In this document: positions 1-64,000 of the stretch, piece after piece | How positions within the stretch are numbered: position 1 is the first letter of the stretch | How the letters are laid out: each line of letters starts with the position of its first letter | Position numbers and translations under genes: made by a program | The notes under the pieces: generated by a model | Seen by the model: the letters and a program-made list of their open reading frames with translations, nothing else | What the model was told of the DNA's origin: nothing | Database searches by the model: none | Assembly (NCBI RefSeq): GCF_000384115.1 | Contig: NZ_KB913029.1 | Span: forward strand, 5,121,057 to 5,185,056 | Source of the DNA: Sporichthya polymorpha DSM 43042 | GTDB lineage: Bacteria > Actinomycetota > Actinomycetes > Sporichthyales > Sporichthyaceae | Direction of reading: 5' to 3' | DNA length: 64,000 nt

Positions 1-367
1 CCAGCCCGGAGCCGAGGTCGGAGACGACGTAGAAGCCCTCGTCGTGGGGTCGGGCGTCGAGCCGGGCCCGGACCTCGTCGCCGGCGGTCTCGACCAGCCC
101 GAGCCGCGTCGCGGCGTCCAGCGGCAGCGTGAGATCGGCGGCCGCGACGGTGTCCTGGAGCAGGAACAGACGGACCAGCGCGGCGAGCGGCGATGAGGCC
201 GCGCGGGCGGCCCGGCGGGCTGGCACGGTCTCGTGCCGGGCGAGGGCCAGCTCGGCGACGGAGCCGAGCAGGTCGAAGACGCCGTCGGTGGTGTAGTCGG
301 CCGCGGCGAACGCCTCCCGGATCCGGTCGATGTCCTGCGCGGTCTCGGGGTCGTTCAGCGCGATCAC
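1..367 (-). CDS. SAM-dependent methyltransferase, N-terminal part (runs off window)
   Basis: Only about 122 N-terminal residues lie in the window; the reading frame is open through base 1. The visible part contains an IREAFAAADYTTDGVFDLLG-like opening and a PLAALVRLFLLQD stretch followed by EGFYVVSDLGS. This matches what I recall as the N-terminal extension (DUF7059 type) of actinobacterial class I SAM methyltransferases of the HemK/small-domain kind; the Rossmann catalytic part would lie outside the window. The start is taken as GTG at 367, with a G-rich stretch about 15 bases upstream, but no strong ribosome site is visible, so the start is uncertain. It diverges from the small membrane gene at 418. 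Substrate unknown. Confidence 0.65.
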   Translation of the reverse strand, partial: MIALNDPETAQDIDRIREAFAAADYTTDGVFDLLGSVAELALARHETVPARRAARAASSPLAALVRLFLLQDTVAAADLTLPLDAATRLGLVETAGDEVRARLDARPHDEGFYVVSDLGSGL

Positions 368-417
368 GCGTCCATCTTGGTCCCCCGTGCCGGGGTTCCG
401 GCTGGCAGGATGAGCTC

Positions 418-729
418 GTGGCCTCCAAGGACGAGATCGACCGGCTGATCGCCGAGGCGGACGCCGCCCTCGGTCGGCCGCCGGCGGCTCCTCCGGTCCG
501 GTCCCGGCGTGAGCCGGCACCCGTCGCCGACGCCGCCGTCGAGCGTCCCCCGGGCCGGTTCGAGGCGTCGCTGAAGGTCTCCGCCGTCTCCGGCGGGGTT
601 GCGGCCGCACTGGTGTTCGCGACGTTCGCCGTGCTGCCGTTCCTCGGCGCGTTCTCCGGCGCCGCCGGGGCGTTCGTCGCGACGTTCGCGATCGTCCTCG
701 GGCAGCGACTGTTCCGCCGGAAGACGTGA
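418..729 (+). CDS. Small membrane protein, about 103 aa
   Basis: The GTG start at 418 is chosen because AGGA lies seven bases upstream, and because the protein then opens directly with a charged segment (ASKDEIDRLIAEADAALG). A proline/arginine-rich linker follows, then two hydrophobic segments at roughly residues 55-75 and 78-95, ending in a basic tail (GQRLFRRKT). This suggests a two-helix inner-membrane protein with a cytosolic N-terminus. I do not recognise a named family. It diverges from the methyltransferase gene and converges on the TetR gene with a 10-base gap. Confidence 0.6.
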   Translation: MASKDEIDRLIAEADAALGRPPAAPPVRSRREPAPVADAAVERPPGRFEASLKVSAVSGGVAAALVFATFAVLPFLGAFSGAAGAFVATFAIVLGQRLFRRKT

Positions 730-739
730 GCCGGCGCCT

Positions 740-1333
740 CTAGCGGGGTGCGTTGTCGATGACCAGCTCGGCAAGGGCGCGGGCCCGGACCGCCGCGCTC
801 GGGTCGACCGGATTCTGCGCGCCCACGATGCCGCCGTCGAAGATCAGCACCAGCTGGTCCGCGAGCGCCTCCGGGTCGGCGACGCCGAGAGCGGTGGCGT
901 CGGAGAGGAAGCACTGCCGGGTCTCGGCGCGGGCCTGACCCAGGACCTCGTTGACGGTCGCGTCGGTGCGCGCCTCCCCGGTGGCGGCGAGGAACGGGCA
1001 CCCGCGCCAGTGCGGGCTGTGGGCGAGTTCGTCGAACGCGTCGAAGACCGCGAGCAGACGCGCCCGGGGGTCGGTGTGCCGGCTGCGGTGCCGCTCGATG
1101 CGCCGCGCGCGGGCCTCGCGGCGACGGTCCAGATAGGCCCGGATGAGGCCGTCCTTGCTCCCGAACGCGCTGTAGAGGCTGGCCTTGGCCACGCCGGCGT
1201 GCTCGATGACGCGGTCGATCCCGACCGTGTTGACGCCCTCCGCGTAGAACAACTCGTCCGCGGCGCGCAGGAGCCGCTCGCGCGCGGACGGTGCCCGCTC
1301 CGGGGCGTTCCGGTCCGGCGTGACGGTGCTCAT
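740..1333 (-). CDS. TetR/AcrR-family repressor, probable regulator of the adjacent MFS pump
   Basis: This is a 197-residue protein of standard TetR length. The N-terminal helix-turn-helix is at about residues 14-60 (RERLLRAADELFYAEGVNTV, then VIEHAGVAKASLYSAFGSKD), and the helical C-terminal ligand-binding domain contains a WRGCPFLAA segment common in this family. ATG at 1333 is the first start that gives a normal TetR N-terminus. The gene is divergent from the MFS transporter at 1419. The 85-base gap holds two near-identical perfect palindromes, which strongly suggests that this protein represses both itself and the pump. The ligand cannot be inferred. Confidence 0.88.
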   Translation of the reverse strand: MSTVTPDRNAPERAPSARERLLRAADELFYAEGVNTVGIDRVIEHAGVAKASLYSAFGSKDGLIRAYLDRRREARARRIERHRSRHTDPRARLLAVFDAFDELAHSPHWRGCPFLAATGEARTDATVNEVLGQARAETRQCFLSDATALGVADPEALADQLVLIFDGGIVGAQNPVDPSAAVRARALAELVIDNAPR

Positions 1334-1349
1334 ACCGGTTGACTCTAAC

Positions 1350-1363
1350 AGACAGGTCTGTCT
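1350..1363. promoter_or_regulatory. TetR operator O1 (AGACAG-GT-CTGTCT)
   Basis: A perfect inverted repeat with 6-base arms AGACAG/CTGTCT around GT. It lies 17 bases upstream of the TetR start. It shares its arms with the second palindrome at 1376-1393, centre to centre 28 bases apart. Confidence 0.75.
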
Positions 1364-1375
1364 ACCATCAACGGG

Positions 1376-1393
1376 CCAGACAGACCTGTCTGG
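1376..1393. promoter_or_regulatory. TetR operator O2 (CCAGACAG-AC-CTGTCTGG)
   Basis: A perfect inverted repeat with 8-base arms around AC, 25 bases upstream of the MFS start. Its core is the same as O1. Two copies in one divergent promoter region suggest cooperative binding by two TetR dimers. Confidence 0.78.
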
Positions 1394-1418
1394 TGAGCCC
1401 AGGCGAAGGACCATCTCG

Positions 1419-2732
1419 ATGGCCGCGACCGCTCCGCCCGCGTCGTCCGCACCGGCGTCGACCCGTTTCCGTCTGTCGGACGGGGCCGCGTTCGCGCTGC
1501 TCTGCTCGATGGCCCTGGCGTTCCTCGCCGCCGCGAGCGCGCCGACCCCGCTGTACTCCGTGTACCAGGAGGAGTGGGGCTTCTCCGCGATCACGACGAC
1601 GGTCGTCTTCTCCGTCTACGCCGCCTCCGTCCTCGGAGCGCTGCTCACCGTCGGGTCGCTGTCGGACCACATCGGCCGGCGGCCGCTGCTGTTCGGCGCG
1701 CTGGGCGCGCAGGTCGTCGCACTGGTGCTGTTCGCGGTCGCGGAGAACGTCGAGACGCTGATGGCCGCGCGGTTCATCCAGGGCATCTCGACGGGCGCCG
1801 CGATCGGCGCGATCGGCGCGGGTCTGCTCGACCTCAGCAAGCTCCGCGGCGCGACCGCGAGCGCCGTCGCCCCGATGGTCGGGACCGGTGCGGGCGCCGT
1901 CGTCTCCGGCATGTTCGTGCAGTGGCTGCCGGCACCGGAGCACCTGATCTACGTCGTCCTGCTCGGCGTCTTCGTGCTGCAGGCGGTCGGCGTCGCGTTG
2001 ATGCGCGAGACCGTCACCCCGAAGCCGGGCGCGCTCGCCTCTCTCAAGCCGCAGTTCGCGCTGCCGCCCGCGGCCCGACGGCCGCTGGTCGCCGCGGCAC
2101 CTGCGATGGTGGCGTGCTGGTCGATGGCCGGGCTCTACGGCTCGCTCGGCCCGGCGCTGGTCCACCGGATCACCGGGTCGGTCAACCACGTCTACGGCGG
2201 CGGGGCGCTGTTCGTCCTCGCCTGCAGCGGCGCAGTCGCGGTGCTCGCGCTGGCGAACACCCAACCGCAGACCTCCATGGTTCTCGGCACCGCCGCGCTG
2301 TTCGCCGGCGTCGGGCTGACGATGCTCGCCGGCGACGTCTCCAGCCTCGGGTTCTTCTTCGCCGCGATCGTCGCGGGCGTCGGCTTCGGCGCCGCGTTCC
2401 AGGGCGCGCTGCGGTCGGTGGCGATGGTCGCCGGACCGCACGAGCGCGCGGGCGTGATCTCGGTGCTGTTCGTGATCTCCTACGTCGCCTTCGGCGGCCC
2501 CGCGATCGTCGCCGGCGTCCTGGTCGTCGAGACCGGCGACATCATGGCGACCTCGTACTACTACGGCTCCGCGGTCATGGTACTGACCGCGTTCGCCCTG
2601 ATCGCTCTCGTCCGGCAGACGCGGGCGGCGGCCGTCGCGGCTGCGGGTGCGGTCCCGGCCGAGGACACCTGCGGCGCCCGGGTGGTCGGCGCCCTCCGAC
2701 CCGTCCCCTCCCCGGAGTTCGACGCGGCCTGA
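1419..2732 (+). CDS. MFS transporter, drug-efflux type
   Basis: A 437-residue integral membrane protein. The start is ATG 1419, with GAAGGA nine bases upstream; longer versions would run into the operators. Family marks are SAPTPLYSVYQ near the first helix, the loop 2-3 motif SLSDHIGRRPLL (MFS motif A), and alternating hydrophobic segments giving about 12 helices, ending in a charged tail after LIALVRQTRAAA. The family is known to export small molecules using the proton gradient. The divergent TetR gene and paired operators indicate inducible expression, probably by a toxic substrate. Substrate not inferable. Confidence 0.88.
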   Translation: MAATAPPASSAPASTRFRLSDGAAFALLCSMALAFLAAASAPTPLYSVYQEEWGFSAITTTVVFSVYAASVLGALLTVGSLSDHIGRRPLLFGALGAQVVALVLFAVAENVETLMAARFIQGISTGAAIGAIGAGLLDLSKLRGATASAVAPMVGTGAGAVVSGMFVQWLPAPEHLIYVVLLGVFVLQAVGVALMRETVTPKPGALASLKPQFALPPAARRPLVAAAPAMVACWSMAGLYGSLGPALVHRITGSVNHVYGGGALFVLACSGAVAVLALANTQPQTSMVLGTAALFAGVGLTMLAGDVSSLGFFFAAIVAGVGFGAAFQGALRSVAMVAGPHERAGVISVLFVISYVAFGGPAIVAGVLVVETGDIMATSYYYGSAVMVLTAFALIALVRQTRAAAVAAAGAVPAEDTCGARVVGALRPVPSPEFDAA

Positions 2733-2735
2733 GCT

Positions 2736-2800
2736 CGTCTTCTCCGGCGCGGCGCGCCCATCCGGGCCTGGGGATGGGCGCGCCGCGCCGGAGTAGTTGA
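2736..2800. repeat. Dispersed palindromic repeat, family 1, copy A
   Basis: Bases 2742-2763 and 2772-2793 form perfect 22-base arms with an 8-base loop. The first 28 bases (2736-2763) match 55343-55370 at 27 of 28 positions, so this is a repeated element and not merely a terminator. Both copies sit between convergent genes, here MFS (+) and nrdJ (-), so it could also stop transcription from both sides. Confidence 0.8.
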
Positions 2801-2803
2801 GCC

Positions 2804-2835
2804 CGACAGGCGCGGCGCGCGGGAGAAGTTGGAGT
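2804..2835. repeat. Possible partial copy of the family 1 repeat arm
   Basis: The stretch AGGCGCGGCGCGCGGGAGAA followed by GTTGGAG resembles the right arm of the neighbouring palindrome and the right end of the copy at 55343-55407 (GGAGAAG). It looks like a degenerate half-element lying directly after copy A. GC-rich simple sequence could mimic this, so it is tentative. Confidence 0.35.
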
Positions 2836-2842
2836 TAAGACC

Positions 2843-2877
2843 GGAGGGGCGGTCCCGCCCGTTGGGACCGCCCCTCC
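2843..2877. terminator. Strong hairpin between MFS and nrdJ
   Basis: GGAGGGGCGGTCCC (2843-2856) pairs perfectly with GGGACCGCCCCTCC (2864-2877) around a 7-base loop and is followed by TCTT on the plus strand and TCTTAA on the minus strand. It can serve both convergent genes. Confidence 0.75.
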
Positions 2878-2968
2878 TCTTACGCTCAGCCGCCGATCGT
2901 GCCACCGTCCGTCGGCTGATGTTTTCTGCGGCTACCCGGAGGGGGGTCCGGGGCGCCGCAGAATCTTG

Positions 2969-5857
2969 TTACGAGCAACCGCTCGTGGAGCCGCAGCCCT
3001 CGCAGACGTAGCAGGAGCCGGCGGCGCGCATCTTCGTCCCGCAGGTGAGGCAGAGCGGGGCGTCGGCGGTGCGGCCCTGCTGGGCCTCGATCAGCTCGGT
3101 GGTCGAGCCCGGGGCCTCCCAGGTGGCCGAGGCGCCACCGGTGGAGATGTCCACGGTCTCGATCGGAGCCGACTGCGCCATGGCCTCGACGTCGACGTCG
3201 TCGTCCTCGTCGTCGGCGAAGTAGGAACCGGTCTCCAGCTGCCGCGCCCGCTCCTCGGCGGTGTAGATGCCGAGTGCCGCGCGCTCCTCGGGGGCCATGT
3301 GGTCCAGGGCGAGGCGACGGAAGATGTAGTCCATGATCGAGGCCGCCATGCGGACGTCCGGGTCGTCGGTCATGCCGGCCGGGTCGAAGCGCATGTTGGT
3401 GAACTTCTGGACGTAGGTCTCCAGCGGGACGCCGTACTGCAGACCGATCGACACCGCGATCGAGAAGGCGTCCATCATGCCCGCGAGGGTCGAGCCCTGC
3501 TTGCTCATCTTGAGGAAGATCTCGCCCACGCCACCGTCGGGGAAGGCGGCCGAGGTCATGTAACCCTCGGCGCCGCCGACGGCGAACGAGACCGTCTTCG
3601 AGTCGCGAACCTTCGGCAGGCGCTTGCGGATCGGGCGGTACTCGATCTGCGTCGCCGGCGCGCTCTCCGACGTCGAGGCCTCCTCGGAGCCGGACTTCGA
3701 GGCCGACAGCGGCTGGCCGACCTTGCAGTTGTCGCGGTAGACCGCGAGCGCCTTGAGGCCGAGCTTCCAGCCCTGGAGGTAGACCTCCTCGATCTCCTCG
3801 ATCGTCGCCGACTCCGGCAGGTTCACCGTCTTCGAGATCGCGCCCGAGATGAACGGCTGCACCGCGGCCATCATGTGCACGTGGCCCATCGCCTTGATGG
3901 CGCGGGCGCCCATCGCGCAGTCGAAGACCTCGTAGTGCTCCGGCCGCAGGCCGGGGGCGTCGATGACGTGGCCGTGCTCGGCGATGTGCTCGACGATCGC
4001 CTCGATCTGCTCCTCGTGGTAGCCGAGCTTGGCCAGCGCACGCGGCACGGTCTGGTTGACGATCTGCATCGAGCCGCCGCCGACGAGCTTCTTGAACTTG
4101 ACCAGCGCCAGGTCCGGCTCGATGCCGGTCGTGTCGCAGTCCATCATCAGGCCGATGGTCCCGGTCGGCGCGAGCACCGACGCCTGGGAGTTCCGCCAGC
4201 CGTTCTCCGCACCGACGCGCAGACACTCGTCCCACGTCTTCGTCGCGAGCGCGAGGACCGAGCGGTCCATCTCGTCCAGCGACCGGATCGCGTCGTTCGC
4301 CGCCGCGTGCTTGCGCATGACGCGGGTGTGCGCGGACGCGTTCTGCGCGAAGCCCTCGTACGGCCCGACCACGCCGGCCAGCTCGGCCGAGCGCTTGTAG
4401 GCGGTGCCGGTCATCAGCGAGGTGATCGACGCCGCGAGGACGCGACCACCCTCGGAGTCGTAGCCGTGGCCGGTCGCCATCAGCAGCGCGCCGAGGTTGG
4501 CGTAGCCGATGCCGAGCTGACGGAACTTGCGGGTGGTCTCGCCGATCGGCTCGGTCGGGAAGTCCGCGAAGCAGATCGAGATGTCCATCGCGGTGATGAC
4601 GAGCTCGACGACCTTCGCGAACTGCGCGGCGTCGAACGTGCCGTCGTTCCGGAGGAACTTGAGCAGGTTCAGCGACGCGAGGTTGCACGAGGAGTTGTCC
4701 AGGTGCATGTACTCGCTGCACGGGTTGGACGCAGTGATGCGGCCGCTCTCCGGGCAGGTGTGCCAGTCGTTGATCGTGCCGTCGTACTGGATGCCCGGGT
4801 CGGCGCACTCCCACGCGGCCTTCGCCATGGAGGTGAACAGCTCGCGCGCGTCGATGTTCTCGATGACCTCACCGGTCGTGCGCGACCGCAGGCCGAACGG
4901 GGCGCCGCTCTCGACCGCGCGCATGAACTCGTCCGTGACGCGCACCGAGTTGTTGGCGTTCTGGTACTGGACGCTGCTGATGTCCGAGCCACCGAGGTCC
5001 ATGTCGAAGCCGGCGTCGCGCAGGACGCGGATCTTCTCCTCCTCGCGCGCCTTGGTCGAGATGAACTCGGCGATGTCGGGGTGGTCGACGTCGAGGATGA
5101 CCATCTTCGCCGCGCGCCGCGTCGCGCCGCCGGACTTGATCGTCCCGGCGGAGGCGTCCGCACCACGCATGAACGAGACCGGACCGGACGCGGTGCCGCC
5201 CGAGGACAGCAGCTCCTTCGAGGACCGGATGCGCGAGAGGTTGAGGCCGGCTCCGGAGCCGCCCTTGAAGATCAGGCCCTCCTCCCGGTACCAGTTCAGG
5301 ATCGAGTCCATCGTGTCGTCGACGGCGAGGATGAAGCAGGCGCTGACCTGCTGCGGCGCGGTGGTACCGACGTTGAACCAGACCGGGGAGTTGAACGAGA
5401 ACACCTGGTGCAGCAGCGCGTGCGTGAGCTCGTGCTCGAAGACCTCCGCGTCCGCCGGGGTGGCGAAGTAGCCGTGCCGGACGCCGGCGTCGCGGTAGGT
5501 GTGCACGACGCGGTCGATGAGCTGACGCAGGCTCCACTCGCGCTGCTCGGTGCCGACGGCCCCGCGGAAGTACTTGGTGGTGACGATGTTCGCGGCGTTC
5601 ACCGACCAGAACGACGGGAACTCCACGCCTTTCTGCTCGAAGATGACCGACCCGTCACGCCAGTTCGTCATGACGACGTCGCGACGCTCCCAGGACACCT
5701 CGTCGTAGGGGTGAGTGCCCGGGGTGGTGAAGATGCGCTCGATCGTCAGGCCGCGACGCTGCGCGCCCGCCTGACCCGACGCCTGGCCCGGCACCGAACC
5801 CGGCGCTGCTCCCCCGGCCTGCGCGGCCTGCGTCTCGCCGTTCACCATCTCGGTCAC
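2969..5857 (-). CDS. nrdJ: Adenosylcobalamin-dependent (class II) ribonucleotide reductase
   Basis: A 962-residue protein that reduces ribonucleotides to deoxyribonucleotides with B12 as radical source. Active-site spacing fits class II exactly: thiyl-radical C380 lies in NPCSE with N378 and E382, and redox cysteines C174 (VSACF) and C391 (SSCNL) sit as in the family. PTGTIG lies further on. The C-terminus carries a cysteine-rich tail (CLTCG, CYVCEGCG, ending SGCS), the expected swinging-thiol/zinc region. Start GTG 5857 has AGAGGAAG seven bases upstream. It lies 156 bases downstream of nrdR on the same strand, the standard actinobacterial nrdR-nrdJ unit. No B12 riboswitch is evident upstream. 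A long open frame on the opposite strand is a GC-driven shadow. Confidence 0.97.
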   Translation of the reverse strand: MTEMVNGETQAAQAGGAAPGSVPGQASGQAGAQRRGLTIERIFTTPGTHPYDEVSWERRDVVMTNWRDGSVIFEQKGVEFPSFWSVNAANIVTTKYFRGAVGTEQREWSLRQLIDRVVHTYRDAGVRHGYFATPADAEVFEHELTHALLHQVFSFNSPVWFNVGTTAPQQVSACFILAVDDTMDSILNWYREEGLIFKGGSGAGLNLSRIRSSKELLSSGGTASGPVSFMRGADASAGTIKSGGATRRAAKMVILDVDHPDIAEFISTKAREEEKIRVLRDAGFDMDLGGSDISSVQYQNANNSVRVTDEFMRAVESGAPFGLRSRTTGEVIENIDARELFTSMAKAAWECADPGIQYDGTINDWHTCPESGRITASNPCSEYMHLDNSSCNLASLNLLKFLRNDGTFDAAQFAKVVELVITAMDISICFADFPTEPIGETTRKFRQLGIGYANLGALLMATGHGYDSEGGRVLAASITSLMTGTAYKRSAELAGVVGPYEGFAQNASAHTRVMRKHAAANDAIRSLDEMDRSVLALATKTWDECLRVGAENGWRNSQASVLAPTGTIGLMMDCDTTGIEPDLALVKFKKLVGGGSMQIVNQTVPRALAKLGYHEEQIEAIVEHIAEHGHVIDAPGLRPEHYEVFDCAMGARAIKAMGHVHMMAAVQPFISGAISKTVNLPESATIEEIEEVYLQGWKLGLKALAVYRDNCKVGQPLSASKSGSEEASTSESAPATQIEYRPIRKRLPKVRDSKTVSFAVGGAEGYMTSAAFPDGGVGEIFLKMSKQGSTLAGMMDAFSIAVSIGLQYGVPLETYVQKFTNMRFDPAGMTDDPDVRMAASIMDYIFRRLALDHMAPEERAALGIYTAEERARQLETGSYFADDEDDDVDVEAMAQSAPIETVDISTGGASATWEAPGSTTELIEAQQGRTADAPLCLTCGTKMRAAGSCYVCEGCGSTSGCS

Positions 5858-6013
5858 GTCGCTTCCTCTCGACTTCTCGTCGTCTGTTGGAACGTCCGGC
5901 GAGGCCGGTACATGCCATTCCCCGTGGTTTGTCGTTCAGGCCCGAAGGGGCCGGTGATGCTGGGTACTGCTGCTGTCCGGTGTGGCTGGTGATGCCCGGG
6001 TGGTGCGTGTCGC

Positions 6014-6472
6014 TCAGTACGTGAGGGCGCGTTCGGCGCGCAGCGCCGAGATCTCGGCCTCGAAGTCGGCCATCGAGTCGAAGTTCCGGTACACCGAGGC
6101 GAACCGCAGGTACGCGACCTCGTCGAGGGCCCGGAGCGGACCGAGGATCGCAAGACCGACCTCGTGCGCCGGGACGTCGGGGCTGCCGAGGCTCCGCACC
6201 GACTCCTCGACCTTGTGCGCGAGCAGCGCGAGGGAGTTCTGGTCGACCGGCCGGCCCTGGCAGGCCTTCCGGACGCCCGCCAGGACCTTGTCCCGGCTGA
6301 AGGGCTCGACCGCGCCGCTGCGCTTGACCACGTTCAGGCTGGCGACCTCGACGGTGGTGAAGCGCCGCTCGCACTGGCCGCACTGCCGCCGCCGGCGGAT
6401 CGCCGTCCCGTCCTCGGCCGTCCGGGAGTCGACGACGCGGGTGTCCGCGACGCGGCAGAACGGACAGTTCAC
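6014..6472 (-). CDS. nrdR: NrdR, transcriptional repressor of ribonucleotide reductase genes
   Basis: NrdR senses ATP/dATP through its ATP-cone and represses nrd genes. The 152-residue product has the zinc ribbon (C3, C6, C31, C34: NCPFC and RQCGQC) followed by an ATP-cone domain ([15 protein letters not shown] onward). GTG 6472 is chosen because the family begins immediately before the first CxxC, and GGGAG lies upstream; an in-frame extension further upstream would add a non-family N-terminus. It precedes nrdJ on the same strand and probably controls it and itself through the paired sites at 6574-6620. Confidence 0.95.
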
Positions 6473-6833
6473 GAGGGCTCCCGAAACGCGAATCATGTGC
6501 GGATCCGGTCGCTTTCCCCGGGATCCTGTGGATGTTGCTGTTGAGAAGGTGTTGACCCCCTGAGCACAACGTGGGGACAACATGTGGGTAACTACAGCGA
6601 TGTAACTACTAGATGTGGGAACCGTAGGCCCTTGAGACCACACGAGGCAAGACGGCGACGGGACCCGTTTCGGGGGACGGGCAGCGCCGCAGGTCAGAGC
6701 CGGTGAGGTCGCCGAAATTCGGGCGGAATCGGGCGTGTCCGGCGTGTTCCGGGAATCCGTCGTCGCCCGTCCCAGCCGTCACGGCCGTTGGGGACGAACG
6801 GTGACGAGTCAGTGACGGGGCCGTCACCCGCCG
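6473..6833. other. Non-coding spacer between nrdR and the LysM gene
   Basis: I see no credible gene in these 361 bases. The nrdR-proximal side holds the putative NrdR boxes and the nrdR promoter region, which is locally AT-richer than its surroundings. The LysM-gene side holds a short hairpin, GTGACGG/CCGTCAC at 6812-6827, 7 bases past that gene's stop, which may act as its terminator. Confidence 0.6.
6574..6620. promoter_or_regulatory. Candidate paired NrdR boxes upstream of nrdR-nrdJ
   Basis: Two copies of ATGTGGG (6582-6588 and 6613-6619), each preceded by an A/C-rich half-site (GACAAC and TACTAG), are 31 bases apart, which is three helical turns. NrdR is known to bind pairs of roughly 16-base boxes with about this spacing. 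The match to the general NrdR consensus is only partial, so the call rests on spacing and location. Confidence 0.42.
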
Positions 6834-7244
6834 TCAGGGCAGGGCGATCCGCTGACCGGCCTGGATGCCGCCGTCGGGGAGCGCGTTGAGGCGGCGGATG
6901 GCCTCGATCGTGGCCCGCGGGTCGTCGTCCGGCGCCACCTCCTTGGCGATGCCCCACAGCGTCTGGCCGGGCTGGACGATCACGTACTCGTAGGACCGCG
7001 CCGGGCCGGCCTCCCCGCTCGCGCGGGTGGAGGTCGAGCCGAACAGCACCCCGCCGGCGAGCAGCGCCCCGAGGAAGAGCACCACCGCGACGAGACGGCC
7101 GCGCCGAGTCAGGCGCAGCGGAGCCGGGTGCGCGACGAGGCGCTCCAGCTCGGCCACGGTCGGTGTCGGCGTCGGTGTCGGCACCGACGTCGGGACCAAC
7201 GTCAGGTGTGTGCGGTCGGTCGTGCGGTGCAGCGTGCCGTTCAT
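6834..7244 (-). CDS. LysM-domain membrane protein, ChiZ/DivS-like SOS cell-division inhibitor
   Basis: A 136-residue protein: a cytosolic N-terminus with a PTPTPTPT tract, a basic anchor (RRGR), one transmembrane helix (about residues 50-68), then a C-terminal LysM domain ([18 protein letters not shown] ... [10 protein letters not shown]) on the outer face. Position between nrdR and lexA, divergent from lexA, matches mycobacterial chiZ and corynebacterial divS, DNA-damage-induced proteins that arrest division or trim peptidoglycan. The ATG start has GGAGGAGG upstream. A perfect SOS box lies 31 bases upstream of the start. Function is by family and synteny; sequence similarity outside LysM is low in this group. 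Confidence 0.8.
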
Positions 7245-7274
7245 GAGAATCCTCCTCCAGCCGTCCCCGTACGC

Positions 7275-7290
7275 TCGAACAGAGGTTCGA
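7275..7290. promoter_or_regulatory. LexA (SOS) box upstream of the LysM gene
   Basis: TCGAAC-AGAG-GTTCGA is a perfect actinobacterial SOS box with complete dyad symmetry. Its end lies 31 bases from the LysM gene start. A second box lies 70 bases away on the lexA side. Confidence 0.92.
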
Positions 7291-7344
7291 TCGAACGTCT
7301 GACCGAAGTTCTACACGGACCCTCCGACAATTCCTACGACTCGC

Positions 7345-7360
7345 TCGAACATATGTTTGA
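7345..7360. promoter_or_regulatory. LexA (SOS) box upstream of lexA
   Basis: TCGAAC-ATAT-GTTTGA differs from perfect symmetry at one base. It lies 82 bases upstream of the chosen lexA start and would allow autoregulation. An in-frame ATG at 7353 falls inside this box, which argues against it as the lexA start. Confidence 0.9.
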
Positions 7361-7442
7361 TCGTGTCGCCGGTGCACGCTACGTTTCGGAGCACGGAAAC
7401 GGCCCGGATGCGGCCGATTACGGCAACGTCGAGGAGGAGCAG

Positions 7443-8174
7443 GTGGCCCGATCACGCAAAGGTGAGCCGGCGGCGGAGCCCGCGGCCGAGGTGCACGCTT
7501 TTCCCGACGGCCCCCCGGACGCCGACGGCCTGACCGCGCGACAGCGCAAGGTGCTCGAAGTGATCCGGGACTCCGTCGAGCGCCGCGGCTACCCGCCGTC
7601 GATGCGCGAGATCGGCGAGGCGGTGGGCCTGACGTCCACGTCCTCGGTCTCCCACCAGCTGACGACGCTGGAGAAGAAGGGCTACCTGCGCCGCGACCCG
7701 AACCGGCCGCGCGCAGTGGAGGTGCGGCTCCCCGAGGGCGTCGCGCCGGCCCCGAACCCCGAGCTCGAGGACGAGGAGACGATGCGCTCGGCCCGCCCGG
7801 CGGCCGCGTACGTCCCGCTCGTCGGCCGCATCGCCGCCGGTGGCCCGATCCTCGCCGAGCAGGCGGTGGAGTCGGTGTTCCCGCTCCCCCGCGAACTCGT
7901 CGGCGACGGCACGCTGTTCCTGCTCAAGGTCTCCGGCGACTCGATGGTCGACGCCGCGATCTGCGACGGCGACTGGGTCGTCGTCCGCCAGCAGCCGGTG
8001 GCCGAGCCGGGTGACATCGTCGCCGCGATGATCGACGGCGAGGCGACGGTGAAGACGTTCAAGCGCCGCGACGGTCACGTCTGGCTGATGCCGCACAACC
8101 CCGCGTACGAGCCCATCCCCGGCGACGAGGCGACGATCCTCGGTCGCGTGGTGAGCGTGCTGCGCCGCGTCTGA
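7443..8174 (+). CDS. lexA: LexA, SOS-response repressor
   Basis: The 243-residue product represses DNA-damage genes and cleaves itself when bound to RecA filaments. Visible parts: winged helix ([11 protein letters not shown] through [10 protein letters not shown], residues 31-85), cleavage site A132-G133 (GRIAAGGP), catalytic serine S167 (SGDSM) and lysine K204 (EATVK). The 35- and 37-residue spacings between these equal those in E. coli LexA. GTG 7443 has GAGGAGGAG upstream; an upstream in-frame ATG overlaps the SOS box and is rejected. It is divergent from the LysM gene and convergent with the helicase gene, with only 21 bases between stops. Confidence 0.97.
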
Positions 8175-8195
8175 TCCTCCCTCCGGTTCAGACGA

Positions 8196-10241
8196 TCAAC
8201 GGGCAGTACCTGACGCCACCTCAGGTTGCTTGTCCGGCGGGGGATTCGCCCCGCCGGACAGGCGCCGGAGCGCACCGAGTGCGACCTCGCGATCGGTGGT
8301 GTACCAGAACGGCGGCAACGACGCCCGCAGGAAGTTGCCGTAGCGCGCGTTGGCCAGGCGAGGGTCGAGAATCGCGACCACACCCCGGTCCTCGGCCCGC
8401 CGGATGAGCCGACCGGCCCCCTGCGCGAGCTTGACCCCGGCGTGCGCGGCCGACACCGACATGAACCCGTTGCCCCCGGCCGCGTCGACGGCGCGCGCCC
8501 GCGCGGCGGAGAGCGGCTCGTCCGGTCGCGGGAACGGGATGCGGTCCATCACGACGAGCTGACAGGACTCCCCCGGCACGTCGACGCCCTGCCAGAGCGA
8601 GAGCGTCCCGAACAGGCACGTCTCCTCCTCGTCCGCGAAGCGCCGGACCAGATCGGTGAGCGTGTCGTCGCCCTGGCACAGCACCGGGACGTCGAGGCGC
8701 TCGCGCAGCTCGGCCGCCGCCCACTCCGCCGCCCGGCGTGAGGAGAACAGCCCGAGCGTCCGGCCGCCGGCCGCGTCGATCAGCGCGGCCAGCTCGTCGA
8801 GCACGGCCGGCCCCAGTCCGTCGCGACCCGGCGTCGGCAGGTGCCGGGCGACGTAGAGGATGCCCTGCTTGCCGTAGTCGAACGGCGATCCGACGTCGAG
8901 GCCCTTCCACCGCAGCGGCTGATCCTCGCCCTCCGCCGGGGCCTCCGGCTTCTCCCTCGGTTGCTCCCCTGCCTTCTCCCCCGTCGGCAGGCCCACGCTG
9001 CGGGCGGTGACGTCGAACCCGCCGCCGACGGCGAGGGTGGCCGAGGTCAGGACGACGGTGCGGGAGTCGAACAGCGCGGAGCGGAGCAGCCCCGCGACCG
9101 ACAGCGGCGCGACGCGGAGCACGCGGCCGCGCCGGTCCTCGACGGCGAGCCAGGCGACGTCGTACTCGGTGGGGGCGGCGAGCTTGGTCGCGACGTCGGC
9201 GATCTCCTCCAGCCCGCCGCGCGCGATCTTCTTCGCGAGCAGGACGTCCGAGCTGTCGTCGCGCGAGGTCGAGATCGACACCAGCGCGTTGCGGGCGGCG
9301 TCGCGCAGCGCGCCGAGTTCGGCGGCGAGCAGCGGCGGCATCGGGTTGAGCGGGCCCTCGGTGAGATTGGCGAGCGTCGCGCCGAGGCCCTCCGCGACGC
9401 CGAGCAGGATGTCGACCTGCCGCTCGTCGGCGACCTTCGCGGCCGCGCGGCCCACGCGTTCGACCGCGTTGACCGTGAGTTCGGCCGTCGCGGTGGCCGA
9501 GACCCGGTCGACGAGTTCGTGGGCCTCGTCGACGACGACCGCTCCGTGGTCCGGCAGGACCGGCATCGACTCCAGCGCGTCGATCGCGAGCAGGGCGTGG
9601 TTGGTGACGACGACGTCGGCCTCGGCCGCCTTCTCCCGGGCGCGCTCGGCGAAGCACTCGGGCCCCTCGGGGCAGCGCGTCGCGCCCAGGCACTCCCGCG
9701 ACGTGACCGACACCTGCGCCCAGGCACGGTCCCCCACGCCGGGCACGAGGTCGTCACGGTCGCCGGTCTCGGTCGTCGCCGCCCACTCCCGGGCGCGCAG
9801 GACGTCCTGACCCAGTGCACTCGACGGCGCCGCGACCTCGAACAGGGTCTCGCCGTCGTCCTCGGGGACTCCGCCGCCCGCTCCTCCCCCAACTCTGTGC
9901 TTGCAGACGTAGTTGTTGCGGCCTTTCAGGATCGCGAACTCCGGCCGCCGCCCCAGGAGCGGCTCGGCGGCCTCGACCAGCCGCGGCAGGTCGCGCCGGA
10001 CCAGCTGGGCCTGCAGCGCCAACGTCGCCGTCGAGATCACGACCGGGCGCCGGTGCAGCAGCGCGGGCACCAGGTAGGCGAGCGACTTCCCCGTCCCGGT
10101 CCCGGCCTGGACGAGCAGGTGCTCCTCGGTCCGCAGCGCCTCCGCGACCGCGTCGGCCATCTGCAGCTGTCCCGGCCGCTCCACCCCGCCGATGTCACCG
10201 ACCGCTGCCTCCAGCAGCTCGCGGACAGACGGTGTGGGCAC
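8196..10241 (-). CDS. dinG: DinG/XPD-family ATP-dependent DNA helicase
   Basis: A 681-residue superfamily 2 helicase: Walker A AGTGTGKS (46-53), DEAH box VVVDEAHEL, and a C-terminal motif QGAGRLIRR. Four cysteines (YVCKHR, then C, C and C within SRECLGATRCPEGPECFAE) fit the iron-sulphur cluster of the DinG/XPD group, which unwinds 5' to 3'. Residues of about EKAGEQPREKPEAPAEGEDQ form a low-complexity insert. The start is GTG 10241 with no strong ribosome site. In many actinobacteria this gene lies near lexA and hflX as here. I find no SOS box upstream, so damage induction is not supported. Confidence 0.9.
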   Translation of the reverse strand: MPTPSVRELLEAAVGDIGGVERPGQLQMADAVAEALRTEEHLLVQAGTGTGKSLAYLVPALLHRRPVVISTATLALQAQLVRRDLPRLVEAAEPLLGRRPEFAILKGRNNYVCKHRVGGGAGGGVPEDDGETLFEVAAPSSALGQDVLRAREWAATTETGDRDDLVPGVGDRAWAQVSVTSRECLGATRCPEGPECFAERAREKAAEADVVVTNHALLAIDALESMPVLPDHGAVVVDEAHELVDRVSATATAELTVNAVERVGRAAAKVADERQVDILLGVAEGLGATLANLTEGPLNPMPPLLAAELGALRDAARNALVSISTSRDDSSDVLLAKKIARGGLEEIADVATKLAAPTEYDVAWLAVEDRRGRVLRVAPLSVAGLLRSALFDSRTVVLTSATLAVGGGFDVTARSVGLPTGEKAGEQPREKPEAPAEGEDQPLRWKGLDVGSPFDYGKQGILYVARHLPTPGRDGLGPAVLDELAALIDAAGGRTLGLFSSRRAAEWAAAELRERLDVPVLCQGDDTLTDLVRRFADEEETCLFGTLSLWQGVDVPGESCQLVVMDRIPFPRPDEPLSAARARAVDAAGGNGFMSVSAAHAGVKLAQGAGRLIRRAEDRGVVAILDPRLANARYGNFLRASLPPFWYTTDREVALGALRRLSGGANPPPDKQPEVASGTAR
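8232..8259. terminator. Hairpin serving lexA, embedded in the 3' end of dinG
   Basis: GTCCGGCGGGG and CCCCGCCGGAC form perfect 11-base arms with a 6-base loop, beginning 57 bases after the lexA stop. The sequence is also coding for the last residues of the convergent helicase. No T-run follows, so termination is inferred from stem strength and place. Confidence 0.45.
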
Positions 10242-10398
10242 CGCCCGAGGTTAGATCAGGTCGGCGGGTGGTTAGACCTGCCTGTGGACGACCCGCAGCT
10301 CCGCGTGTGGCGGGCCGCGCATTTTCGCCGTCCGGCCCCCGAGGCACAGGAAGCCCCCGTAGGGTCCTCCCGGACGCCCGTCCGGCCGAGGGGAGCGC

Positions 10399-11544
10399 AT
10401 GAGGGGCGAGCACCGCCGTCGGCGTAAGCCGGTGGTGACGGGGTGGCGCGGCCGCGCGGTGGTCGCGGTGCTCGGCGTCGGCGCACTCGCGGCGGGGTCG
10501 GGTGTGATCGCCCTGTCGCAGTCCGACGGCCGCGTGGCCCGACTGTCCTCCCTCTCGACCCCGACCGTCCCCACGCCCTCGGCCTGCGCCGACGCGGCCA
10601 CGATGCCGCTGCGCGCGGCCCTCGCCCAGACGCTCATGGTCGGTGTCGCCGCGCCCACGCGGGCCGAGCTCACCCGGCTGGCAAGGCTCGGGATCGGTGG
10701 GCTGTTCCTCCACGGCGACGGTATGCGCGAGCTGACCGACGGCCGCCTCACCCGGCTGTCCAAGGCCGCCGTGCCGCCCCTCGTCTCGGCGGACGACGAG
10801 GGCGGACGGGTGCAGCGCATCGCGGCGACCGGCTCGATGCGCAGCGCGCGCAAGCAGGCTCAGCTGCGCCCCGACCAGGTGCGGACCCTCGCCCGCAAGC
10901 GCGGGGAGAAGCTGCTCCGGTACGGGATCACGATGAACCTCGCGCCGGTCGTCGACCTCGCCGGCCGGAATCCGGCGATCGGCGACCGCGCGTACGCGGC
11001 CCGGCCCGACGACGTCTCCCGCTTCGCCGGCGCCTTCGCGGCCGGCCTGCGCGAGGCCGGCGTCCTGCCGACTCTCAAGCACTTCCCCGGGCATGGCCGC
11101 GCGACCGGTGACTCGCATCGCGGCGCCGCAGTCACCCCGCCGGTCGCGTCGCTGCGGTCGTCGGACTGGAAGCCGTACCGGACGTTGGGCGCGACCGGCA
11201 CGTCCGTGATGATGGGCCACCTCACCGTCCCCGGACTCTCGACCCAGGGCCTCCCCTCCTCGCTCGACCCGGTGGTCTACCGCGCCCTGCGCACCGAGGT
11301 CGGGTTCGACGGGCTCGTCGTCACCGACGAGCTCTCGGAGATGAAGGCCGTTCCCTTCGGGCTCGGGCAGTCGCTGCGGCGGGCCCTCGGCGCCGGCGCC
11401 GACCTCGCCCTGTTCTTCGCCGAGCCCGCCCGCGTCCCGAAGCTGCTCGACGCCCTCGAGCGTGACGTCCGCGCCGGCCGCCTCCCCGAGGCCCGCGTCC
11501 GCGAGGCCGCCGGCCGCGTCCTCGCGGCGAAGACCTGCGGCTGA
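10399..11544 (+). CDS. Glycoside hydrolase family 3, beta-N-acetylhexosaminidase-like, exported or membrane-anchored
   Basis: A 381-residue protein. An arginine-rich start followed by a hydrophobic segment (about residues 18-40) indicates export or membrane anchoring. The GH3 catalytic domain has the NagZ-type motif KHFPGHG (227-233) with DSH (238-240), and the expected nucleophile D310 in VVTDEL, an unusual form of the common S-D-D/S-L stretch. NagZ enzymes remove N-acetylglucosamine from muropeptides; a cell-wall role is likely. ATG 10399 has GAGGGGAG upstream. It converges on helR with a 20-base gap. Confidence 0.85.
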   Translation: MRGEHRRRRKPVVTGWRGRAVVAVLGVGALAAGSGVIALSQSDGRVARLSSLSTPTVPTPSACADAATMPLRAALAQTLMVGVAAPTRAELTRLARLGIGGLFLHGDGMRELTDGRLTRLSKAAVPPLVSADDEGGRVQRIAATGSMRSARKQAQLRPDQVRTLARKRGEKLLRYGITMNLAPVVDLAGRNPAIGDRAYAARPDDVSRFAGAFAAGLREAGVLPTLKHFPGHGRATGDSHRGAAVTPPVASLRSSDWKPYRTLGATGTSVMMGHLTVPGLSTQGLPSSLDPVVYRALRTEVGFDGLVVTDELSEMKAVPFGLGQSLRRALGAGADLALFFAEPARVPKLLDALERDVRAGRLPEARVREAAGRVLAAKTCG

Positions 11545-11564
11545 CGACCCGTCAGCTAGGTCCG

Positions 11565-13727
11565 TCAGCTCGCCAGCAGCACCAACTGCCGGGTGGCGCG
11601 GGTCATCGCGACGTAGCGGTCGACGGCTCCGGAGACGCCGGTCCCGAACTCGTCGGGGTCGACGAGGACGACGAGGTCGAACTCGAGTCCCTTCGCCGTC
11701 TCGGGGGTCAGGGAGGCGACCCGGGGTCGGTCGGGCAGGTGCGGCTGGTCGGGGGCGCCGATGACCGCGGCGACGCCCTCGGGGTTCGCGGCGAGCCAGT
11801 CGTCGAGGATCGCGGGCAGGTCCGCGGTCGCGCCGACGGTGACGGGGATGCCGCTGCTGCGGATCGAGGTCGGGACGTTGGCGTCGGGCAGGACCGCGCG
11901 GATCACCGGCTCCGCCTTGGCCATGACCTCGGTCGGGGTCCGGTAGTTCACGGTCAGCGTGGTGACGCGGACGGTGTCGAGACCGACGCGGTGCAGCCGC
12001 TCCTCCCAGGTCTCCGGGAAGCCGTGGCGGGCCTGCGCCCGGTCCCCCACGATCGTGAAGCTGCGCGACGGGCAGCGGGCGAGCAGCATCTGCCACTGCG
12101 CGTCGGTGAGCTCCTGCGCCTCGTCGACGACGACGTGCGCGAACGGGCCGGCGTAGGCGTCGACGTCGAGCGCGAGGACCGAGTCCTCGACGAGCACCTC
12201 GCGCATGTCCTGGCCGCCGACGTCGCGGAACATCCACATCAGGCTGTCGTGGTCGTGGTCCGCCTCGATCATGCGGTCGATGACGGCGGACCGCTGCTCG
12301 CGCTCGAGGGCGAGCTCCGCCGCGTTGGCCCGCCGGCGGCGCGCGGCCTCCGGGTCACCGAGCCGCTGCCGCGCAGCGTCGAGCAGCGGCAGGTCGGCGA
12401 CCGTCCAGGGCGAGCCCTCCGGCCGCTGCAGGCGGCGGACGTCCTCGACCGAGAGCCACGGCGCGCAGCGCCGCAGGTACGCCGGCACCGCCCACAGGTC
12501 CGCGACGATGTCCGCGGCCTCCAGCAACGGCCACGTCCGGTGAAACGCCGCCATCAGTTCCCGGTGCTGCCCGAGGAACCGGCGCAACTGGTCCTCGGCG
12601 AGGTCCACCTCCTCGAGTACCTCGCGGTGCTTGTCGACGACGATCGTGACGAGCTCGTCCCAGATCGGCGCGCGGGCGTCGTTGTGCGGCGTCCCCGGGT
12701 CGGCCGCGGCGATGGCCTCCACCCAGTCCTCCGGCGTCAGGCGCACCTCCGCCCACGGTGTCGTGACGGTGAGCGGCTTCGTCGGCGGCTCCTCGTACAA
12801 CGCGACCGCCGCGTCGACCGCCTTCGGCCACGCCGCGACCGCCTTCAGCCGCGCGACATCGGGATCGGGCTCCGGCTGTGCTGACGCTCCCTCAGGTACA
12901 AGGTCGTGCAACGTCGCGACCAGCACGCCCTCCTCGCCCAGGCTCGGCAGGACGTCGGAGACGTACGACAGGTACTGCACGCTCGGCCCGACGAAGAGCA
13001 CGCCGCCGCGCCGCTGCTGCTGCAACCGCGGGTCGGAGTGGACGAGGTAGGCCGCGCGGTGCAGCGCGACGACGGTCTTGCCAGTCCCGGGCCCGCCGTC
13101 GACGACGAGCGCCCCCCGCGAGCCGGCGCGGATGATCGCGTCCTGATCGGCCTGCAAGGTGCCGAGCACGTCGCGCATCCGCTCCGACCGGTGCGCGCCG
13201 AGACTGGCGAGGAACGCCGACTGGTCGTCGAGCGCGGCGTGCCCCTCCAGGCCCTCCGGCGTGAAGACCTCGTCCCAGTAGTCGGTGATGCGCCCGCGGG
13301 TCCACCGGTAGCGGCGCCGGCTCGCCAGCCCCATCGGATTCGCGTGGGTCGCGCCGAAGAACGGCTCGGCGGCCGGCGAGCGCCAGTCGACGAGCAGGCG
13401 CCGTCCGTCCGCGTCGGTGAGCCCGAGGCGTCCGACGTAGACGCGCTCCGAGCCGTCGGCCGGCTGCAGGTGGCCGAGGCACAGGTCGAGCCCGTAGCGG
13501 CGCAGCGTCCGCAGCCGGGCGGTGAGCCGGTGCACCTCCAGGTCCCGGTCGAGCGCCGCCTGGCCCGCACTCACCGGCGCGGCCCGCTCGGCCGCCAGCC
13601 GCTCGGTCAGCTCGGCGACGGTCCGTTCCAGGCTCGCCGCGATCGCCGTGAAGTGCTCCTCGTCGGCGCCGATCAACGCCGGGTCGTCCTTGGCCGCGAG
13701 CCGCTCGGGCAGGTCGAACACGCGCAT
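11565..13727 (-). CDS. helR: HelR-type RNA polymerase recycling motor ATPase (HelD/UvrD-like)
   Basis: A 720-residue superfamily 1 ATPase: Walker A GGPGTGKT (211-218), DEAQEL Walker B, and late helicase motifs (TVNYRTP, VALTRATRQLVLL-like end). The N-terminus (FDLPERLAAKDDPALI) and the DWRSPAAEPFFGATHANPMG region match HelR, the actinobacterial HelD branch that displaces rifamycin from RNA polymerase and confers resistance; HelD proteins in general recycle stalled polymerase. A palindrome resembling the rifamycin-associated element lies about 80 bases upstream. The start ATG 13727 has GAGGGGG upstream. It is downstream of hflX but separated by a hairpin, so likely has its own promoter. The HelR call over general HelD is by memory of sequence. 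Confidence 0.85.
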   Translation of the reverse strand: MRVFDLPERLAAKDDPALIGADEEHFTAIAASLERTVAELTERLAAERAAPVSAGQAALDRDLEVHRLTARLRTLRRYGLDLCLGHLQPADGSERVYVGRLGLTDADGRRLLVDWRSPAAEPFFGATHANPMGLASRRRYRWTRGRITDYWDEVFTPEGLEGHAALDDQSAFLASLGAHRSERMRDVLGTLQADQDAIIRAGSRGALVVDGGPGTGKTVVALHRAAYLVHSDPRLQQQRRGGVLFVGPSVQYLSYVSDVLPSLGEEGVLVATLHDLVPEGASAQPEPDPDVARLKAVAAWPKAVDAAVALYEEPPTKPLTVTTPWAEVRLTPEDWVEAIAAADPGTPHNDARAPIWDELVTIVVDKHREVLEEVDLAEDQLRRFLGQHRELMAAFHRTWPLLEAADIVADLWAVPAYLRRCAPWLSVEDVRRLQRPEGSPWTVADLPLLDAARQRLGDPEAARRRRANAAELALEREQRSAVIDRMIEADHDHDSLMWMFRDVGGQDMREVLVEDSVLALDVDAYAGPFAHVVVDEAQELTDAQWQMLLARCPSRSFTIVGDRAQARHGFPETWEERLHRVGLDTVRVTTLTVNYRTPTEVMAKAEPVIRAVLPDANVPTSIRSSGIPVTVGATADLPAILDDWLAANPEGVAAVIGAPDQPHLPDRPRVASLTPETAKGLEFDLVVLVDPDEFGTGVSGAVDRYVAMTRATRQLVLLAS

Positions 13728-13805
13728 GCGATGAATCCCCCTCGCTGCAGGGCCCTCGGCGAAAGTGCAGCCCTACGGCGGGCGATGATCCGGCACACCC
13801 CACCT

Positions 13806-13820
13806 CTTGCCGCAAGCCCC
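13806..13820 (-). promoter_or_regulatory. Rifamycin-associated-element-like palindrome upstream of helR
   Basis: On the helR strand this reads GGGGCTTGCGGCAAG, with a perfect CTTGC-G-GCAAG dyad. It closely resembles my memory of the RAE, a conserved palindrome upstream of rifamycin-inactivation and helR genes in actinomycetes that mediates rifamycin induction. It lies 79 bases upstream of helR. The right-hand flank (AGGTGGGG) departs from the full symmetric form. Confidence 0.72.
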
Positions 13821-13842
13821 CCAGTGCTCTATACGTTGAAGA

Positions 13843-13865
13843 GGGACGGGGAAGAACCCCGTCCC
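13843..13865. terminator. Hairpin between hflX and helR
   Basis: GGGACGGGG and CCCCGTCCC pair perfectly around AAGAA, 51 bases past the hflX stop. No T-run is present. It probably ends the miaA-dapF-hflX transcript before the helR promoter. Confidence 0.55.
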
Positions 13866-13915
13866 GCTGTCATGTCCGGGGCGGATTTCCCGCGGGACCG
13901 CCGCCGGCCGAGCGC

Positions 13916-15385
13916 TCAGCCGGCCGCGGCGAACGGGGCCAGCTCGGCCGCGAGAGCCTCGCCGACCCGGGCGCGGATGCGGGTGCCGGTCTCGGTGTGC
14001 TCCTCGACCAGCACGTCGCCGTGCTGGTGGACCCGGGAGACGAGACTGCCGCGGTCGTAGGGCACGAGGACCTCGACCTCGACCTCGGGGCGGGGCAGGT
14101 CGGCGGCGATGGCGGCGAGCAGGTTGTCGATCCCCCGGCCGGTGCGGGCGGAGACCACGACCGCGGTCGGTTCCCGGCGCACCAGACGCTCGAGGACGTA
14201 CTCGTCGGCCGCGTCGGCCTTGTTCACCACGACGATCTCGGGAATGTTCCGCGCGTCGATCTCGGCAAGCACCGCGCGGACCGCGGACAGCTGCGCCTCG
14301 GGCTCGGGGTCCGAGCCGTCGACGACGTGCAGGATCAGGTCCGCGCCGGAGATCTCCTCCAGCGTGGAGCGAAACGCCTCGACGAGCTGGTGCGGCAGGT
14401 GCCGGACGAACCCGACCGTGTCGGTGAGCGTGAACTCGCGGCCGTCGGGCGTCGCGGCCCGGCGCACGGTCGGGTCCAGCGTCGCGAACAGCGCGTTCTC
14501 GACCAGGACTCCCGCGCCGGTGATCCGGTTCAGCAGCGAGGACTTGCCCGCGTTCGTGTACCCGACGATCGCGACCGAGGCCACGGCGTTGCGCCGGCGC
14601 TCCGAGCGCTGGGTCTGCCGGGAGGTGCCCATCTCGGCGATCTCGCGGCGGAGCTTGGCCATCTTCGCGCGGATGCGACGGCGGTCGGTCTCGATCTTGG
14701 TCTCACCGGGGCCACGGCCACCGATGCCGACACCGCCGGCACCGGCCCGACCACCGGCCTGGCGGGACATCGACTGACCCCAACCACGCAGACGCGGCAG
14801 CATGTACTGCATCTGCGCGAGCTCGACCTGCGCCTTGCCCTCTCGCGACTTCGCGTGCTGAGCGAAGATGTCGAGGATCAGCGCGGTCCGGTCGATGACC
14901 TTGACCTTGACGACGTTCTCCAGCTGCGTCAGCTGACTGGGCGTCAGTTCACCGTCGCAGATGAGCGTGTCCGCGCCCTCGGTGACGATGACGTCGCGGA
15001 GCTCGCGCGCCTTGCCGGAACCGACGTAGGTCGCGGGGTCCGGCCGGTCGCGCCGCTGGGTGAAGCCGTCGAGGACGACGGCGCCCGCGGTCTCGGCCAG
15101 GCGGCGGAGTTCGAGCAGCGACGTCTCCGCCTCCGCCGCGGTGCCGGAGGTCCAGACACCGATCAGCACGACCCGTTCGAGTCGCAGCTGCCGGTACTCG
15201 ACCTCGGTGATGTCCTCGAGCTCGGTCGAGAGCCCGGGAATCCGGCGCAGAGCGTGACGATCGGCGAGGTCGAGCTGGTCACCGTCACGGTCCGCGTCGT
15301 CGAGAGCGCCCTCGTCGAGAGCGGCGGAGAACTCGTCGAAGTTCTCGAAGTCGTCGAACTGCGGCTGCCGTGAGGTGCTCGTCAT
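13916..15385 (-). CDS. hflX: HflX, ribosome-splitting GTPase
   Basis: A 489-residue GTPase that splits stalled or hibernating 70S ribosomes. The HflX N-terminal domain contains TYVGSGKARELR and a glycine-rich linker before GPGETKIETDRR, a family signature. GTPase motifs: G1 GYTNAGKS (275-282), G3 DTVGF (322-326), G4 NKAD, G5 VSARTG. An acidic N-terminal extension of about 45 residues is typical of actinobacterial members. The ATG overlaps the dapF stop (ATGA), so translation is coupled. Third gene of the miaA-dapF-hflX operon. Confidence 0.96.
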   Translation of the reverse strand: MTSTSRQPQFDDFENFDEFSAALDEGALDDADRDGDQLDLADRHALRRIPGLSTELEDITEVEYRQLRLERVVLIGVWTSGTAAEAETSLLELRRLAETAGAVVLDGFTQRRDRPDPATYVGSGKARELRDVIVTEGADTLICDGELTPSQLTQLENVVKVKVIDRTALILDIFAQHAKSREGKAQVELAQMQYMLPRLRGWGQSMSRQAGGRAGAGGVGIGGRGPGETKIETDRRRIRAKMAKLRREIAEMGTSRQTQRSERRRNAVASVAIVGYTNAGKSSLLNRITGAGVLVENALFATLDPTVRRAATPDGREFTLTDTVGFVRHLPHQLVEAFRSTLEEISGADLILHVVDGSDPEPEAQLSAVRAVLAEIDARNIPEIVVVNKADAADEYVLERLVRREPTAVVVSARTGRGIDNLLAAIAADLPRPEVEVEVLVPYDRGSLVSRVHQHGDVLVEEHTETGTRIRARVGEALAAELAPFAAAG

Positions 15386-16290
15386 ACCGTCCCTGTCGTC
15401 GCGCCAGTGGAAACGACCTCAGCGTGACACGGATCTACCCCGTCACTCGAGCCAAATTCCGCCCCGAGCAGCCAGGTTCCCTCCGCGACCAGCACGGCCG
15501 GCCCGGTCATCTCCACGTTGCCGTCGGCGGTGAGCGTGATCAGCAGCGACCCACCGGGTTGTTCGACCCGGTACGTGGTCGGGGCGCCGGCCCCGGCGCG
15601 GCGGGCCGACGCGACCATCACGGCGCAGGCACCCGTCCCGCAGGCCTGGGTCTCCCCCACTCCGCGCTCGTGCACGCGCATCGCCACGTGGCGCGGGCCG
15701 CGGACGAGGACGAACTCGACGTTGACCCCCTCCGGGAATGCGCCCGGCGTGACCTGAGGTGGCGTCAGGAGGTCGCCGGCCTCGGTCAGATCCTCGACGA
15801 AGACGACCGCGTGCGGGTTCGGCATCATGACCGCGAGCGCGGGCCAGGTGCGCGAACCGACGGTCACGTTCACCGCACCCAGGTCCGGCAGGGCGTACGG
15901 GCCCATGTCGACGGTCACGTCGCCGGTGGGCCCGCACGTCACGGTGCGGACGCCGCCCCGGGTGGCGACGAGGAACTGCCCGGGCGCCTGGTGCCCCGCG
16001 TCGACCAGGTACCGGGCGAAGACCCGGATGCCGTTGCCGCACATCTGGGCGAGAGAGCCGTCGGCGTTGCGGTAGTCCATGAACCACTCGGCGGCGCCGC
16101 GGTACGGCGCGGCGTCGGGCTCAGCCTCGGTCCGGACCACCCGCAGGATGCCGTCGCCGCCGATACCCGCACGCCGGTGGCAGAGCGCGGCGACGGTGGC
16201 CGCGCCGAGGTCGAGGGCGCCGTCGAGGTCCGGGATCAGCACGAAGTCGTTCTCCGTGCCGTGACCCTTGACGAACGCGATCCGCTCCAT
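15382..16290 (-). CDS. dapF: Diaminopimelate epimerase
   Basis: Converts LL- to meso-diaminopimelate, for lysine and peptidoglycan cross-links. The 302-residue protein has both catalytic cysteines, C84 in MCGNGIR and C217 in QACGTGACA, which act as acid and base on opposite faces, plus the family opening FVKGHGTENDFVL. It starts 5 bases after the miaA stop and overlaps the hflX start by 4 bases, so the three genes are one operon. Confidence 0.97.
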   Translation of the reverse strand: MERIAFVKGHGTENDFVLIPDLDGALDLGAATVAALCHRRAGIGGDGILRVVRTEAEPDAAPYRGAAEWFMDYRNADGSLAQMCGNGIRVFARYLVDAGHQAPGQFLVATRGGVRTVTCGPTGDVTVDMGPYALPDLGAVNVTVGSRTWPALAVMMPNPHAVVFVEDLTEAGDLLTPPQVTPGAFPEGVNVEFVLVRGPRHVAMRVHERGVGETQACGTGACAVMVASARRAGAGAPTTYRVEQPGGSLLITLTADGNVEMTGPAVLVAEGTWLLGAEFGSSDGVDPCHAEVVSTGATTGTV

Positions 16291-16295
16291 GGTTC

Positions 16296-17240
16296 TCAGA
16301 GTACGGATCCGGCCCGGTCCGTGCCCGCCGGCAACGGCCGCTCGAGGGCCGCGAGCGCGGCGTCGACCAGCTGCGGGTGGTCCGCCGGGAGCCAGCGCAC
16401 CCGGGCGTCGCGGCCGAACCACGCCATCTGACGGCGGGCGAACTTGCGCGTGGCGCGCTGCGTCTCCGCCCGCGCGGCGTCCTCGTCGCAGACGCCGTCG
16501 AGGAACTGCAGCACCTGCGCGTAACCGAGCGCCTTGGAGGCCGTCCGGCCCTCGCGCAGGCCACGCGGCAGCAGACTCCGGACCTCGTCGACCAGGCCGG
16601 CCGCCCACATGGCGTCCACGCGCTCGTCGAGGCGCCGGTCGAGCGTCTCGCGGTCCGCGCCCAGGCCGATCTGCACCGCGGGGCGCACGTACCGCGGGTC
16701 GGGCAGCTTCGCGGTGAACGGCTGGCCGGTCAGCTCGATCACCTCCAGCGCCCGCACGATCCGGCGCCCGTTGCCGGGCAGGATCCGCTCGGCCGCGACC
16801 GGGTCGAGCGTCGCCAGCCGGGCGTGCAGGGCCGGAGCGCCGACCTCCTCCAACTCCGCCTCCAGCCGGCTGCGCACCTCGGGCTCGGTGCCCGGGAAGT
16901 CCAGGTCGTCGAGCACGGCCCGGACGTAGAGGCCGGACCCGCCGACGAGCACCGCCGACTTCCCGGCCGCGAGGAGATCGGCCACCACCTGGCGCGCGAG
17001 CCGCTGGTAGACCGCCACCGCGGCGGGCTCGGTCACCTCCCACAGGTCCAGGAGGTGATGCGGAACACCCGCGCGTTCGGCGGGGGACAACTTCGCCGTC
17101 CCGATGTCCATGCCGCGGTAGAGCTGCATCGAGTCGGTGTTCACCACCTCGCCACCCAGGCGCTTCGCCAGCTCGATGCCGAGGGCGGACTTTCCGGTCG
17201 CGGTCGGGCCGACGACGGCGACGACCAGCGGTTCGGACAT
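16296..17240 (-). CDS. miaA: tRNA dimethylallyltransferase
   Basis: Adds dimethylallyl to N6 of A37 in tRNAs that read codons beginning with U. The 314-residue protein has P-loop GPTATGKS (11-18), the NTDSMQLYRGMDIGTAK segment, and VGGSGLYVRA. First gene of the miaA-dapF-hflX operon. The same order is seen in mycobacteria and streptomycetes. The upstream side faces a divergent MT0933-type gene. Confidence 0.97.
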   Translation of the reverse strand: MSEPLVVAVVGPTATGKSALGIELAKRLGGEVVNTDSMQLYRGMDIGTAKLSPAERAGVPHHLLDLWEVTEPAAVAVYQRLARQVVADLLAAGKSAVLVGGSGLYVRAVLDDLDFPGTEPEVRSRLEAELEEVGAPALHARLATLDPVAAERILPGNGRRIVRALEVIELTGQPFTAKLPDPRYVRPAVQIGLGADRETLDRRLDERVDAMWAAGLVDEVRSLLPRGLREGRTASKALGYAQVLQFLDGVCDEDAARAETQRATRKFARRQMAWFGRDARVRWLPADHPQLVDAALAALERPLPAGTDRAGSVL

Positions 17241-17333
17241 GCCGCCAGTTTCCCAGGCGCGCCGGGCAGGAAGGTTTCCGCGCCCACCCTCGGGAAGGAC
17301 CTAGTGACCGCACACGAGCCCGGGAGGCAGCAC

Positions 17334-17588
17334 ATGGGCAAGCTCGACGAGCTCAAGAACAAGGCCAAGGACATGGTCAGCGAGAACCGCGACCGCATCG
17401 AGGGTGGCCTCGACAAGGCCGGTGAGATGGTGAACCAGCGCACCGGCGGCAAGCACGCGGACAAGATCGACCAGGGCCTGGAGAAGGCCAAGCAGGGTCT
17501 GGACCGTGCTGAGGGCAACGCCGGGGACGAGAACGCAGCCGAGACCCCGCCGATGCCGAATCAGCCGCCCGGCCCGCCGATGGGCTGA
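17334..17588 (+). CDS. MT0933/Rv0909-type antitoxin-family small protein
   Basis: An 84-residue highly charged helical protein with the family pattern of an amphipathic N-terminus (MGKLDELKNKAKDMV), a second lysine/glutamate-rich helix, then QRTGGKHADKIDQGLEKAKQ. The C-terminal tail is proline-rich. ATG 17334 has GGGAGGCAG upstream. The family is named after proposed type II antitoxins, but no toxin-like gene lies beside it, so the antitoxin role is unproven. A paralogue lies 98 bases downstream. Confidence 0.75.
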   Translation: MGKLDELKNKAKDMVSENRDRIEGGLDKAGEMVNQRTGGKHADKIDQGLEKAKQGLDRAEGNAGDENAAETPPMPNQPPGPPMG

Positions 17589-17594
17589 GCCGGG

Positions 17595-17636
17595 TCCCGG
17601 CCGAGACATCCCGGCCGGGAGATCCCGGCCGAGATA
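17595..17636. repeat. Three 14-bp tandem repeats between the two MT0933-type genes
   Basis: Units TCCCGGCCGAGACA, TCCCGGCCGGGAGA and TCCCGGCCGAGATA are contiguous and are followed by a partial unit TCCCGATA. They begin 6 bases after the first gene's stop and end about 50 bases before the second gene's start, so they may hold control signals for the second gene. Confidence 0.8.
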
Positions 17637-17686
17637 TCCCGATAGCCTTCCGGGCGTTGCGTTCCAGCGGCGCCCGGGAGGCTGTC

Positions 17687-17878
17687 ATGGGGAAGTTCGG
17701 CGACTTCGTGGACAAGGCGAAGGACCTCGCCACCGAGCACGACGACAAGATCGACGCCGCCGCCGAGAAGCTCGGCGACCTCGTCGACGACAAGACCGGC
17801 GGCAAGTACTCCGACAAGATCGACACCGGGGTCGAGAAGCTCCAGGGCCTCGTCGACAACGACGGCAACCCCGCCTGA
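17687..17878 (+). CDS. MT0933-type antitoxin-family small protein, second copy
   Basis: A 63-residue protein related to the preceding one: MGKFGDFVDKAKDLA, then DDKTGGKYSDKIDTGVEKLQ. It keeps the TGGKxxDKID core and lacks the proline-rich tail. ATG 17687 is preceded by GGGAGG; an in-frame ATG ten codons upstream would add residues absent from the family. It converges with the VOC gene, 16 bases between stops. No toxin partner is visible. Confidence 0.72.
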   Translation: MGKFGDFVDKAKDLATEHDDKIDAAAEKLGDLVDDKTGGKYSDKIDTGVEKLQGLVDNDGNPA

Positions 17879-17894
17879 CGCGCCGGTCCGAAGG

Positions 17895-19187
17895 TCAGAG
17901 CTGCCCGAGGTGGAAGGGCAGCCCCTGGTCGTCGGTGCACTGCGACCACTGGCCGTAGGGCTGCGGCTCCGGGTCGGTGGCGGTGCCCCCGGCCTCGCGG
18001 ACGCGCTCCACCGCGGCCGCGAGGTCGTCGACGCGGTACATCGGCACCAGTTCCGGGTGCGCCTGGCCGCCGGCGACGCCCGTCATCGGGGCGGGGCCGT
18101 CGACGTTCCAGCCGTCCGCGACCCGACCGGAGCTGAACGTCCACCCGAACACCGACTCCGAGAACGCCCGGAAGCGGGCCGAGTCCGGGGTCAGGACCGT
18201 CACGTACGCGACGTCGCCGTGCCGCTCGCCGTTGACTGCCGGCCGCGGCTCCCCCGGCCCGCGTTCGTGCAGGGAGAACGGCAGGCCCTGGTCGTCCACG
18301 CAGTCCGCGCTGCGGCCGTAGGGCGTGTCCCGGGGGTCGCTCGCCCGCCCGCCGGCGGCGCGCACGCGCGCGACGGCGGCGTCGATGTCGGCGACGGCTC
18401 GGGAGATGAACGCGCCCGGCCGCGGGTCGGGCCAGAACTCCGCGTTCGGGGCGTCGAGGGCCACGACGGCCCGCGACATCGAGCCCGACACCGTCCGGGC
18501 GAACGGGCTCCGCTCGGCGAACGTCCAGCCGAGGACGTGGGCGTAGAACGCCTCGGCGCGGTCGAGGTCGCGGACCCACAGCGACAGGTAACCGACGTCG
18601 CCCTCACCCTCGGCGAACCCGCTGGGCGCCCTGGCCTGGTCCAGCAGCCAGCGGTGCCCGAACGGGTCGCGGACGACGCCGTTGCGACCGTAGGGGTAGT
18701 CGGCCGGCTCCCGCTCGACGGCCGCCCCGGCCGCGCGCGCCGCGGTGACGACCGCGTCGACGTCGGCGACCGCCAGGTGCAGCGTCACCGACGTGACGCC
18801 GCCGGGCGCACCCAGGTTGAGATCGGGGAACTCGTCGGCGAGGTAGAGCCGCGCCCCGCCGAGGCGGAGTTCGGCGTGCCCGATCCGGCCGTCCGGCATC
18901 TCGTAGGGCGGCTCGGCCACCAGGGCGCCGAACACCTCGGCGTACCAGGCGATCGCGCCCCGGCCGTCGGCGACGGTGAGGTACGGCGTCAGGGCGTTGG
19001 TCAGCGGGGGCAGGCTGGGCTGGGCAGTGGCGGTCGTCGGCTCGATCTCGAGCGCGGTGCTGCTCACATCGACTCCTTCCGGGGCCGCGAGGGCGCGCTC
19101 CAGGCGCGCTCGCAGCCGGGCGGCGAACTGGGGGTCCGGGTCTCCGGGGCCGTCCGGGCCTCGCAGGACGTCCAACGGGTCAGCCAC
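17895..19187 (-). CDS. Triple-VOC-domain protein (glyoxalase/bleomycin-resistance fold) linked to an ECF sigma gene
   Basis: A 430-residue protein. The first about 40 residues (DPLDVLRGPDG, then FAARLRARLERAL) form an arginine-rich helix; three VOC domains follow at roughly 60-185, 195-310 and 320-430. Each VOC repeat ends in a Y-G-x-D/DQG-L-P-F or DPFGHRW type strand. The GTG start at 19187 overlaps the sigma gene stop by 8 bases (GTGGCTGA), so the two are translationally coupled. No anti-sigma factor is present, so this protein may take that place, or be the main target. Enzymatic activity cannot be assigned. Confidence 0.8.
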   Translation of the reverse strand: MADPLDVLRGPDGPGDPDPQFAARLRARLERALAAPEGVDVSSTALEIEPTTATAQPSLPPLTNALTPYLTVADGRGAIAWYAEVFGALVAEPPYEMPDGRIGHAELRLGGARLYLADEFPDLNLGAPGGVTSVTLHLAVADVDAVVTAARAAGAAVEREPADYPYGRNGVVRDPFGHRWLLDQARAPSGFAEGEGDVGYLSLWVRDLDRAEAFYAHVLGWTFAERSPFARTVSGSMSRAVVALDAPNAEFWPDPRPGAFISRAVADIDAAVARVRAAGGRASDPRDTPYGRSADCVDDQGLPFSLHERGPGEPRPAVNGERHGDVAYVTVLTPDSARFRAFSESVFGWTFSSGRVADGWNVDGPAPMTGVAGGQAHPELVPMYRVDDLAAAVERVREAGGTATDPEPQPYGQWSQCTDDQGLPFHLGQL

Positions 19188-19707
19188 GGTCGACCTCCTT
19201 CCCGGTCACGGTCTGTTCGTAGACGGAGCGGAACGCCGCCCGGGCCCGCACGATCAGGGCCTCGGTGGCGTGCCGCGTCCGCCCCAGGGCGGCGGCAACC
19301 TGAGGCACAGTCAGGTCATCCAGGTAACGCAACGTCAGGGCGGCACGGTGATGCGGACCGAGCCGTTCCAGCGCGGCCTGCGCGGTGAGCGCGTCGAGGG
19401 TGGCGTCCCACGGGTCCTCCGCCTCCGCCGGTGCCTCCACGGCCCGTAGATTCCGGTCCTCGCGCGCCAGACGGCGCCAGTGGTCGACGAGCTTGTGCCG
19501 GGCGGTCCCGATCAGCCAGGCGACGTCGATCGCCGGCGGGTCGGGCCGCCGCGTGGCGTCGACGGCCGCGAGGAACGTCTCCGCGGTCAGGTCCTCCGCG
19601 ACGGCCTGCGTGCCGCATCGCCGCAGCAGGTAGCCGTACACCTGCGGGAGCGCGACGTCGTAGAGCGCGAGGAGGTCCCCCTCCGCGCCCGCTCTCGCCG
19701 ATTGCAC
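19180..19707 (-). CDS. ECF-type RNA polymerase sigma factor
   Basis: About 175 residues with sigma region 2 (LYDVALPQVYGYLLRRCG through TFLAAVD and AWLIGTARHKLVDHWRR) and region 4 (LGPHHRAALTLRYLDDLTV then LGRTRHATEALIVRARAA). GTG 19707 is chosen because GAGGG lies eight bases upstream; GTG 19713 is an alternative. Directly upstream of and overlapping the VOC gene, it probably directs transcription of the pair. Divergent from the flavin oxidoreductase gene at 19821. Confidence 0.88.
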   Translation of the reverse strand: MQSARAGAEGDLLALYDVALPQVYGYLLRRCGTQAVAEDLTAETFLAAVDATRRPDPPAIDVAWLIGTARHKLVDHWRRLAREDRNLRAVEAPAEAEDPWDATLDALTAQAALERLGPHHRAALTLRYLDDLTVPQVAAALGRTRHATEALIVRARAAFRSVYEQTVTGKEVDRG

Positions 19708-19820
19708 GCTCACACCCTCATCGTCGTCGCTCGCGAGAGAACTCCGACGCCCCGCCGGCCCCTTTTTTCGCGTCCGCCTGCGGGCTAGGCTGCAGATATT
19801 CGAGACAGGGAGTTGCAATA

Positions 19821-20792
19821 ATGCTCATCTCCTGCAGCTTCGCGCCCGCGGCGGACACACCCGACCACATCGCGCTCGCCGAGCAACTCGGGTTCCACCG
19901 GGCCTGGTGCTACGACTCGCCTGCGGTGTTCAGCGACGTCTGGATGACGCTCGCGCTGGCCGCGCAGCGGACGAGCCGGATCGGCCTCGCCCCCGGCGTA
20001 CTCGTCCCGCACACGCGGCACGTGCTGACGTCCGCGGCGGCGATCGCGACCCTCGCCCGCCTCGCTCCCGGCCGGGTCGCCGTCGGTATCGGCTCGGGGT
20101 TCTCCGCGGCACGTTTGCTGGGCCGGACACCGGTGCGCTGGTCCGAGGTGGAGAGCTACGTACAGACGTTGCGGGCCCTGCTCCGGGGCGAGGAGGTCGA
20201 GCACGAGGGTCGGCGGCTGCGCATGCTCCACGAGGACGGTGTCACGGCCCCACGGCCGCTGGAGGTGCCGATCGTGGTGGCGGCGGAGGGGCCCCGGGGC
20301 CTGGAGGCCGCACGCCGCGTCGGCGACGGCGTCAGTTCCTCGCTGATGGACCCGCCCGCGGGCTTCGACTGGTCGCTGCGGGTCGCGCTCGGGACGGTGC
20401 TGGCCGAGGGCGAGCTGCCGACCTCGCCGCGCGTCGTCGACGTCGCCGGACCGGCCGCCGCCCTCGCGTACCACGGCATGTACGACTTCGGCTGGCTCGA
20501 GGCGCTGGAGGGCCTGCCCAACGGCCGAGCCTGGCGCGAGCGCGTCGAGGCGGTCCCGGCGCCGGCCCGGCATCTGACGATCCACGAGGGCCACGCCCAC
20601 ACGCTGAATGCGATCGACCGCGAGCTGATCCCGGCCGAGTTCATCGCGGCGGCCACGTTCACCGGCACGGCGGACGAGTTGCGCAAGCGGCTCGACGACC
20701 TCGAGTCGGCCGGGGTCACCGAGGTCAGCTTCCACATCGCGCATCGCGACGCCCCGCGGGAGCTGGAGGCGTTCGCCGCGCTGATGCGCTGA
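19821..20792 (+). CDS. LLM-class (luciferase-like) flavin- or F420-dependent oxidoreductase
   Basis: A 323-residue TIM-barrel protein of the bacterial luciferase-like family: HIALAEQLGFHRAWCYDSP near the start, RIGLAPGVLVPHTRHV, and RVAVGIGSGFSAARLLG, the cofactor-binding region. Similar actinobacterial proteins use coenzyme F420 or FMN; the sequence alone does not decide. ATG 19821 has GGGAG upstream; longer in-frame starts overlap the sigma gene. Substrate unknown. Confidence 0.85.
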   Translation: MLISCSFAPAADTPDHIALAEQLGFHRAWCYDSPAVFSDVWMTLALAAQRTSRIGLAPGVLVPHTRHVLTSAAAIATLARLAPGRVAVGIGSGFSAARLLGRTPVRWSEVESYVQTLRALLRGEEVEHEGRRLRMLHEDGVTAPRPLEVPIVVAAEGPRGLEAARRVGDGVSSSLMDPPAGFDWSLRVALGTVLAEGELPTSPRVVDVAGPAAALAYHGMYDFGWLEALEGLPNGRAWRERVEAVPAPARHLTIHEGHAHTLNAIDRELIPAEFIAAATFTGTADELRKRLDDLESAGVTEVSFHIAHRDAPRELEAFAALMR

Positions 20793-20796
20793 ACTC

Positions 20797-21468
20797 TCAG
20801 GAACGCAGCCAGGACGCGACGAGGTAGCCCACGCCGTAGGGGGCGACGTCGGCGTGCAGCGTCGCCTCCCAGGAGCTCCCCCGGGCCGCCCCGGCGAGGA
20901 CCTGCCAGGCCGGGCGGCCCGCCGCCATCAGTTGGCCGGCCAGGTCGACGTCCAGCCCGAGCAGGGCGTCGACGTCGGCCGTTTCGAGGGCGGCCGCGAC
21001 CGCCGCGTCGAATCCCGCGGCCCGGCCGTCCAGGTGGCCCGGCGCGGCCGCGGAGCGGCGGGCGCTCGCGTCGCCGAGCACGAGCAGCAGGGCGGGCGGT
21101 CCGGCCGCGAGCGACTCCCCCAGCGCCGCGCACGCGGCGGGGTCGGCGTCGGCGGCGATCGAGTGCAGGACGCGCGGCCCGTCCCATCCGGCCCGGTCCA
21201 GCAGCCAGCGGCCGACAGTGAGGGAGAGCGGGAGCTCGGCCGGCGGGCCCGGCAGCCCGAAGCCGGCGAGGGCCCCGGCGGCGTCCGGCTCCCAGGCAGC
21301 GGTGGTCGGCGCCGGGCCGACGAGCACGACCCGCTCCGGTGCGGCGGCGAGGCCGACCTTCAGCGCGGCGTCGCACGCCGCGCGCAGGTCGTCGAGCTCG
21401 GGAGCCGCGCCGGCGGCGACCTCCGGGATCAGGAGCGGGGGGTGCGGACAGACGACGGCGGCGAGCAC
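20797..21468 (-). CDS. Class III extradiol dioxygenase (LigB)-like protein
   Basis: A 223-residue alanine-rich protein with the LigB-type opening VVCPHPPLLIPEVA, whose histidines are usual metal ligands, and a later LLLVLGDASARR segment. It resembles the conserved mycobacterial protein encoded beside miaA; here it has been separated from miaA by a 3.6-kb insertion. Metal or catalytic activity is not demonstrated for this subgroup. GTG start 21468. Convergent with the flavin oxidoreductase, 4 bases apart. Confidence 0.72.
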   Translation of the reverse strand: MLAAVVCPHPPLLIPEVAAGAAPELDDLRAACDAALKVGLAAAPERVVLVGPAPTTAAWEPDAAGALAGFGLPGPPAELPLSLTVGRWLLDRAGWDGPRVLHSIAADADPAACAALGESLAAGPPALLLVLGDASARRSAAAPGHLDGRAAGFDAAVAAALETADVDALLGLDVDLAGQLMAAGRPAWQVLAGAARGSSWEATLHADVAPYGVGYLVASWLRS

Positions 21469-21536
21469 CGCCCGAGGCTAACCCCGGGCCGGCTCGCCGC
21501 CGTCCGCGACTCCCCAGTCGATCTCGGTGAGACCGA

Positions 21537-23276
21537 CTACTGCGTCTTGTTCTCCACGCCGAAGAACGTGTCCTTGCCCGGCCCACCGACCCCGGTGTCC
21601 GTGCCCTTGCCGCCGTGGATCTCGTCGGCGCCCTTCTGCCCGAGCAGCCGATCGTTGCCCTGATTACCCGTCAGAACATCGGCACCGGCACCGCCGCGGA
21701 GAACATCGTCGCCCTGGCCGCCCGAAACGTAGTCCGTCCCGGTCGAGCCCCGCAGATCGTCGTTGCCGTTGCCGCCGTAGAGGCGGTCGTCCCCGGAGCC
21801 CGCGCGGATCACATCGTCTCCACCGTTGCCGCACAGGATGTCGCCGCCGCCCTTGCCGATGATCACGTCATCGCCACCGAGCCCACGGATCAGCTCCTTG
21901 GCCTTGGTCCCGACCAGGCGGTCCTTGCCCTTGGTCCCGGAGATCAGCTTGTAACCCGCCGGCACCGGAGCCTTCTCGTTGCACACGTGCAGACCCGACA
22001 CCGGCGGCTTCGTCGCGTCCGGCAGCCGCTGCCAAGAGGAGGGAACGAGCATGGAGCCGCTCGCCAAGGGCGGCCCTGCGGCGTGAGTCGGGTCGGAGAC
22101 GCTGACCACGCGGAGGGAGGTGGACGTCGAGTCCGTCTCCGGGTCCTCGACCATGTGAGCGAAGGCGACCTTGGTGCTGTCGGGGGACCACACCGGGAAC
22201 ATCGCGGCGCCCTCCGCGACCGCGGTCAACGGAGTGACCGTGCCACCCGACGCGGGCACCAGACGCAGTTGCCTCTCCTCCGGATCCGGATCCTCCTTCG
22301 CGGTGCCGAAGGCGATCCACTTCCCGTTCGGGGAGTACGTGGGTAGGGGTGTGTCCTGCGAGTCGTCGCACGCGAAGGTCGTGACCGGGGTCCACGCCGC
22401 CCGGGCCGCATTCGTCGCGGTGGCCCCGACCGTGAACACGCCGCACTCCCAGCCTTCGGACACCTCGTACTGGGCGCCGAAGGCGATCCGCTTGCCGTCC
22501 GGGGAGAACTGGGGCCCCACCGCGGCGCCCGCGGCCGGGTCGGTCACGCGCTGCGCCGCCCCGGTGCTCACGTTCGCCCGGTAGACCGACTCCTCGGCCA
22601 TGCTGGTGAGCACGACCTGCTTGCCGTCCGCGGAGAAGACCCCGTTGCCGTTCGCCGACAGTCCCTCGATGAGCCCGAAGACGGCCCGGTCGACACCCTC
22701 GGCCAGCCGCTTCTCGGCCTTGGTCGCGACGTCGACGATCCACGTCTGGATCGGTGGGTAGCCTCCCTCGCCCTCCCCGCCGGTCAGCTGGCGGGTGAAT
22801 GCGAGCTTGGTGCCGTCGGGCGAGAACCCGGCGACGACGTCCAGCCGGGCCGGCGCGTCTCCGCTCGCGGGCTGTGTCACCGGAACGGGGTTCGAGCCGT
22901 CCGCGTTCGCGACGTACACACGGAGCGCCGGCACCTCGCCGACGGTCCCACGGGAGAACGCCACCTTCTTCCCGTCCGGCGAGTACACCGGAAAGGCCGC
23001 GACGGTCGCGCCGGCGTCGCTCACGGAGCCCGCGCTGATGGTCTTCGGTGTGCCCCCGGCGGGCGAGACCGCGAACGCCGACGGGATCTCCGGTCCGTCG
23101 CCGACGTCGCCGGCGGTGTAGGCGATCATCCCGTTGCCGGCCGCGGCGGCCGGAGCCGCGAGACCCGGCAGGCCGGCGAGGGCGACGGCCGCACCCGCGA
23201 CCACCACCCCGGTTCTGTGAATGGTCCTGTTCCCTGTGTGCGCGCGTGCGCGCAGCGTCGACCGAAGCCCCCGCAT
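21537..23276 (-). CDS. Secreted PD40/TolB-like beta-propeller protein with C-terminal RTX-type calcium repeats
   Basis: A 579-residue protein. A basic start and hydrophobic segment ending in AAPAAAAG (residues about 20-47) form a Sec-type signal. Residues about 48-410 contain repeated FSPDGxKxAF/YSPNGKWIAF/WSPDSTKVAF units typical of TolB/PD40 propellers. A short linker with a CNEKAPVPAGYK stretch precedes about 9-10 GGxGxDxL nonapeptides (GGDDVIIGKGGGD, GSGDDRLYGG, GNGNDDLRGS and others), the calcium-binding beta-roll. RTX proteins in Gram-negatives leave by type I secretion; none is here, and the signal peptide suggests Sec or Tat. GGAGGGAC precedes the ATG. Function unknown, perhaps extracellular binding. 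Confidence 0.87.
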   Translation of the reverse strand: MRGLRSTLRARAHTGNRTIHRTGVVVAGAAVALAGLPGLAAPAAAAGNGMIAYTAGDVGDGPEIPSAFAVSPAGGTPKTISAGSVSDAGATVAAFPVYSPDGKKVAFSRGTVGEVPALRVYVANADGSNPVPVTQPASGDAPARLDVVAGFSPDGTKLAFTRQLTGGEGEGGYPPIQTWIVDVATKAEKRLAEGVDRAVFGLIEGLSANGNGVFSADGKQVVLTSMAEESVYRANVSTGAAQRVTDPAAGAAVGPQFSPDGKRIAFGAQYEVSEGWECGVFTVGATATNAARAAWTPVTTFACDDSQDTPLPTYSPNGKWIAFGTAKEDPDPEERQLRLVPASGGTVTPLTAVAEGAAMFPVWSPDSTKVAFAHMVEDPETDSTSTSLRVVSVSDPTHAAGPPLASGSMLVPSSWQRLPDATKPPVSGLHVCNEKAPVPAGYKLISGTKGKDRLVGTKAKELIRGLGGDDVIIGKGGGDILCGNGGDDVIRAGSGDDRLYGGNGNDDLRGSTGTDYVSGGQGDDVLRGGAGADVLTGNQGNDRLLGQKGADEIHGGKGTDTGVGGPGKDTFFGVENKTQ

Positions 23277-23394
23277 GAGGTCCCTCCCTGACGAATACCG
23301 GCCCGACGGGTCTACGGGACATGAACACCCCGTGGCAATCCCGTTACCCGGCGTTGGGCCTGTGAATGCGCTGAGACTAACTCAATTCGGTGCC

Positions 23395-24633
23395 TCAGCG
23401 GCAGAGCCGCGCGTGGAGGGCGAGGGCGGACGTGTCGGACAGGGACGCGATCTGGTCGAGCACCACCCGCCGGCGGGCGGCGTCGTCCTCCGCGGCGGTG
23501 AAGTCGACGGCGAACGCCGGGTCGAGGGCGTCCGGTGCGCCGGCCTCCAGGGCGTCGACGAGCTCGGCGATGACCGACCGCTCGCGGGCCTGGAGCGTCT
23601 CGCGGGCCTCGGTGTGCATCACGTACCGGGCGGCGACGGTCTTGAGCAGCGCGATCTCGACCTGGGTCTCGCGCGGCACGCAGAGGTCGGCGGCGTAGCG
23701 GGTGAGCGGGCCGGGCCCGTGGTGATCCCGGGTCGCGGCCTGCGCCGCGAGGCAGAACCGGCTGATCAGCTGGCTGGTCATGTTCTTCAGGGCCGCGAGC
23801 CCGCGCCGGGTCCGGTCCGGACTCTGCGGCCACCACGGCAGCGTCGTGAGCGTCGCGGCCGCGTCGTCCAGCTCGGCGGAGTCGAGGTCGGTGAGGTAGT
23901 TCCGCGCGGCCAGGGCCGCCAGGTCGGCCCGCTCCCCCACCGAGCCCAGTGCCCCGAGGTCGATCATCCCGGCCTGGATGCCGTCCTCGACGTCGTGCAC
24001 GGAGTACGCCACGTCGTCGGCGAAGTCCATGACCTGCGCCTCCAGGCACCGGCGCCCCGACCGGGCCCCGGCCCGGAGCCAGGCGTAGGCGTCGGCGTCG
24101 TCCGGGTAGTGGCCGAACTTGCGCAGGCCCTCCCGCCGGGGCCACGGGTACTTCACGGTCGCGTCGAGCGCGGCCCGCGTCAGGTTGAGCCCGACGCTGC
24201 GTCCGTCCGCCCGGATCGTCTTCCCTTCCAGCCGGGTGAGCACCCGCAGCGTCTGCGCGTTGCCCTCGAACCCGCCGCAGGAGAACGCCGCGGTGTCGAG
24301 CGCGTCCTCCCCGTTGTGCCCGAACGGCGGGTGACCGAGGTCGTGGGCCAAACAGGCGGTCTCGACCAGGTCCGCGTCGGCACCGAGCCAGGCCCCGAGC
24401 TCGCGGCCGATCTGCCCGACCTCGAGCGAGTGCGTGAGCCGGTTCCGGGCGAAGTCGTCGGTTCCCGGGGCCACCACCTGGGTCTTGGCCGCCAGACGCC
24501 GCAGCGCGGCCGAGTGGAGCACCCGCGCGCGATCCCGCGCGAACGCCGTCCGCTCGGTCAACTTCGGCGGCTCGGCGACCCAGCGCTCGGCGTCCGCCGC
24601 GCCGTACCCCGCGGGGTACCCCTCACTGTCCAT
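23395..24633 (-). CDS. dgt: Deoxyguanosinetriphosphate triphosphohydrolase-like HD-domain protein
   Basis: A 412-residue HD-domain phosphohydrolase that releases triphosphate from dNTPs. Metal ligands are visible: H68 in NRLTHSLEV and the H97-D98 pair in [18 protein letters not shown]. The later [16 protein letters not shown] region supplies a further aspartate. Length and the lack of extra domains match the dgt-like family in actinobacteria. Upstream lie the palindrome at 24668-24713 and ppdK, on the same strand. Confidence 0.93.
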
Positions 24634-24667
24634 CAGACGCCCACCCTAGGCCGCCCCGACGACACCG

Positions 24668-24713
24668 TGCGTCCGACGATGTGGTTGCTATTGCAGCCAC
24701 ATCGTCGGACGCA
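24668..24713. repeat. Dispersed palindromic repeat, family 2, copy 1
   Basis: Perfect 17-base arms (24668-24684 and 24697-24713), 12-base loop; inner bases of the loop can pair further. A 40-base core (24671-24710) matches 40551-40590 region at 34 of 40 positions, including GCTAT in the loop and TCGTCGGAC at the end. Located just after the ppdK stop, it may also terminate ppdK transcription. Confidence 0.82.
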
Positions 24714-24721
24714 ACGCAGGT

Positions 24722-27412
<2,691 letters not shown>

Positions 27413-27474
27413 GCGCAAGCTCCCTCGATAGTCCCGGCGTCAACTGGGCAGCCTACCGAGGTCGCGTCCGGGCC

Positions 27475-29061
27475 TCAGCGCCGGAATCGCTCCAGGCTGG
27501 CCTTCTCGTAGCCGCGACCGGTGCGGTCGTGCACCAGCGTCGGGATCCCCAGTTCGGCGACCAGGCGGTCACGCAGGCTGATGCAGACCCGGCTGTGGGT
27601 CCGGTAGCCCACCCCGGCGACGTACCAGACCGTCACGTTCGACCCGGCCTCGACGTAGTCCGCGATCCCGTCGGCGAGGACCCGCGGGCTCAGGCCGGCG
27701 ATCTGCTCCTCGTAGTCGGTCCAGTCGACGACGGCCGGGTTGGCCTGCGCCGGCAGCGTCAGCTTCTCCAGTCCGGCCGCGGTCAGCTCGGACTCGACGG
27801 CCGGGGCCAGCTGGTCCGGGCAGTAGACGACGAGGTCGCCGGGCTTGCTGTTCTCGTTCAGGGCGGCGGCGATCCGGCCGGCCTGGGTGTGCGGGGTGGT
27901 CGCCATCGTCAGGCTGCCGAGCAGGCCGAGGCTGACGAACGTGGCGAGGACGCCGACGCCGGCGGCCGGCGGCAGCGTCAGGATGCCGAAGGCGAGCAGC
28001 AGCAGGACCAGCGGGACGACGACGGCCGTGTACCGGCCCACCACCGCTCCCCCGGTCGCCAGGCAGATGCCGAGCGCGACCAGCAGCGTCCCGCCGGCGA
28101 CGGCGGCGAGCCGGGCCGTCACCCCCAGGGGGCGGACGAAGGTGATCACGGAGGTCCCGGGACGGCGGCGGGCGAACACCGCGAGCAGCGAGAGCGGCAC
28201 CACGAGCAGGGCGAGCGTGCTGCCGACCGGGCCGAACCCGCCCCACCACTCGGCGGGCAGGATCGCGATCGAGCCCAGGTCCGGCCGGGACGCCCAGGGA
28301 GCGCCGGTGCGCTCGGACTGGTAGAGCACGGTCGGGAACCACGGCAGGAACGTCACTCCGCCGGCGGCCATCCCGGTCAACGCCAGGCGGGCGCCGCGGC
28401 GGTCCTCCCGGCTGCGCACCGCGCGGTACAGCAGCAGCGCACCGACGGTGACGAGCAGGAACATCGCCCAGTAGTGCGTGTAGAGCAGGGCCGCGGTGAT
28501 CGCGCCGAGCGCGACCGCGGGCCAGGGGCCGGGCCGCCGCCGCAGCCGCTCCAACGCGAGCAGCGCGCACAGAACGAGCAGGACGACCAGCGAGTACATC
28601 CGTGCCTCGCCGGCGTACCGGACCGACCAGGGGTTGACCGCGAAGAGCAGGAGCGCGATCTCCCCGTGCCGGCGCGACCCGCCGAGCCGCCGCCCCGCCA
28701 GGTAGGCCAGGGGAAGCGCCGCGAGGGAGAACCCCATCGACAGCGAGCGCGCCGCCCACGGGCTGTCCCCCACCCCGAGCGTCGCGAGCAGGTCGAGCCA
28801 GCCGTGGAGCAGGACGTAGTACAGCGGCGGGGCGCCGTCGGTCTTCAGCGCCTGGTGCAGGTCGGCGAGCGGAACCCGGGCGAACTCGACCGTCTGGGCC
28901 TCGTCCAGCCACAGCGGCCCCGTGGACCACAGCCGTAGCCCCACCCCGAGCGCGACGGCCAGCGCGAGCGCCGGCAGCGCGAACGGCTCCAACCGCTCCA
29001 GCCGCCCACGCGCCGCCGCGGGAGCGGCGGTGCGGGCGGAGGCGGGGAGGGAGGAGACCAC
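27475..29061 (-). CDS. GT-C-fold (GT39/GT83-like) integral membrane glycosyltransferase
   Basis: A 528-residue multi-spanning protein. After an alanine-rich start, the first membrane segment leads into the external GT-C motif region LWLDEAQTVEFARVPL, whose DE is the expected catalytic acidic pair, then TDGAPPLYYVLLHGWL, characteristic of this superfamily. About 10-11 hydrophobic segments follow and an extracytoplasmic C-terminal domain (YCPDQLAPAVESEL onward). Such enzymes use polyprenyl-phosphate sugars. GTG 29061 has AGGA nine bases upstream. It lies 20 bases after the flavoprotein gene, so the two are likely co-transcribed. Confidence 0.85.
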   Translation of the reverse strand: MVSSLPASARTAAPAAARGRLERLEPFALPALALAVALGVGLRLWSTGPLWLDEAQTVEFARVPLADLHQALKTDGAPPLYYVLLHGWLDLLATLGVGDSPWAARSLSMGFSLAALPLAYLAGRRLGGSRRHGEIALLLFAVNPWSVRYAGEARMYSLVVLLVLCALLALERLRRRPGPWPAVALGAITAALLYTHYWAMFLLVTVGALLLYRAVRSREDRRGARLALTGMAAGGVTFLPWFPTVLYQSERTGAPWASRPDLGSIAILPAEWWGGFGPVGSTLALLVVPLSLLAVFARRRPGTSVITFVRPLGVTARLAAVAGGTLLVALGICLATGGAVVGRYTAVVVPLVLLLLAFGILTLPPAAGVGVLATFVSLGLLGSLTMATTPHTQAGRIAAALNENSKPGDLVVYCPDQLAPAVESELTAAGLEKLTLPAQANPAVVDWTDYEEQIAGLSPRVLADGIADYVEAGSNVTVWYVAGVGYRTHSRVCISLRDRLVAELGIPTLVHDRTGRGYEKASLERFRR

Positions 29062-29081
29062 GGGCGGTCCTGGGAGGTCGG

Positions 29082-30605
29082 TCAGGCGGAGGAGTCCCGG
29101 CGCGGCAGGACCGGAGCGGCCCGGCCGGTGCCGGCAGCGGGGGCGGTGTTCGCGGAGGTGCCCGGGGAGTCGTTGCGCTTCTCCTCGTGGTACTCCTCCT
29201 CGACGTTGACCGTCCAGAGGTCGCGCGGGGTGCCACAGATGTTGTCGACCGCGTACATCGCCGTGACCATCGAGTGGTCCTGGTTGTTGTAGCGGTGCAT
29301 GCCGTTGCGGCCGGTGGCCTGGACGTTGACGACCTCGTCCGCCAGCCAGTGCCGGATGGTGTCGACCTTGACGTCGTAGCCCTCGTCGTAGATCGGGTAC
29401 GCCTTGGGGACGCGGACGACGAAGCCGGCCTGCATCCGCTCGGTCTTGACCAGGCCGAGCTGCGCGAGCTCCTTCTTGGCCAGGGCGATGAGGTCCTCGT
29501 CGGACGAGGTCCAGGTGCCGTCGCCCTCGTTGACGAAGTACTCGAGCCCGAGGCAGGTCAGGCCGTCCTTGACCAGGTACGGCGACCAGGAGCCGTAGTT
29601 CTGGATGCGGCCGACCTTCACGCCCGGGGTGTGGATGTAGATCCAGTTGTCGGGGAAGCCGTCCTCGACCGGCACGACGATCGCGACGGTGACGAAGTCG
29701 CGGTAGCCCAGGCCCTCGGCCGCCTCGCGAACCTCCTGCGGGGCCTTGGGGTTCATGCCCTGGACGAGGTGCTGCAGCGGCATCGAGGAGATGACGTCGC
29801 TGCACGGGATCAGCTTCTCCTCGCCGTCCTGCAACACGGTGACGGCGGTCACACGCTTGCCCTCGCGGTGCAGCGCGACGACCGGGGCCTCCATGATCAC
29901 CTGCCCACCGCCCTCGACGACGAGGTCGCGGCAGCGCTCCCACATCATCCCGGGGCCGTACTTCGGGTACTGGAACGTGTCGATCAGCGTCGTGATCTCG
30001 GTCTGGCCCTTGGGCTGGAAGATCGCGTTCTTGATCGCCGAGAACAGCGAGAGGTTCTTGATGCGCTGGGCCGCCCAGTCGGCCTGGATCTGGTCGCCGG
30101 GGATGCCCCAGAGCTTCTCGGTGTAGGTCTTGAAGAAGATGTTGTAGAGGCGCCAGCCGAAGCGCGCGGCGACCCAGCCCTCGAAGTTGGTCTGGTCCTT
30201 CGGCGGGCGGATGCGCACCCAGACGTAGGACAGCACGCAGCGGACGGCCTCGATGATGCCGAGGTTCTTCAGCGCGTTCCCGGCCTTGAGCGGGTAGTCG
30301 TAGAGCTTGCCGCGGTAGGAGATCCGGCTCATGCGCGGCCGCTGCAGGAAGTCCTCGTCGGGGAGGATCTCGTGCCAGAGCGCCTCGACCTCGGGCACCT
30401 TGGTGAAGAAGCGGTGACCGCCGATGTCGAACCGCCAGTCGTCGCGGACCTCGGTGCGGGAGATGCCGCCGATCTGGTCCGTCGCCTCGAGGACCGTCAC
30501 GGCGCGTCCGCGCTTGACCAGCTCGTAGGCGGCGGTCAGGCCGGCCGGGCCGGCGCCGATGACGACAACGGGGGCGTCGGACGATGCACCGTGCTCGGGC
30601 GCCAT
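29082..30605 (-). CDS. NAD(P)/FAD-dependent oxidoreductase, UDP-galactopyranose-mutase/HemY-like group
   Basis: A 507-residue flavoprotein. The N-terminal FAD-binding motif VVVIGAGPAGLTAAYELVKRG and the EATDQIGGISRTE region are followed by GGHRFFTKVPEVEALW, close to the Glf-like/protoporphyrinogen oxidase group (COG1232). Such proteins often sit in polysaccharide clusters beside glycosyltransferases, as here. ATG 30605 has GCGAGA upstream. It may modify a nucleotide sugar or polyprenyl sugar for the downstream GT-C enzyme; this is inference. Confidence 0.8.
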   Translation of the reverse strand: MAPEHGASSDAPVVVIGAGPAGLTAAYELVKRGRAVTVLEATDQIGGISRTEVRDDWRFDIGGHRFFTKVPEVEALWHEILPDEDFLQRPRMSRISYRGKLYDYPLKAGNALKNLGIIEAVRCVLSYVWVRIRPPKDQTNFEGWVAARFGWRLYNIFFKTYTEKLWGIPGDQIQADWAAQRIKNLSLFSAIKNAIFQPKGQTEITTLIDTFQYPKYGPGMMWERCRDLVVEGGGQVIMEAPVVALHREGKRVTAVTVLQDGEEKLIPCSDVISSMPLQHLVQGMNPKAPQEVREAAEGLGYRDFVTVAIVVPVEDGFPDNWIYIHTPGVKVGRIQNYGSWSPYLVKDGLTCLGLEYFVNEGDGTWTSSDEDLIALAKKELAQLGLVKTERMQAGFVVRVPKAYPIYDEGYDVKVDTIRHWLADEVVNVQATGRNGMHRYNNQDHSMVTAMYAVDNICGTPRDLWTVNVEEEYHEEKRNDSPGTSANTAPAAGTGRAAPVLPRRDSSA

Positions 30606-30824
30606 GGAATCTCGCTCTCTCGGCTTCCACCGGGATGGGCCAGGCCACGCGACCCTGCGCGGCTGTGCGGCTGTGCGGTAAGACCTGATTCTGTCTCGTC
30701 TACCCACAAAGTCCTACCCGACCCCCTGCGTTGTTCCTCTCACCGACGAGGTCACGTTTGGGTCACTGATTTCGATCAAGCCGCCGGATCGAGAGATCGC
30801 CTCCGGCGCGATCATGACGTTCCG

Positions 30825-31961
30825 TCATCCCCCCGAGAGGGCCGCGAGACCCGCGTCGGCGTCGTCGACGACCGCGTCACCGGCGTCGTCGAGCCACCCG
30901 TCGGGCAGGGCGACACGGCGCGGTGAGCCCGCCCGTCCGCGGGGGACGCCGAGGCTCGCGGCCGGGAACTCCTGGTCGGTGTCGAGCTCGGCCAGCAGGC
31001 GGTCCAGCTCCGCCAGCGAGCCGACCAGGCCGAGCGCCTGCCGCAGCCCGGAGCCCACCGCGAACCCCTTGAGGTACCAGGCGATGTGCTTGCGGATCTC
31101 CTGGCACGCCTTGAACTCGCCGAGGTCCTCGGTCATCAGGTCGGCGTGCCGACGCAGCGTGGCCGCGACCTGGCCGAGCCCGGGGTGGCCGGGGTCGGGG
31201 CGGCCGTCGAACGCAGCGGCGAGATTGCCGAACAGCCAGGGCCGGCCGAGGCAGCCACGCCCGACGACCACGCCGTCGCACCCGGTCTCGGCGACCATGC
31301 GCAGGGCGTCACCGGCCTCCCAGATGTCGCCGTTGCCGAGCACCGGGACGCCGGTGCCGGCCAGCGACTCCTTCAGCTCCGCGATCTTCGACCAGTCCGC
31401 CTGGCCCGAGTAGTGCTGCGCCGCGGTCCGGGCGTGGAGGGCGACCCAGGCGACGCCGGCCTCCGCGGCGATCCGGCCGGCGTCGAGGAACGTCGGGTGC
31501 TCGTCGTCGATGCCGACGCGCATCTTCACCGTCACCGGCACCGCACCGTCGGCCGCGTCCACCGCGCCGGCGACGATCCGCGCGAACAGCGCCCGCTTCC
31601 ACGGCAGCGCCGAGCCGCCGCCCTTGCGCGTCACCTTGGGCACCGGGCAGCCGAAGTTCAGATCGACGTGGTCGGCGAGGTTCTCGGCCACCACGAGCCG
31701 CACCGCACCGGCGATGGAGTCCGCGTCGGTGCCGTAGAGCTGGAGGCTGCGGGGGAACTCGTCGGCGTCGAAGGACACCATCGCCCGCGTCGTCCGGTCG
31801 CCCTCGACGAGTCCGCGCGCGGTGACCATCTCGTTCACGTACAGCCCGGCGCCGTGCTCGCGGCACAGGCGACGGAAGGCCCGGTTGGTGATTCCCGCCA
31901 TCGGGGCCAGCACGACCGGCGGCCAGATCTCGTGCGTGCCCAGGCGGAGCGGGGTCAGCAC
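30825..31961 (-). CDS. dusB: tRNA-dihydrouridine synthase (DusB type)
   Basis: Reduces uridine to dihydrouridine in tRNA using FMN and NADPH. The 378-residue TIM-barrel protein starts [18 protein letters not shown] and has the catalytic cysteine in NFGCPVPKV with the following [20 protein letters not shown] and VLGNGDIW are family motifs. GTG 31961 overlaps the end of glyS by 7 bases, so translation is coupled. The C-terminal 40 residues are low in family similarity. Confidence 0.94.
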
Positions 31962-33319
31962 CCCACCAACCGCTCGGCGAGGTACCCCGTCAGCCGGTCG
32001 AGCGAGACCCGCTCCTGGCGCATCGAGTCGCGGTCGCGCACGGTGGCGGCGCCGTCGTCGAGCGACTCGAAGTCCAGCGTCACGCAGTACGGGGTGCCGA
32101 TCTCGTCCTGCCGTCGGTACCGCCGGCCGATCGCGCCGGCGTCGTCGAACTCGACGTTCCAGTGCCGGCGCAGGCCGGCCGCGACCTCGCGGGCGCGCGG
32201 CGAGAGCTCGGGGTTGCGCGAGAGCGGCAGCACCGCCGCCTTCACCGGGGCGAGGCGCGGGTCGAGCCGCAGCACCGTCCGCTTCTCCGGGTTGCCCTTC
32301 GCGTTGGGGGCGGTGTCCTCGGAGTACGCCGCGAGCAGGAACGCCAGCACGCAGCGGGTCAGCCCGGCCGCGGGCTCGATGACGTAGGGCGTCCAGCGCT
32401 CGCCCGTGGTCTGGTCGAAGTAGCTCAGGTCGTTGCCGGAGTTCTTGCTGTGAGTGGTGAGGTCGAAGTCGCTGCGATTGGCGACGCCTTCGAGCTCCGC
32501 CCACTCGGTGCCCGCGCCGGCGCTGAAGCCGAAGCGGTACTCGATGTCGACGGTGCGTCGCGAGTAGTGCGCGAGCTTGTCCGCGGGGTGCTCGTAGCGG
32601 CGCAGGTCGGCCTCGGGGATGCCGAGGTCGAGGTACCAGGCCCAGCGCTCGGCGAGCCAGTACTCGTGCCAGCGCTCGTCGGTGCCGGGCTCGACGAAGA
32701 ACTCGAGCTCCATCTGCTCGAACTCACGCGTGCGGAAGATGAAGTTGCCCGGCGTGATCTCGTTGCGGAAGCTCTTGCCGACCTGACCGATGCCGAACGG
32801 CGGACGGCGCCGGGACGTCGTGAGCACGTTGGCGAAGTTGACGAAGATCCCTTGCGCCGTCTCCGGGCGCAGGTAGTGCACGGCGTCGGCGTCCTCGACC
32901 GGGCCGAGGTGCGTGCGCAGCAGACCGTTGAACGGCCGGGGCTCGGTGAGCGACCCGGGGCTGCCGCAACCGGGGCACGACAGGTTCGCGAGTTCGGCGG
33001 GGTTCTCGGTGATCTGGTCGACGCGCCAGCGCTTGTGGCAGGCCTGGCACTCGGTGAGGGGGTCGACGAACGACTCGAGGTGGCCCGAGGCCTTCCAGAC
33101 GTCGGTGGCGAGGATGATCGAGGAGTCCAGCCCGACGACGTCGTCGCGGCTCTGGACGCACGCCTTCCACCACTGCCGCTTGATGTTCTCCTTGAGTTCG
33201 ACCCCGAGCGGCCCGTAGTCCCAGCACGAACGCATGCCGCCGTAGATCTCGCTCGACGGGAACACGAAGCCCCGGCGACGGCTGAGGCCGACGATCGCGT
33301 CGATCCGGTCAGCAGGCAA
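31955..33319 (-). CDS. glyS: Glycyl-tRNA synthetase, alpha2 (single-chain) type
   Basis: Charges tRNA-Gly. The 454-residue class II synthetase has [22 protein letters not shown] at its start, motif 2 [19 protein letters not shown], and motif 3 [13 protein letters not shown]. Cysteine pairs CQACH and CPGCG form a zinc site in an insert typical of this type. TTG 33319 is preferred because GGAG lies eight bases upstream and the product then starts as in relatives (PADRIDAIV); GTG 33328 overlaps that GGAG. Both are possible. It overlaps dusB by 7 bases. Confidence 0.95.
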
Positions 33320-33425
33320 CGCGAGCACTCCGTACGGGACGTTCAGCGGGCCACAGGGGATGAGGCCGGAGCGGGTCAGCCTACTCGCCGCCGGTCCGCG
33401 AGCGAAGTCCTCTGTCGCGTCCGGT

Positions 33426-33707
33426 TCACGCGGAGGAGACGATCTCGAACGTGCCCGGCTCGGCGGGGAATCGCGCCATCAGCGGCATGATCTGCGTCCG
33501 CACCGCGCCGGTCGTGAGCCCACGCCGGCCGCTGCCGACGTCGGTCCACTCGCACACGACGACCCACGTCGACGGGTCGTCCAGGGCCCGCCCGACCCGG
33601 CCCGACACCCACCCGGGGCGGGTCGCCAGCGCGGCGAGTGCGCCCTCGGCCTCGGCCTGGAACTCGACGGGATCGGACACCCCGGGCACCCGGGCGACGA
33701 GCAGCAT
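33426..33707 (-). CDS. Antibiotic-biosynthesis-monooxygenase-fold (ABM) protein
   Basis: A 93-residue protein with the ferredoxin-like ABM fold: MLLVARVP at the start, a central [20 protein letters not shown] strand-turn-strand and a C-terminal GTFEIVSSA. In this family such proteins cleave or oxidise small aromatic molecules, or serve as haem-binding or structural folds. No catalytic residue can be read. ATG 33707 has GGAG upstream. Divergent from the 110-residue membrane protein at 33733 with only 25 bases between starts. Confidence 0.7.
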
Positions 33708-33732
33708 TGCTCCACCTTGGCAGGATGTGGCA

Positions 33733-34065
33733 ATGGCCGCGAAACCACGTCCCCGCAACGCGCATCCGCGGGTGCGCGCGAACGTCCCGCCGGACAAGAT
33801 CGCCAACCGCGTCGCGACGACGACCGCGCCGGGCCTGCTCTGGCTGAGCCGGATGCCGAAGCTCGTGCTGCCCGCGTTCGTCGCGGTCGCGCTGGTCGGC
33901 GGACTGATCGCCGGCGGAATTCTCGGCCTGCTCCTGCTGGTTGTGGTCGTCGGACTGTTGGGGTGGCTGCTCGCCGCGTTCTGGCCGACGCTCCCCAACG
34001 CCGGTCGCGCGCTTCGCGTCGCGGCCCTGGCCGCGGTGATCGTCGTGGGAGTGCTCAACCTCTGA
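33733..34065 (+). CDS. Small membrane protein, DUF6703-like
   Basis: A 110-residue protein with a basic N-terminal half (PRPRNAHPRVRANVPP) and three hydrophobic segments at about residues 45-62, 63-80 and 92-108. A conserved LLGWLLAAFWPTLPNAGRALR region resembles the actinobacterial DUF6703 family as I recall it. It lies just upstream of zur on the same strand, 28 bases apart, as in other actinobacteria. Function unknown. Confidence 0.65.
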   Translation: MAAKPRPRNAHPRVRANVPPDKIANRVATTTAPGLLWLSRMPKLVLPAFVAVALVGGLIAGGILGLLLLVVVVGLLGWLLAAFWPTLPNAGRALRVAALAAVIVVGVLNL

Positions 34066-34093
34066 TGCCTCGGATGCCGGAAGTGGACGAACG

Positions 34094-34498
34094 ATGAGTG
34101 ACGCCGGAGTCCGGCCGCAGCGCGCGACGCGCCAGCGGGCCGCGGTCGCCGCCGCGCTCGACGCCGTCTCCGACTTCCGCAGCGCGCAGGAACTGCACGA
34201 CCTGCTCAAGCAGCGTGGGGAGAACGTCGGCCTGACGACGGTGTACCGGACGCTCCAGTCGCTCGCCGAGTCCGGCGAGGTGGACGTGCTCCGCACCGAC
34301 GACGGTGAGTCGATCTACCGTCGCTGCAGCGACGGGCACCACCACCACCTGGTCTGCCGGGTCTGCGGCCGCGCCGTCGAGGTCGAGGGACCCGCCGTCG
34401 AGCGGTGGGCCGACAAGGTCGCGGCCGAGCACGGGTTCACGGACGTCAGCCACACCGTCGAGATCTTCGGCCGCTGTGCCGACTGCTCCGCCACCTGA
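34094..34498 (+). CDS. zur: Fur-family zinc regulator (Zur)
   Basis: A 134-residue Fur-family repressor: winged helix (RSAQELHDLLKQ, VGLTTVYRTLQSLA), then the metal domain with the histidine-rich CSDGHHHHLVCRVCG and C-terminal ADCSAT, where the CxxC pairs (HLVCRVC, GRCADC) form the structural zinc site. The glyS-zur neighbourhood is conserved, and the YRTLQSLAESGEVDV stretch is Zur-like. Znu transporter genes, often adjacent in streptomycetes, are absent here. ATG 34094 has GGAAG upstream. Confidence 0.88.
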   Translation: MSDAGVRPQRATRQRAAVAAALDAVSDFRSAQELHDLLKQRGENVGLTTVYRTLQSLAESGEVDVLRTDDGESIYRRCSDGHHHHLVCRVCGRAVEVEGPAVERWADKVAAEHGFTDVSHTVEIFGRCADCSAT

Positions 34499-34516
34499 CC
34501 CGGCCGTGGGTTATTA

Positions 34517-35116
34517 ATGAGCGTCATGACGTCCCCGAACCCGACCTTCCCCGATCTCGACGAGATCCGCGGCCGGTACGGCCGCATCGCCGCCGACCTC
34601 GACCTGCGGGTGGGGCGCGTGCGGACCCTGGACTGGAACTCGATGACGCCGTGCCGCGACTGGAACAGCCGCGACCTGCTCGCCCACGTCGTCGACAACC
34701 ACCGGCGGGTGCTGGCCGCGCTGAACGACACCCCGCTGGAGGAGGTCACCGACACCGAGGACGTGATTGCCGCCTGGCGTGCCGCGACCGCGGACGTCGC
34801 CGCGGCGCTCGCGGAGGACGAGAAGGCCCTGTTCCCGGTGCGCTTCTACGGGGCGGAGTCGGAGTTCGCCACCCTCGTTGGCGGGATGCTCTGCACCGAC
34901 ACCCTGATCCACACCTGGGACCTGTGCCAGGCGGCGGGCCTCGACGACAAGCTCGACGAGGCCGGGGTCGAGGCCGCGTTCGAGCTGCTGAGGAGTTTCG
35001 GCGACTCGATCCGCGCCCCGGGCGCCTTCGGCCCCGAGATCCCGGCGCCCCCGGAGGCCACGCTGCAGGACCAGCTGATCCTCTACTCCGGCCGCAAGGT
35101 CATCGGGCTCGACTGA
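34517..35116 (+). CDS. TIGR03086-family DinB-like metal-binding protein
   Basis: A 199-residue protein of the mycothiol-maleylpyruvate-isomerase-like DinB superfamily. Conserved elements are DWNSRDLLAHVVDNHRR, with the metal histidine in LAHVV, and TDTLIHTWDLCQA, carrying the second histidine. Members bind a divalent metal in a four-helix bundle and often act on thiol conjugates, but function here is unknown. The ribosome site is poor for ATG 34517, and ATG 34526 is an alternative. It follows zur by 18 bases. Confidence 0.83.
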   Translation: MSVMTSPNPTFPDLDEIRGRYGRIAADLDLRVGRVRTLDWNSMTPCRDWNSRDLLAHVVDNHRRVLAALNDTPLEEVTDTEDVIAAWRAATADVAAALAEDEKALFPVRFYGAESEFATLVGGMLCTDTLIHTWDLCQAAGLDDKLDEAGVEAAFELLRSFGDSIRAPGAFGPEIPAPPEATLQDQLILYSGRKVIGLD

Positions 35117-35133
35117 GCCGTTCGGCAGCGCAG

Positions 35134-35158
35134 GCGGCCTGACGCTGCGTCAGGCCGC
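35134..35158. terminator. Hairpin after the TIGR03086 gene
   Basis: GCGGCCTGAC and GTCAGGCCGC pair perfectly around GCTGC, followed by TT, 17 bases after the stop of the upstream gene. It also lies downstream of the convergent hypothetical gene. Confidence 0.6.
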
Positions 35159-35233
35159 TTCCGCCGCCGCGGTCTCGCGGACCGTGGTGCGTGGGCTGCG
35201 CACGGTCACCACCTCACCCACCCGGGTGGCCCG

Positions 35234-35530
35234 TCAGGCGGGGATCAGGTCCTCGTGCAGGACGTGCTCGGCCTCGACCTGTCGGCCGCTCTCCCGACGA
35301 AGGTCGTCGAGCGCGGCCAGGGCTGCGAGGTAGATGCCCTCGGCGTCGACCGCGAGGACGACCCGCTCGGAGAACTCCCCCGTCGGCGAGGTCACCGTCG
35401 CGCACCACCGGACGAACGGCCCGACGCGGTAGTCGACGACCGCGAGCAGCGGTGCGGGCGCGCGCCGGGCGCTGCGGAGAGCACCGCGACCGGCACGGAA
35501 GGGGAAGCGGGGACGAGGGAGGACACGCAT
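35234..35530 (-). CDS. Hypothetical protein, about 98 aa
   Basis: An arginine-rich N-terminus (RVLPRPRFPFRAGRGALR) precedes a compact domain, VVDYRVGPFVRWCATVTSPT and VLAVDAEGIYLAALAALDDL, ending EHVLHEDLIPA. No family is recognised. The codon pattern is consistent with coding, and ATG 35530 is the first start after a stop-free run, but there is no strong ribosome site. Upstream in the 216-base gap lie a 35-bp palindrome and a possible micro-ORF. Confidence 0.5.
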   Translation of the reverse strand: MRVLPRPRFPFRAGRGALRSARRAPAPLLAVVDYRVGPFVRWCATVTSPTGEFSERVVLAVDAEGIYLAALAALDDLRRESGRQVEAEHVLHEDLIPA

Positions 35531-35585
35531 GGGATCGATCCGTTCGAGGGGCCGCGGCAGGGCGGCGAAGTGGTCGGGGGCGGGC

Positions 35586-35681
35586 TCAGCGCCAGGAACA
35601 CAACACGTCGGACACCGCGTGCGTGTGCATCCCGATCAGCGACAGCCGATACGGCTTGTGCGACTGAATGTCGACCAACAT
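35586..35681 (-). CDS. Possible 31-codon micro-ORF or leader peptide
   Basis: An ATG in the centre of the palindrome at 35662-35696 opens a frame of 31 codons ending in a cysteine-tryptophan-containing tail (SDVLCSWR, stop). It sits 56 bases before the hypothetical gene start and downstream of the SulP gene. Cysteine-containing leader peptides are known upstream of some actinobacterial sulphur genes; that is the only reason to propose it. No ribosome site is visible and the peptide could be chance. Confidence 0.25.
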   Translation of the reverse strand: MLVDIQSHKPYRLSLIGMHTHAVSDVLCSWR

Positions 35682-35696
35682 GGTTGACATTCAGTC
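35662..35696. repeat. 35-bp inverted repeat in the SulP to hypothetical-gene spacer
   Basis: GACTGAATGTC and GACATTCAGTC form perfect 11-base arms, with inner ACC/GGT also pairing. The sequence is AT-richer than its surroundings. It contains the ATG of the micro-ORF near its centre. It could be an operator, a terminator for SulP, or an RNA hairpin; none is established. Confidence 0.7.
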
Positions 35697-35746
35697 GGAG
35701 GTCCGCGGCGCGGTTCAACGCCTTTACGGCCGCCCACAGCGAACGC

Positions 35747-37435
35747 TCACCCTTCGGGCGCGAGCACCCCGTCCTGGCGCAGGCGGGCACGGGCCGCCGC
35801 GATCGCCTCCGGCGTCGACGCGGCCACCCGGCCGGCCTCCTGCAGGCGGGGCAGCACCCCGACCGCGGTCAGCGGCCGGCGGTGCACCGGGCGCAGCCCG
35901 GAGAGGTAAACGACGACGCCGCGGCGCTCCAGCGCCCCGATCACGTCGGCGAGGACGATCGCGCCGCTGGCGTCGATCGTCGACACGTGCGACAGACGCA
36001 GGATCACGACCGCGACGTCGGCGACGTCGGTCAGCTCCAGCAGGAAGCGATGGGCGCCGGCGAAGAACAGCGGGCCGTCGAGGCGGTAGGCGACGATGTG
36101 CTCGGCGAGGAGGGCGTGCTCCTCCTCCGCGGTGTCGGGCGGGAGCTCCTCGGAGAGCGGGACCTCCGCGACCTCGGACGCCCGGACGATCGTCCGCAGT
36201 GCGAGAGCCCCGGCGACGAGCAGGCCCAGCAGGACGGCGCGGACGAGGTCGAGCGCGATCGTCACCGCCGCGGTGAGGACCAGCACGACGGCGTCCGGAC
36301 GTGTCGAGCGCGCGATGGCGCGCACGGACCCGACGCTGACCATCTGCCAGGCGGTCGCGAACAGCACGCCGGCCAGCGCCGCGAGCGGGATCTTCTCGAC
36401 GATAGGGGCCGCGGCGAGGACGAGGATCGCGAGCACGACCGCGTGGGCGAACGCGGCGAGGCGGGTCGTCGCCCCGGCGCGGACGTTGACGGCGGTGCGC
36501 GCGATCGCGCCGGTCGCGGGCACGCCGCCGAAGACCGGCGCGGCCAGGTTCGCCAGGCCCTGGCCGACGAGTTCCCGGTCGGGGTCGTGGCGCTGCGAGA
36601 CCGTCATGCCGTCGGCGACCGAGGCCGAGAGCAGGGACTCCAGAGCGGCCAGCGCGGCCACCGCGATCGCCGGCGCGATCAGGGCGTCGAGGTCGCCGAG
36701 GTCGACGAACCCGAGCGACGGCGCCGACAGCGACCGCGGGATCTCCCCCACCCGCCCGACCTGGAGGTCGGCGGTCTCGGCCACGACCGTCGCGACGGCG
36801 ACGGCCAGCAGGGCGAGCGGGAGCGTCGGGCGGCGCCGGGTCGCGAGCACGATGCCCGCCGCGACCAGCAGCGCCAGCAGCGGCGAGGCAGCGCCGGGGT
36901 CGTCGGCGAACTCCCGGACCGCCCGCCCGGCGGTGACGAGCGCGCTCTCCGCGCTCTCGACGTCGACCCCGAGGGCGGCGGGCACCTGCTGCAACGCGAT
37001 GACGCAGGCGATGCCCACCGTGAACCCCTCGACCACCGGCGCCGGCACCAGGCTCATGTACCGGCCGGCCCGGGCGACCGCGAGCGCGATCAGCATCAGC
37101 CCCGCGAGGACGCCGACGAACAGCACACCCTCGCGGCCGTGCTCGTGCGCGATCGGGACCAGGACGACCGTCATCGCGCCCGTCGGGCCGGACACCTGCA
37201 GGTTGGAGCCACCGAAGATCGCCGCCACCGCGCCCGCGACGATCGCCGTCACCAGCCCGGCCTCGGCCCCCAGCCCGGACGCGATGCCGAAGCCGAGCGC
37301 CAGCGGCAGCGCCACGACGGCGACGGTCACCCCGGCCTGGAGGTCGCGACGCCAGGACCGGCGCATCGGCGCGACGTCGGCCGCCGACGGGAGCAGCGAG
37401 CGCCAGCCGGACACGGCCGCCGGGAGCGGGGCCAT
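35747..37435 (-). CDS. SulP-family anion (sulphate/bicarbonate) transporter with STAS domain
   Basis: A 562-residue membrane protein: SulP transmembrane domain of about 10-12 helices beginning RRDLQAGVTVAVVALPLALG, with GLGAEAGLVTAIVAG and QVSGPTGAMTVV, family motifs, and a C-terminal STAS domain from about residue 440 (RLDGPLFFAGAHRFLLEL, then IDASGAIVLADVI). The family carries sulphate, bicarbonate or other anions; substrate is not decided by sequence. Its ATG overlaps the ArsR stop by one base (TGATG), so it is co-expressed with and probably controlled by that regulator. Confidence 0.9.
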   Translation of the reverse strand: MAPLPAAVSGWRSLLPSAADVAPMRRSWRRDLQAGVTVAVVALPLALGFGIASGLGAEAGLVTAIVAGAVAAIFGGSNLQVSGPTGAMTVVLVPIAHEHGREGVLFVGVLAGLMLIALAVARAGRYMSLVPAPVVEGFTVGIACVIALQQVPAALGVDVESAESALVTAGRAVREFADDPGAASPLLALLVAAGIVLATRRRPTLPLALLAVAVATVVAETADLQVGRVGEIPRSLSAPSLGFVDLGDLDALIAPAIAVAALAALESLLSASVADGMTVSQRHDPDRELVGQGLANLAAPVFGGVPATGAIARTAVNVRAGATTRLAAFAHAVVLAILVLAAAPIVEKIPLAALAGVLFATAWQMVSVGSVRAIARSTRPDAVVLVLTAAVTIALDLVRAVLLGLLVAGALALRTIVRASEVAEVPLSEELPPDTAEEEHALLAEHIVAYRLDGPLFFAGAHRFLLELTDVADVAVVILRLSHVSTIDASGAIVLADVIGALERRGVVVYLSGLRPVHRRPLTAVGVLPRLQEAGRVAASTPEAIAAARARLRQDGVLAPEG

Positions 37436-37788
37436 CAGCCGGCCGGTATCTCGGGGGCCGTCGGGTCGGTCAGCGCCTCCGTCTGCCCGACGAGCACCTC
37501 GGTCAGGATCCGCCGGGCGGCCGCGAGCAGGTCGACCACCTCGACCCCGGCGAGCGAGTAGATGACGGTGGTCCCCTCCCGGCGGGCGGACACGATCCCC
37601 GACCGTCGCAGCACCGCGAGCTGCTGCGAGAGCCCCGCGGGCCCGATCTCGATCGCGGCGAGCAGGTCCCGGACCGACGTCGGCCCGGCCGCCAGCAGCT
37701 CGAGCACCCGGATCCGCACCGGGTGCCCGAGCATGCGGAAGAACTCCGCCTTCGCCTGGTACAGCGGGAGCGCGCCGGGGGAAGTCAT
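37435..37788 (-). CDS. ArsR-family repressor of the SulP transporter
   Basis: A 117-residue winged-helix regulator: AEFFRMLGHPVRIRVLELLA, then DLLAAIEIGPAGLSQQLAVLRRSGIVSARREGTTVIYSL. Few cysteines are visible, so a classic metal site is not apparent; a redox, sulphide or anion signal is possible. ATG 37788 is chosen because a longer start would place the operator in the coding region. It overlaps SulP by one base and lies downstream of the dyad at 37803-37824. Confidence 0.88.
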   Translation of the reverse strand: MTSPGALPLYQAKAEFFRMLGHPVRIRVLELLAAGPTSVRDLLAAIEIGPAGLSQQLAVLRRSGIVSARREGTTVIYSLAGVEVVDLLAAARRILTEVLVGQTEALTDPTAPEIPAG

Positions 37789-37802
37789 GCCTTCATCATA
37801 AC

Positions 37803-37824
37803 TGCATAATTTCAATATTGTGCA
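37803..37824. promoter_or_regulatory. ArsR operator dyad
   Basis: TGCATAATTT and ATATTGTGCA flank CA; 8 of 10 arm positions pair. It lies 15 bases upstream of the ArsR start in an AT-rich island unlike the surrounding GC-rich DNA, where an ArsR dimer would block its own promoter. Confidence 0.65.
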
Positions 37825-37853
37825 ACTCTGCAGAACTGGGCGGCCGCCGCTCC

Positions 37854-37870
37854 GCGGGATGACGTCCCGC
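37854..37870. terminator. Short hairpin after uppS
   Basis: GCGGGA and TCCCGC pair around TGACG, 9 bases past the uppS stop. A short stem without T-run; weak. Confidence 0.35.
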
Positions 37871-37879
37871 AGGAGTGAG

Positions 37880-38674
37880 TCAGCCGGCGGGCGGGACCGG
37901 GTTCGGGGCGGCGCCGCCGTAGCGGCGGTCCCGGGAGGCGTAGAGCTCGATCGCGTGCCAGAGGTGGCGGCGGTCGAAGTCGGGCCAGAGGGTGTCGAGG
38001 AAGACCAGTTCGGCGTAGGCGCTCTGCCAGAGGAGGAAGTTCGACGTGCGCTGCTCCCCCGAGCTGCGGACGAACAGGTCGACGTCGGGGAGGTCGGGCT
38101 CGTCGAGGTACCGGGCGAAGGTGGTCTCGGTGATCTTGTCCGGCTTCACCGTGCCGGCGGCGACGTCGGCGGCGAGGGCGCGAGCGGCGTCGGCGATCTC
38201 GGCACGGCCGCCGTAGTTGACGCAGAACTGCAGCGTGATCTTGTCGTTGCGGGCGGTGCGCCGCTCGGCGTCCTCGAGCTCGGAGATGACCGACCGCCAG
38301 AGCTTGGGCCGACGCCCGGCCCAGCGGACGCGGACGCCCATCGCGTCGAGCTCGTCGCGGCGGCGGTGGATGACGTCGCGGTTGAAGCCCATCAGGAAGC
38401 GGACCTCGTCGGGCGTCCGCTTCCAGTTCTCGGTCGAGAACGCGTACGCCGAGACGCACTCGACGCCGATCTCGATCGCGCCGCAGATGACGTCGAGCAG
38501 TGCGGCCTCGCCGGCCTCGTGGCCCTTGGTCCGGGCCAGGCCTCGTTGCTTGGCCCAGCGGCCGTTGCCGTCCATCACGATCGCGACATGACGGGGGATC
38601 AGTTCCTTGGGCAGGTCGGGCGGACGCGCGCCGGACGGATGCGGCGGCGGAGCCGCGTACTGGCGACGGCTCAT
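37880..38674 (-). CDS. uppS: Isoprenyl (undecaprenyl/decaprenyl) diphosphate synthase, cis type
   Basis: Builds the polyprenyl carrier lipid for cell-wall synthesis. The 264-residue protein has the hallmark [17 protein letters not shown], with catalytic D35, then [11 protein letters not shown] and [17 protein letters not shown] with [13 protein letters not shown] 38674 is chosen because it overlaps the recO stop (ATGA); longer in-frame starts add unrelated sequence. The recO-uppS order is conserved in actinobacteria. Exact chain length cannot be told. Confidence 0.96.
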
Positions 38675-39438
38675 GCGGACGTGGCCGTCGGTCCCGGGGC
38701 AGAGGGCTGGTCGCGCTCGACGTGCCGGAGCGAGCGCAGGCCACGCTCGAGGTGCCACTGCAGGTAAGCGGCGACCAGACCGCTGGCCTCGCGCCGGGCG
38801 CGCGGGGCGGCGGACTCGGCGACCTCCCAGTCGCCCGAGAGCAGCGCCCCGAGCAGGACGAGCGTCTCGGCGCCGGGAGCGGCGCAGGCCGGTGGGCGGC
38901 AGTCCGCGCAGGTCGCTCCCCCGCCCGGGATCGTGAAGAAGCGGTGCGGGCCCGGGGCCCCGCAGCCGGCGCAGTCGGAGAAGCTCGGCGCGTACCCGGC
39001 GATCGCCAGCGACCGGACGAGGAACGCGTCGAGCACCATCACCGGGTCGCGGTCGCTCTCGGCCAGCGCACGGAGGCCGCCGACCAGCAGCTGGTACTGC
39101 TGCAGCGCCGGGTCACCCTCGTTCTCGGTGAAGCGCTCCGCGGCCTCGAGCATCGCCTGGCCCGCCGTCCAGCGGGCGTAGTCGCGGGAGAGCTTGCCGC
39201 CGAAGGCGTCGACGGTCTCGATCTGCTGGGCGATGTCCAGCGTCCGCCCGGAGTAGCACTGCACGTCCACGTGCGCGAACGGCTCCAGGCGCGCCCCGAT
39301 CCGCGACGAGGTCCGGCGGACGCCCTTCGCCACGGCGCGGATCCGCCCGTGGCGCCGCGTGAGCAGCGTGACGATGCGGTCGGCCTCCCCCAGCTTCTGG
39401 GTGCGCAGGACGACCCCGGTGTCCCGGTAAACGCTCAC
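38671..39438 (-). CDS. recO: DNA repair protein RecO
   Basis: A RecFOR-pathway protein that loads RecA on SSB-coated gaps. The 255-residue product starts [21 protein letters not shown] (OB fold), and has a zinc-binding CAGCG ... CADC cluster in the middle ([10 protein letters not shown] and [12 protein letters not shown]). GTG 39438 follows directly after the TGA of the DinB gene. Overlaps uppS by 4 bases. Confidence 0.95.
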
Positions 39439-39987
39439 TCAACCATTCTGCGGTCTGACGTCCCCGAGATGGTGGAGGACGTCGTGCAGCAGATACCGGG
39501 CGAACGAGTCCACGGTGAAGACCGCGCCGTCGCTGCGCCGCCCGGTCCGGCTCCACTGCTCCGGGGTGAGGCCGGCGAAGCGGTCCTCGAGCGCGGTGCC
39601 CGCCTCCGCCAGCTCGCCCGAGACCGTCGCCGGGTCCTGCTCGCCGTAGCGCTCGGCGACGGCGGTCGCGTCCTGGTCCCAGTTCGCGAACAGCGGGTCG
39701 TCGTGGTCGAGCATGAGCACCAGGCGCTGGTCGAAGAGCCGGTAGACGTCCCGGATGTGGCAGGCGTACTCCAGCGGCGACCACACCGTCGGCGCGGGGC
39801 GCTCCCGCAGCCCGGTCGGGCGCGCCAGCACCGCCGTCCAGTCCGCCACGTTCGTCCGCAGCGTCGACGCCACCTGCTCCGGGACCACCGTCCCCGCGTC
39901 GTAGCCGCACTCCCCGCACGGGGTGTTCAGGACCCAGGTCCAGTCCTTGCCGTCCGGTGGGATCTCAGCCGGCTCGATCTCGGTCAT
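39439..39987 (-). CDS. DinB-superfamily protein
   Basis: A 182-residue four-helix-bundle protein. Motifs: SPLEYACHIRDVYRLFDQRL, with a likely metal histidine in CHIRD, and a C-terminal RYLLHDVLHHLGDVR, supplying the second pair. A CGECGYD segment near residue 25 is found in a subset of actinobacterial members. Probably metal-dependent, substrate unknown. ATG 39987 has GGGAGG upstream and overlaps the GNAT stop (ATGA). It is in line with recO-uppS. Confidence 0.82.
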   Translation of the reverse strand: MTEIEPAEIPPDGKDWTWVLNTPCGECGYDAGTVVPEQVASTLRTNVADWTAVLARPTGLRERPAPTVWSPLEYACHIRDVYRLFDQRLVLMLDHDDPLFANWDQDATAVAERYGEQDPATVSGELAEAGTALEDRFAGLTPEQWSRTGRRSDGAVFTVDSFARYLLHDVLHHLGDVRPQNG

Positions 39988-40592
39988 TGCGCCTCCCTGA
40001 CCATGCACCACAGCGGCGGCGAGTCTCGCAGGGTCACCTCCTGGACGACCACGAATCTCTCGCGCTCGTACAGGCGCTTGTTGGCCTCGGACGTCGCGTC
40101 GAGATAGGCGGGGACGCCCTCGGCGTCGCAGCGGTCGAGCATCGGCCGCAGCAGGGCGGTGCCGTACCCGCGACCCTGGGCCTCCGGCCGGACCGCGAGG
40201 AAGTTGAGGAACCAGTGCGGCCCGTCGGGGTGGTGGGCGCGGATCAGCGGGCGGAGGTCGGCCATCTTCGTCCCGGCCTCCTCCCCGAGGATCCCGCCGA
40301 GGCGGTCGCCGAGGGTCGCTGACACCTCCGCGGGCATCTCCGCACCCGGCGGGACCCAGACCGCGGCGGCGAGTCCGTCTGCCGACCGGTGGATCTCACC
40401 CCAGGACAGATGGGCCTCGCACACCGCGGCGAAGAACGCGGGCAGGATCGCTGCCCGGCGCTCGTCGTCCGGGAAGAACCAGCGGAAGATCGGGACCTCG
40501 TCGAACGCCGTACTCAGCGTCTCGACGACCGCCGGCAGGTCCCTGACGTCCGAGGATGCGGTCGCTATAACAGCCACTTCGTCGGACGTCAC
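39984..40592 (-). CDS. GNAT-family N-acetyltransferase with repeat-derived N-terminus
   Basis: About 202 residues. The GNAT core is FRWFFPDDERRAAILPAFF, HWFLNFLAVRPEAQGRGYGTALL (acetyl-CoA pyrophosphate loop) and YLDATSEANKRLYERERF. The first about 16 codons lie within the palindromic repeat at 40544-40591. Start GTG 40592 has no ribosome site; GTG 40577 within the repeat is an alternative. Probably in one transcript with leuA, whose stop is 7 bases upstream, and with the DinB gene, which it overlaps by 4 bases. Confidence 0.8.
   Translation of the reverse strand: MTSDEVAVIATASSDVRDLPAVVETLSTAFDEVPIFRWFFPDDERRAAILPAFFAAVCEAHLSWGEIHRSADGLAAAVWVPPGAEMPAEVSATLGDRLGGILGEEAGTKMADLRPLIRAHHPDGPHWFLNFLAVRPEAQGRGYGTALLRPMLDRCDAEGVPAYLDATSEANKRLYERERFVVVQEVTLRDSPPLWCMVREAQ
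40544..40591. repeat. Dispersed palindromic repeat, family 2, copy 2
   Basis: A 48-base dyad whose outer arms TGACGTCCGA/TCGGACGTCA pair perfectly; the full 18-base arms match at 14 positions. Its 40-base core matches copy 1 near 24671 at 34 of 40 positions. It lies at the leuA/GNAT junction and supplies the N-terminal codons of the GNAT gene. Confidence 0.8.
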
Positions 40593-40599
40593 GGGCGGA

Positions 40600-42324
<1,725 letters not shown>

Positions 42325-42379
42325 TCAGGTCGGATCGGGCGCGACCGGCAGGCGCAGCAAAACCCGCGACGAGGGAGCC

Positions 42380-42394
42380 GGCCCTTACGGGGCC
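42380..42394 (-). promoter_or_regulatory. leuA attenuator hairpin in the leader
   Basis: GGCCC and GGGCC pair around a 5-base loop that contains the stop codon of the leader peptide. Placement of the stop inside the hairpin fits attenuation by ribosome position, as described for actinobacterial leuA leaders. A later GGGTTTT run at about 42357-42363 on the leuA strand could be a terminator tract. Confidence 0.5.
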
Positions 42395-42447
42395 TCGCCG
42401 CGGCTGCTAAGGAGGAGGCCCGAGAGGCCGACCCGGCGCAAACGCAT
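42385..42447 (-). CDS. leuA leader peptide, 20 aa, leucine-rich
   Basis: An ATG at 42447 opens MRLRRVGLSGLLLSSRGEAP, stop, with three consecutive leucine codons (CTC, CTC, CTT) and five leucines in all. It lies 78 bases upstream of leuA. Leucine-codon leader peptides controlling leuA by attenuation are known in actinobacteria, and the SSRGEAP ending is what I recall for them. An in-frame ATG five codons upstream (42462) is an alternative start. Confidence 0.72.
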   Translation of the reverse strand: MRLRRVGLSGLLLSSRGEAP

Positions 42448-42530
42448 GGCGCGAGCGTACATGACGCGGCCGCCCGCACGACAAGTTGCGTGAGCGGCGT
42501 TACGCCGAAAGCGGGACATCCCGGTCGAAC

Positions 42531-43676
42531 TCAGAGGCCGAGGTCGCGGCCGATGATCTCCTTCATGATCTCGTTCGAGCCGGCCCAGATCTTCGTGACC
42601 CGGGCGTCCATCCAGGCCCGGGCGACGCGGTACTCGCGCATGTAGCCATACCCGCCGTGGAGCTGGACGCAGGCGTCGAGGACCTCGTTCTGCACCTGCG
42701 CCGACCACCACTTGATCTTGGCGGCGTCCACGGCGGTCAGCTCGCCCTTGCTGTGGGCGAGCACGCCCTGATCGACATAACACTGCGTCAGCTCGACCTT
42801 CGTGGTGAGCTCCGCGAGCAGGAACTTGTTGGACTGGAACGCGCCGATTTGCTGCCCGAACGCCTTGCGGTCCTTGGCGTACTGGACGGTCTCCGCCAGC
42901 ACCGCCGCGGCGTGCGCGATGTTCGACACGGCCGACCCGATGCGCTCCTGCGGCAGGCGCTCCATCATCGCGACGAAACCCTGCCCGACCTCCCCGAGCC
43001 GGTTGGTGTCGGGGACGCGGACGTCGTCGAAGAACAATTCGGCGGTGTCCGCCTCGGGCTGCCCGACCTTGTCGAGCTTGCGGCCCCGAGTGAACCCGGG
43101 CATGCCCTCCTCCAGGACGAACAGCGTGATGCCGCGCGCCTTCTTCGCTGGGTCGGTCTGCGCGGCGACCACGACGAGATCCGCCTGGATCCCGTTGGTG
43201 ATGAAGGTCTTGGAACCGTTGACGATCCAGTCGTCCCCGTCGCGGACCGCGCCGGTCTTCAGCGCCGCGAGGTCGGAGCCGCCGCCGGGCTCGGTCATCC
43301 CGATCGCGGTGATGTACTCGCCGGTGGCGAACTTCGGCAGCCAGCGCTCGCGCTGCTCCTCGGTCCCCAGCTCGACCAGATACGGCGCGACGACGTCGAA
43401 GTGGATCCCGAAGGAGGACGCCACGGCCATGCCCGCCGCCGCGAGCTCCGCCCCGAGGACGGCGTTGAAGCGGTAGTCGCCGGCGTCCGCGCCGCCGTAA
43501 CTCTCCGGCACGCCCAGGCCGAGCAGGCCCTGGCGGCCCGCCGCGAGCCAGACGTCCCGGTCGATCAGCCGGTTCTCGCGGAACTTCTCCTCGTTCGGCT
43601 CGATCTGCCGGCGGACGAACTCCCGCACGGACTCCCGGAACATCTCGTGGTCGTCGGTGTAGATCGAGCCCAGCAT
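42531..43676 (-). CDS. Acyl-CoA dehydrogenase, long-chain/isovaleryl-like subtype
   Basis: A 381-residue FAD enzyme. Standard motifs: AIGMTEPGGGSDLAALKT (FAD/substrate), KAFGQQIGAFQ, and the C-terminal QLHGGYGYMREYRVARAW with IWAGSNEIMKEII. The site of the catalytic glutamate in medium-chain enzymes is alanine here (IWAGSN), while E244 in LPQER sits where long-chain and isovaleryl enzymes carry theirs, so activity is likely retained. ATG 43676 overlaps the lipase stop by one base (TGATG), so the two are coupled. Confidence 0.92.
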   Translation of the reverse strand: MLGSIYTDDHEMFRESVREFVRRQIEPNEEKFRENRLIDRDVWLAAGRQGLLGLGVPESYGGADAGDYRFNAVLGAELAAAGMAVASSFGIHFDVVAPYLVELGTEEQRERWLPKFATGEYITAIGMTEPGGGSDLAALKTGAVRDGDDWIVNGSKTFITNGIQADLVVVAAQTDPAKKARGITLFVLEEGMPGFTRGRKLDKVGQPEADTAELFFDDVRVPDTNRLGEVGQGFVAMMERLPQERIGSAVSNIAHAAAVLAETVQYAKDRKAFGQQIGAFQSNKFLLAELTTKVELTQCYVDQGVLAHSKGELTAVDAAKIKWWSAQVQNEVLDACVQLHGGYGYMREYRVARAWMDARVTKIWAGSNEIMKEIIGRDLGL

Positions 43677-44686
43677 CAAGACCTCCCGGCCAGCGTGTAT
43701 GGCTTCAGCTCCGGCTCCTGGTCTACCCGCGGATCGGTCGTCAGCCCCGCAAAGATCTGGTTGTAGGCGTCGGCGAGGTTGGTCGCGAATGTGCGCGGGT
43801 CGACGCCCGGCATGAGGACCTCGTTGCAGACCGAGGACGGGATCCGCGACGGGTCCGCCGGGCCGGGGTGGTTCAGCGCGTCCATCGCCAGCGCGTAGGC
43901 CACCGGGTCGTACGTGCCGATCGCGATGTGCTCGCCGGTGTTGGCCGGGCAGACGTCCTGGAGGGCGACGTTGGTGATGTCGCCGGGGCCGCTCAGCGAC
44001 GTCGTGCCGGTGTCGTCGAGGTTCGGCTGCACGAACTGGTCGAACCAGGTGTAGATCGCGGTGTACGAGATCCCCTCGAAGGTCTCCTGGTGCGAGTTCA
44101 TCGCCTGGATGTAGTTCGAGTTGTCGATCTGCTGCCACAGCGACGGCGAGCAGGTCGGCAGGCAGAGCCCGCGGATCAGCGCGCTGCCGTGGTTGGTCGC
44201 CGCGAAGGCGATGTAGTCGTCGACCTTGCTGCGCAGGTCCGGCCAGAACCGCAGCGCGAAGCGCGGTTCGGTGCCGCCCTGGCTGTGGCCCATCACCTGC
44301 ACCTTGCGCTCGGTGATCGCGGAGATTTTCCGGATCGCGTGGACGACGTACTCCGACGCGACCTGGGTGTCGCCGGTCGTGTTGAACGGCAGCGTCACCG
44401 CGCAGTACGGCCGGTTCAGCTGGTCGAGGGCCCGGAACCAGTTCCAGGAGTAGTCCTCGCGCGGATTCACCGTCGTCCCGGGGACGAACAGGACGGTCTG
44501 CCGGCCCTTCGCCACGTTCCCGGTGCAGGCGAGCGAGGCGTCGAGCTCGGCCGTCGGGACCGAGAGCGCCGGACCCGGCCGGTTCACGGGGGCGAACCGG
44601 CTCTCCGCCGCAGCGACCGCCGGACCGGGTGCGGTCGTCAGGACGGCCGCGGCCGACAGGAGGACCGCGAGAAGGCTTCGCTGCAT
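43676..44686 (-). CDS. Secreted CalB-like alpha/beta-hydrolase lipase
   Basis: A 336-residue exported esterase/lipase. Signal peptide of about 28 residues (LLAVLLSAAAVLTTAPGPAV). Domain features: VLFVPGTTVNPREDYSWNWF, the oxyanion region, then EYVVHAIRKI, nucleophile S135 in GHSQGG, RSKVDDYIAFAATNHGS and a late GEHIAIGTYDP histidine. These match the Candida antarctica lipase B family. ATG 44686 has GAGG eight bases upstream; GTG 44695 is less likely. Coupled to the acyl-CoA dehydrogenase; together they suggest lipid or ester breakdown. Confidence 0.87.
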   Translation of the reverse strand: MQRSLLAVLLSAAAVLTTAPGPAVAAAESRFAPVNRPGPALSVPTAELDASLACTGNVAKGRQTVLFVPGTTVNPREDYSWNWFRALDQLNRPYCAVTLPFNTTGDTQVASEYVVHAIRKISAITERKVQVMGHSQGGTEPRFALRFWPDLRSKVDDYIAFAATNHGSALIRGLCLPTCSPSLWQQIDNSNYIQAMNSHQETFEGISYTAIYTWFDQFVQPNLDDTGTTSLSGPGDITNVALQDVCPANTGEHIAIGTYDPVAYALAMDALNHPGPADPSRIPSSVCNEVLMPGVDPRTFATNLADAYNQIFAGLTTDPRVDQEPELKPYTLAGRS

Positions 44687-44726
44687 CGGGGGCACCTCGC
44701 TACACTTGGTGGCGTTTGTTTCAGTC

Positions 44727-44752
44727 TGTTACATCTGGCGCAATGTGTAACA
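44727..44752. promoter_or_regulatory. Inverted repeat between lipase and QsdR-like regulator
   Basis: TGTTACA and TGTAACA form perfect 7-base arms around a 12-base spacer, between two divergent genes: 41 bases from the lipase start and 31 bases from the regulator start. Candidate binding site of the TetR/QsdR-like protein. AT-rich within GC-rich DNA. Confidence 0.6.
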
Positions 44753-44782
44753 TCGGTCTCACCGCTGAGGCAAGGGGAACGT

Positions 44783-45382
44783 GTGACGACGTCCGAGACG
44801 CTCGGCGAACGCCTGGCGCGCGAGGGCGACGCTCCGCGCGCGAGCATCGGCACCGCGTTCGACCTCGCCTGCCACTGGTTCATGGCGGGCAAACGCGTCG
44901 ACATCTCCGCCCTCGCCGGCGAGGTGGGCGTCAGCCGCGTGACGATGCACCGCTGGGTCGGGACGCGGGACGAACTCCTGTCCGAGGTGATGTGGCACCT
45001 GACCAACCGCACGCTCGACCGCCTGCTCGCCGAGATCGACGCCGAGGGCATCAGCCCGCGGGCGCCCGAACTCCTCGGCCGCTACATCCGCGCGATCTCG
45101 ACCAACACGGGCGTCCTGCGCCTGCAGCGCGAGGAACCCGAGACGTTCGTCCGCCTCTGCACCACGAACGCGAGCCCGTTCCAGCGCCGCATGATCGCCA
45201 AGGTGACCGAGGTCCTGGCCACCGACCGCGCGGCCGGGCACCTGGGCATCGACCTCGACGACGACGAGCTCGCGTTCGCCGTCGTCCGCCTGCTGGAGGC
45301 CTACGCGCACGCCCCCACCCTCACCGGCGAACCCGCCGACCCGGACCGCGCCACCCGCGTCATGAGCGCGCTGCTGCGCTGA
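44783..45382 (+). CDS. TetR-superfamily regulator, QsdR-like
   Basis: A 199-residue regulator. N-terminal HTH: GTAFDLACHWFMAGKRVDI, SALAGEVGVSRVTMHRWVGTRDELLSEVMW. The C-terminal helical region (RYIRAISTNTGVLRLQREEP) resembles the QsdR branch that controls quorum-quenching lactonases and lipid genes. GTG 44783 has AAGGGG upstream. Divergent from the lipase/acyl-CoA dehydrogenase pair, so likely represses them; inferred. Confidence 0.85.
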   Translation: MTTSETLGERLAREGDAPRASIGTAFDLACHWFMAGKRVDISALAGEVGVSRVTMHRWVGTRDELLSEVMWHLTNRTLDRLLAEIDAEGISPRAPELLGRYIRAISTNTGVLRLQREEPETFVRLCTTNASPFQRRMIAKVTEVLATDRAAGHLGIDLDDDELAFAVVRLLEAYAHAPTLTGEPADPDRATRVMSALLR

Positions 45383-45461
45383 ACTCTCCCCACCCGCACA
45401 CACGCCCGCACCGCTCGAAATTCGCTGGCGCCGGACCCACCCGGCACGGTCCCCTGGCTCC

Positions 45462-46445
45462 ATGCACATCGAGCGGTTGGACCCGGCACGGGTTGACGAC
45501 GTCGTCGCCGTGCTGGCGGCTGCCCACGCCCACGACCTCCCGGACGACCCGCCGTTCGCCCCGGGGTACGAGGGCCGGCGCATCCTGCACCCGACGCCGG
45601 ACGAACCCACGACCCACTGGGTCGCGGTCGACGGCCCGAGTGGGCGCATCGTGGGGCTGGTCCAGTTGACTACTCCGGAACTGGACAACACCTCCACCGG
45701 GATCGTTGATCTGACGGTCCATCCGGAGTTCCGGCGTCGCGGCGTCGGCCGGTTGCTGTGGGACTCCGTGGCGGACCTGGCGCTGGCGTCCGAGCGCAAG
45801 CTGCTCATCTTCGAGGCCCGCATGGACTCCGTCGGCGAGGCGTTCGCGCGGTCCCTCGGCGCCGAGCTCGGCCTGTACGACGCCCGGCGTCGTCTCCTCG
45901 TCGACAAGGACGTCCGGGCCCGGGCCGTCGACCTCGAGACGTCGTCCCGCCCCCACGCCACGGGCTACGCGGTGCACTCCTTCGTCGGTGCGGCCCCGGA
46001 GCGGTTCGCCGCCGGTCTCGCCTACCTCAACGGACGGATGTCCACCGACGCCCCGATGGAGAACCTGCAGTGGGAGCCGGAGGTCTACGACGTCGAGCGA
46101 CTGCGGGGTCGCGAGGAGGCGGCGCAGCAGCAGGGGCTGGAGGTCTACACGACCGTCGCGGTCGACGAGGAGGGGACGGTCGCGGCCTTCACACACATCG
46201 GCCTGGCGCCGGAGATCCCGGAGCACGGATGGCAGTGGAACACGATCGTCGACCCCGACCACCGTGGCCACCGGCTCGGGACCTGGGTCAAGGTCGCGAA
46301 CCTCGCGCACTTGCTGCGCCGCCGACCCGAGGTGCGAACCCTGCTGACCTGGAACGCCGCGTCGAACACCCACATGATCGCCGTCAACGAGGCGATGGGC
46401 TTCCGGCTCTGGGACCACTGGGGCGAGTGGCAGGTCCGGCTCTGA
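45462..46445 (+). CDS. Tandem GNAT-domain N-acetyltransferase, MshD-like arrangement
   Basis: A 327-residue protein with two GNAT domains. The first (1-150) has VDLTVHPEFRRRGVGRLLWD, a typical acetyl-CoA loop; the second (about 165-327) has NTIVDPDHRGHRLGTWVKV and NAASNTHMIAVNEAMGFRL. The two-domain layout is shared with mycothiol synthase MshD, but true MshD motifs are not identifiable by eye, so the substrate is open. ATG 45462 has no clear ribosome site. Convergent with era, 4 bases apart. Confidence 0.8.
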   Translation: MHIERLDPARVDDVVAVLAAAHAHDLPDDPPFAPGYEGRRILHPTPDEPTTHWVAVDGPSGRIVGLVQLTTPELDNTSTGIVDLTVHPEFRRRGVGRLLWDSVADLALASERKLLIFEARMDSVGEAFARSLGAELGLYDARRRLLVDKDVRARAVDLETSSRPHATGYAVHSFVGAAPERFAAGLAYLNGRMSTDAPMENLQWEPEVYDVERLRGREEAAQQQGLEVYTTVAVDEEGTVAAFTHIGLAPEIPEHGWQWNTIVDPDHRGHRLGTWVKVANLAHLLRRRPEVRTLLTWNAASNTHMIAVNEAMGFRLWDHWGEWQVRL

Positions 46446-46449
46446 CGCG

Positions 46450-47373
46450 TCAGAACCCCAGCTTCCGCAGCTGCTTGGGGTCGCGCTGCCAGTCCTTGGC
46501 GACCCGGACGTGGAGGTCCAGGTAGATCGGGGTGCCGAGCAGGGCCTCGATCTGCCGCCGGGCCGTCGAGCCGACCTCGCGGAGCCGGGCCCCACCCTTG
46601 CCGATGACGATCCCCTTCTGGCTGTCGCGCTCGACGTAGACGTCGGCGCGGACGTCGAGCAGCGGCGAGTCCTCGGGCCGGCCCTCGCGGGGCACCATCT
46701 CCTCGACGACGACCGCCAAGGAGTGCGGGAGCTCGTCGCGGACACCTTCGAGCGCGGCCTCGCGGATGAGTTCGGCGACCATCCGCTCCTCCGGCGAGTC
46801 GGTCAGCTCCCCGTCCGGGTAGAGCGGGGGGCCGGGCGGAAGGTTCTTCATCAGCAGGTCGGCGAGCAGGTCGACCTGCTCCCCCCGGACCGCCGAGACG
46901 GGCACGATCTCGGCGAAGTCGATGCCGACCTGCTCGCCGAGGGCGGACACCGCAAGCAGCTGCTCGGCGATCTGTTGCTTGCCGGCGGCGTCGGTCTTCG
47001 TGACGATCGCGAACGCCGTCGTGTGCTTCTTCTTCGCCTTCGCGAGCTCGCTCGCGATGTACCGGTCGCCGGGGCCGATCTTCTCGTCGGCCGGGATGCA
47101 GATGCCGATCACGTCGACCTCGGCGAGCGTCCCGCGGACGAGGTCGTTGAGCCGCTCGCCCAGCAGCGTCCGCGGTCGGTGGAACCCGGGGGTGTCGACG
47201 AGCACGAGCTGGGCGTCCGGGCGGCTGACGATGCCGCGGATCGTGTGCCGCGTCGTCTGGGGGCGGTCGGAGGTGATGGCCACCTTCGCCCCCACCAGGG
47301 CGTTGGTCAGGGTCGACTTGCCGGTGTTCGGCCGCCCCACGAAGCACGCGAAGCCGGAGCGGTGATCGGTCAT
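46450..47373 (-). CDS. era: GTPase Era, 16S rRNA maturation and 30S assembly
   Basis: A 307-residue protein with the Era layout: G1 GRPNTGKS (13-20), G2 DRPQTTRHTIRG, G3 DTPGFHRP, G4 TKTD rather than NKxD, and a C-terminal KH domain with GIVIGKGGARLREVG. Binds the 3' end of 16S rRNA. ATG 47373 has GGGAGA upstream at somewhat long spacing; a longer in-frame start would add a non-family N-terminus. It faces a divergent small zinc-ribbon gene. Confidence 0.96.
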   Translation of the reverse strand: MTDHRSGFACFVGRPNTGKSTLTNALVGAKVAITSDRPQTTRHTIRGIVSRPDAQLVLVDTPGFHRPRTLLGERLNDLVRGTLAEVDVIGICIPADEKIGPGDRYIASELAKAKKKHTTAFAIVTKTDAAGKQQIAEQLLAVSALGEQVGIDFAEIVPVSAVRGEQVDLLADLLMKNLPPGPPLYPDGELTDSPEERMVAELIREAALEGVRDELPHSLAVVVEEMVPREGRPEDSPLLDVRADVYVERDSQKGIVIGKGGARLREVGSTARRQIEALLGTPIYLDLHVRVAKDWQRDPKQLRKLGF

Positions 47374-47422
47374 CCGGCGATTCTCCCAGGCTGGGGGCAT
47401 CATGGAGCCATGGGTGAGCGCC

Positions 47423-47560
47423 ATGAGTGAGACAGGTGGCGACCCGGTCTGCTGGCTCAACCGGGTCTGCCCGGAGTGCGGAGCGCTCCGCGACGTCGAC
47501 GGCGACGGTGAGCCGGTCACGCCGTGCCACCGCTGCGGGTCGACCGAACCCCCGCCGTAG
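47423..47560 (+). CDS. 45-aa double-CxxC zinc-ribbon protein
   Basis: A 45-codon frame opening MSETGGDPVCWLNRV and continuing CPECGALRDVDGDGEP, then CHRCGSTEPPP. Two CxxC pairs separated by 17 residues are those of a zinc ribbon, and similar short proteins occur in this place between era and the cytidine-deaminase-like gene in actinobacteria, as I recall. GGTGAG precedes ATG 47423. Divergent from era; converges with the next gene, 5 bases apart. Confidence 0.62.
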   Translation: MSETGGDPVCWLNRVCPECGALRDVDGDGEPVTPCHRCGSTEPPP

Positions 47561-47565
47561 GTGTC

Positions 47566-47901
47566 TCAGCCGGTGACGCGGACGACTCCGTCGAGCCCGG
47601 CGAGGTGCAGTGGCGGGGTCCCGCCGAGGTCGCTGAGCGCGGCGCGGTCGGCGTCGGCCACGGCCTCGGCGTCGGAGACGACGGCCCCGGCCTCGAGGCC
47701 CCGGGCGCCGCTGGCGACCGCCATCACGACCGCCGCCTGGAGGGCGGTCAGCTGCAGCGACGGCAGGTCGACCGTGGAGGCGGCGTAGGTCCGCCCCGTG
47801 TCGTCGCGGACCGCCGCGCCCTCCGCGGCACCGTTGCGGGCGCGGGTGGAGCGCGCGAGCGTCACGAGCTTGGCGTCTTCGGGGTGCAGGTCGTCGGCCA
47901 C
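47566..47901 (-). CDS. Cytidine-deaminase-like protein lacking the catalytic zinc residues
   Basis: A 111-residue protein in the slot occupied by cytidine-deaminase-like proteins between the CBS protein and era (as in mycobacteria). The fold outline is kept (LVTLARSTRARNGAAEGAAV, TYAASTVDL, QLTALQAAVVMAVASGARG), but the HxE/CxE and CxxC zinc motifs are absent; the usual C-A-E position reads TALQAAV. So deaminase activity is unlikely, and a structural or regulatory role may remain. Confidence 0.72.
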   Translation of the reverse strand: MADDLHPEDAKLVTLARSTRARNGAAEGAAVRDDTGRTYAASTVDLPSLQLTALQAAVVMAVASGARGLEAGAVVSDAEAVADADRAALSDLGGTPPLHLAGLDGVVRVTG

Positions 47902-47933
47902 GCGAGAACCCTAGGACAGCCGGTCGGCCCGGC

Positions 47934-49253
47934 TCAGGCGTGCTCGTGCTCGGCGACGGCGGCGCCCTCGTCGGACCCCTCGGGGTCGGGTTCGGGCTCG
48001 ACGGTGACCAGCACCGTGGTGATGCGGTTCCGGCGCCCGCCGACGCTCTCCGCGTGGAGGCGCAGGCCCTCGACGACCACCTCGGCCCCGGGGATCGGGA
48101 CGCGGCCGAGGTGCTTGGCGAGCAGGCCACCGACGGTCTCGACCTCGTCGTCGGCGATCTCCCGCTCGAAGACCTCGCCGAGCTCCTCGACCGGGAGCCG
48201 GGCGATCACGCGCACCGCGCCGTCGTCCAGTCGCTCGACCGGCGGGCGCTCGCGGTCGTACTCGTCGGCGATCTCGCCGACGATCTCCTCGACGAGGTCC
48301 TCCATCGTCACGAGCCCGGCGGTGCCGCCGTACTCGTCGACGAGGATCGCGATGTGAGACTGCGTCAGCTGCATCTCCTTGAGCAGCGCGTCGACGGCCT
48401 TCGAGTCGGGCACGAAGATCGCCTGCCGCATGACGTTGGAGACCGGCAGCGACTCGGCGTCGCGATCCCAGTGCACGCGGCGGACGACGTCCTTGAGGTA
48501 GACGACGCCGACGATGTCGTCCTCGCCCTCCCCGACGACCGGGATGCGCGAGAACCCGCTGCGCAGGGCGAGCGAGAGGGCCTGGCGCAGTGTCTTCGTC
48601 TGCTCGATGAAGACCATCTCGGTGCGCGGGACCATGACCTCGCGCACGATCGTGTCGCCGAGTTCGAAGACCGAGTGCACCATGCGGCGCTCGTCGTCCT
48701 CGATGACCATCGACTCCTCGGCAGCGAGGTCGACGAGGTCGCGCAGCTCGGCCTCGGAAGCGAACGGGCCCTCGCGGAAGCCCTTGCCGGGGGTGACGGC
48801 GTTGCCGAGGAGGATCAGGCCCTTCGGCAGCGGGCCCAGCGCCGTGGCGAGCGGGGGCAGGACCGCCGCGGCGACGAGCCCGACCGCGCCCGCGTGCTGG
48901 CGTCCCACGGTCCGCGGAGAGACGCCGACGACCACGTAGGACACGACGACCATCACGCCCGCGGTCAGGCCGACCGCGCCCCACTTGTTGTCGATCTCCC
49001 CGAGCGCGACGACGGCCACCAGGGCCGTCGCCATCAGCTCGCAGATCAGGCGCAGGAGCAGGGCGATGTTGAGGTAGCGCGGGGTGTCGTCGGCGATCTC
49101 GCGCAGCTTCACGCCGAGGCGGCGGCCGCTGCGGGCGAGCTCGTCGACCTTCGAGCGGGACAGCCGCGAGATCGACGCCTCCATCGCCGCGAACGCACCG
49201 GCCACCGCCACCAGCGTGACGGCGAGGAGGATCAGCGAGAGGTCGGAGCCCAT
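47934..49253 (-). CDS. CBS-domain membrane protein, CNNM/CorC (hemolysin-family) type
   Basis: A 439-residue protein: an N-terminal transmembrane DUF21/CNNM region (about 1-150), then two CBS domains (about 200-330; VREVMVPRTEMVFIEQTKT, SHIAILVDEYGGTAGLVTMEDL), then a C-terminal CorC-HlyC domain (VIARLPVEELGEVF onward). Family members act in magnesium or cobalt transport or its regulation; hemolysis is not implied. It follows ybeY by 15 bases and precedes the deaminase-like gene, the usual order. Confidence 0.92.
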   Translation of the reverse strand: MGSDLSLILLAVTLVAVAGAFAAMEASISRLSRSKVDELARSGRRLGVKLREIADDTPRYLNIALLLRLICELMATALVAVVALGEIDNKWGAVGLTAGVMVVVSYVVVGVSPRTVGRQHAGAVGLVAAAVLPPLATALGPLPKGLILLGNAVTPGKGFREGPFASEAELRDLVDLAAEESMVIEDDERRMVHSVFELGDTIVREVMVPRTEMVFIEQTKTLRQALSLALRSGFSRIPVVGEGEDDIVGVVYLKDVVRRVHWDRDAESLPVSNVMRQAIFVPDSKAVDALLKEMQLTQSHIAILVDEYGGTAGLVTMEDLVEEIVGEIADEYDRERPPVERLDDGAVRVIARLPVEELGEVFEREIADDEVETVGGLLAKHLGRVPIPGAEVVVEGLRLHAESVGGRRNRITTVLVTVEPEPDPEGSDEGAAVAEHEHA

Positions 49254-49268
49254 GGAGGAAGTCGCCGC

Positions 49269-49733
49269 CTAGCCCTGCCGGCGCCGTGACTGCCACGCGG
49301 CGAGCAGACGTCGTTGCTCGTCGAACATCTCCTTCTCCTCCGCGGGGTCGGCGTGGTCGTACCCGAGCAGGTGGAGCATGCCGTGGGTGCAGAGCAACTG
49401 CAGCTCGGCCTCGGTCGAGTGGCCGGCGACCCGGGCCTGGTTCGCCGCCACCTCGGGGCAGAGCACGACGTCGCCCAGCAGACCGGGGTCGGCCTCCGGG
49501 TTGTCGCGACGACCCGGGCGTAGCTCGTCCATCGGGAAGGCGAGGACGTCGGTGGGACCGGGCTCGTCCATCCACTGCAGGTGCAGCTTCTCCATGGTCG
49601 CGGTGTCGACCAGCAGCACCGAGAGCTCGGCCTGCGGGTGGATGCGCATCTCGTCCAGGACGTGGCGGACCAGATCGAGCAAGGCGTCGGTGTCGACCTC
49701 GACGCCCGACTCGTTGCAGATGTCGACGTTCAT
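49269..49733 (-). CDS. ybeY: Endoribonuclease YbeY, rRNA maturation
   Basis: A 154-residue metal-dependent RNase acting in 16S rRNA 3' processing. Zinc ligands are in the motif [11 protein letters not shown], with [19 protein letters not shown] upstream, as in the family. ATG 49733 gives the family start ([10 protein letters not shown]); GTG 49748 overlaps the phoH stop and is an alternative. Forms an operon with phoH and the CBS gene. Confidence 0.93.
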
Positions 49734-49744
49734 CTGATGACCCG

Positions 49745-50764
49745 TCACCGTCGCCCGCGGTTGCGACCGACGTTCGGCGCCGGCGTCTGGGTCGCGTCCC
49801 AGCGCCCGTAGGCCTCGACGATGTCGGAGACCAGTCGGTGCCGCACGACGTCCGTGCTCTGCAGGAAGCAGAAGGAGACGTCGTCGACATTCTCGAGGAT
49901 CTGCTGCACCTGGCGCAGGCCGCTCTGCGTGCCACCGGGGAGGTCGACCTGCGTGATGTCGCCGGTGACGACGATCTTCGAGTCGAAGCCGAGCCGGGTG
50001 AGGAACATCTTCATCTGCTCGGGCGAGGTGTTCTGCGCCTCGTCGAGGATGATGAAGGCCGAGTTCAGGGACCGGCCGCGCATGAAGGCGAGCGGCGCGA
50101 CCTCGATGACCCCGTCGGTCAGCAGGCGCGGGACCGCCTCCGGGTCCATCATGTCCCGCAGCGCGTCGTAGAGCGGCCGCAGGTACGGGTCGATCTTCTC
50201 GTAGAGGGTGCCGGGCAGGAACCCGAGCCGCTCCCCCGCCTCGACGGCCGGGCGGGTCAGGATGATCCGGTCGACCTGCTTGGTCTGTAGCGCCTGGACG
50301 GCCTTGGCGACGGCCAGGTACGTCTTCCCGGTGCCGGCCGGGCCGATCCCGAACGTGATCGTGTGCCGGTCGATCGCGTCGACGTAGCGCTTCTGATTGA
50401 GCGTCTTGGGCCGGATCGCGCGGCCGCGGTTGGACAGGATGTCGGCGGTGAGCACGTCCGCGGGCCGGGTGAGCGTGTCGGCGCGCAGCATCTCCACCGA
50501 CCGGCGGACCGAGTCCGCGGACAGCGGGGCGCCGGTGCGCAGCACCACGACGAGCTCGTCGAACAGGCGCTCGGCCAGGGCGACCTCGGGCTGGGGACCC
50601 TGGACGCGGATCTCGTTCCCGCGGGCGAGGAAGTCCACCGCCGGGAAGGAGCGTTCGATCACCCGCAGGTACTCGTCTCCGGACCCGAGCAGACCCACCA
50701 TCGGAACGCTGGGGGGTACGACGATCGTGTGCTCGGCGGTTGCGCTCTCGGCCATCGGCGCCAT
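49745..50764 (-). CDS. phoH: PhoH-like ATPase
   Basis: A 339-residue P-loop ATPase: Walker A GPAGTGKT (141-148) and Walker [18 protein letters not shown]. The N-terminal KH-like region ([20 protein letters not shown]) suits RNA binding. PhoH proteins in this cluster are thought to act with YbeY in RNA metabolism. ATG 50764 is used; ATG 50755 is also possible. Neither has a clear ribosome site. It is divergent from the PucR gene, 31 bases apart. Confidence 0.93.
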
Positions 50765-50795
50765 GCTACGCGCCCGCGCGGCCTAGGCTGCGACC

Positions 50796-52043
50796 GTGGA
50801 CCGTCCGAAGGTCACGCAGCTGCTCTCGGAGGTGGCCCGCCGCCACGCCCCGGGCGACCGAGACACGGCCGCGATGCTTCACCGGGAGGTCCTGCCCGGC
50901 GTCCCGGAGCTGACCGCGGTGCCCGTCATCGCCCGCCAGACGCAGCAGATGGTCGACGAGCACGTCGCGGCGATCACGGCAGCGCTGGTCGCCGCCGGGA
51001 GCCCGCAGCCGGTCGAGCTCGCCGCCATCACCGCCCCGTTCGCGCGGGACTGCGCGCACTGGGACGTCTCGGTCGGCGCGATCCTGCGGTCCTACCAGCG
51101 GGGGCACCAGCGGCTCTGGCAGCTCTGGCAGCAGCGGATCGAGACCGACGTCGCGGACCCCGAGGCCCGGGCGGCCGTCGTCGCGCTGTGCGCGGAGGTC
51201 CTGCTGGAGTACGTGACCGCCGGCATGGAGGTCACCGTCCACACCCACGCGGTCGAGCGCGAGGCGCGGCTCCGCGGGGCGTCCTGGCGCCAGCGCGACG
51301 ACGTGCTCGCGGTGCTGGAGGGCCGGGCGAGCGGGTCCGAGGACGAGCTGTCCCGGCGCCTGGGTCACCCGCTTCAGCGGACCCACGTGGCGTTCGTCTG
51401 CTGGTCCGGCGTCCGCTTCACCGGCCGGGACGTCGGCGGGCTGGAGGCCGCCGCCCGCGAGTGGGCGGACGCCGCCGCCGGGTGCGCGCCGCTGCTGGTC
51501 CCGGTCGACTCGACGACGACGTGGGGCTGGCTCAGCGCCCCGGCCGGGGCGGGGTGGCTGGACGGCGACCTGCCCGCGCCCCGGGAGGGATTCCGGATCG
51601 CGACCGGCACCCCCGCTCCCGGGCCCGCGGGGTTCCGCAGCAGCCACACCGAGGCGCTGCGCGCGCAGACGATCGCGTCCGCGGCGGCGGTGCCCGTCGG
51701 CGTCACCCGCTTCGCGGACGTCGCCACCCTTGCCGTCCTCACCGACGACGTGGACGCCCTGCGCCGGTTCGTCGCCGCGCAGCTCGGCGACCTCGCGCTG
51801 CCCGGGGAGCGGGCGGAGCGGCTGCGCGCGACGCTGCGGAACTACTGCGACGGCGGAGCCAACGCCCGCGCCGTCGCGCGCGAGCTGAACTACCACCGCA
51901 ACACGATCCAGCAGCGGCTCGAGCTGGCGGCCCGGCTGCGGGGCCGGCCCCTGGACGAGGACCGGTCCGGGCTCGCGCTCGCGCTCGCCGTCGCCGAGCA
52001 CTACGGGGCGGCGGTTCTGGCAGGCCCCGCTACGCCGGAGTGA
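50796..52043 (+). CDS. PucR/CdaR-family transcriptional regulator
   Basis: A 415-residue regulator with the typical layout: N-terminal helical domain (APFARDCAHWDVSVGAIL), central GGDEF-like/RRD region (residues about 170-300), and C-terminal PucR helix-turn-helix (NARAVARELNYHRNTIQQRL). Such proteins activate catabolic genes in response to unknown ligands. It overlaps the convergent P450 gene by 14 bases at the 3' ends and could regulate it; inferred. GTG 50796 start. Confidence 0.87.
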   Translation: MDRPKVTQLLSEVARRHAPGDRDTAAMLHREVLPGVPELTAVPVIARQTQQMVDEHVAAITAALVAAGSPQPVELAAITAPFARDCAHWDVSVGAILRSYQRGHQRLWQLWQQRIETDVADPEARAAVVALCAEVLLEYVTAGMEVTVHTHAVEREARLRGASWRQRDDVLAVLEGRASGSEDELSRRLGHPLQRTHVAFVCWSGVRFTGRDVGGLEAAAREWADAAAGCAPLLVPVDSTTTWGWLSAPAGAGWLDGDLPAPREGFRIATGTPAPGPAGFRSSHTEALRAQTIASAAAVPVGVTRFADVATLAVLTDDVDALRRFVAAQLGDLALPGERAERLRATLRNYCDGGANARAVARELNYHRNTIQQRLELAARLRGRPLDEDRSGLALALAVAEHYGAAVLAGPATPE

Positions 52044-53262
52044 AGGTCAGCGGGATCGAGTCGTAACCGTTCACCCAGGTCGTGCAGTGCCGCACAACGG
52101 GACCCGACAGACGGGGGTCCCGGACGCGGCGGGTGAACTCCTCGAAGATGACCTTCAGCTCGAGGCGGGCCAGTCCGGCGCCGAGGCAGAAGTGCCGTCC
52201 ACCGCCCCCGAAGGCCTGGTGGTACTCGACCGGCCGGAGGACGTCGAAGCGGTCCGCGCCCGGCAGGACCTCCTCGTCCCGACTGCCCGAGGCGTACCAC
52301 ATCAGCAGCAGGTCGCCCGCCGCGATGGGCACCCCGCGGATCTCGGTGTCCTCCAGCGCGGTGCGCGCGAAGTAGTTCAGCGGCGTGCTCCAGCGCAGGA
52401 TCTCCTCGACCGCGTTGGGGATCCGCGACGGGTCGGCGGCCAGCGCCTGCAGCTGGTCGGGGTGCTCGGTCAGGGCGAGCACCCCGGCGGAGGTCGCATT
52501 GCGCGTGGTGTCGTTGCCGGCGAAGACGAGGATGGCGAAGAACATCATCAGTTCTTCCTCGGTGAGCCGGTCGCCGTCGACCTCGGCCCGGGCGAGCAGG
52601 CCGACCAGCGAGTCGCCCTTGATCTGACCCAGGATCAGCTCTTCGAGGTACCCGCCCATCTCCATCATCGCTTCGAGGCAGATGCCGAGCTCGGGCGCAT
52701 CGACGCCGGTGTCCAGCCGCGCGGTCCAGTCCGCCAGCTTGTCGACGTCGGAGGCGGGGGCGCCGAGCAGGTCCGTGATGACGGCGAGCGGCACCGGCAG
52801 CGACAGGTCCTTCACCAGGTCCATCGAGCCGGTCGCGGCCGCCCGGTCGAGGATCGTGGCGACCCGCGCGCGGACGTAGTCCTCCAGGTGCGCGATCGTC
52901 CGCGGGGTGAACGCGACCTGGACCAGCTTCCGGTAGCGCGTGTGGTCGGGCGGGTCCTTGAAGATGACCATGTTGCGCATCAGGTTTAGCCCGCCGGCGG
53001 CGTCGGACCGCATCCAGATGCCCCGCTCGTGTGCGGAGAACAGCGTGGCGTGCTTGCTGATCATCTCGATGTCGGCGGCACGCGTGATCGACCAGAAGTC
53101 CCCGACGTGGGGGTTCCGGCTGTGGTTGCGGTGCACCGGGGCGTGGGCGCGCAGCCGCGCGAACAGCTCGTGCGGCGGACCGTCGGCGAAGACCGCCGGC
53201 AGCGACAGGTCGATGGTGTCGAGATCGGGGGCGTCGAGCTCGGGAAGGGCGGGGGCAGCCAT
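52030..53262 (-). CDS. Cytochrome P450, CYP125/CYP142-like group
   Basis: A 410-residue P450: I-helix AGNDTTRN (248-255), K-helix EILR (287-290), and heme-binding FGGGGRHFCLGAGLARLE with C359. Similarity of the MRNMVIFKDPPDHTRYRKLV region is to steroid-active families in actinobacteria; this is a tentative subfamily call. ATG 53262 has a GC-rich upstream and a 16-base palindrome at 53271-53286. It ends 14 bases inside the opposing PucR gene. No ferredoxin gene is beside it. Confidence 0.9.
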   Translation of the reverse strand: MAAPALPELDAPDLDTIDLSLPAVFADGPPHELFARLRAHAPVHRNHSRNPHVGDFWSITRAADIEMISKHATLFSAHERGIWMRSDAAGGLNLMRNMVIFKDPPDHTRYRKLVQVAFTPRTIAHLEDYVRARVATILDRAAATGSMDLVKDLSLPVPLAVITDLLGAPASDVDKLADWTARLDTGVDAPELGICLEAMMEMGGYLEELILGQIKGDSLVGLLARAEVDGDRLTEEELMMFFAILVFAGNDTTRNATSAGVLALTEHPDQLQALAADPSRIPNAVEEILRWSTPLNYFARTALEDTEIRGVPIAAGDLLLMWYASGSRDEEVLPGADRFDVLRPVEYHQAFGGGGRHFCLGAGLARLELKVIFEEFTRRVRDPRLSGPVVRHCTTWVNGYDSIPLTFTPA

Positions 53263-53270
53263 GCCCGCAG

Positions 53271-53286
53271 CGTGACGCGCGTCACG
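53271..53286. promoter_or_regulatory. Perfect 16-bp palindrome upstream of the P450 gene
   Basis: CGTGACGC-GCGTCACG is fully symmetrical and lies 8 bases from the P450 start, where a bound protein would block initiation. Candidate operator, with unknown regulator. Its CpG-rich content makes chance symmetry more likely than average. Confidence 0.5.
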
Positions 53287-53366
53287 ACCGGCGAGCGACG
53301 GTCAGCCGTCCCCCGTTCCCGCCCGCGGGTGTGCACTGGGCACACCCGGCCGTCGTCGGGCCGGCG

Positions 53367-53723
53367 TCAGCCCGGCGGCCAGGTCAGCTCACGGCCGCCG
53401 ATCACGTGCGCGTGGACGTGGAAGACCGTCTGCTGGGCCTCGGCGCCGGTGTTGAACACCAGGCGGAAGCCGGGCAGCCCCTCCTGCTGGGCCACGGCGG
53501 CCACGTCGGCGAGCAGTCGGCCCGCGAGGGCGGGGTTCTGCTCGGCCATCACGGCCACGTCACGGTGGTGCTCCCGGGGGATCACCAGCACGTGCGTCGG
53601 CGCCTGTGGGTTGATGTCACGGAAAGCGACGGTGTCGGCGGTCTCCGCGACTATTGTTGCCGGGATCTCTCCGGCGACGATCTTGCAGAACAGACAATCC
53701 GGTTCGGGCGCTGAGCTGGTCAC
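53367..53723 (-). CDS. HIT-family nucleotide-binding hydrolase
   Basis: A 118-residue HIT protein with the zinc pair CLFCKIV near residue 10 and the histidine triad HVHAHVIGG at the C-terminus. It hydrolyses nucleotide phosphoramidates or similar in the HinT group. In relatives, HIT sits between rsmE and phoH; here other genes intervene on both sides. Start GTG 53723; divergent from the SigE gene by 38 bases. Confidence 0.93.
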   Translation of the reverse strand: MTSSAPEPDCLFCKIVAGEIPATIVAETADTVAFRDINPQAPTHVLVIPREHHRDVAVMAEQNPALAGRLLADVAAVAQQEGLPGFRLVFNTGAEAQQTVFHVHAHVIGGRELTWPPG

Positions 53724-53761
53724 CGGGTAAACCTATCCAGCCAGTCCGGCGTCTTGGGGGT

Positions 53762-54301
53762 ATGACAGTCATGGTCGCGGAGCTGGGGGCCGCCGGCGCC
53801 CGGTGGGACGCCGACGAGGCCGTCACCGCGCTGTACTCCGAGCACTACCGCTCCCTCGTCCGTTTGTCCGCCCTCCTCCTGCGCGACTCGATGCAGGCCG
53901 AGGAGGTCGTCCAGGACGCCTTCGTCGCCATGCACGGTGCGTGGCGACGGATCCAGGACCAGGACAAGGCCCTGGCGTACCTCCGCCAGACGGTGGTCAA
54001 CCGGTCCCGGTCGGTCCTGCGCCGCCGCGTCGTCGCCGACAAGTACGCCCCGACGCCCGGTCCCGACATGCCGAGCGCCGAGCACGGCGCGCTCGCCCGC
54101 CTGGAGGGCGACCGCGTGATGGCTGCCCTCCGCAAGCTGCCGGAGCGGCAGCGCGAGGCGCTCGTCCTGCGCTACTACGGAGACCTGTCCGAGGCCGACA
54201 TCGCTGCGGCGATGAAGGTGTCCAAGGGCGCGGTGAAGAGCCACACCCACCGGGGCATGGCAGCGTTGCGAGCGATGCTGGAAGCGGAGCAGACGTCATG
54301 A
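53762..54301 (+). CDS. SigE-family ECF sigma factor
   Basis: A 179-residue sigma factor of the SigE family: region 2 (LYSEHYRSLVRLSALLL, ...AFVAMHGAWRRI) and region 4 (LPERQREALVLRYYGDLSE, ...VSKGAVKSHTHRGMAALR). ATG 53762 has GGGGG upstream; ATG 53771 is an alternative. It overlaps the next gene by 4 bases (ATGA), and that gene encodes its probable membrane partner. Confidence 0.9.
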   Translation: MTVMVAELGAAGARWDADEAVTALYSEHYRSLVRLSALLLRDSMQAEEVVQDAFVAMHGAWRRIQDQDKALAYLRQTVVNRSRSVLRRRVVADKYAPTPGPDMPSAEHGALARLEGDRVMAALRKLPERQREALVLRYYGDLSEADIAAAMKVSKGAVKSHTHRGMAALRAMLEAEQTS

Positions 54302-55254
54302 GCGACTACGGCAGCCGGTTCGGCCGGCCCGAGCCGCCCGAGGACCTCGAGGCCATCCTGGCCCGCGCCCTACGCGCGGAGGCCGACCGCGTCCACCCGG
54401 TCGGGGACGGCCTGGCCAAGATCCGCGCCCGCACCGAGGCCCGCCGCGGCGTCCTCGGCTGGTTCACCTCCGCCGCCGCCCGCCCCGCGCTGGCCGGCGG
54501 CACGCTCGTCGTCGCCCTGGTGGCCGGCACCGCCATCGGCCTGCAGGTCACCGGCGACGACGGGGGCCGGGACGTCAACGTCGTCGAGCGGGCCCCGGAC
54601 CCGGTCGCGGTCCAGCCCTTCGACGGCCCGGTCATCACCAACGAGCAGGCCGACGCGGAGCGCTACGTGCCCGAAGACCCGGGGCCGCCCATCGGCGCCG
54701 AAGGGGGCGAGGACCCCGAGGTCACCGAGGGCGTCATCGAGTCGCCGGAGAACTCGGCGTTCATCGCGCCGGTCACCGAGGAGCAGGAGCGCAACCGCGA
54801 CGACTCGGGCATCCCGGTCGACGACGGTCAGAGCAACTACGTCGCGATCCTCGCCCCGCTGTCGGGCCGCAGCTACTCCAGCCCGCTGACCGTCGCCGGG
54901 CAGGCGCGCGTGTTCGAGGCCAGCGTCACCGTCGACGTCTCGCAGAACGGCAACGTGCTCAAGCGGGCCCACGTCCAGGCGACCCAGGGCGCCCCGGAGC
55001 TCGGCGACTGGCAGGTCACCTTCGCCCTCGACCCGGGCAACTACCGGATCGACGCCTACACGCTCTCCGCCGCGGACGGCGAGACCAAGCTCGCCTCGGA
55101 CTCGATCTGGATCACGATCTCCACCCCGCCCGGGGCGGTCCAGCCGACCCCGACCCCCTCGCCGACCCCTTCCACCCCGGCGACCCCCACCCCGACCCCC
55201 GGGACCCCGACCACCACCCCGACCCCTCCCCCGCCCGGCAGCAAGATCGGCTGA
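54298..55254 (+). CDS. Membrane-anchored Gmad2-domain protein, probable partner of the SigE factor
   Basis: A 318-residue protein: cytoplasmic N-terminus (AILARALRAEADRVHPVGDG), one transmembrane helix (about 60-83), an acidic linker, then an Ig-like Gmad2 domain (VAILAPLSGRSYSSPLTVAG onward to about 280), and a long threonine-proline tail (PTPTPSPTPSTPATP). Such cytoplasmic-helix plus outside-domain design is that of a transmembrane regulator, but no anti-sigma zinc motif is present. ATG 54298 overlaps the sigma gene, so translation is coupled. Confidence 0.82.
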   Translation: MSDYGSRFGRPEPPEDLEAILARALRAEADRVHPVGDGLAKIRARTEARRGVLGWFTSAAARPALAGGTLVVALVAGTAIGLQVTGDDGGRDVNVVERAPDPVAVQPFDGPVITNEQADAERYVPEDPGPPIGAEGGEDPEVTEGVIESPENSAFIAPVTEEQERNRDDSGIPVDDGQSNYVAILAPLSGRSYSSPLTVAGQARVFEASVTVDVSQNGNVLKRAHVQATQGAPELGDWQVTFALDPGNYRIDAYTLSAADGETKLASDSIWITISTPPGAVQPTPTPSPTPSTPATPTPTPGTPTTTPTPPPPGSKIG

Positions 55255-55342
55255 TCCACGGGGGTTTCGCAGGCGGCGACGAGGCCGAGCTGCGGCTGCC
55301 GCCTCGCCGCCCAGGCGCCGAGGGTGCCGGGCTCGCGAGGCC

Positions 55343-55407
55343 CGTCTTCTCCGGCGCGCCGCGCCCATCCCGGGTGCGGAATAGGCGCGCCAGGCTGGAG
55401 AAGACGG
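55343..55407. repeat. Dispersed palindromic repeat, family 1, copy B
   Basis: CGTCTTCTCC at 55343 and GGAGAAGACG at the right end pair perfectly; the 28-base left part matches 2736-2763 at 27 of 28 positions, with a more diverged right half. Like copy A it lies between two convergent genes, here Gmad2 (+) and the unrecognised membrane gene (-), and may act as a terminator. Confidence 0.8.
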
Positions 55408-55423
55408 CGGGTGCCCGGGGCGG

Positions 55424-56449
55424 CTACTTGCCGACGGGCTTGGCGGCGCGGGGGGCGCGGGTCATCTTCTTCTCCCACGTCGCCTGCCGCTGGGCCTCGG
55501 CGGCCTGGGCCGGGGTCAGGGGGCGGGTGAGGGAGCCGACGACGGCGGCGCTGTCGAGCGGGACCGAGCCGTCCGGGGTCGAGGCGACGCGCAGGCGCGG
55601 GGCCGGGATCGCCGGGGCGGGTGTGGGGAGGACCGTCAGGGTTCGGGCGAACTCGCCGGTGTCGCCGGTCGGGACCGGCGCGGGCGCGGCGGGGCCGACG
55701 CCGACCGCCGGGACCCCCGGGAGCGCCGGGGCGCCGGGCGGGCTCGGGGCCGGAGCAACGGTCGGCTCCGCGGCCGGGGCCGGAGCCGCCGGACCGCCGG
55801 TCACGGCGGGCGCGGCGGCGGCGTCGGGGAGGCGGGGCTGCTCGTCGGAGCCGAGCGAGCCGGAGACGACGGAGTAGGCGGGAACGGCGGCGGCCATCGT
55901 CAGCGCGGCGGCGACGATCGCGCGGCGCGGGACGGGGACGCGGCGGGCCGGCCGGGGAGCGTTCTCGGCGCTCTCGGCGCGGGAGAGCCAGGCCGGGACC
56001 GGCAGGGCGTTCGGACGGGAGCCGCGGGCGGCCTTGATCTCCGCGGCCTCGGCCCGACGGCGGGCGCGCCGCTCGGCACGGGCCGCGCGCCGCTCGGCGC
56101 GCTCGGCCCGGACGTGGGCGACGGCGATGCGACGTTCGGCGCGGAGCTCGGCGCGGTCCTCGCGGCGTTCGGAGATGACGCGTCCGACGTAGGCCGGCAG
56201 CTCCTTGAAGAACCAGGCGACCAGCGCCAGGCCCGCGAGGATCTGACGCGGGATGCGGCCCGCGACCCGGCCGGCGGCGGCGAGCCCCGCGCGGATCCGG
56301 TACCCGAACATCTGGACGTGGTACGAGGTGCGCCACGCGCGGATCTGAGCCCGGGCCGCGACTGCGTAGTAACCGAGTGCACGGGCCAGACGTCCGAGCG
56401 CGGAGCGCACCAGGAGCAGGCGGTACGACGTCACACGTCGAGCGCTCAT
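55424..56449 (-). CDS. Unrecognised membrane protein, charged coiled-coil region and Ala/Pro-rich tail
   Basis: A 341-residue protein I do not recognise. Layout: basic start; hydrophobic segment at about 70-90 (ILAGLALVAWFFKELPA); long arginine/glutamate/alanine stretch at about 95-150 (RREDRAELRAERRIAVAH, ARAERRARRRAEAAE) that would form a charged helix; a second hydrophobic segment at about 170-190; then a proline/alanine-rich tail with a KKMTRAPRAAKPVGK end. ATG 56449 has GGGGGG upstream. Occupies a position between rsmE and HIT. Secreted or membrane tail likely; function unknown. Confidence 0.65.
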   Translation of the reverse strand: MSARRVTSYRLLLVRSALGRLARALGYYAVAARAQIRAWRTSYHVQMFGYRIRAGLAAAGRVAGRIPRQILAGLALVAWFFKELPAYVGRVISERREDRAELRAERRIAVAHVRAERAERRAARAERRARRRAEAAEIKAARGSRPNALPVPAWLSRAESAENAPRPARRVPVPRRAIVAAALTMAAAVPAYSVVSGSLGSDEQPRLPDAAAAPAVTGGPAAPAPAAEPTVAPAPSPPGAPALPGVPAVGVGPAAPAPVPTGDTGEFARTLTVLPTPAPAIPAPRLRVASTPDGSVPLDSAAVVGSLTRPLTPAQAAEAQRQATWEKKMTRAPRAAKPVGK

Positions 56450-56661
56450 CGATCCCCCCGGATGCTGTGGGCCCGATCCCCCCGATCGGTCCCGCACACA
56501 CATCGTGACGACTGCACCCTTGACGCGCAGGCGATTTGGGTCCCGCTTTGCGTGCGACCACCCCGTTGGCCCGGACGAATCGGGCGGGATCCGGACGGAT
56601 CGGCGAAGCGGGTTCCGGGACCGCCGTGACGAACAGTGACGGTCGATCAGCAGACGGTGGG

Positions 56662-57396
56662 TCAGGCCCAGCGGGTGGTTCGAGCCAGCAAGGCCGACAG
56701 GGCCGCGACCCCGGCCGTCGAGGTGCGCAGCACCTCCGGCCCGAGCCGCGACGCGTGGGCCCCGGCGGCCGCGAAGGCCGCGAGCTCGTGGTTGTCGATC
56801 CCACCCTCAGGCCCGACGACGAGCACGACCTCCCCCGCCGAGGGAAGCATCACGGTCGCGAGCGGATCTGACGCACCCTCATGCAAGACCAGCGCGAGCG
56901 CCGCCTCCGACAGCCGGCGCGCCACCTGGGCGGTGCTGGCGAGCGGCGACACCGTGGGGATGCGCGGCCGCCGAGCCTGCTTGGCCGCCTCGCGGGCGTG
57001 CGCGGCCCAGCGCAGCGCGGAGCGTTCCCCGCGGGCGCCGGTCCACTGCGTCACGCACCGGGCCGCGGACCACGGCACGATCTCGTCGACCCCGACCTCG
57101 GTGAGCACCTCGACCGCCAGCTCACCCCGGTCGCCCTTGGGCAGCGCCTGCACGACCGTGAACGACGGCTCCGCGGGCGGCGCCTCGGTCAGCTCGCGCA
57201 CCTGCAGGGTCAGCGTCTCCCCCACCACCGCCGCGACCACGCAGTGCGCCAGCCCGCCGGTGCCGTCGGCGAGGTCGACCTCCTCGCCGACCCGCAGCCG
57301 CCGGACCTTCGCCGCGTGCCGCCCCTCGGCCCCGCCGAGCACGACCTCGTCGGCCCCGAGCTGTCCCGGGTCGACGAAGAACAGCGGCGCCGTCAC
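56662..57396 (-). CDS. rsmE: 16S rRNA (uracil1498-N3)-methyltransferase
   Basis: A 244-residue SPOUT methyltransferase. N-terminal PUA-like part (HAAKVRRLRVGEEVDLADG), then the SPOUT knot with VLVVGPEGGIDNHELAAF and RLGPEVLRTSTAGVAALS, the SAM-binding hallmark. GTG 57396 starts 7 bases after the dnaJ stop, so it is in the hrcA-dnaJ-rsmE operon, the usual order. Confidence 0.95.
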   Translation of the reverse strand: MTAPLFFVDPGQLGADEVVLGGAEGRHAAKVRRLRVGEEVDLADGTGGLAHCVVAAVVGETLTLQVRELTEAPPAEPSFTVVQALPKGDRGELAVEVLTEVGVDEIVPWSAARCVTQWTGARGERSALRWAAHAREAAKQARRPRIPTVSPLASTAQVARRLSEAALALVLHEGASDPLATVMLPSAGEVVLVVGPEGGIDNHELAAFAAAGAHASRLGPEVLRTSTAGVAALSALLARTTRWA

Positions 57397-57403
57397 CGCC
57401 GGA

Positions 57404-58531
57404 TCAACGTCCGCCGAAGATGTCGCGGATCTTCGAGAAGACGTTGGGCTGCCCGGTGGACAGGTCGCCGGTCGGGTGCTCCTCGCCGCGGAGACGGGCG
57501 AGCTCCCGGAGCAACTTCTCCTGCTCGGCGTCGAGCTTGGTCGGCGTCACGACCTCGATGTGCACGATCAGGTCACCGCGCCCCGAGCCCCGCAGGTGCG
57601 GGACGCCGCGGGCCGGCACACGCTCGAGATGCCCGGACTGGGTGCCCGGCTTCACGTGCAGCTGGAACGGCCCGTCGAGCGTCTCGATCGGCAGCGAGGC
57701 GCCGAGCGCCGCGGCCGTCATCGGGAGCCGGACCTCGACGTGCAGGTCGTCGCCCTGCCGCGTGAAGTGCGGGTGCGGCGCCTCGATGATCTCGACGTAC
57801 AGGTCCCCGGGCGGGCCGCCGCCGGGGCCGACCTCGCCCTCGCCGGAGAGCTGGATTCGCGTCCCCGTGTCGACGCCCGCGGGGATCTTCACCTTGAGCG
57901 TCCGCCGGCTGCGCACGCGCCCCTCGCCCGCGCACTCGGGGCAAGGCGACGGGATCACCGTGCCGTAGCCGCGGCACTGGTTGCACGGCCGCGACGTCAT
58001 GACCTGGCCGAGGAACGAACGCTGGACGCTGGAGATCTCACCGCGGCCGTGGCAGATGTCGCACGTCACCGGCTCCGAACCGGGCGCGCAGCCGTCGCCG
58101 CCGCAGCGGTTGCAGACGACGGCGGTGTCGAGCGTGAGCTCGCGGGTGGTGCCGAAGGCGGCGTCCGCGAGCGGAATCTCCAGGCGCAGCAGGGCGTCCT
58201 GGCCGCGCTGCACGCGGCTGCGCGGGCCGCGGGTCTGCCCGCCGCCGAAGAAGGCGTCCATGATGTCGCCGAAGCCGAAGCCGGCACCCCCGAACGGGTT
58301 GCCGCCGCCCCCGCCGGGCTGCAGCGGGTCCCCGCCGAGGTCGTACATCTGACGCTTCTTCGGGTCGGACAGCACCTCGTAGGCGGCCGTGACCTCCTTG
58401 AAACGATCCGCGGCGTCGGGCGCGGAGTTGACGTCCGGGTGCAGCTCGCGCGCGAGCTTCCGGTACGCCTTCTTGATCTCGTCCGGCCCGGCGTCCCGGG
58501 ACACGCCGAGGACGCCGTAGTAGTCCGCCAC
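57404..58531 (-). CDS. dnaJ: Molecular chaperone DnaJ (DnaJ2 type)
   Basis: A 375-residue co-chaperone of DnaK. J-domain with HPD at 31-33, a glycine-rich region ([19 protein letters not shown]), four zinc-finger repeats ([32 protein letters not shown]) and a C-terminal substrate-binding domain. Its place after hrcA marks it as the second actinobacterial DnaJ. It begins 18 bases after the hrcA stop. Confidence 0.96.
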
Positions 58532-58549
58532 TGTGGTTGTCCGCCCGTC

Positions 58550-59578
58550 CTACTTCTCGTCGGAGAGGATGTGGCCGACGTAGCGCGCCACGGCGCGCAC
58601 CGCACCCATCGTGCCCGGGTAGTCCATCCGGGTCGGCCCGATCACGCCCAGCCGGGCGACGACCTCGCGGTGACCGTACCCGGAGGCGACGACCGAGGTA
58701 CCGGCCAGGCTCTCCAAGCTGTTCTCGTGCCCGATCCGCACGCTGACGTCCGGGGAGTTCGCCTGGTGCAGCAGGCGCATCAGCACGACCTGCTCCTCCA
58801 ACGCCTCGAGGACGACGCCGAGCGAGTCGGTGAAGTCCTGCCCGGCGCGCGTGAGGTTCGCCGCACCGGCCATCACGACGCGCTGGTCGTGACTGTCGTC
58901 GATCATCTCGCGCAGCGCCGCGATGACGGTCCCGACGACCGTGCCGTCCACGCTCCCCGGCGGCGCCGGCCAGTTCTGCCCGAGCAGGGTCACCGCGTCC
59001 GCGGCCTGGGACAGCCGCTGGCCGTCCAGCACGGCGTTGAGGCGGGCCCGCAGGTCCGGCAGCAGGTCCTCACTGGTCACGACGGGGACGTCGACGACGC
59101 GCTGCTCGACCCGCCCGGTGTCGGTGATCAGCACCAGCATCACGCGGCCCGGACCCGTGGAGAGCACCTCGAGGTGCCGCACCGTGGCCGTCGACAGCGA
59201 CGGGTACTGGACCACCGCGACCTGCCGCGTGAGCTGCGCGAGCAGCCGCACGGTGCGGTCGACGACGTCGTCGAGGTTGATCGCCGAGTCCAGGAACTGC
59301 TGGATCGCCCGCCGCTCGGGCGAGGTCAGCGGCCGCACGCCGGCCAGGCGGTCGACGAACAGGCGGTAGCCCTTGTCGGTCGGCACCCGCCCCGCGCTGG
59401 TGTGTGGCTGGGCGATGTAGCCCTCCTCCTCCAGCACGGCCATGTCGTTGCGGATCGTGGCCGGGGAGACGCCGAGGTTGTGCCGCTCGACCAGCGTCTT
59501 CGAGCCCACGGGCTCCTCGGTCGAGACGTAGTCCTGCACGATCGCGCGGAGCACGGCGAGCTTGCGTTCGTCCAGCAC
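58550..59578 (-). CDS. hrcA: Heat-inducible transcription repressor HrcA
   Basis: Represses heat-shock genes at CIRCE elements. The 342-residue protein has the winged helix ([17 protein letters not shown] ... [20 protein letters not shown], then [18 protein letters not shown]), then the GAF-like domain. GTG 59578 is chosen: GGGGAGG lies seven bases upstream, and a longer in-frame start at 59620 would overlap the CIRCE-like dyad. First gene of hrcA-dnaJ-rsmE. Confidence 0.95.
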
Positions 59579-59607
59579 GCCGCACCTCCCCGCATCGAGC
59601 TCGACCG

Positions 59608-59634
59608 TTGGCACTCTCACCTGGTGAGTGACAG
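59608..59634 (-). promoter_or_regulatory. CIRCE-like operator upstream of hrcA
   Basis: On the hrcA strand, CTGTCACTC-N9-GAGTGCCAA resembles the CIRCE consensus TTAGCACTC-N9-GAGTGCTAA; the right arm differs at one base and the left at four. It is 30 bases upstream of hrcA with the correct 9-base spacer, so it is probably a weak autoregulatory site. Confidence 0.62.
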
Positions 59635-59692
59635 TTTAGCCGCGCCGCGCGCCGTCCGAACCTGCTCGCCCATCGCCATTAACGTCTGACGG

Positions 59693-60556
59693 ATGCGCTC
59701 GAACATGCCCGGCGACCACTACGGCGCCGACGTCCTCGCCGGGAACTGGCGGCGGCCCCGGGCCGTCCCGGCCGTCCCGGCCGACCGGGACGTCGTCGTC
59801 GAGGAGGTCGACACCGGTTTCTGCGGCGCCGTGGTGCGCTGCGACAAGATGCCCGGCGGCTGGGTGGTCACCCTCGCGGACCGGCACGACAAGCACCGCA
59901 CGTTCCCGCTCGGCCCCGGCTTCCTGATCGACGGCAAGCCGGTCACGCTGACGCCCCCGAGCGCCCCCGCCGCGGCCAAGGTCCCGGCCCGGACCGCGTC
60001 CGGCTCGGTGGCGGTGCCCCGCGCCCGCGCCCGCGTCGCCCGGGCCAGCCGGATCTACGTCGAGGGCCGCCACGACGCCGAACTGGTCGAGAAGGTCTGG
60101 GGCGACGACCTGCGGCACGAAGGCGTCGTCGTCGAGTACCTGGAGGGCGTGGACGACCTGCCCGCGATCGTCGCCGAGTTCCGGCCCGCCCCGGGCCGCC
60201 GGCTCGGCGTGCTGGTCGACCACCTCGTCGAGGGCAGCAAGGAGAGCCGGATCGCGGCCGCCGTGCGGAACCCGCACGTGCTCGTCGTCGGCCACCCGTA
60301 CATCGACATCTGGCAGGCGGTCCGCCCCCAGGTGCTGCGGATCGACGCCTGGCCGGACGTACCCCGCGGCCGCCCGTGGAAGGAAGGCGTGATCGACGCC
60401 CTCGGCTGGAACTGCGAGAGCCACGTCGCGTGGAAGCGGATCCTCGCCTCCGTCCGCACCTGGACGGACCTGGAGCCGGCCCTGCTCGGCCGCGTCGAGG
60501 AGCTGATCGACTTCGTCACCACGGGCGACGCTGCCGAGGGCGCGGCCGAGGACTGA
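59693..60556 (+). CDS. DUF3097-family protein
   Basis: A 287-residue protein of the actinobacterial DUF3097 family, recognised by GDHYGADVLAGNWRRP at the start, RIYVEGRHDAELVEKVWGDD in the middle (resembling a TOPRIM-like DxD/VEGRHDAEL), and RPWKEGVIDALGW later. Usually encoded beside hrcA and hemW. Enzymatic function unknown. ATG 59693 or 59705; neither has a strong ribosome site. Followed by a small membrane protein 3 bases after its stop. Confidence 0.85.
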   Translation: MRSNMPGDHYGADVLAGNWRRPRAVPAVPADRDVVVEEVDTGFCGAVVRCDKMPGGWVVTLADRHDKHRTFPLGPGFLIDGKPVTLTPPSAPAAAKVPARTASGSVAVPRARARVARASRIYVEGRHDAELVEKVWGDDLRHEGVVVEYLEGVDDLPAIVAEFRPAPGRRLGVLVDHLVEGSKESRIAAAVRNPHVLVVGHPYIDIWQAVRPQVLRIDAWPDVPRGRPWKEGVIDALGWNCESHVAWKRILASVRTWTDLEPALLGRVEELIDFVTTGDAAEGAAED

Positions 60557-60559
60557 ACC

Positions 60560-60943
60560 GTGCCCACGCAGTCCGAACGACGCCGGGCGGCGATCGCGCA
60601 CGTCGCCTCGATCCCCGGCATGGCGATCGGCCTCGGGTTCGTCGGGCCGCTGATCGCGCTGCGCGTGCTGACCCGCGGCTCGACGTTCGTGCGCACGCAC
60701 GCCGTCGCGGCGGTGAACTTCAATCTCACCGTCGGGCTGGTCGGGCTGGCCGGGCTGATCGGGGCCGCGTCGCTGTCCCGGGTCGGCGACGACGGCGGGC
60801 CGGACTGGGCCGCGGGTGCGACGGTCGTCCTGGTCGTGCTGCTGACGGTCGGCTGGTTCCTGCTCACGGTCCGCGCCGCGATGGCGGCCCGGTACGGCGA
60901 GGCGTACCGCTACCCGGTCGCGGCGCCGTTCCTGCGGGTGTGA
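60560..60943 (+). CDS. DUF4870-like small membrane protein
   Basis: A 127-residue protein with three hydrophobic segments (about 15-33, 50-75, 82-105) and a VRTHAVAAVNFNLT motif typical of the DUF4870/Tic20-like family. GTG 60560 follows the DUF3097 gene by 3 bases, so they are likely co-transcribed. Its stop lies 3 bases from that of the opposing PucR gene. Confidence 0.75.
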   Translation: MPTQSERRRAAIAHVASIPGMAIGLGFVGPLIALRVLTRGSTFVRTHAVAAVNFNLTVGLVGLAGLIGAASLSRVGDDGGPDWAAGATVVLVVLLTVGWFLLTVRAAMAARYGEAYRYPVAAPFLRV

Positions 60944-60946
60944 CGG

Positions 60947-62227
60947 TCAGTCCGCCCGCAGCACGGCCGGACCGAGGAGGTGGCAGGCCCGCAGGGCGAA
61001 CTCGACGTCGAAGCGCTCGGCCCGCAGTGGCCGGCCGCAGAGCTGCTCGGCCTTGGTGATCCGGTACTGGACCGAGTTCTTGTGCAGGTTCAGCAGTTCG
61101 GCGGCGGCGGTGTAGCTGCCGTTGGTCGCGAGGAAGACGCGCAGGGTCTCGCGCAGCCGTTCGGCGTTCTCGTCGTCCGCCGCCAGCGGTCCGAGGGTGT
61201 CGGCGACGAACGCGCGCGCGGCGGGGAGGTCGTGGCAGAGCAGCGCGACCGCGCCGACGTCGGCGAAGTCGGTGACCGGCCCGCCCGCCGCACCCGCGAC
61301 GACCGCGACGCGCTTGGCCTGCTCCGCCTGCCGGTGTGTGACCCGGAACCCGGCGAGGCCGGCACCGGGCCGGCCGAGGGCGATCCGCGGCGCCGGCCCG
61401 TCGGCGTCGGCGAGGGCGTCGGCCAGTTTGCCGACGTCGGGCCCGTCGCCCGGGCGGGAGAACCAGACGGTGGCGCTCCCCTCGTCCCGCGCGCTGAACA
61501 GGTACTGCCCACCGACCAGGGTCGCGGCCGCGGCGCACGAGCGCTCCAGGCGGATCAGCTCGTCCCCGCGCAGCGGGCCGCCCTCGTCGAACCAGACCGC
61601 GACCGCGACGTGCACCTGCGCGAGCGGGTAGCCGAGCGCGCGCTCGGCCGCGCGGACCTCGACGTCCTCACCCTCGAGCAGGACGCGGATCCGCGAGGCG
61701 CGCAGCGTCGAGTCGTTGCGGGCCCACGCCTCCCGCTCGGTCTCGTAGGCGAGCACGACGAGCTCGGAGACGGAGTCCACGAACGCCGCGGACTCGCGCA
61801 CCACGACGGCGCTCGCGGCCGCGACCGTCCTGGGGTTGCCGGCCGGGTCGGTGCTGATCTCGTGAAGCATCGCCTCCACGAAGTCGGCGTGCCCGAGCCG
61901 GTAGGCACGCAGCAGCGCAGAGAGCGGGATCCCCTGCTGCGCCAGGCGCCGGGCGTACTGCGCGGCCGCCGGGGCCGGCTCGACGACGTGCGGGTCGATC
62001 CCCTGCTCCAGCAGGTGCAGCGCGACGGCGACGTTTGCCTCGGTGCTCGCGGCCAGCATCGCCTGCATCTCGTCGTCGTGCTGCAGCGGGGGGATCACCA
62101 CGGCGAACCGGTCGACCATCCCGGCGATGAACTCGCTCCGGCGCGCGTCCAACCGGCGGGCCGCCGCGGCGATCAGCGCGGCGCCGAGTTCCCGGTCGGG
62201 GGCAGGGGCAGGCACCCTCGGGACCAT
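60947..62227 (-). CDS. PucR/CdaR-family transcriptional regulator, second copy
   Basis: A 426-residue regulator of the same family as the one at 50796, with N-terminal helical region (QYARRLAQQGIPLSALLRAY), a middle region, and a C-terminal helix-turn-helix (SYTAAAELLNLHKNSVQYRI). It follows hemW by 20 bases on the same strand and may share its transcript. ATG 62227 is used; a larger open frame extends further but overlaps hemW. Target unknown. Confidence 0.87.
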   Translation of the reverse strand: MVPRVPAPAPDRELGAALIAAAARRLDARRSEFIAGMVDRFAVVIPPLQHDDEMQAMLAASTEANVAVALHLLEQGIDPHVVEPAPAAAQYARRLAQQGIPLSALLRAYRLGHADFVEAMLHEISTDPAGNPRTVAAASAVVVRESAAFVDSVSELVVLAYETEREAWARNDSTLRASRIRVLLEGEDVEVRAAERALGYPLAQVHVAVAVWFDEGGPLRGDELIRLERSCAAAATLVGGQYLFSARDEGSATVWFSRPGDGPDVGKLADALADADGPAPRIALGRPGAGLAGFRVTHRQAEQAKRVAVVAGAAGGPVTDFADVGAVALLCHDLPAARAFVADTLGPLAADDENAERLRETLRVFLATNGSYTAAAELLNLHKNSVQYRITKAEQLCGRPLRAERFDVEFALRACHLLGPAVLRAD

Positions 62228-62247
62228 AACCCCGCGGACGGGATCCG

Positions 62248-63477
62248 TCAGGCGGTCAGCGAACGGACGACCGCGTCGGCGAGCAACCGGCCACGCAGCG
62301 TCAGCACCGCGCGCCCGACCGCGAGCGCGGTGGCGTCGAGGAGCCCGTCGGCGGCGGCGCGCTCGGCGACGCGGCGGCCGGCCGGATCCAGGTCGGCGAG
62401 CGCGAGGCCCTCGACGAGGCGGATCCCGAGCAGGACGTGCTCCAGGTGCCGCTCGTCCGCCGACAGCACCTCGCGGCCCGCTCCCGGGCTCGCCCCGGTG
62501 CCGATCCGTGCCGCGTACTCCCGCGGGTGGCGCACGTTCCACCAGCGCACCCCGCCGACGTGGCTGTGCGCGCCCGGCCCGATCCCCCACCAGTCCGCGC
62601 CGGTCCAGTACAGGACGTTGTGGCGGCACCGCGCCGCCGGCGAGGTGGCCCAGTTCGAGACCTCGTACCAGGACAGTCCCGCGGCGCCGAACGCGGCGTC
62701 GGCGATCTCGTAGCGGGCGGCGAGCACGTCGTCGTCGGGGGCGGGCAGCTCGCCGCGGCGGACGCGCGCCGCGAGCCGCGTGCCGTCCTCGACGATCAGC
62801 GCGTAGGCGCTCACGTGGTCGGGCGCGGCCGCGAGCGCCGCCGCGATCGAGTTCTCCCAGTCGGCGTCGGTCTCCCCCGGGGTGCCGTAGATCAGGTCGA
62901 GGTTGACGCCGGCGAACCCGGCCTCGCGGGCCCAGCGGGCGCACTCGGCCGCCCGACCCGGGGTGTGCGTGCGGTCGAGGATCTGCAGCACCCGGGTCGA
63001 GGAGCTCTGCATCCCGAACGAGATCCGGGTGAACCCGGCGTCGACCAGACCCTCCAGCGCCTTCGCGTCGACGCTGTCCGGGTTGGACTCCACCGTCACC
63101 TCCGCGTCCAGGGCGAGGCCGAACTCGTCGCGGACGACCTGCAGCAGGCCGCCCAACTGACGGGGCGTCAGGAGAGTGGGAGTGCCGCCGCCGACGAAGA
63201 CCGTGGAGACCGGCGGCGGCGCCACGCCCTGCGCGGCGAGAACGCCCGCCGCGAAGCGGATCTCCGCCGCGGCGTGCTCGGGGTACTCCTCGCGCGAGGC
63301 GCCGGGGCCGAGCTCGGTCGCGGTGTAGGTGTTGAAGTCGCAGTAGCCGCAGCGGCTCGCACAGAACGGGACGTGCAGGTAGATCGCGAACGGCCGCGTG
63401 CCCACCCCGGCCACCGCCGCCGGCGGCAGCGCACCGTCGGCGGGGACCGGCTCGCCCGCCGGGGGCAGCCCGGCCAT
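62248..63477 (-). CDS. hemW: Radical-SAM protein HemW, heme chaperone
   Basis: A 409-residue radical-SAM protein: cluster motif CxxxCxxC at C39, C43, C46 (VPFCASRCGYCDFN), and the HemW heme-binding HNxxYW motif (CRHNVLYWTG), which separates it from HemN. Thought to transfer heme to respiratory enzymes, formerly called coproporphyrinogen oxidase-like. The family N-terminus is reached by ATG 63477. Near hrcA as in many actinobacteria. Confidence 0.93.
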   Translation of the reverse strand: MAGLPPAGEPVPADGALPPAAVAGVGTRPFAIYLHVPFCASRCGYCDFNTYTATELGPGASREEYPEHAAAEIRFAAGVLAAQGVAPPPVSTVFVGGGTPTLLTPRQLGGLLQVVRDEFGLALDAEVTVESNPDSVDAKALEGLVDAGFTRISFGMQSSSTRVLQILDRTHTPGRAAECARWAREAGFAGVNLDLIYGTPGETDADWENSIAAALAAAPDHVSAYALIVEDGTRLAARVRRGELPAPDDDVLAARYEIADAAFGAAGLSWYEVSNWATSPAARCRHNVLYWTGADWWGIGPGAHSHVGGVRWWNVRHPREYAARIGTGASPGAGREVLSADERHLEHVLLGIRLVEGLALADLDPAGRRVAERAAADGLLDATALAVGRAVLTLRGRLLADAVVRSLTA

Positions 63478-63529
63478 CAGTGACGCGCCATCAGTCGCAC
63501 CGTTCGGTCGCGCAGTGGTCCGGCGCGTC

Positions 63530-64000
63530 TCAGGACGCGCTCGCCTGACGGGCCCACCGATGCACCTTGGCGGGCAGCTCGGGGACCTCGAGCAACCCCG
63601 GAAGGTGCTGCTTCTCGGTGGTGATCGCGCGGAACACCTCGGCGATGGTGACGCCGTGTTCCGGCCGGTGCAGCACGACGATCTCGTCGCCGGCGCCGAC
63701 CTCACCCTCGACCAGGACACGCAGGTATGCACCCGGGCGGCCGTCGGCGGTGAATCGCTTCACCCAGCCGCGCAGATTGCCCAGGTGGTTCTTGAAGGTG
63801 CCGCAGGGCGTGCGCGGGGACGAGACCTCGAACTCCGCGTCGCCGATCCGCCAGCGCTCGCCGATGACCGCGGCCGCGAGGTCGATCCCCCGCGTCGTCA
63901 GGTTCTCGCCGAAGTTGCCGTCGTGCAGCTCACGGTCGAGCTCGGCGGCCCAGCGGTCGAGATCCTCGCGCTCGTAGGCGTAGACGGCCTGGTCGCGGCC
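63530..64000 (-). CDS. MOSC-domain protein (YiiM-like), 5' end outside window
   Basis: About 156 residues are visible; the frame is open through base 64000, with the stop TGA at 63530. The GNFGENLTTRG segment and the cysteine region RTPCGTFKNHLG are MOSC-domain marks, the latter holding the expected sulphur-carrying cysteine. The family binds or transfers molybdenum cofactor sulphur or acts in detoxification of N-hydroxylated compounds (YiiM). The C-terminal tail contains PGLLEVPELPAKVHRWA. It is on the same strand as hemW, 52 bases upstream of it. Confidence 0.82.
   Translation of the reverse strand, partial: GRDQAVYAYEREDLDRWAAELDRELHDGNFGENLTTRGIDLAAAVIGERWRIGDAEFEVSSPRTPCGTFKNHLGNLRGWVKRFTADGRPGAYLRVLVEGEVGAGDEIVVLHRPEHGVTIAEVFRAITTEKQHLPGLLEVPELPAKVHRWARQASAS

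Follow-up and report, generated by a model that had tools for sequence, protein, structure and literature searches.

The product of helR, a known gene, knocks rifamycin off RNA polymerase, and genes controlled by the RAE underlie inducible rifamycin resistance across actinomycetes. In Streptomyces venezuelae, helR (SVEN_6029) encodes a HelR-group class II HelD-family protein and has an RAE on its 5' side (Surette et al., 2022, as far as that work is reported in PMC10719064 and PMC8655204). The mycobacterial genes helR of M. abscessus (MAB_3189c) and helD of M. smegmatis (MSMEG_2174) likewise encode RAE-controlled polymerase rescue factors, with the RAE overlapping the -35 of the proximal promoter, as described for promoter 2 of M. 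smegmatis helD, and loss of the upstream half of the RAE abolishes helD induction in M. abscessus (PMC10719064). Another alarm, that of helD/pps in B. subtilis, combines a sense and an antisense promoter, the antisense promoters having 19-bp spacers; the antisense promoter of helD represses and rifampicin relieves this repression, the promoters converge 39 bp apart, steric overlap abolishes induction, and RNA polymerase itself is proposed as the sensor (PMC12802891). For the RAE, the same account mentions two sense-oriented promoters and, as of January 2026, states that its reader and mechanism are open (PMC12802891). Both the kind of gene and the kind of element considered here are already known; what is added is a gap-free 63-column footprint with a specific antisense hexamer, apparently a longer, two-promoter architecture around the RAE, which makes RAE sensing testable and can help to distinguish a regulator on the palindrome from rivalry between two promoters for the very polymerase that the drug attacks.

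The 64-kb stretch of Sporichthya polymorpha DSM 43042 DNA analyzed here (the window) carries helR at 11565-13727 on the minus strand, a 720 aa open reading frame predicted to encode a HelR-branch class II HelD-family RNA polymerase rescue ATPase. Its start codon is the ATG at 13727-13725, and a likely ribosome-binding site, GAGGGGG, was recognized by eye at 13737-13743 of the same strand, 9 nt 5' of the ATG. The HelR-branch identity proposed in the initial annotation was borne out by the model NF041254 (motor_HelR), which matched residues 4-718 with 1212 bits against a cut-off of 750, while both sister models remained under their cut-offs (HelR_2, 428 bits against 1100; HelD_MYCSM, 384 bits against 1051); the protein is under the cut-offs of NF041258/NF041465, the subfamily of MAB_3189c and MSMEG_2174. 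A phylogeny with the protein outside HelR had been named as refuting this claim, and in a quick IQ-TREE analysis of 47 proteins, including six paralogues (among them M. smegmatis HelD and a second HelD-like protein of the same genome), the window protein grouped with those of its own genus and family inside the RAE-linked HelR clade, from which M. smegmatis HelD and the other paralogues were split at an SH-aLRT of 100. These results support the assignment of the protein as HelR rather than HelD, and from its family it may be expected to release rifamycin from RNA polymerase.

Regarding the protein itself, among solved structures that of M. smegmatis HelD (6YXU) is the nearest in sequence (E 3.5e-102). 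A Walker A motif of ATPases, GGPGTGKT, is found at residue 211 and the sequence DWRSPAAEPFF at residue 114. The region of the primary-channel (PCh) loop is present and shorter than in M. smegmatis HelD, so far as an alignment with gaps allows the two to be matched; in that gapped alignment, which does not pair the loops residue by residue, DHDHDS of the window protein stands opposite the acidic PCh tip (E484/D485). The upstream context of the gene also differs from that of the mycobacterial genes. The second HelD-like protein of the genome (C1:130954-133203) is 40% identical to the window HelR and below every HelR/HelD cut-off, its best score being 657 bits for NF041258 against 1100, and no RAE footprint was found upstream of its gene; in this genome, as in S. 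venezuelae, just one HelD-family gene carries an RAE.

The dyad CTTGC-G-GCAAG in front of helR, at 13806-13816 of the minus strand, had been noted in the initial annotation and was confirmed, with the correction that 78 nt, and not 79, separate its last base from the ATG. It matches the RAE core CTTGCSGCAAG and is part of GGGGCTTGCGGCAAG (13806-13820); the minus strand from 13822 down to 13798 reads GGGGGG CTTGCGGCAAG AGGTGGGG. The place of the RAE 19-mer is taken by GGGGCTTGCGGCAAGAGGT (13802-13820, minus strand), in which the core and the left flank are intact and the right flank is degenerate, with AGGT instead of [AG]CCC, a change that the initial annotation had missed. The same AGGT is found in the congener G002, and the full 19-bp palindrome GGGnCTTGCSGCAAGnCCC was absent from the window genome and from G002 in a pattern search. 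Since that palindrome is incomplete, the site is referred to here as RAE-type and partly degenerate, and since the right flank is AGGT in this strain and in one congener, rifamycin induction is plausible but unproven. The exact sequence GGGNNCTTGCNGCAAG occurs once in the 5.5-Mb genome, at the window site alone. Moreover, a DNA profile trained on 196 related elements, with neither the window nor four relatives from its family among them, returned a single site in the 64-kb window with an E value of 5.5e-10, and model R1, of whose 53 training rows the window is one, returned a single site genome-wide (E 3.3e-11), leaving helR as the only gene of this genome with an RAE-type element. The dyad before helR is thus real and beyond chance, and the element is a genuine, though partly degenerate, RAE-type element before a genuine helR.

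The conserved extent of the RAE was examined in a sample consisting of helR loci from named genomes and from relatives, together with RAEs located by pattern searches of the class and of one genus. Of 393 class genomes, 160 had the full palindrome pattern, and the reversed pattern that served as control was present in 3. The genes 3' of the RAE in 103 loci included helR, rox (rifampin monooxygenase), rph (rifamycin phosphotransferase) and Arr, besides glycosyltransferases taken as Rgt by sequence inspection only. Footprint statistics were obtained from 180 distinct elements (helR, rox, rph, arr and rgt) aligned without gaps on the core, and an alignment across gene types comprised 53 rows and 63 columns with zero gaps. 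Numbering the first C of CTTGC as 0 on the sense strand, positions 0-3 and 7-10 were invariant in 180/180, as expected of elements that were themselves collected with core-containing patterns, and the GGG and CCC flanks were 97-100% conserved, each CCC position at 97-98%.

Outside the 19-mer, A(-21), T(-17), A(-16), A(27) and T(31) were kept in 177-179 of the 180 elements, a constancy close to that of the palindrome core, and the conserved unit therefore extends well past the published 19-bp RAE. On the helR side, NANNNT occupies positions 26-31 in 177/180, mostly as CAGAAT or CACAAT; on the far side, TANNNT is read on the antisense strand from -16 to -21 in 176/180. The palindrome carries TTGCSG on each strand, and each outward hexamer lies exactly 19 bp from the respective TTGCSG. 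At the window locus, the sense -35-like TTGCGG lies within the RAE (13810-13815, minus strand), 19 bp from the -10-like GATCAT (13785-13790, minus strand), reproducing the overlap of the RAE with a proximal sense -35 at fixed spacing; on the opposite strand of the palindrome, symmetry points to a putative antisense -35-like TTGCCG (13807-13812, plus strand), 19 bp from the -10-like TACGTT (13832-13837, plus strand). Given TTGCSG on both strands and outward -10-like hexamers at exactly 19 bp, the RAE has the look of a common -35 core serving two divergent promoters that exclude each other, as far as sequence conservation can indicate. The antisense hexamer is also found in 20 of 21 mycobacterial helR loci with a recognizable RAE, which belong to a different subfamily, and there it varies only in the middle (N) positions. 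The sense half of the footprint is consistent with the published RAE/-35 overlap in M. smegmatis, and no description of the antisense half was found in the RAE literature as surveyed through reviews.

Other arrangements were considered for the same sequences. Promoters converging at the RAE were rejected, with TANNNT fitting just 28/180 elements in sense orientation (-22 to -17) and 1/180 in antisense orientation (32 to 27), and a -35 upstream of the convergent sense hexamer being no commoner than chance. The antisense TANNNT is oriented in the direction opposite to helR; the promoters at the RAE would thus diverge and share overlapping -35 boxes, in contrast to the converging promoters of B. 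subtilis, and because the arrangement differs, the exact B. subtilis logic cannot hold at the RAE. When the outer parts were examined for two-fold symmetry, the centre of the RAE came only 2nd of 53 centres (z 1.6), so symmetry is claimed for the spacings alone. An RNA hairpin within the RAE itself was likewise rejected, the window sequence giving no stable structure (-3.1 kcal/mol, z 0.24); complementarity covaries chiefly at the two pairs farthest out (-6/16 and -7/17). A scan for consensus promoters and terminators found nothing, its 16-18 bp spacer limit leaving out promoters with 19-bp spacers.

Just beyond the antisense -10-like hexamer, upstream of it relative to helR, lies a perfect 9-bp hairpin, GGGACGGGG/CCCCGTCCC (13843-13865), which as sense RNA has a folding energy of -19.7 kcal/mol (z -4.4). 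It stands between hflX (13916-15385) and the dyad, in agreement with the initial description of a hairpin separating the two, and could also be taken for a terminator of hflX, one that lacks a T run. Stems of at least 5 pairs occur near the same place in 142 of the 180 elements, and perfect stems of at least 8 pairs in 27% of them, compared with 0.6% in shuffles. Because this place, near -28, is largely fixed although the upstream genes differ, the hairpin seems to belong to the RAE element in most lineages; in mycobacterial arr loci it is mostly missing (a stem of at least 6 pairs in 1/5). Mismatches in the upstream hairpin, counted as an indicator of the strand concerned, comprised 30 G-T and 40 A-C and favored neither strand clearly. 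The product of the neighboring hflX is itself described, for M. abscessus, as a resistance factor against antibiotics that rescues ribosomes (PMC13001253), and hflX-helR was rejected as a conserved pair, the adjacency being confined to the genus of the window.

Several readings of these features compete, and they concern both the standing of the element in this strain and the meaning of its parts. The dyad might be a chance palindrome in GC-rich DNA, short dyads being common; the leave-one-out E value, the single match genome-wide and the occurrence before the same gene across genera refute this, leaving it a negligible probability. It is also unlikely, on our estimate, that in this genus the RAE survives only as a decayed relic, with helR constitutive or otherwise controlled. 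The right flank is lost in the window and G002 and kept wholly or in part in the congener G001 and in two further family members, and the window and G002 have the lowest profile scores of their family, as decay would have it, but both retain the core and the left flank, as well as the hairpin and the two -10-like hexamers with their 19-bp spacings.

The upstream hexamer, in turn, may be read in two directions. The conserved 7-mer CANNNTA can be taken as a sense CANNNT (NANNNT in 177/180), which would make it a promoter P1 in tandem with P2, rather than half of a divergent pair, and in M. smegmatis the start of P1 is indeed placed some 20 bp 5' of the RAE (PMC10719064). Against this, no -35 is found 16-19 bp upstream, a 4/6 match occurring in 10.6% of loci and in 10.2% of shuffles; the hairpin fills the would-be -35 place in most loci; TANNNT fits the antisense hexamer in 176/180 elements and the sense one in 28/180; and the A at -16, kept in 178/180, is needed by the antisense reading alone. 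Divergent promoters are therefore favored, since CANNNTA lacks an upstream -35 and its last A serves only the antisense reading, and tandem sense promoters seem rather improbable. A stronger competitor, to which we give only slightly less than an even chance, is a dedicated factor, dimeric on the 19-bp RAE, that would act on the sense promoter as repressor or activator and let go or engage on sensing rifamycin or the drug-bound polymerase, the antisense hexamer being incidental or part of its binding site. A 19-bp palindrome across a -35 is a classic operator, and such a factor is favored by reviews (PMC12802891, PMC10719064). The GGG and CCC flanks, 97-100% conserved, lie outside any -35, and because such strictly kept flanks fit no -35 they point to a DNA-binding protein and favor some role for one. 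No such factor is known, however, and it would need to be present in every RAE lineage; alone, it predicts neither the outward TANNNT at exactly 19 bp in 176/180 elements nor a mycobacterial variation limited to the N positions.

Returning to helR, its control by an RAE-type, rifamycin-responsive promoter is probable. This is favored by the HelR score and tree, by the genome-unique RAE, by an E value that is not circular, by the hexamers at fixed spacing and by the position of RAEs upstream of helR, rox, rph, arr and rgt, known rifamycin-resistance families; the degenerate right flank, the changed RpoB residues described below and the existence of genuine helR genes without an RAE speak against it. 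In the absence of drug, transcription of helR by the sense promoter would be weak: the -35 of this promoter lies in the palindrome, where an antisense promoter would compete for it and/or an RAE-binding regulator would cover it. Binding of rifamycin to RNA polymerase would release this hold and helR would rise, and HelR would then clear stalled polymerase from promoters and eject the drug, a form of target protection. With overlapping -35 boxes, RNA polymerase could occupy one promoter at a time, so that either drug-bound polymerase tilts the competition at the shared -35, with the polymerase itself as sensor as in the proposal for B. subtilis, or a regulator on the RAE senses the drug. That promoter competition is an essential part of drug sensing can be suggested tentatively from the conserved hexamers; a dedicated RAE-bound regulator as the sensor, possibly together with the two promoters, comes close to an even prospect, and the remaining probability goes to sensing by neither. 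With a little more reserve than for competition at helR, the RAE may be proposed in general as the overlapping -35 pair of two outward promoters with 19-bp spacers, at which polymerase exclusion, with or without a helper protein, would sense rifamycin for helR, rox, rph, arr and rgt.

The initial annotation had reported no rifamycin-modifying gene in the window, and homology searches extend this to the whole genome. No Arr and no Rox were found in the window genome, the best match to Rox being 36% identical over about 250 aa, and no Rgt at E 1e-10 in a search run without a positive control. A PEP-synthase-like protein, 40% identical to Rph over 312 aa, was not called Rph because its 357 bits are below the cut-off of 999. 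With these searches negative, HelR appears to be the sole recognized rifamycin defense found in this genome, which, together with the degenerate right flank of the RAE, sets the strain apart from S. venezuelae. The initial reading was largely right in this respect, no Arr, Rox, Rph or Rgt having been found, as it was for HelR and the RAE core; it fell short in that the 19-bp RAE is incomplete and the conserved unit longer, its ready rifamycin response is better regarded as a possible one, and its term self-protection should not imply that the strain produces rifamycin. A single rpoB locus was found in the window genome (C1:2930736-2930942). The rifampicin-binding region of its product contains QTNPLAG, where QNNPLSG is usual; the T and A presumably replace N518 and S522 (E. 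coli numbering), and they may alter rifamycin sensitivity.

Some further loci of the sample deserve mention. No RAE was detectable at eight genuine helR genes, of which three belong to Micromonosporaceae and five to Geodermatophilaceae, where close relatives do bear an RAE. At five others, the RAE lies about 1.1-1.5 kb 5' of helR, leaving space for one gene, and because a Rgt-like gene fills this gap at the related RAE locus L213, the arrangement suggests RAE-rgt-helR operons. A complete RAE footprint directly 5' of a DrrA-type ABC-transporter ATPase gene (L161) makes an RAE-controlled exporter possible, and at L165 the open reading frame after the RAE starts like rox and departs from the rox sequence after about 15 residues, being perhaps a broken rox. 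Finally, at four mycobacterial loci, GAACATACGTTC, which resembles an SOS (LexA) box, is located a few tens of bases 5' of the helR RAE.

Follow-up and report, generated by a model that had tools for sequence, protein, structure and literature searches.

A candidate cysteine-responsive leader peptide with its start codon in an inverted repeat in Sporichthya polymorpha

Between a transporter gene of the SulP type and the gene for a hypothetical 98-aa protein, the genome of Sporichthya polymorpha carries a long inverted repeat, at the centre of which a micro-ORF has its start codon. This locus raises the question of whether the repeat acts as DNA, as RNA or not at all, and whether the micro-ORF encodes a regulatory leader peptide, as was proposed in an earlier note made from the letters of the window alone (the window being the whole 64-kb stretch of DNA that was analysed). 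Throughout, G000 denotes the genome that contains the window, and G001 and G002 are other genomes of the same genus.

The inverted repeat and its surroundings

Both the inverted repeat and the micro-ORF were confirmed, the latter on the minus strand. The repeat had been described as a 35-bp AT-rich dyad; it is real and slightly longer, at 37 bp (35661–35697, without strand), with 17-nt arms that pair at 16 of 17 positions around a 3-nt loop, and because 18 of its 37 bases are G or C it is AT-rich merely in relation to its surroundings. An ATG does occupy the loop, as claimed, and opens a frame of 31 codons that runs along the minus strand from 35681 to 35586 and encodes the 31-aa peptide MLVDIQSHKPYRLSLIGMHTHAVSDVLCSWR followed by a stop, with the dyad straddling its start codon. 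An alternative in-frame ATG at 35690 would yield a 34-aa form of the leader. The tail of the peptide, LCSWR, contains both residues for which it had been called cysteine-tryptophan-rich, but with one Cys and one Trp the word “rich” overstates the case. The sole Cys codon (TGT, 35598–35600, minus strand) is codon 28 of 31 and is the proposed sensing codon.

The leader starts 65 nt past the stop of the SulP-type gene (at 35747; gene 35747–37435, with Sulfate_transp and STAS domains) and ends 55 nt before the ATG, at 35530, of the 98-aa gene (35234–35530), in agreement with the place given to it earlier; all three ORFs are on the minus strand. The 98-aa gene is the presumed target of regulation. 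A simple scan of the locus found no consensus promoter, and no site resembling an intrinsic terminator either in the interval between leader and 98-aa gene (35531–35585, minus strand) or between SulP and leader. Directly upstream of SulP, at 37435–37815 on the minus strand, is a gene for an ArsR/SmtB-type regulator, whose similarity to the sulphite-sensing BigR falls below the cut-off and which may control SulP.

Among the window's 19 near-perfect inverted repeats (arms of at least 12 nt, a loop of 3–10 nt and at most one mismatch), the dyad ranks third in length. Repeats with arms of at least 17 nt number three in the real window and four, counted redundantly, across 20 windows simulated from dinucleotide frequencies. 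Elsewhere in the window are a longer near-perfect inverted repeat with 21-nt arms and a 4-nt loop (24668–24713) and two strong inverted repeats lying close together, with 25-nt and 15-nt arms (2739–2796 and 2843–2877). In the whole 5.5-Mb genome, GACTGAATGTC occurs only as the two arms of the dyad. A pattern made from the dyad core gives 28 matches in the same genome, against 13 for a backwards control. The single perfect match is the dyad itself; the second best has one mismatch and falls where long open frames overlap, probably inside a gene, and the other 26 have three mismatches each. The exact core has no match in the genome contig collection, which may omit records very near the window's genome. 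An Rfam search of 35100–35900 returned nothing near gathering scores, the best hit at the dyad reaching 17.8 bits against 80.

Relationship of the leader to the Ms4533A family

Profile comparisons support the view that the leader, although divergent, is homologous to NCBIfam NF042937, “Ms4533A family Cys-rich leader peptide”. We take Ms4533A to be one of the mycobacterial leaderless cysteine-responsive attenuator ORFs; a literature search on the name found no paper containing it. The window leader gives no match to the NF042937 model at E ≤ 10 and does not reach its curated cut-off of 31 bits, and the G002 copy gives no match either. When the two-sequence alignment of these leaders is compared by hhalign with nine Ms4533A-type leaders, the probability is 94.8 and E is 5.4e-8. 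A profile of nine rows, from which this genus was excluded but which takes in G142 and G073, both below the NF042937 cut-off, gives the leader 21.7 bits, a score that none of 5000 shuffles reaches. With this profile the leader also outscores the window's 351 short ORFs; the nearest of them, at 21.5 bits, is the leader ORF itself in its 34-aa form. A seven-row profile built from genomes over the NF042937 cut-off gives it 13.7 bits, which likewise exceeds all 5000 shuffles.

The relatives came from several searches. NF042937 at E ≤ 1 matches 128 of 148 genomes, seven of them over the cut-off. In G082, below the cut-off, an ORF resembling a leader precedes a comparable binding protein, and it was left out of the profile rows; another weak match, in G049, looks like chance on reading. 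A first search with the peptide at E ≤ 1 matched 116 of 396 genomes, and among the 29 loci read from these besides our own, three were leaders (G073, G142 and G041), all first found using the window peptide or its profile. Eight weak peptide matches read from the 148-genome search included one leader (G073). The 30–31-codon ORFs with the pattern LxLxGVxxHxVxDxxCR that the loose profile search of the 396 genomes gave in three other genomes score 42.2, 30.7 and 28.0 bits against the NF042937 cut-off of 31.

At E ≤ 0.02, a combined profile gives matches in at least 51 genomes out of the 393 searched in the class. This search is not independent evidence of homology because the profile includes the window peptide; the hhalign comparison and the nine- and seven-row profiles come closer to independence, although G142 and G073 among the nine rows were first found using that peptide or its profile. 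Absences from the combined search are not firm because scoring was limited to 20 first-look candidates in each genome. We read the best 36 of the 51 loci (E down to 2.7e-6), our own and that of G002 included. Judged by their size and content, the genomes are perhaps for the most part those of streptomycetes and mycobacteria. By short motifs, with one example checked in each of three classes, 16 of the 36 precede a sulphate-type binding protein (SBP), 17 a family-5 SBP and one, in G531, a sulfatase gene; the other two precede the 98-aa orphan. The checked sulphate-type example is a 160-aa fragment below the TIGR00971 cut-off. The leader before the sulfatase gene passes the NF042937 cut-off (31.4 against 31 bits), and its target class is absent from the other 35 loci (it is locus L116). 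With relatives that precede SBP or sulfatase genes and homology to the Ms4533A family, the leader peptide does appear to be sulphur-related, as had been suggested. The last six residues contain one Cys in 21 of the 36 leaders, the window leader among them, and two to four in the remaining 15. In two of the loci (L038 in G142 and L049 in G041) a GC-rich inverted repeat, seen by eye, lies between leader and binding-protein gene and is possibly an attenuator element.

Around the sulphate-binding protein gene of the window's own genome, none of the short ORFs up to 1.5 kb away in both directions is a leader of this kind, the best score being 2.3 bits. Thus, the leader is found here on the orphan and not on its usual target.

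The 98-aa gene and its association with the leader

The 98-aa gene was found in two of 148 genomes searched, its own and G002. In G002 the protein is 89% identical and the leader, conserved upstream of this orthologue in the same gene order, is 94% identical with one 6-nt in-frame indel. The peptide is conserved, contrary to the outcome that the earlier note had named as refuting its reading. Between the two copies of the 98-aa gene, differences number 2, 8 and 19 at the three codon positions, with 16 synonymous and 10 non-synonymous codons, a pattern that, on this comparison, shows the gene evolving as coding sequence. Upstream of the unit, hydrogenase membrane and large subunit-like genes, read from their translations, replace SulP in G002; downstream, gene order is common to both. 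Neither the leader nor the 98-aa gene was seen in G001, the third genome searched from this genus: at the matching place a 199-aa neighbour gene adjoins an uppS-like ORF, with no leader, 98-aa gene or SulP between them (the counterpart in the window, at 37880–38758, is presumably uppS-like by our own reading). Because the unit stands behind a different upstream gene in G002, and SulP too is absent from that place in G001, it is the 98-aa gene, and not SulP, that partners the leader.

The 98-aa protein belongs to no Pfam or NCBIfam family, and its PHROG matches have E values of 0.13 or worse. A pattern search for relatives gave 18 stretches in the genome contig collection, none of them confirmed, and none in the plasmid collection; both collections may omit records near the window's genome. 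An AlphaFold2 model from two sequences has a mean pLDDT of 59 and the order helix, three strands, helix, strand, and Foldseek found no match to it at E ≤ 0.001. With VIA-align the best Z is 6.4, mostly to retroviral reverse transcriptase chains, a level that the tool calls common, and we draw no claim from it. Since a leader related to presumed sensors of cysteine shortage precedes its gene, the protein is marked as one that probably belongs to the sulphur-starvation response of the cell.

Candidate attenuation and possible roles of the dyad

The relatives bear on where transcription might begin. In the hexamer that ends 7 nt before the start codon, position 6 (8 nt before the start) is T in 35 of the 36 loci and position 2 (12 nt before the start) is A in 32, counts that are not independent events because the genomes are related, and that depend on start codons chosen by script, of which that of G531, also without A at position 2, may be wrong. 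This −10-like hexamer suggests the layout of a leaderless transcript. The corresponding predicted −10 position in the window (35689–35694, minus strand) reads CTGAAT, and TAGAAT in G002, and a −35-like TTGAAC is predicted 18 nt ahead of it (35713–35718, minus strand). If the transcript is leaderless, the left arm of the dyad is promoter DNA that is not transcribed, and the main transcript therefore cannot form the dyad's hairpin. The proposal that a hairpin switch hides the start is accordingly unlikely for the main transcript, given a transcription start that would fall at the ATG.

The explanation we favour, with a probability of roughly 0.68, is that the leaderless, Ms4533A-homologous leader acts as a cysteine-responsive attenuator of the 98-aa gene. 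Transcription from a minus-strand promoter would begin at the ATG in the dyad's centre and give a leaderless mRNA, from which the 31-aa leader would be translated first. When Cys-tRNA is scarce, the ribosome would stall at codon 28, altering the structure or termination of the RNA that follows such that the 98-aa gene is expressed; when cysteine is plentiful, the leader would be completed and expression of the gene would stay low. The computational grounds for this mechanism are the homology of the peptide, the conservation of leader and 98-aa gene in one congener and the association of the family with sulphur acquisition. Counting against it are the failure of the leader and its G002 copy to match NF042937, the lack of the usual A in the −10 hexamer of the window, the negative promoter and terminator scans, the single Cys codon of the leader, an orphan target with no known link to sulphur and the absence of the unit from G001. 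When the leaderless RNA was folded, both with a stalled ribosome and without one, no clear switch common to G000 and G002 emerged; translational control or Rho-dependent ends are possible in place of an intrinsic terminator.

What the dyad itself contributes is a separate matter. Its inner 27 bp are identical in G002, where inner arms of 12 nt are kept. The outer arms, perfectly paired in G000, do not pair in G002. Among 30 loci tested, a repeat of such size at the start codon occurs in two, G000 (17-nt arms) and G002 (12-nt arms), both of the same genus, and the arms at the remaining 28 are just 5 to 7 nt. For these reasons, the dyad is not the working part of the leader family. The chance is somewhat short of even that it is a functionless by-product, a quasi-palindrome perfected in the window's genome by templated mutation, which also damaged the −10 element. 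The left outer arm shows three differences from G002 and the right outer arm two, and together these make the pairing exact in G000 alone; among the three of 30 loci without A at position 2 of the −10 element, a one-base shift judged by eye fits two and leaves only G000. Both the outer arms and the poor −10 sequence would be explained if templated mutation had completed the palindrome at the cost of the promoter, although two genomes cannot settle the direction of change and the inner 27 bp are unchanged.

That constancy of the core, maintained while the neighbouring spacer between −35 and −10 diverged, would also suit an operator. A repressor dimer spanning the −10 element and the start codon would then control the transcript, whether or not the leader attenuates as well. 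Repressor sites are typically positioned over −10 and +1, as the dyad is. This reading is possible but unsupported, and we consider it unlikely: no clear second site shows up among the core matches in the genome, comparable repeats are missing from 28 of the 30 loci, the outer arms diverge in G002, and the demands of the −10 element and of the coding sequence could by themselves keep the core constant. It is also rather improbable that the dyad serves as an RNA hairpin on transcripts reading through from SulP, burying the ATG such that only transcripts started at the ATG translate the leader. The strand that includes the left arm does form the dyad when folded, at −64.5 kcal/mol (z −4.19); the scan showed nothing resembling a terminator between SulP and the leader, and the inner 12-nt arms are kept in G002. 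Yet the read-through is presumed, the upstream gene differs in G002 and 28 of the 30 loci tested have no dyad. An equally speculative combination gives one sequence three jobs, with the left arm as −10 element, the centre as leaderless start and the palindrome silencing that start on read-through RNA or when bound by a dimer. Were this so, the attenuator would respond to no promoter but its own, and the 98-aa orphan that it targets would be a sulphur-starvation protein that has so far gone unrecognised.

The attenuator that we favour would resemble known systems in part. Leaderless ORFs with Cys codons are described as cysteine-responsive attenuators in mycobacteria (Canestrari et al. 2020, PMID 32181921, as described in PMC9031893 and PMC9094748), and Table 4 of a report on S. 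lividans TK24 (PMC8079986) gives eight attenuator peptides, none of the Ms4533A type. Like the polycysteine short ORFs of those mycobacterial accounts, the leader is short, has a Cys codon, is predicted to be leaderless and lies upstream of a presumably regulated gene; unlike them, it has one Cys codon and not a run, and its response to cysteine is a prediction.

Compared with NF042937, the window leader does not reach the model's cut-off, ends in C-(S/H)-W-R, precedes a 98-aa orphan instead of a binding protein or sulfatase and has a long palindrome across its start codon. It shares with that family a length of about 30 codons, a Cys just before the stop and a downstream gene on the same strand. 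The leaderless promoter spacing predicted for the family is one that TAGAAT in G002 fits and CTGAAT in the window fits poorly. The motif L.L followed by V.D..C is common to all 11 aligned rows, the window peptide among them, and all 11 have Cys in the column of codon 28. The leader would thereby extend a family of cysteine leader peptides to a lineage missed by the standard family model, and attach a testable role, in sulphur or cysteine starvation, to a protein without a known family. A further suggestion is that the genes behind such leaders differ, encoding sulphate-type SBPs, family-5 SBPs, a sulfatase and, here, an orphan.
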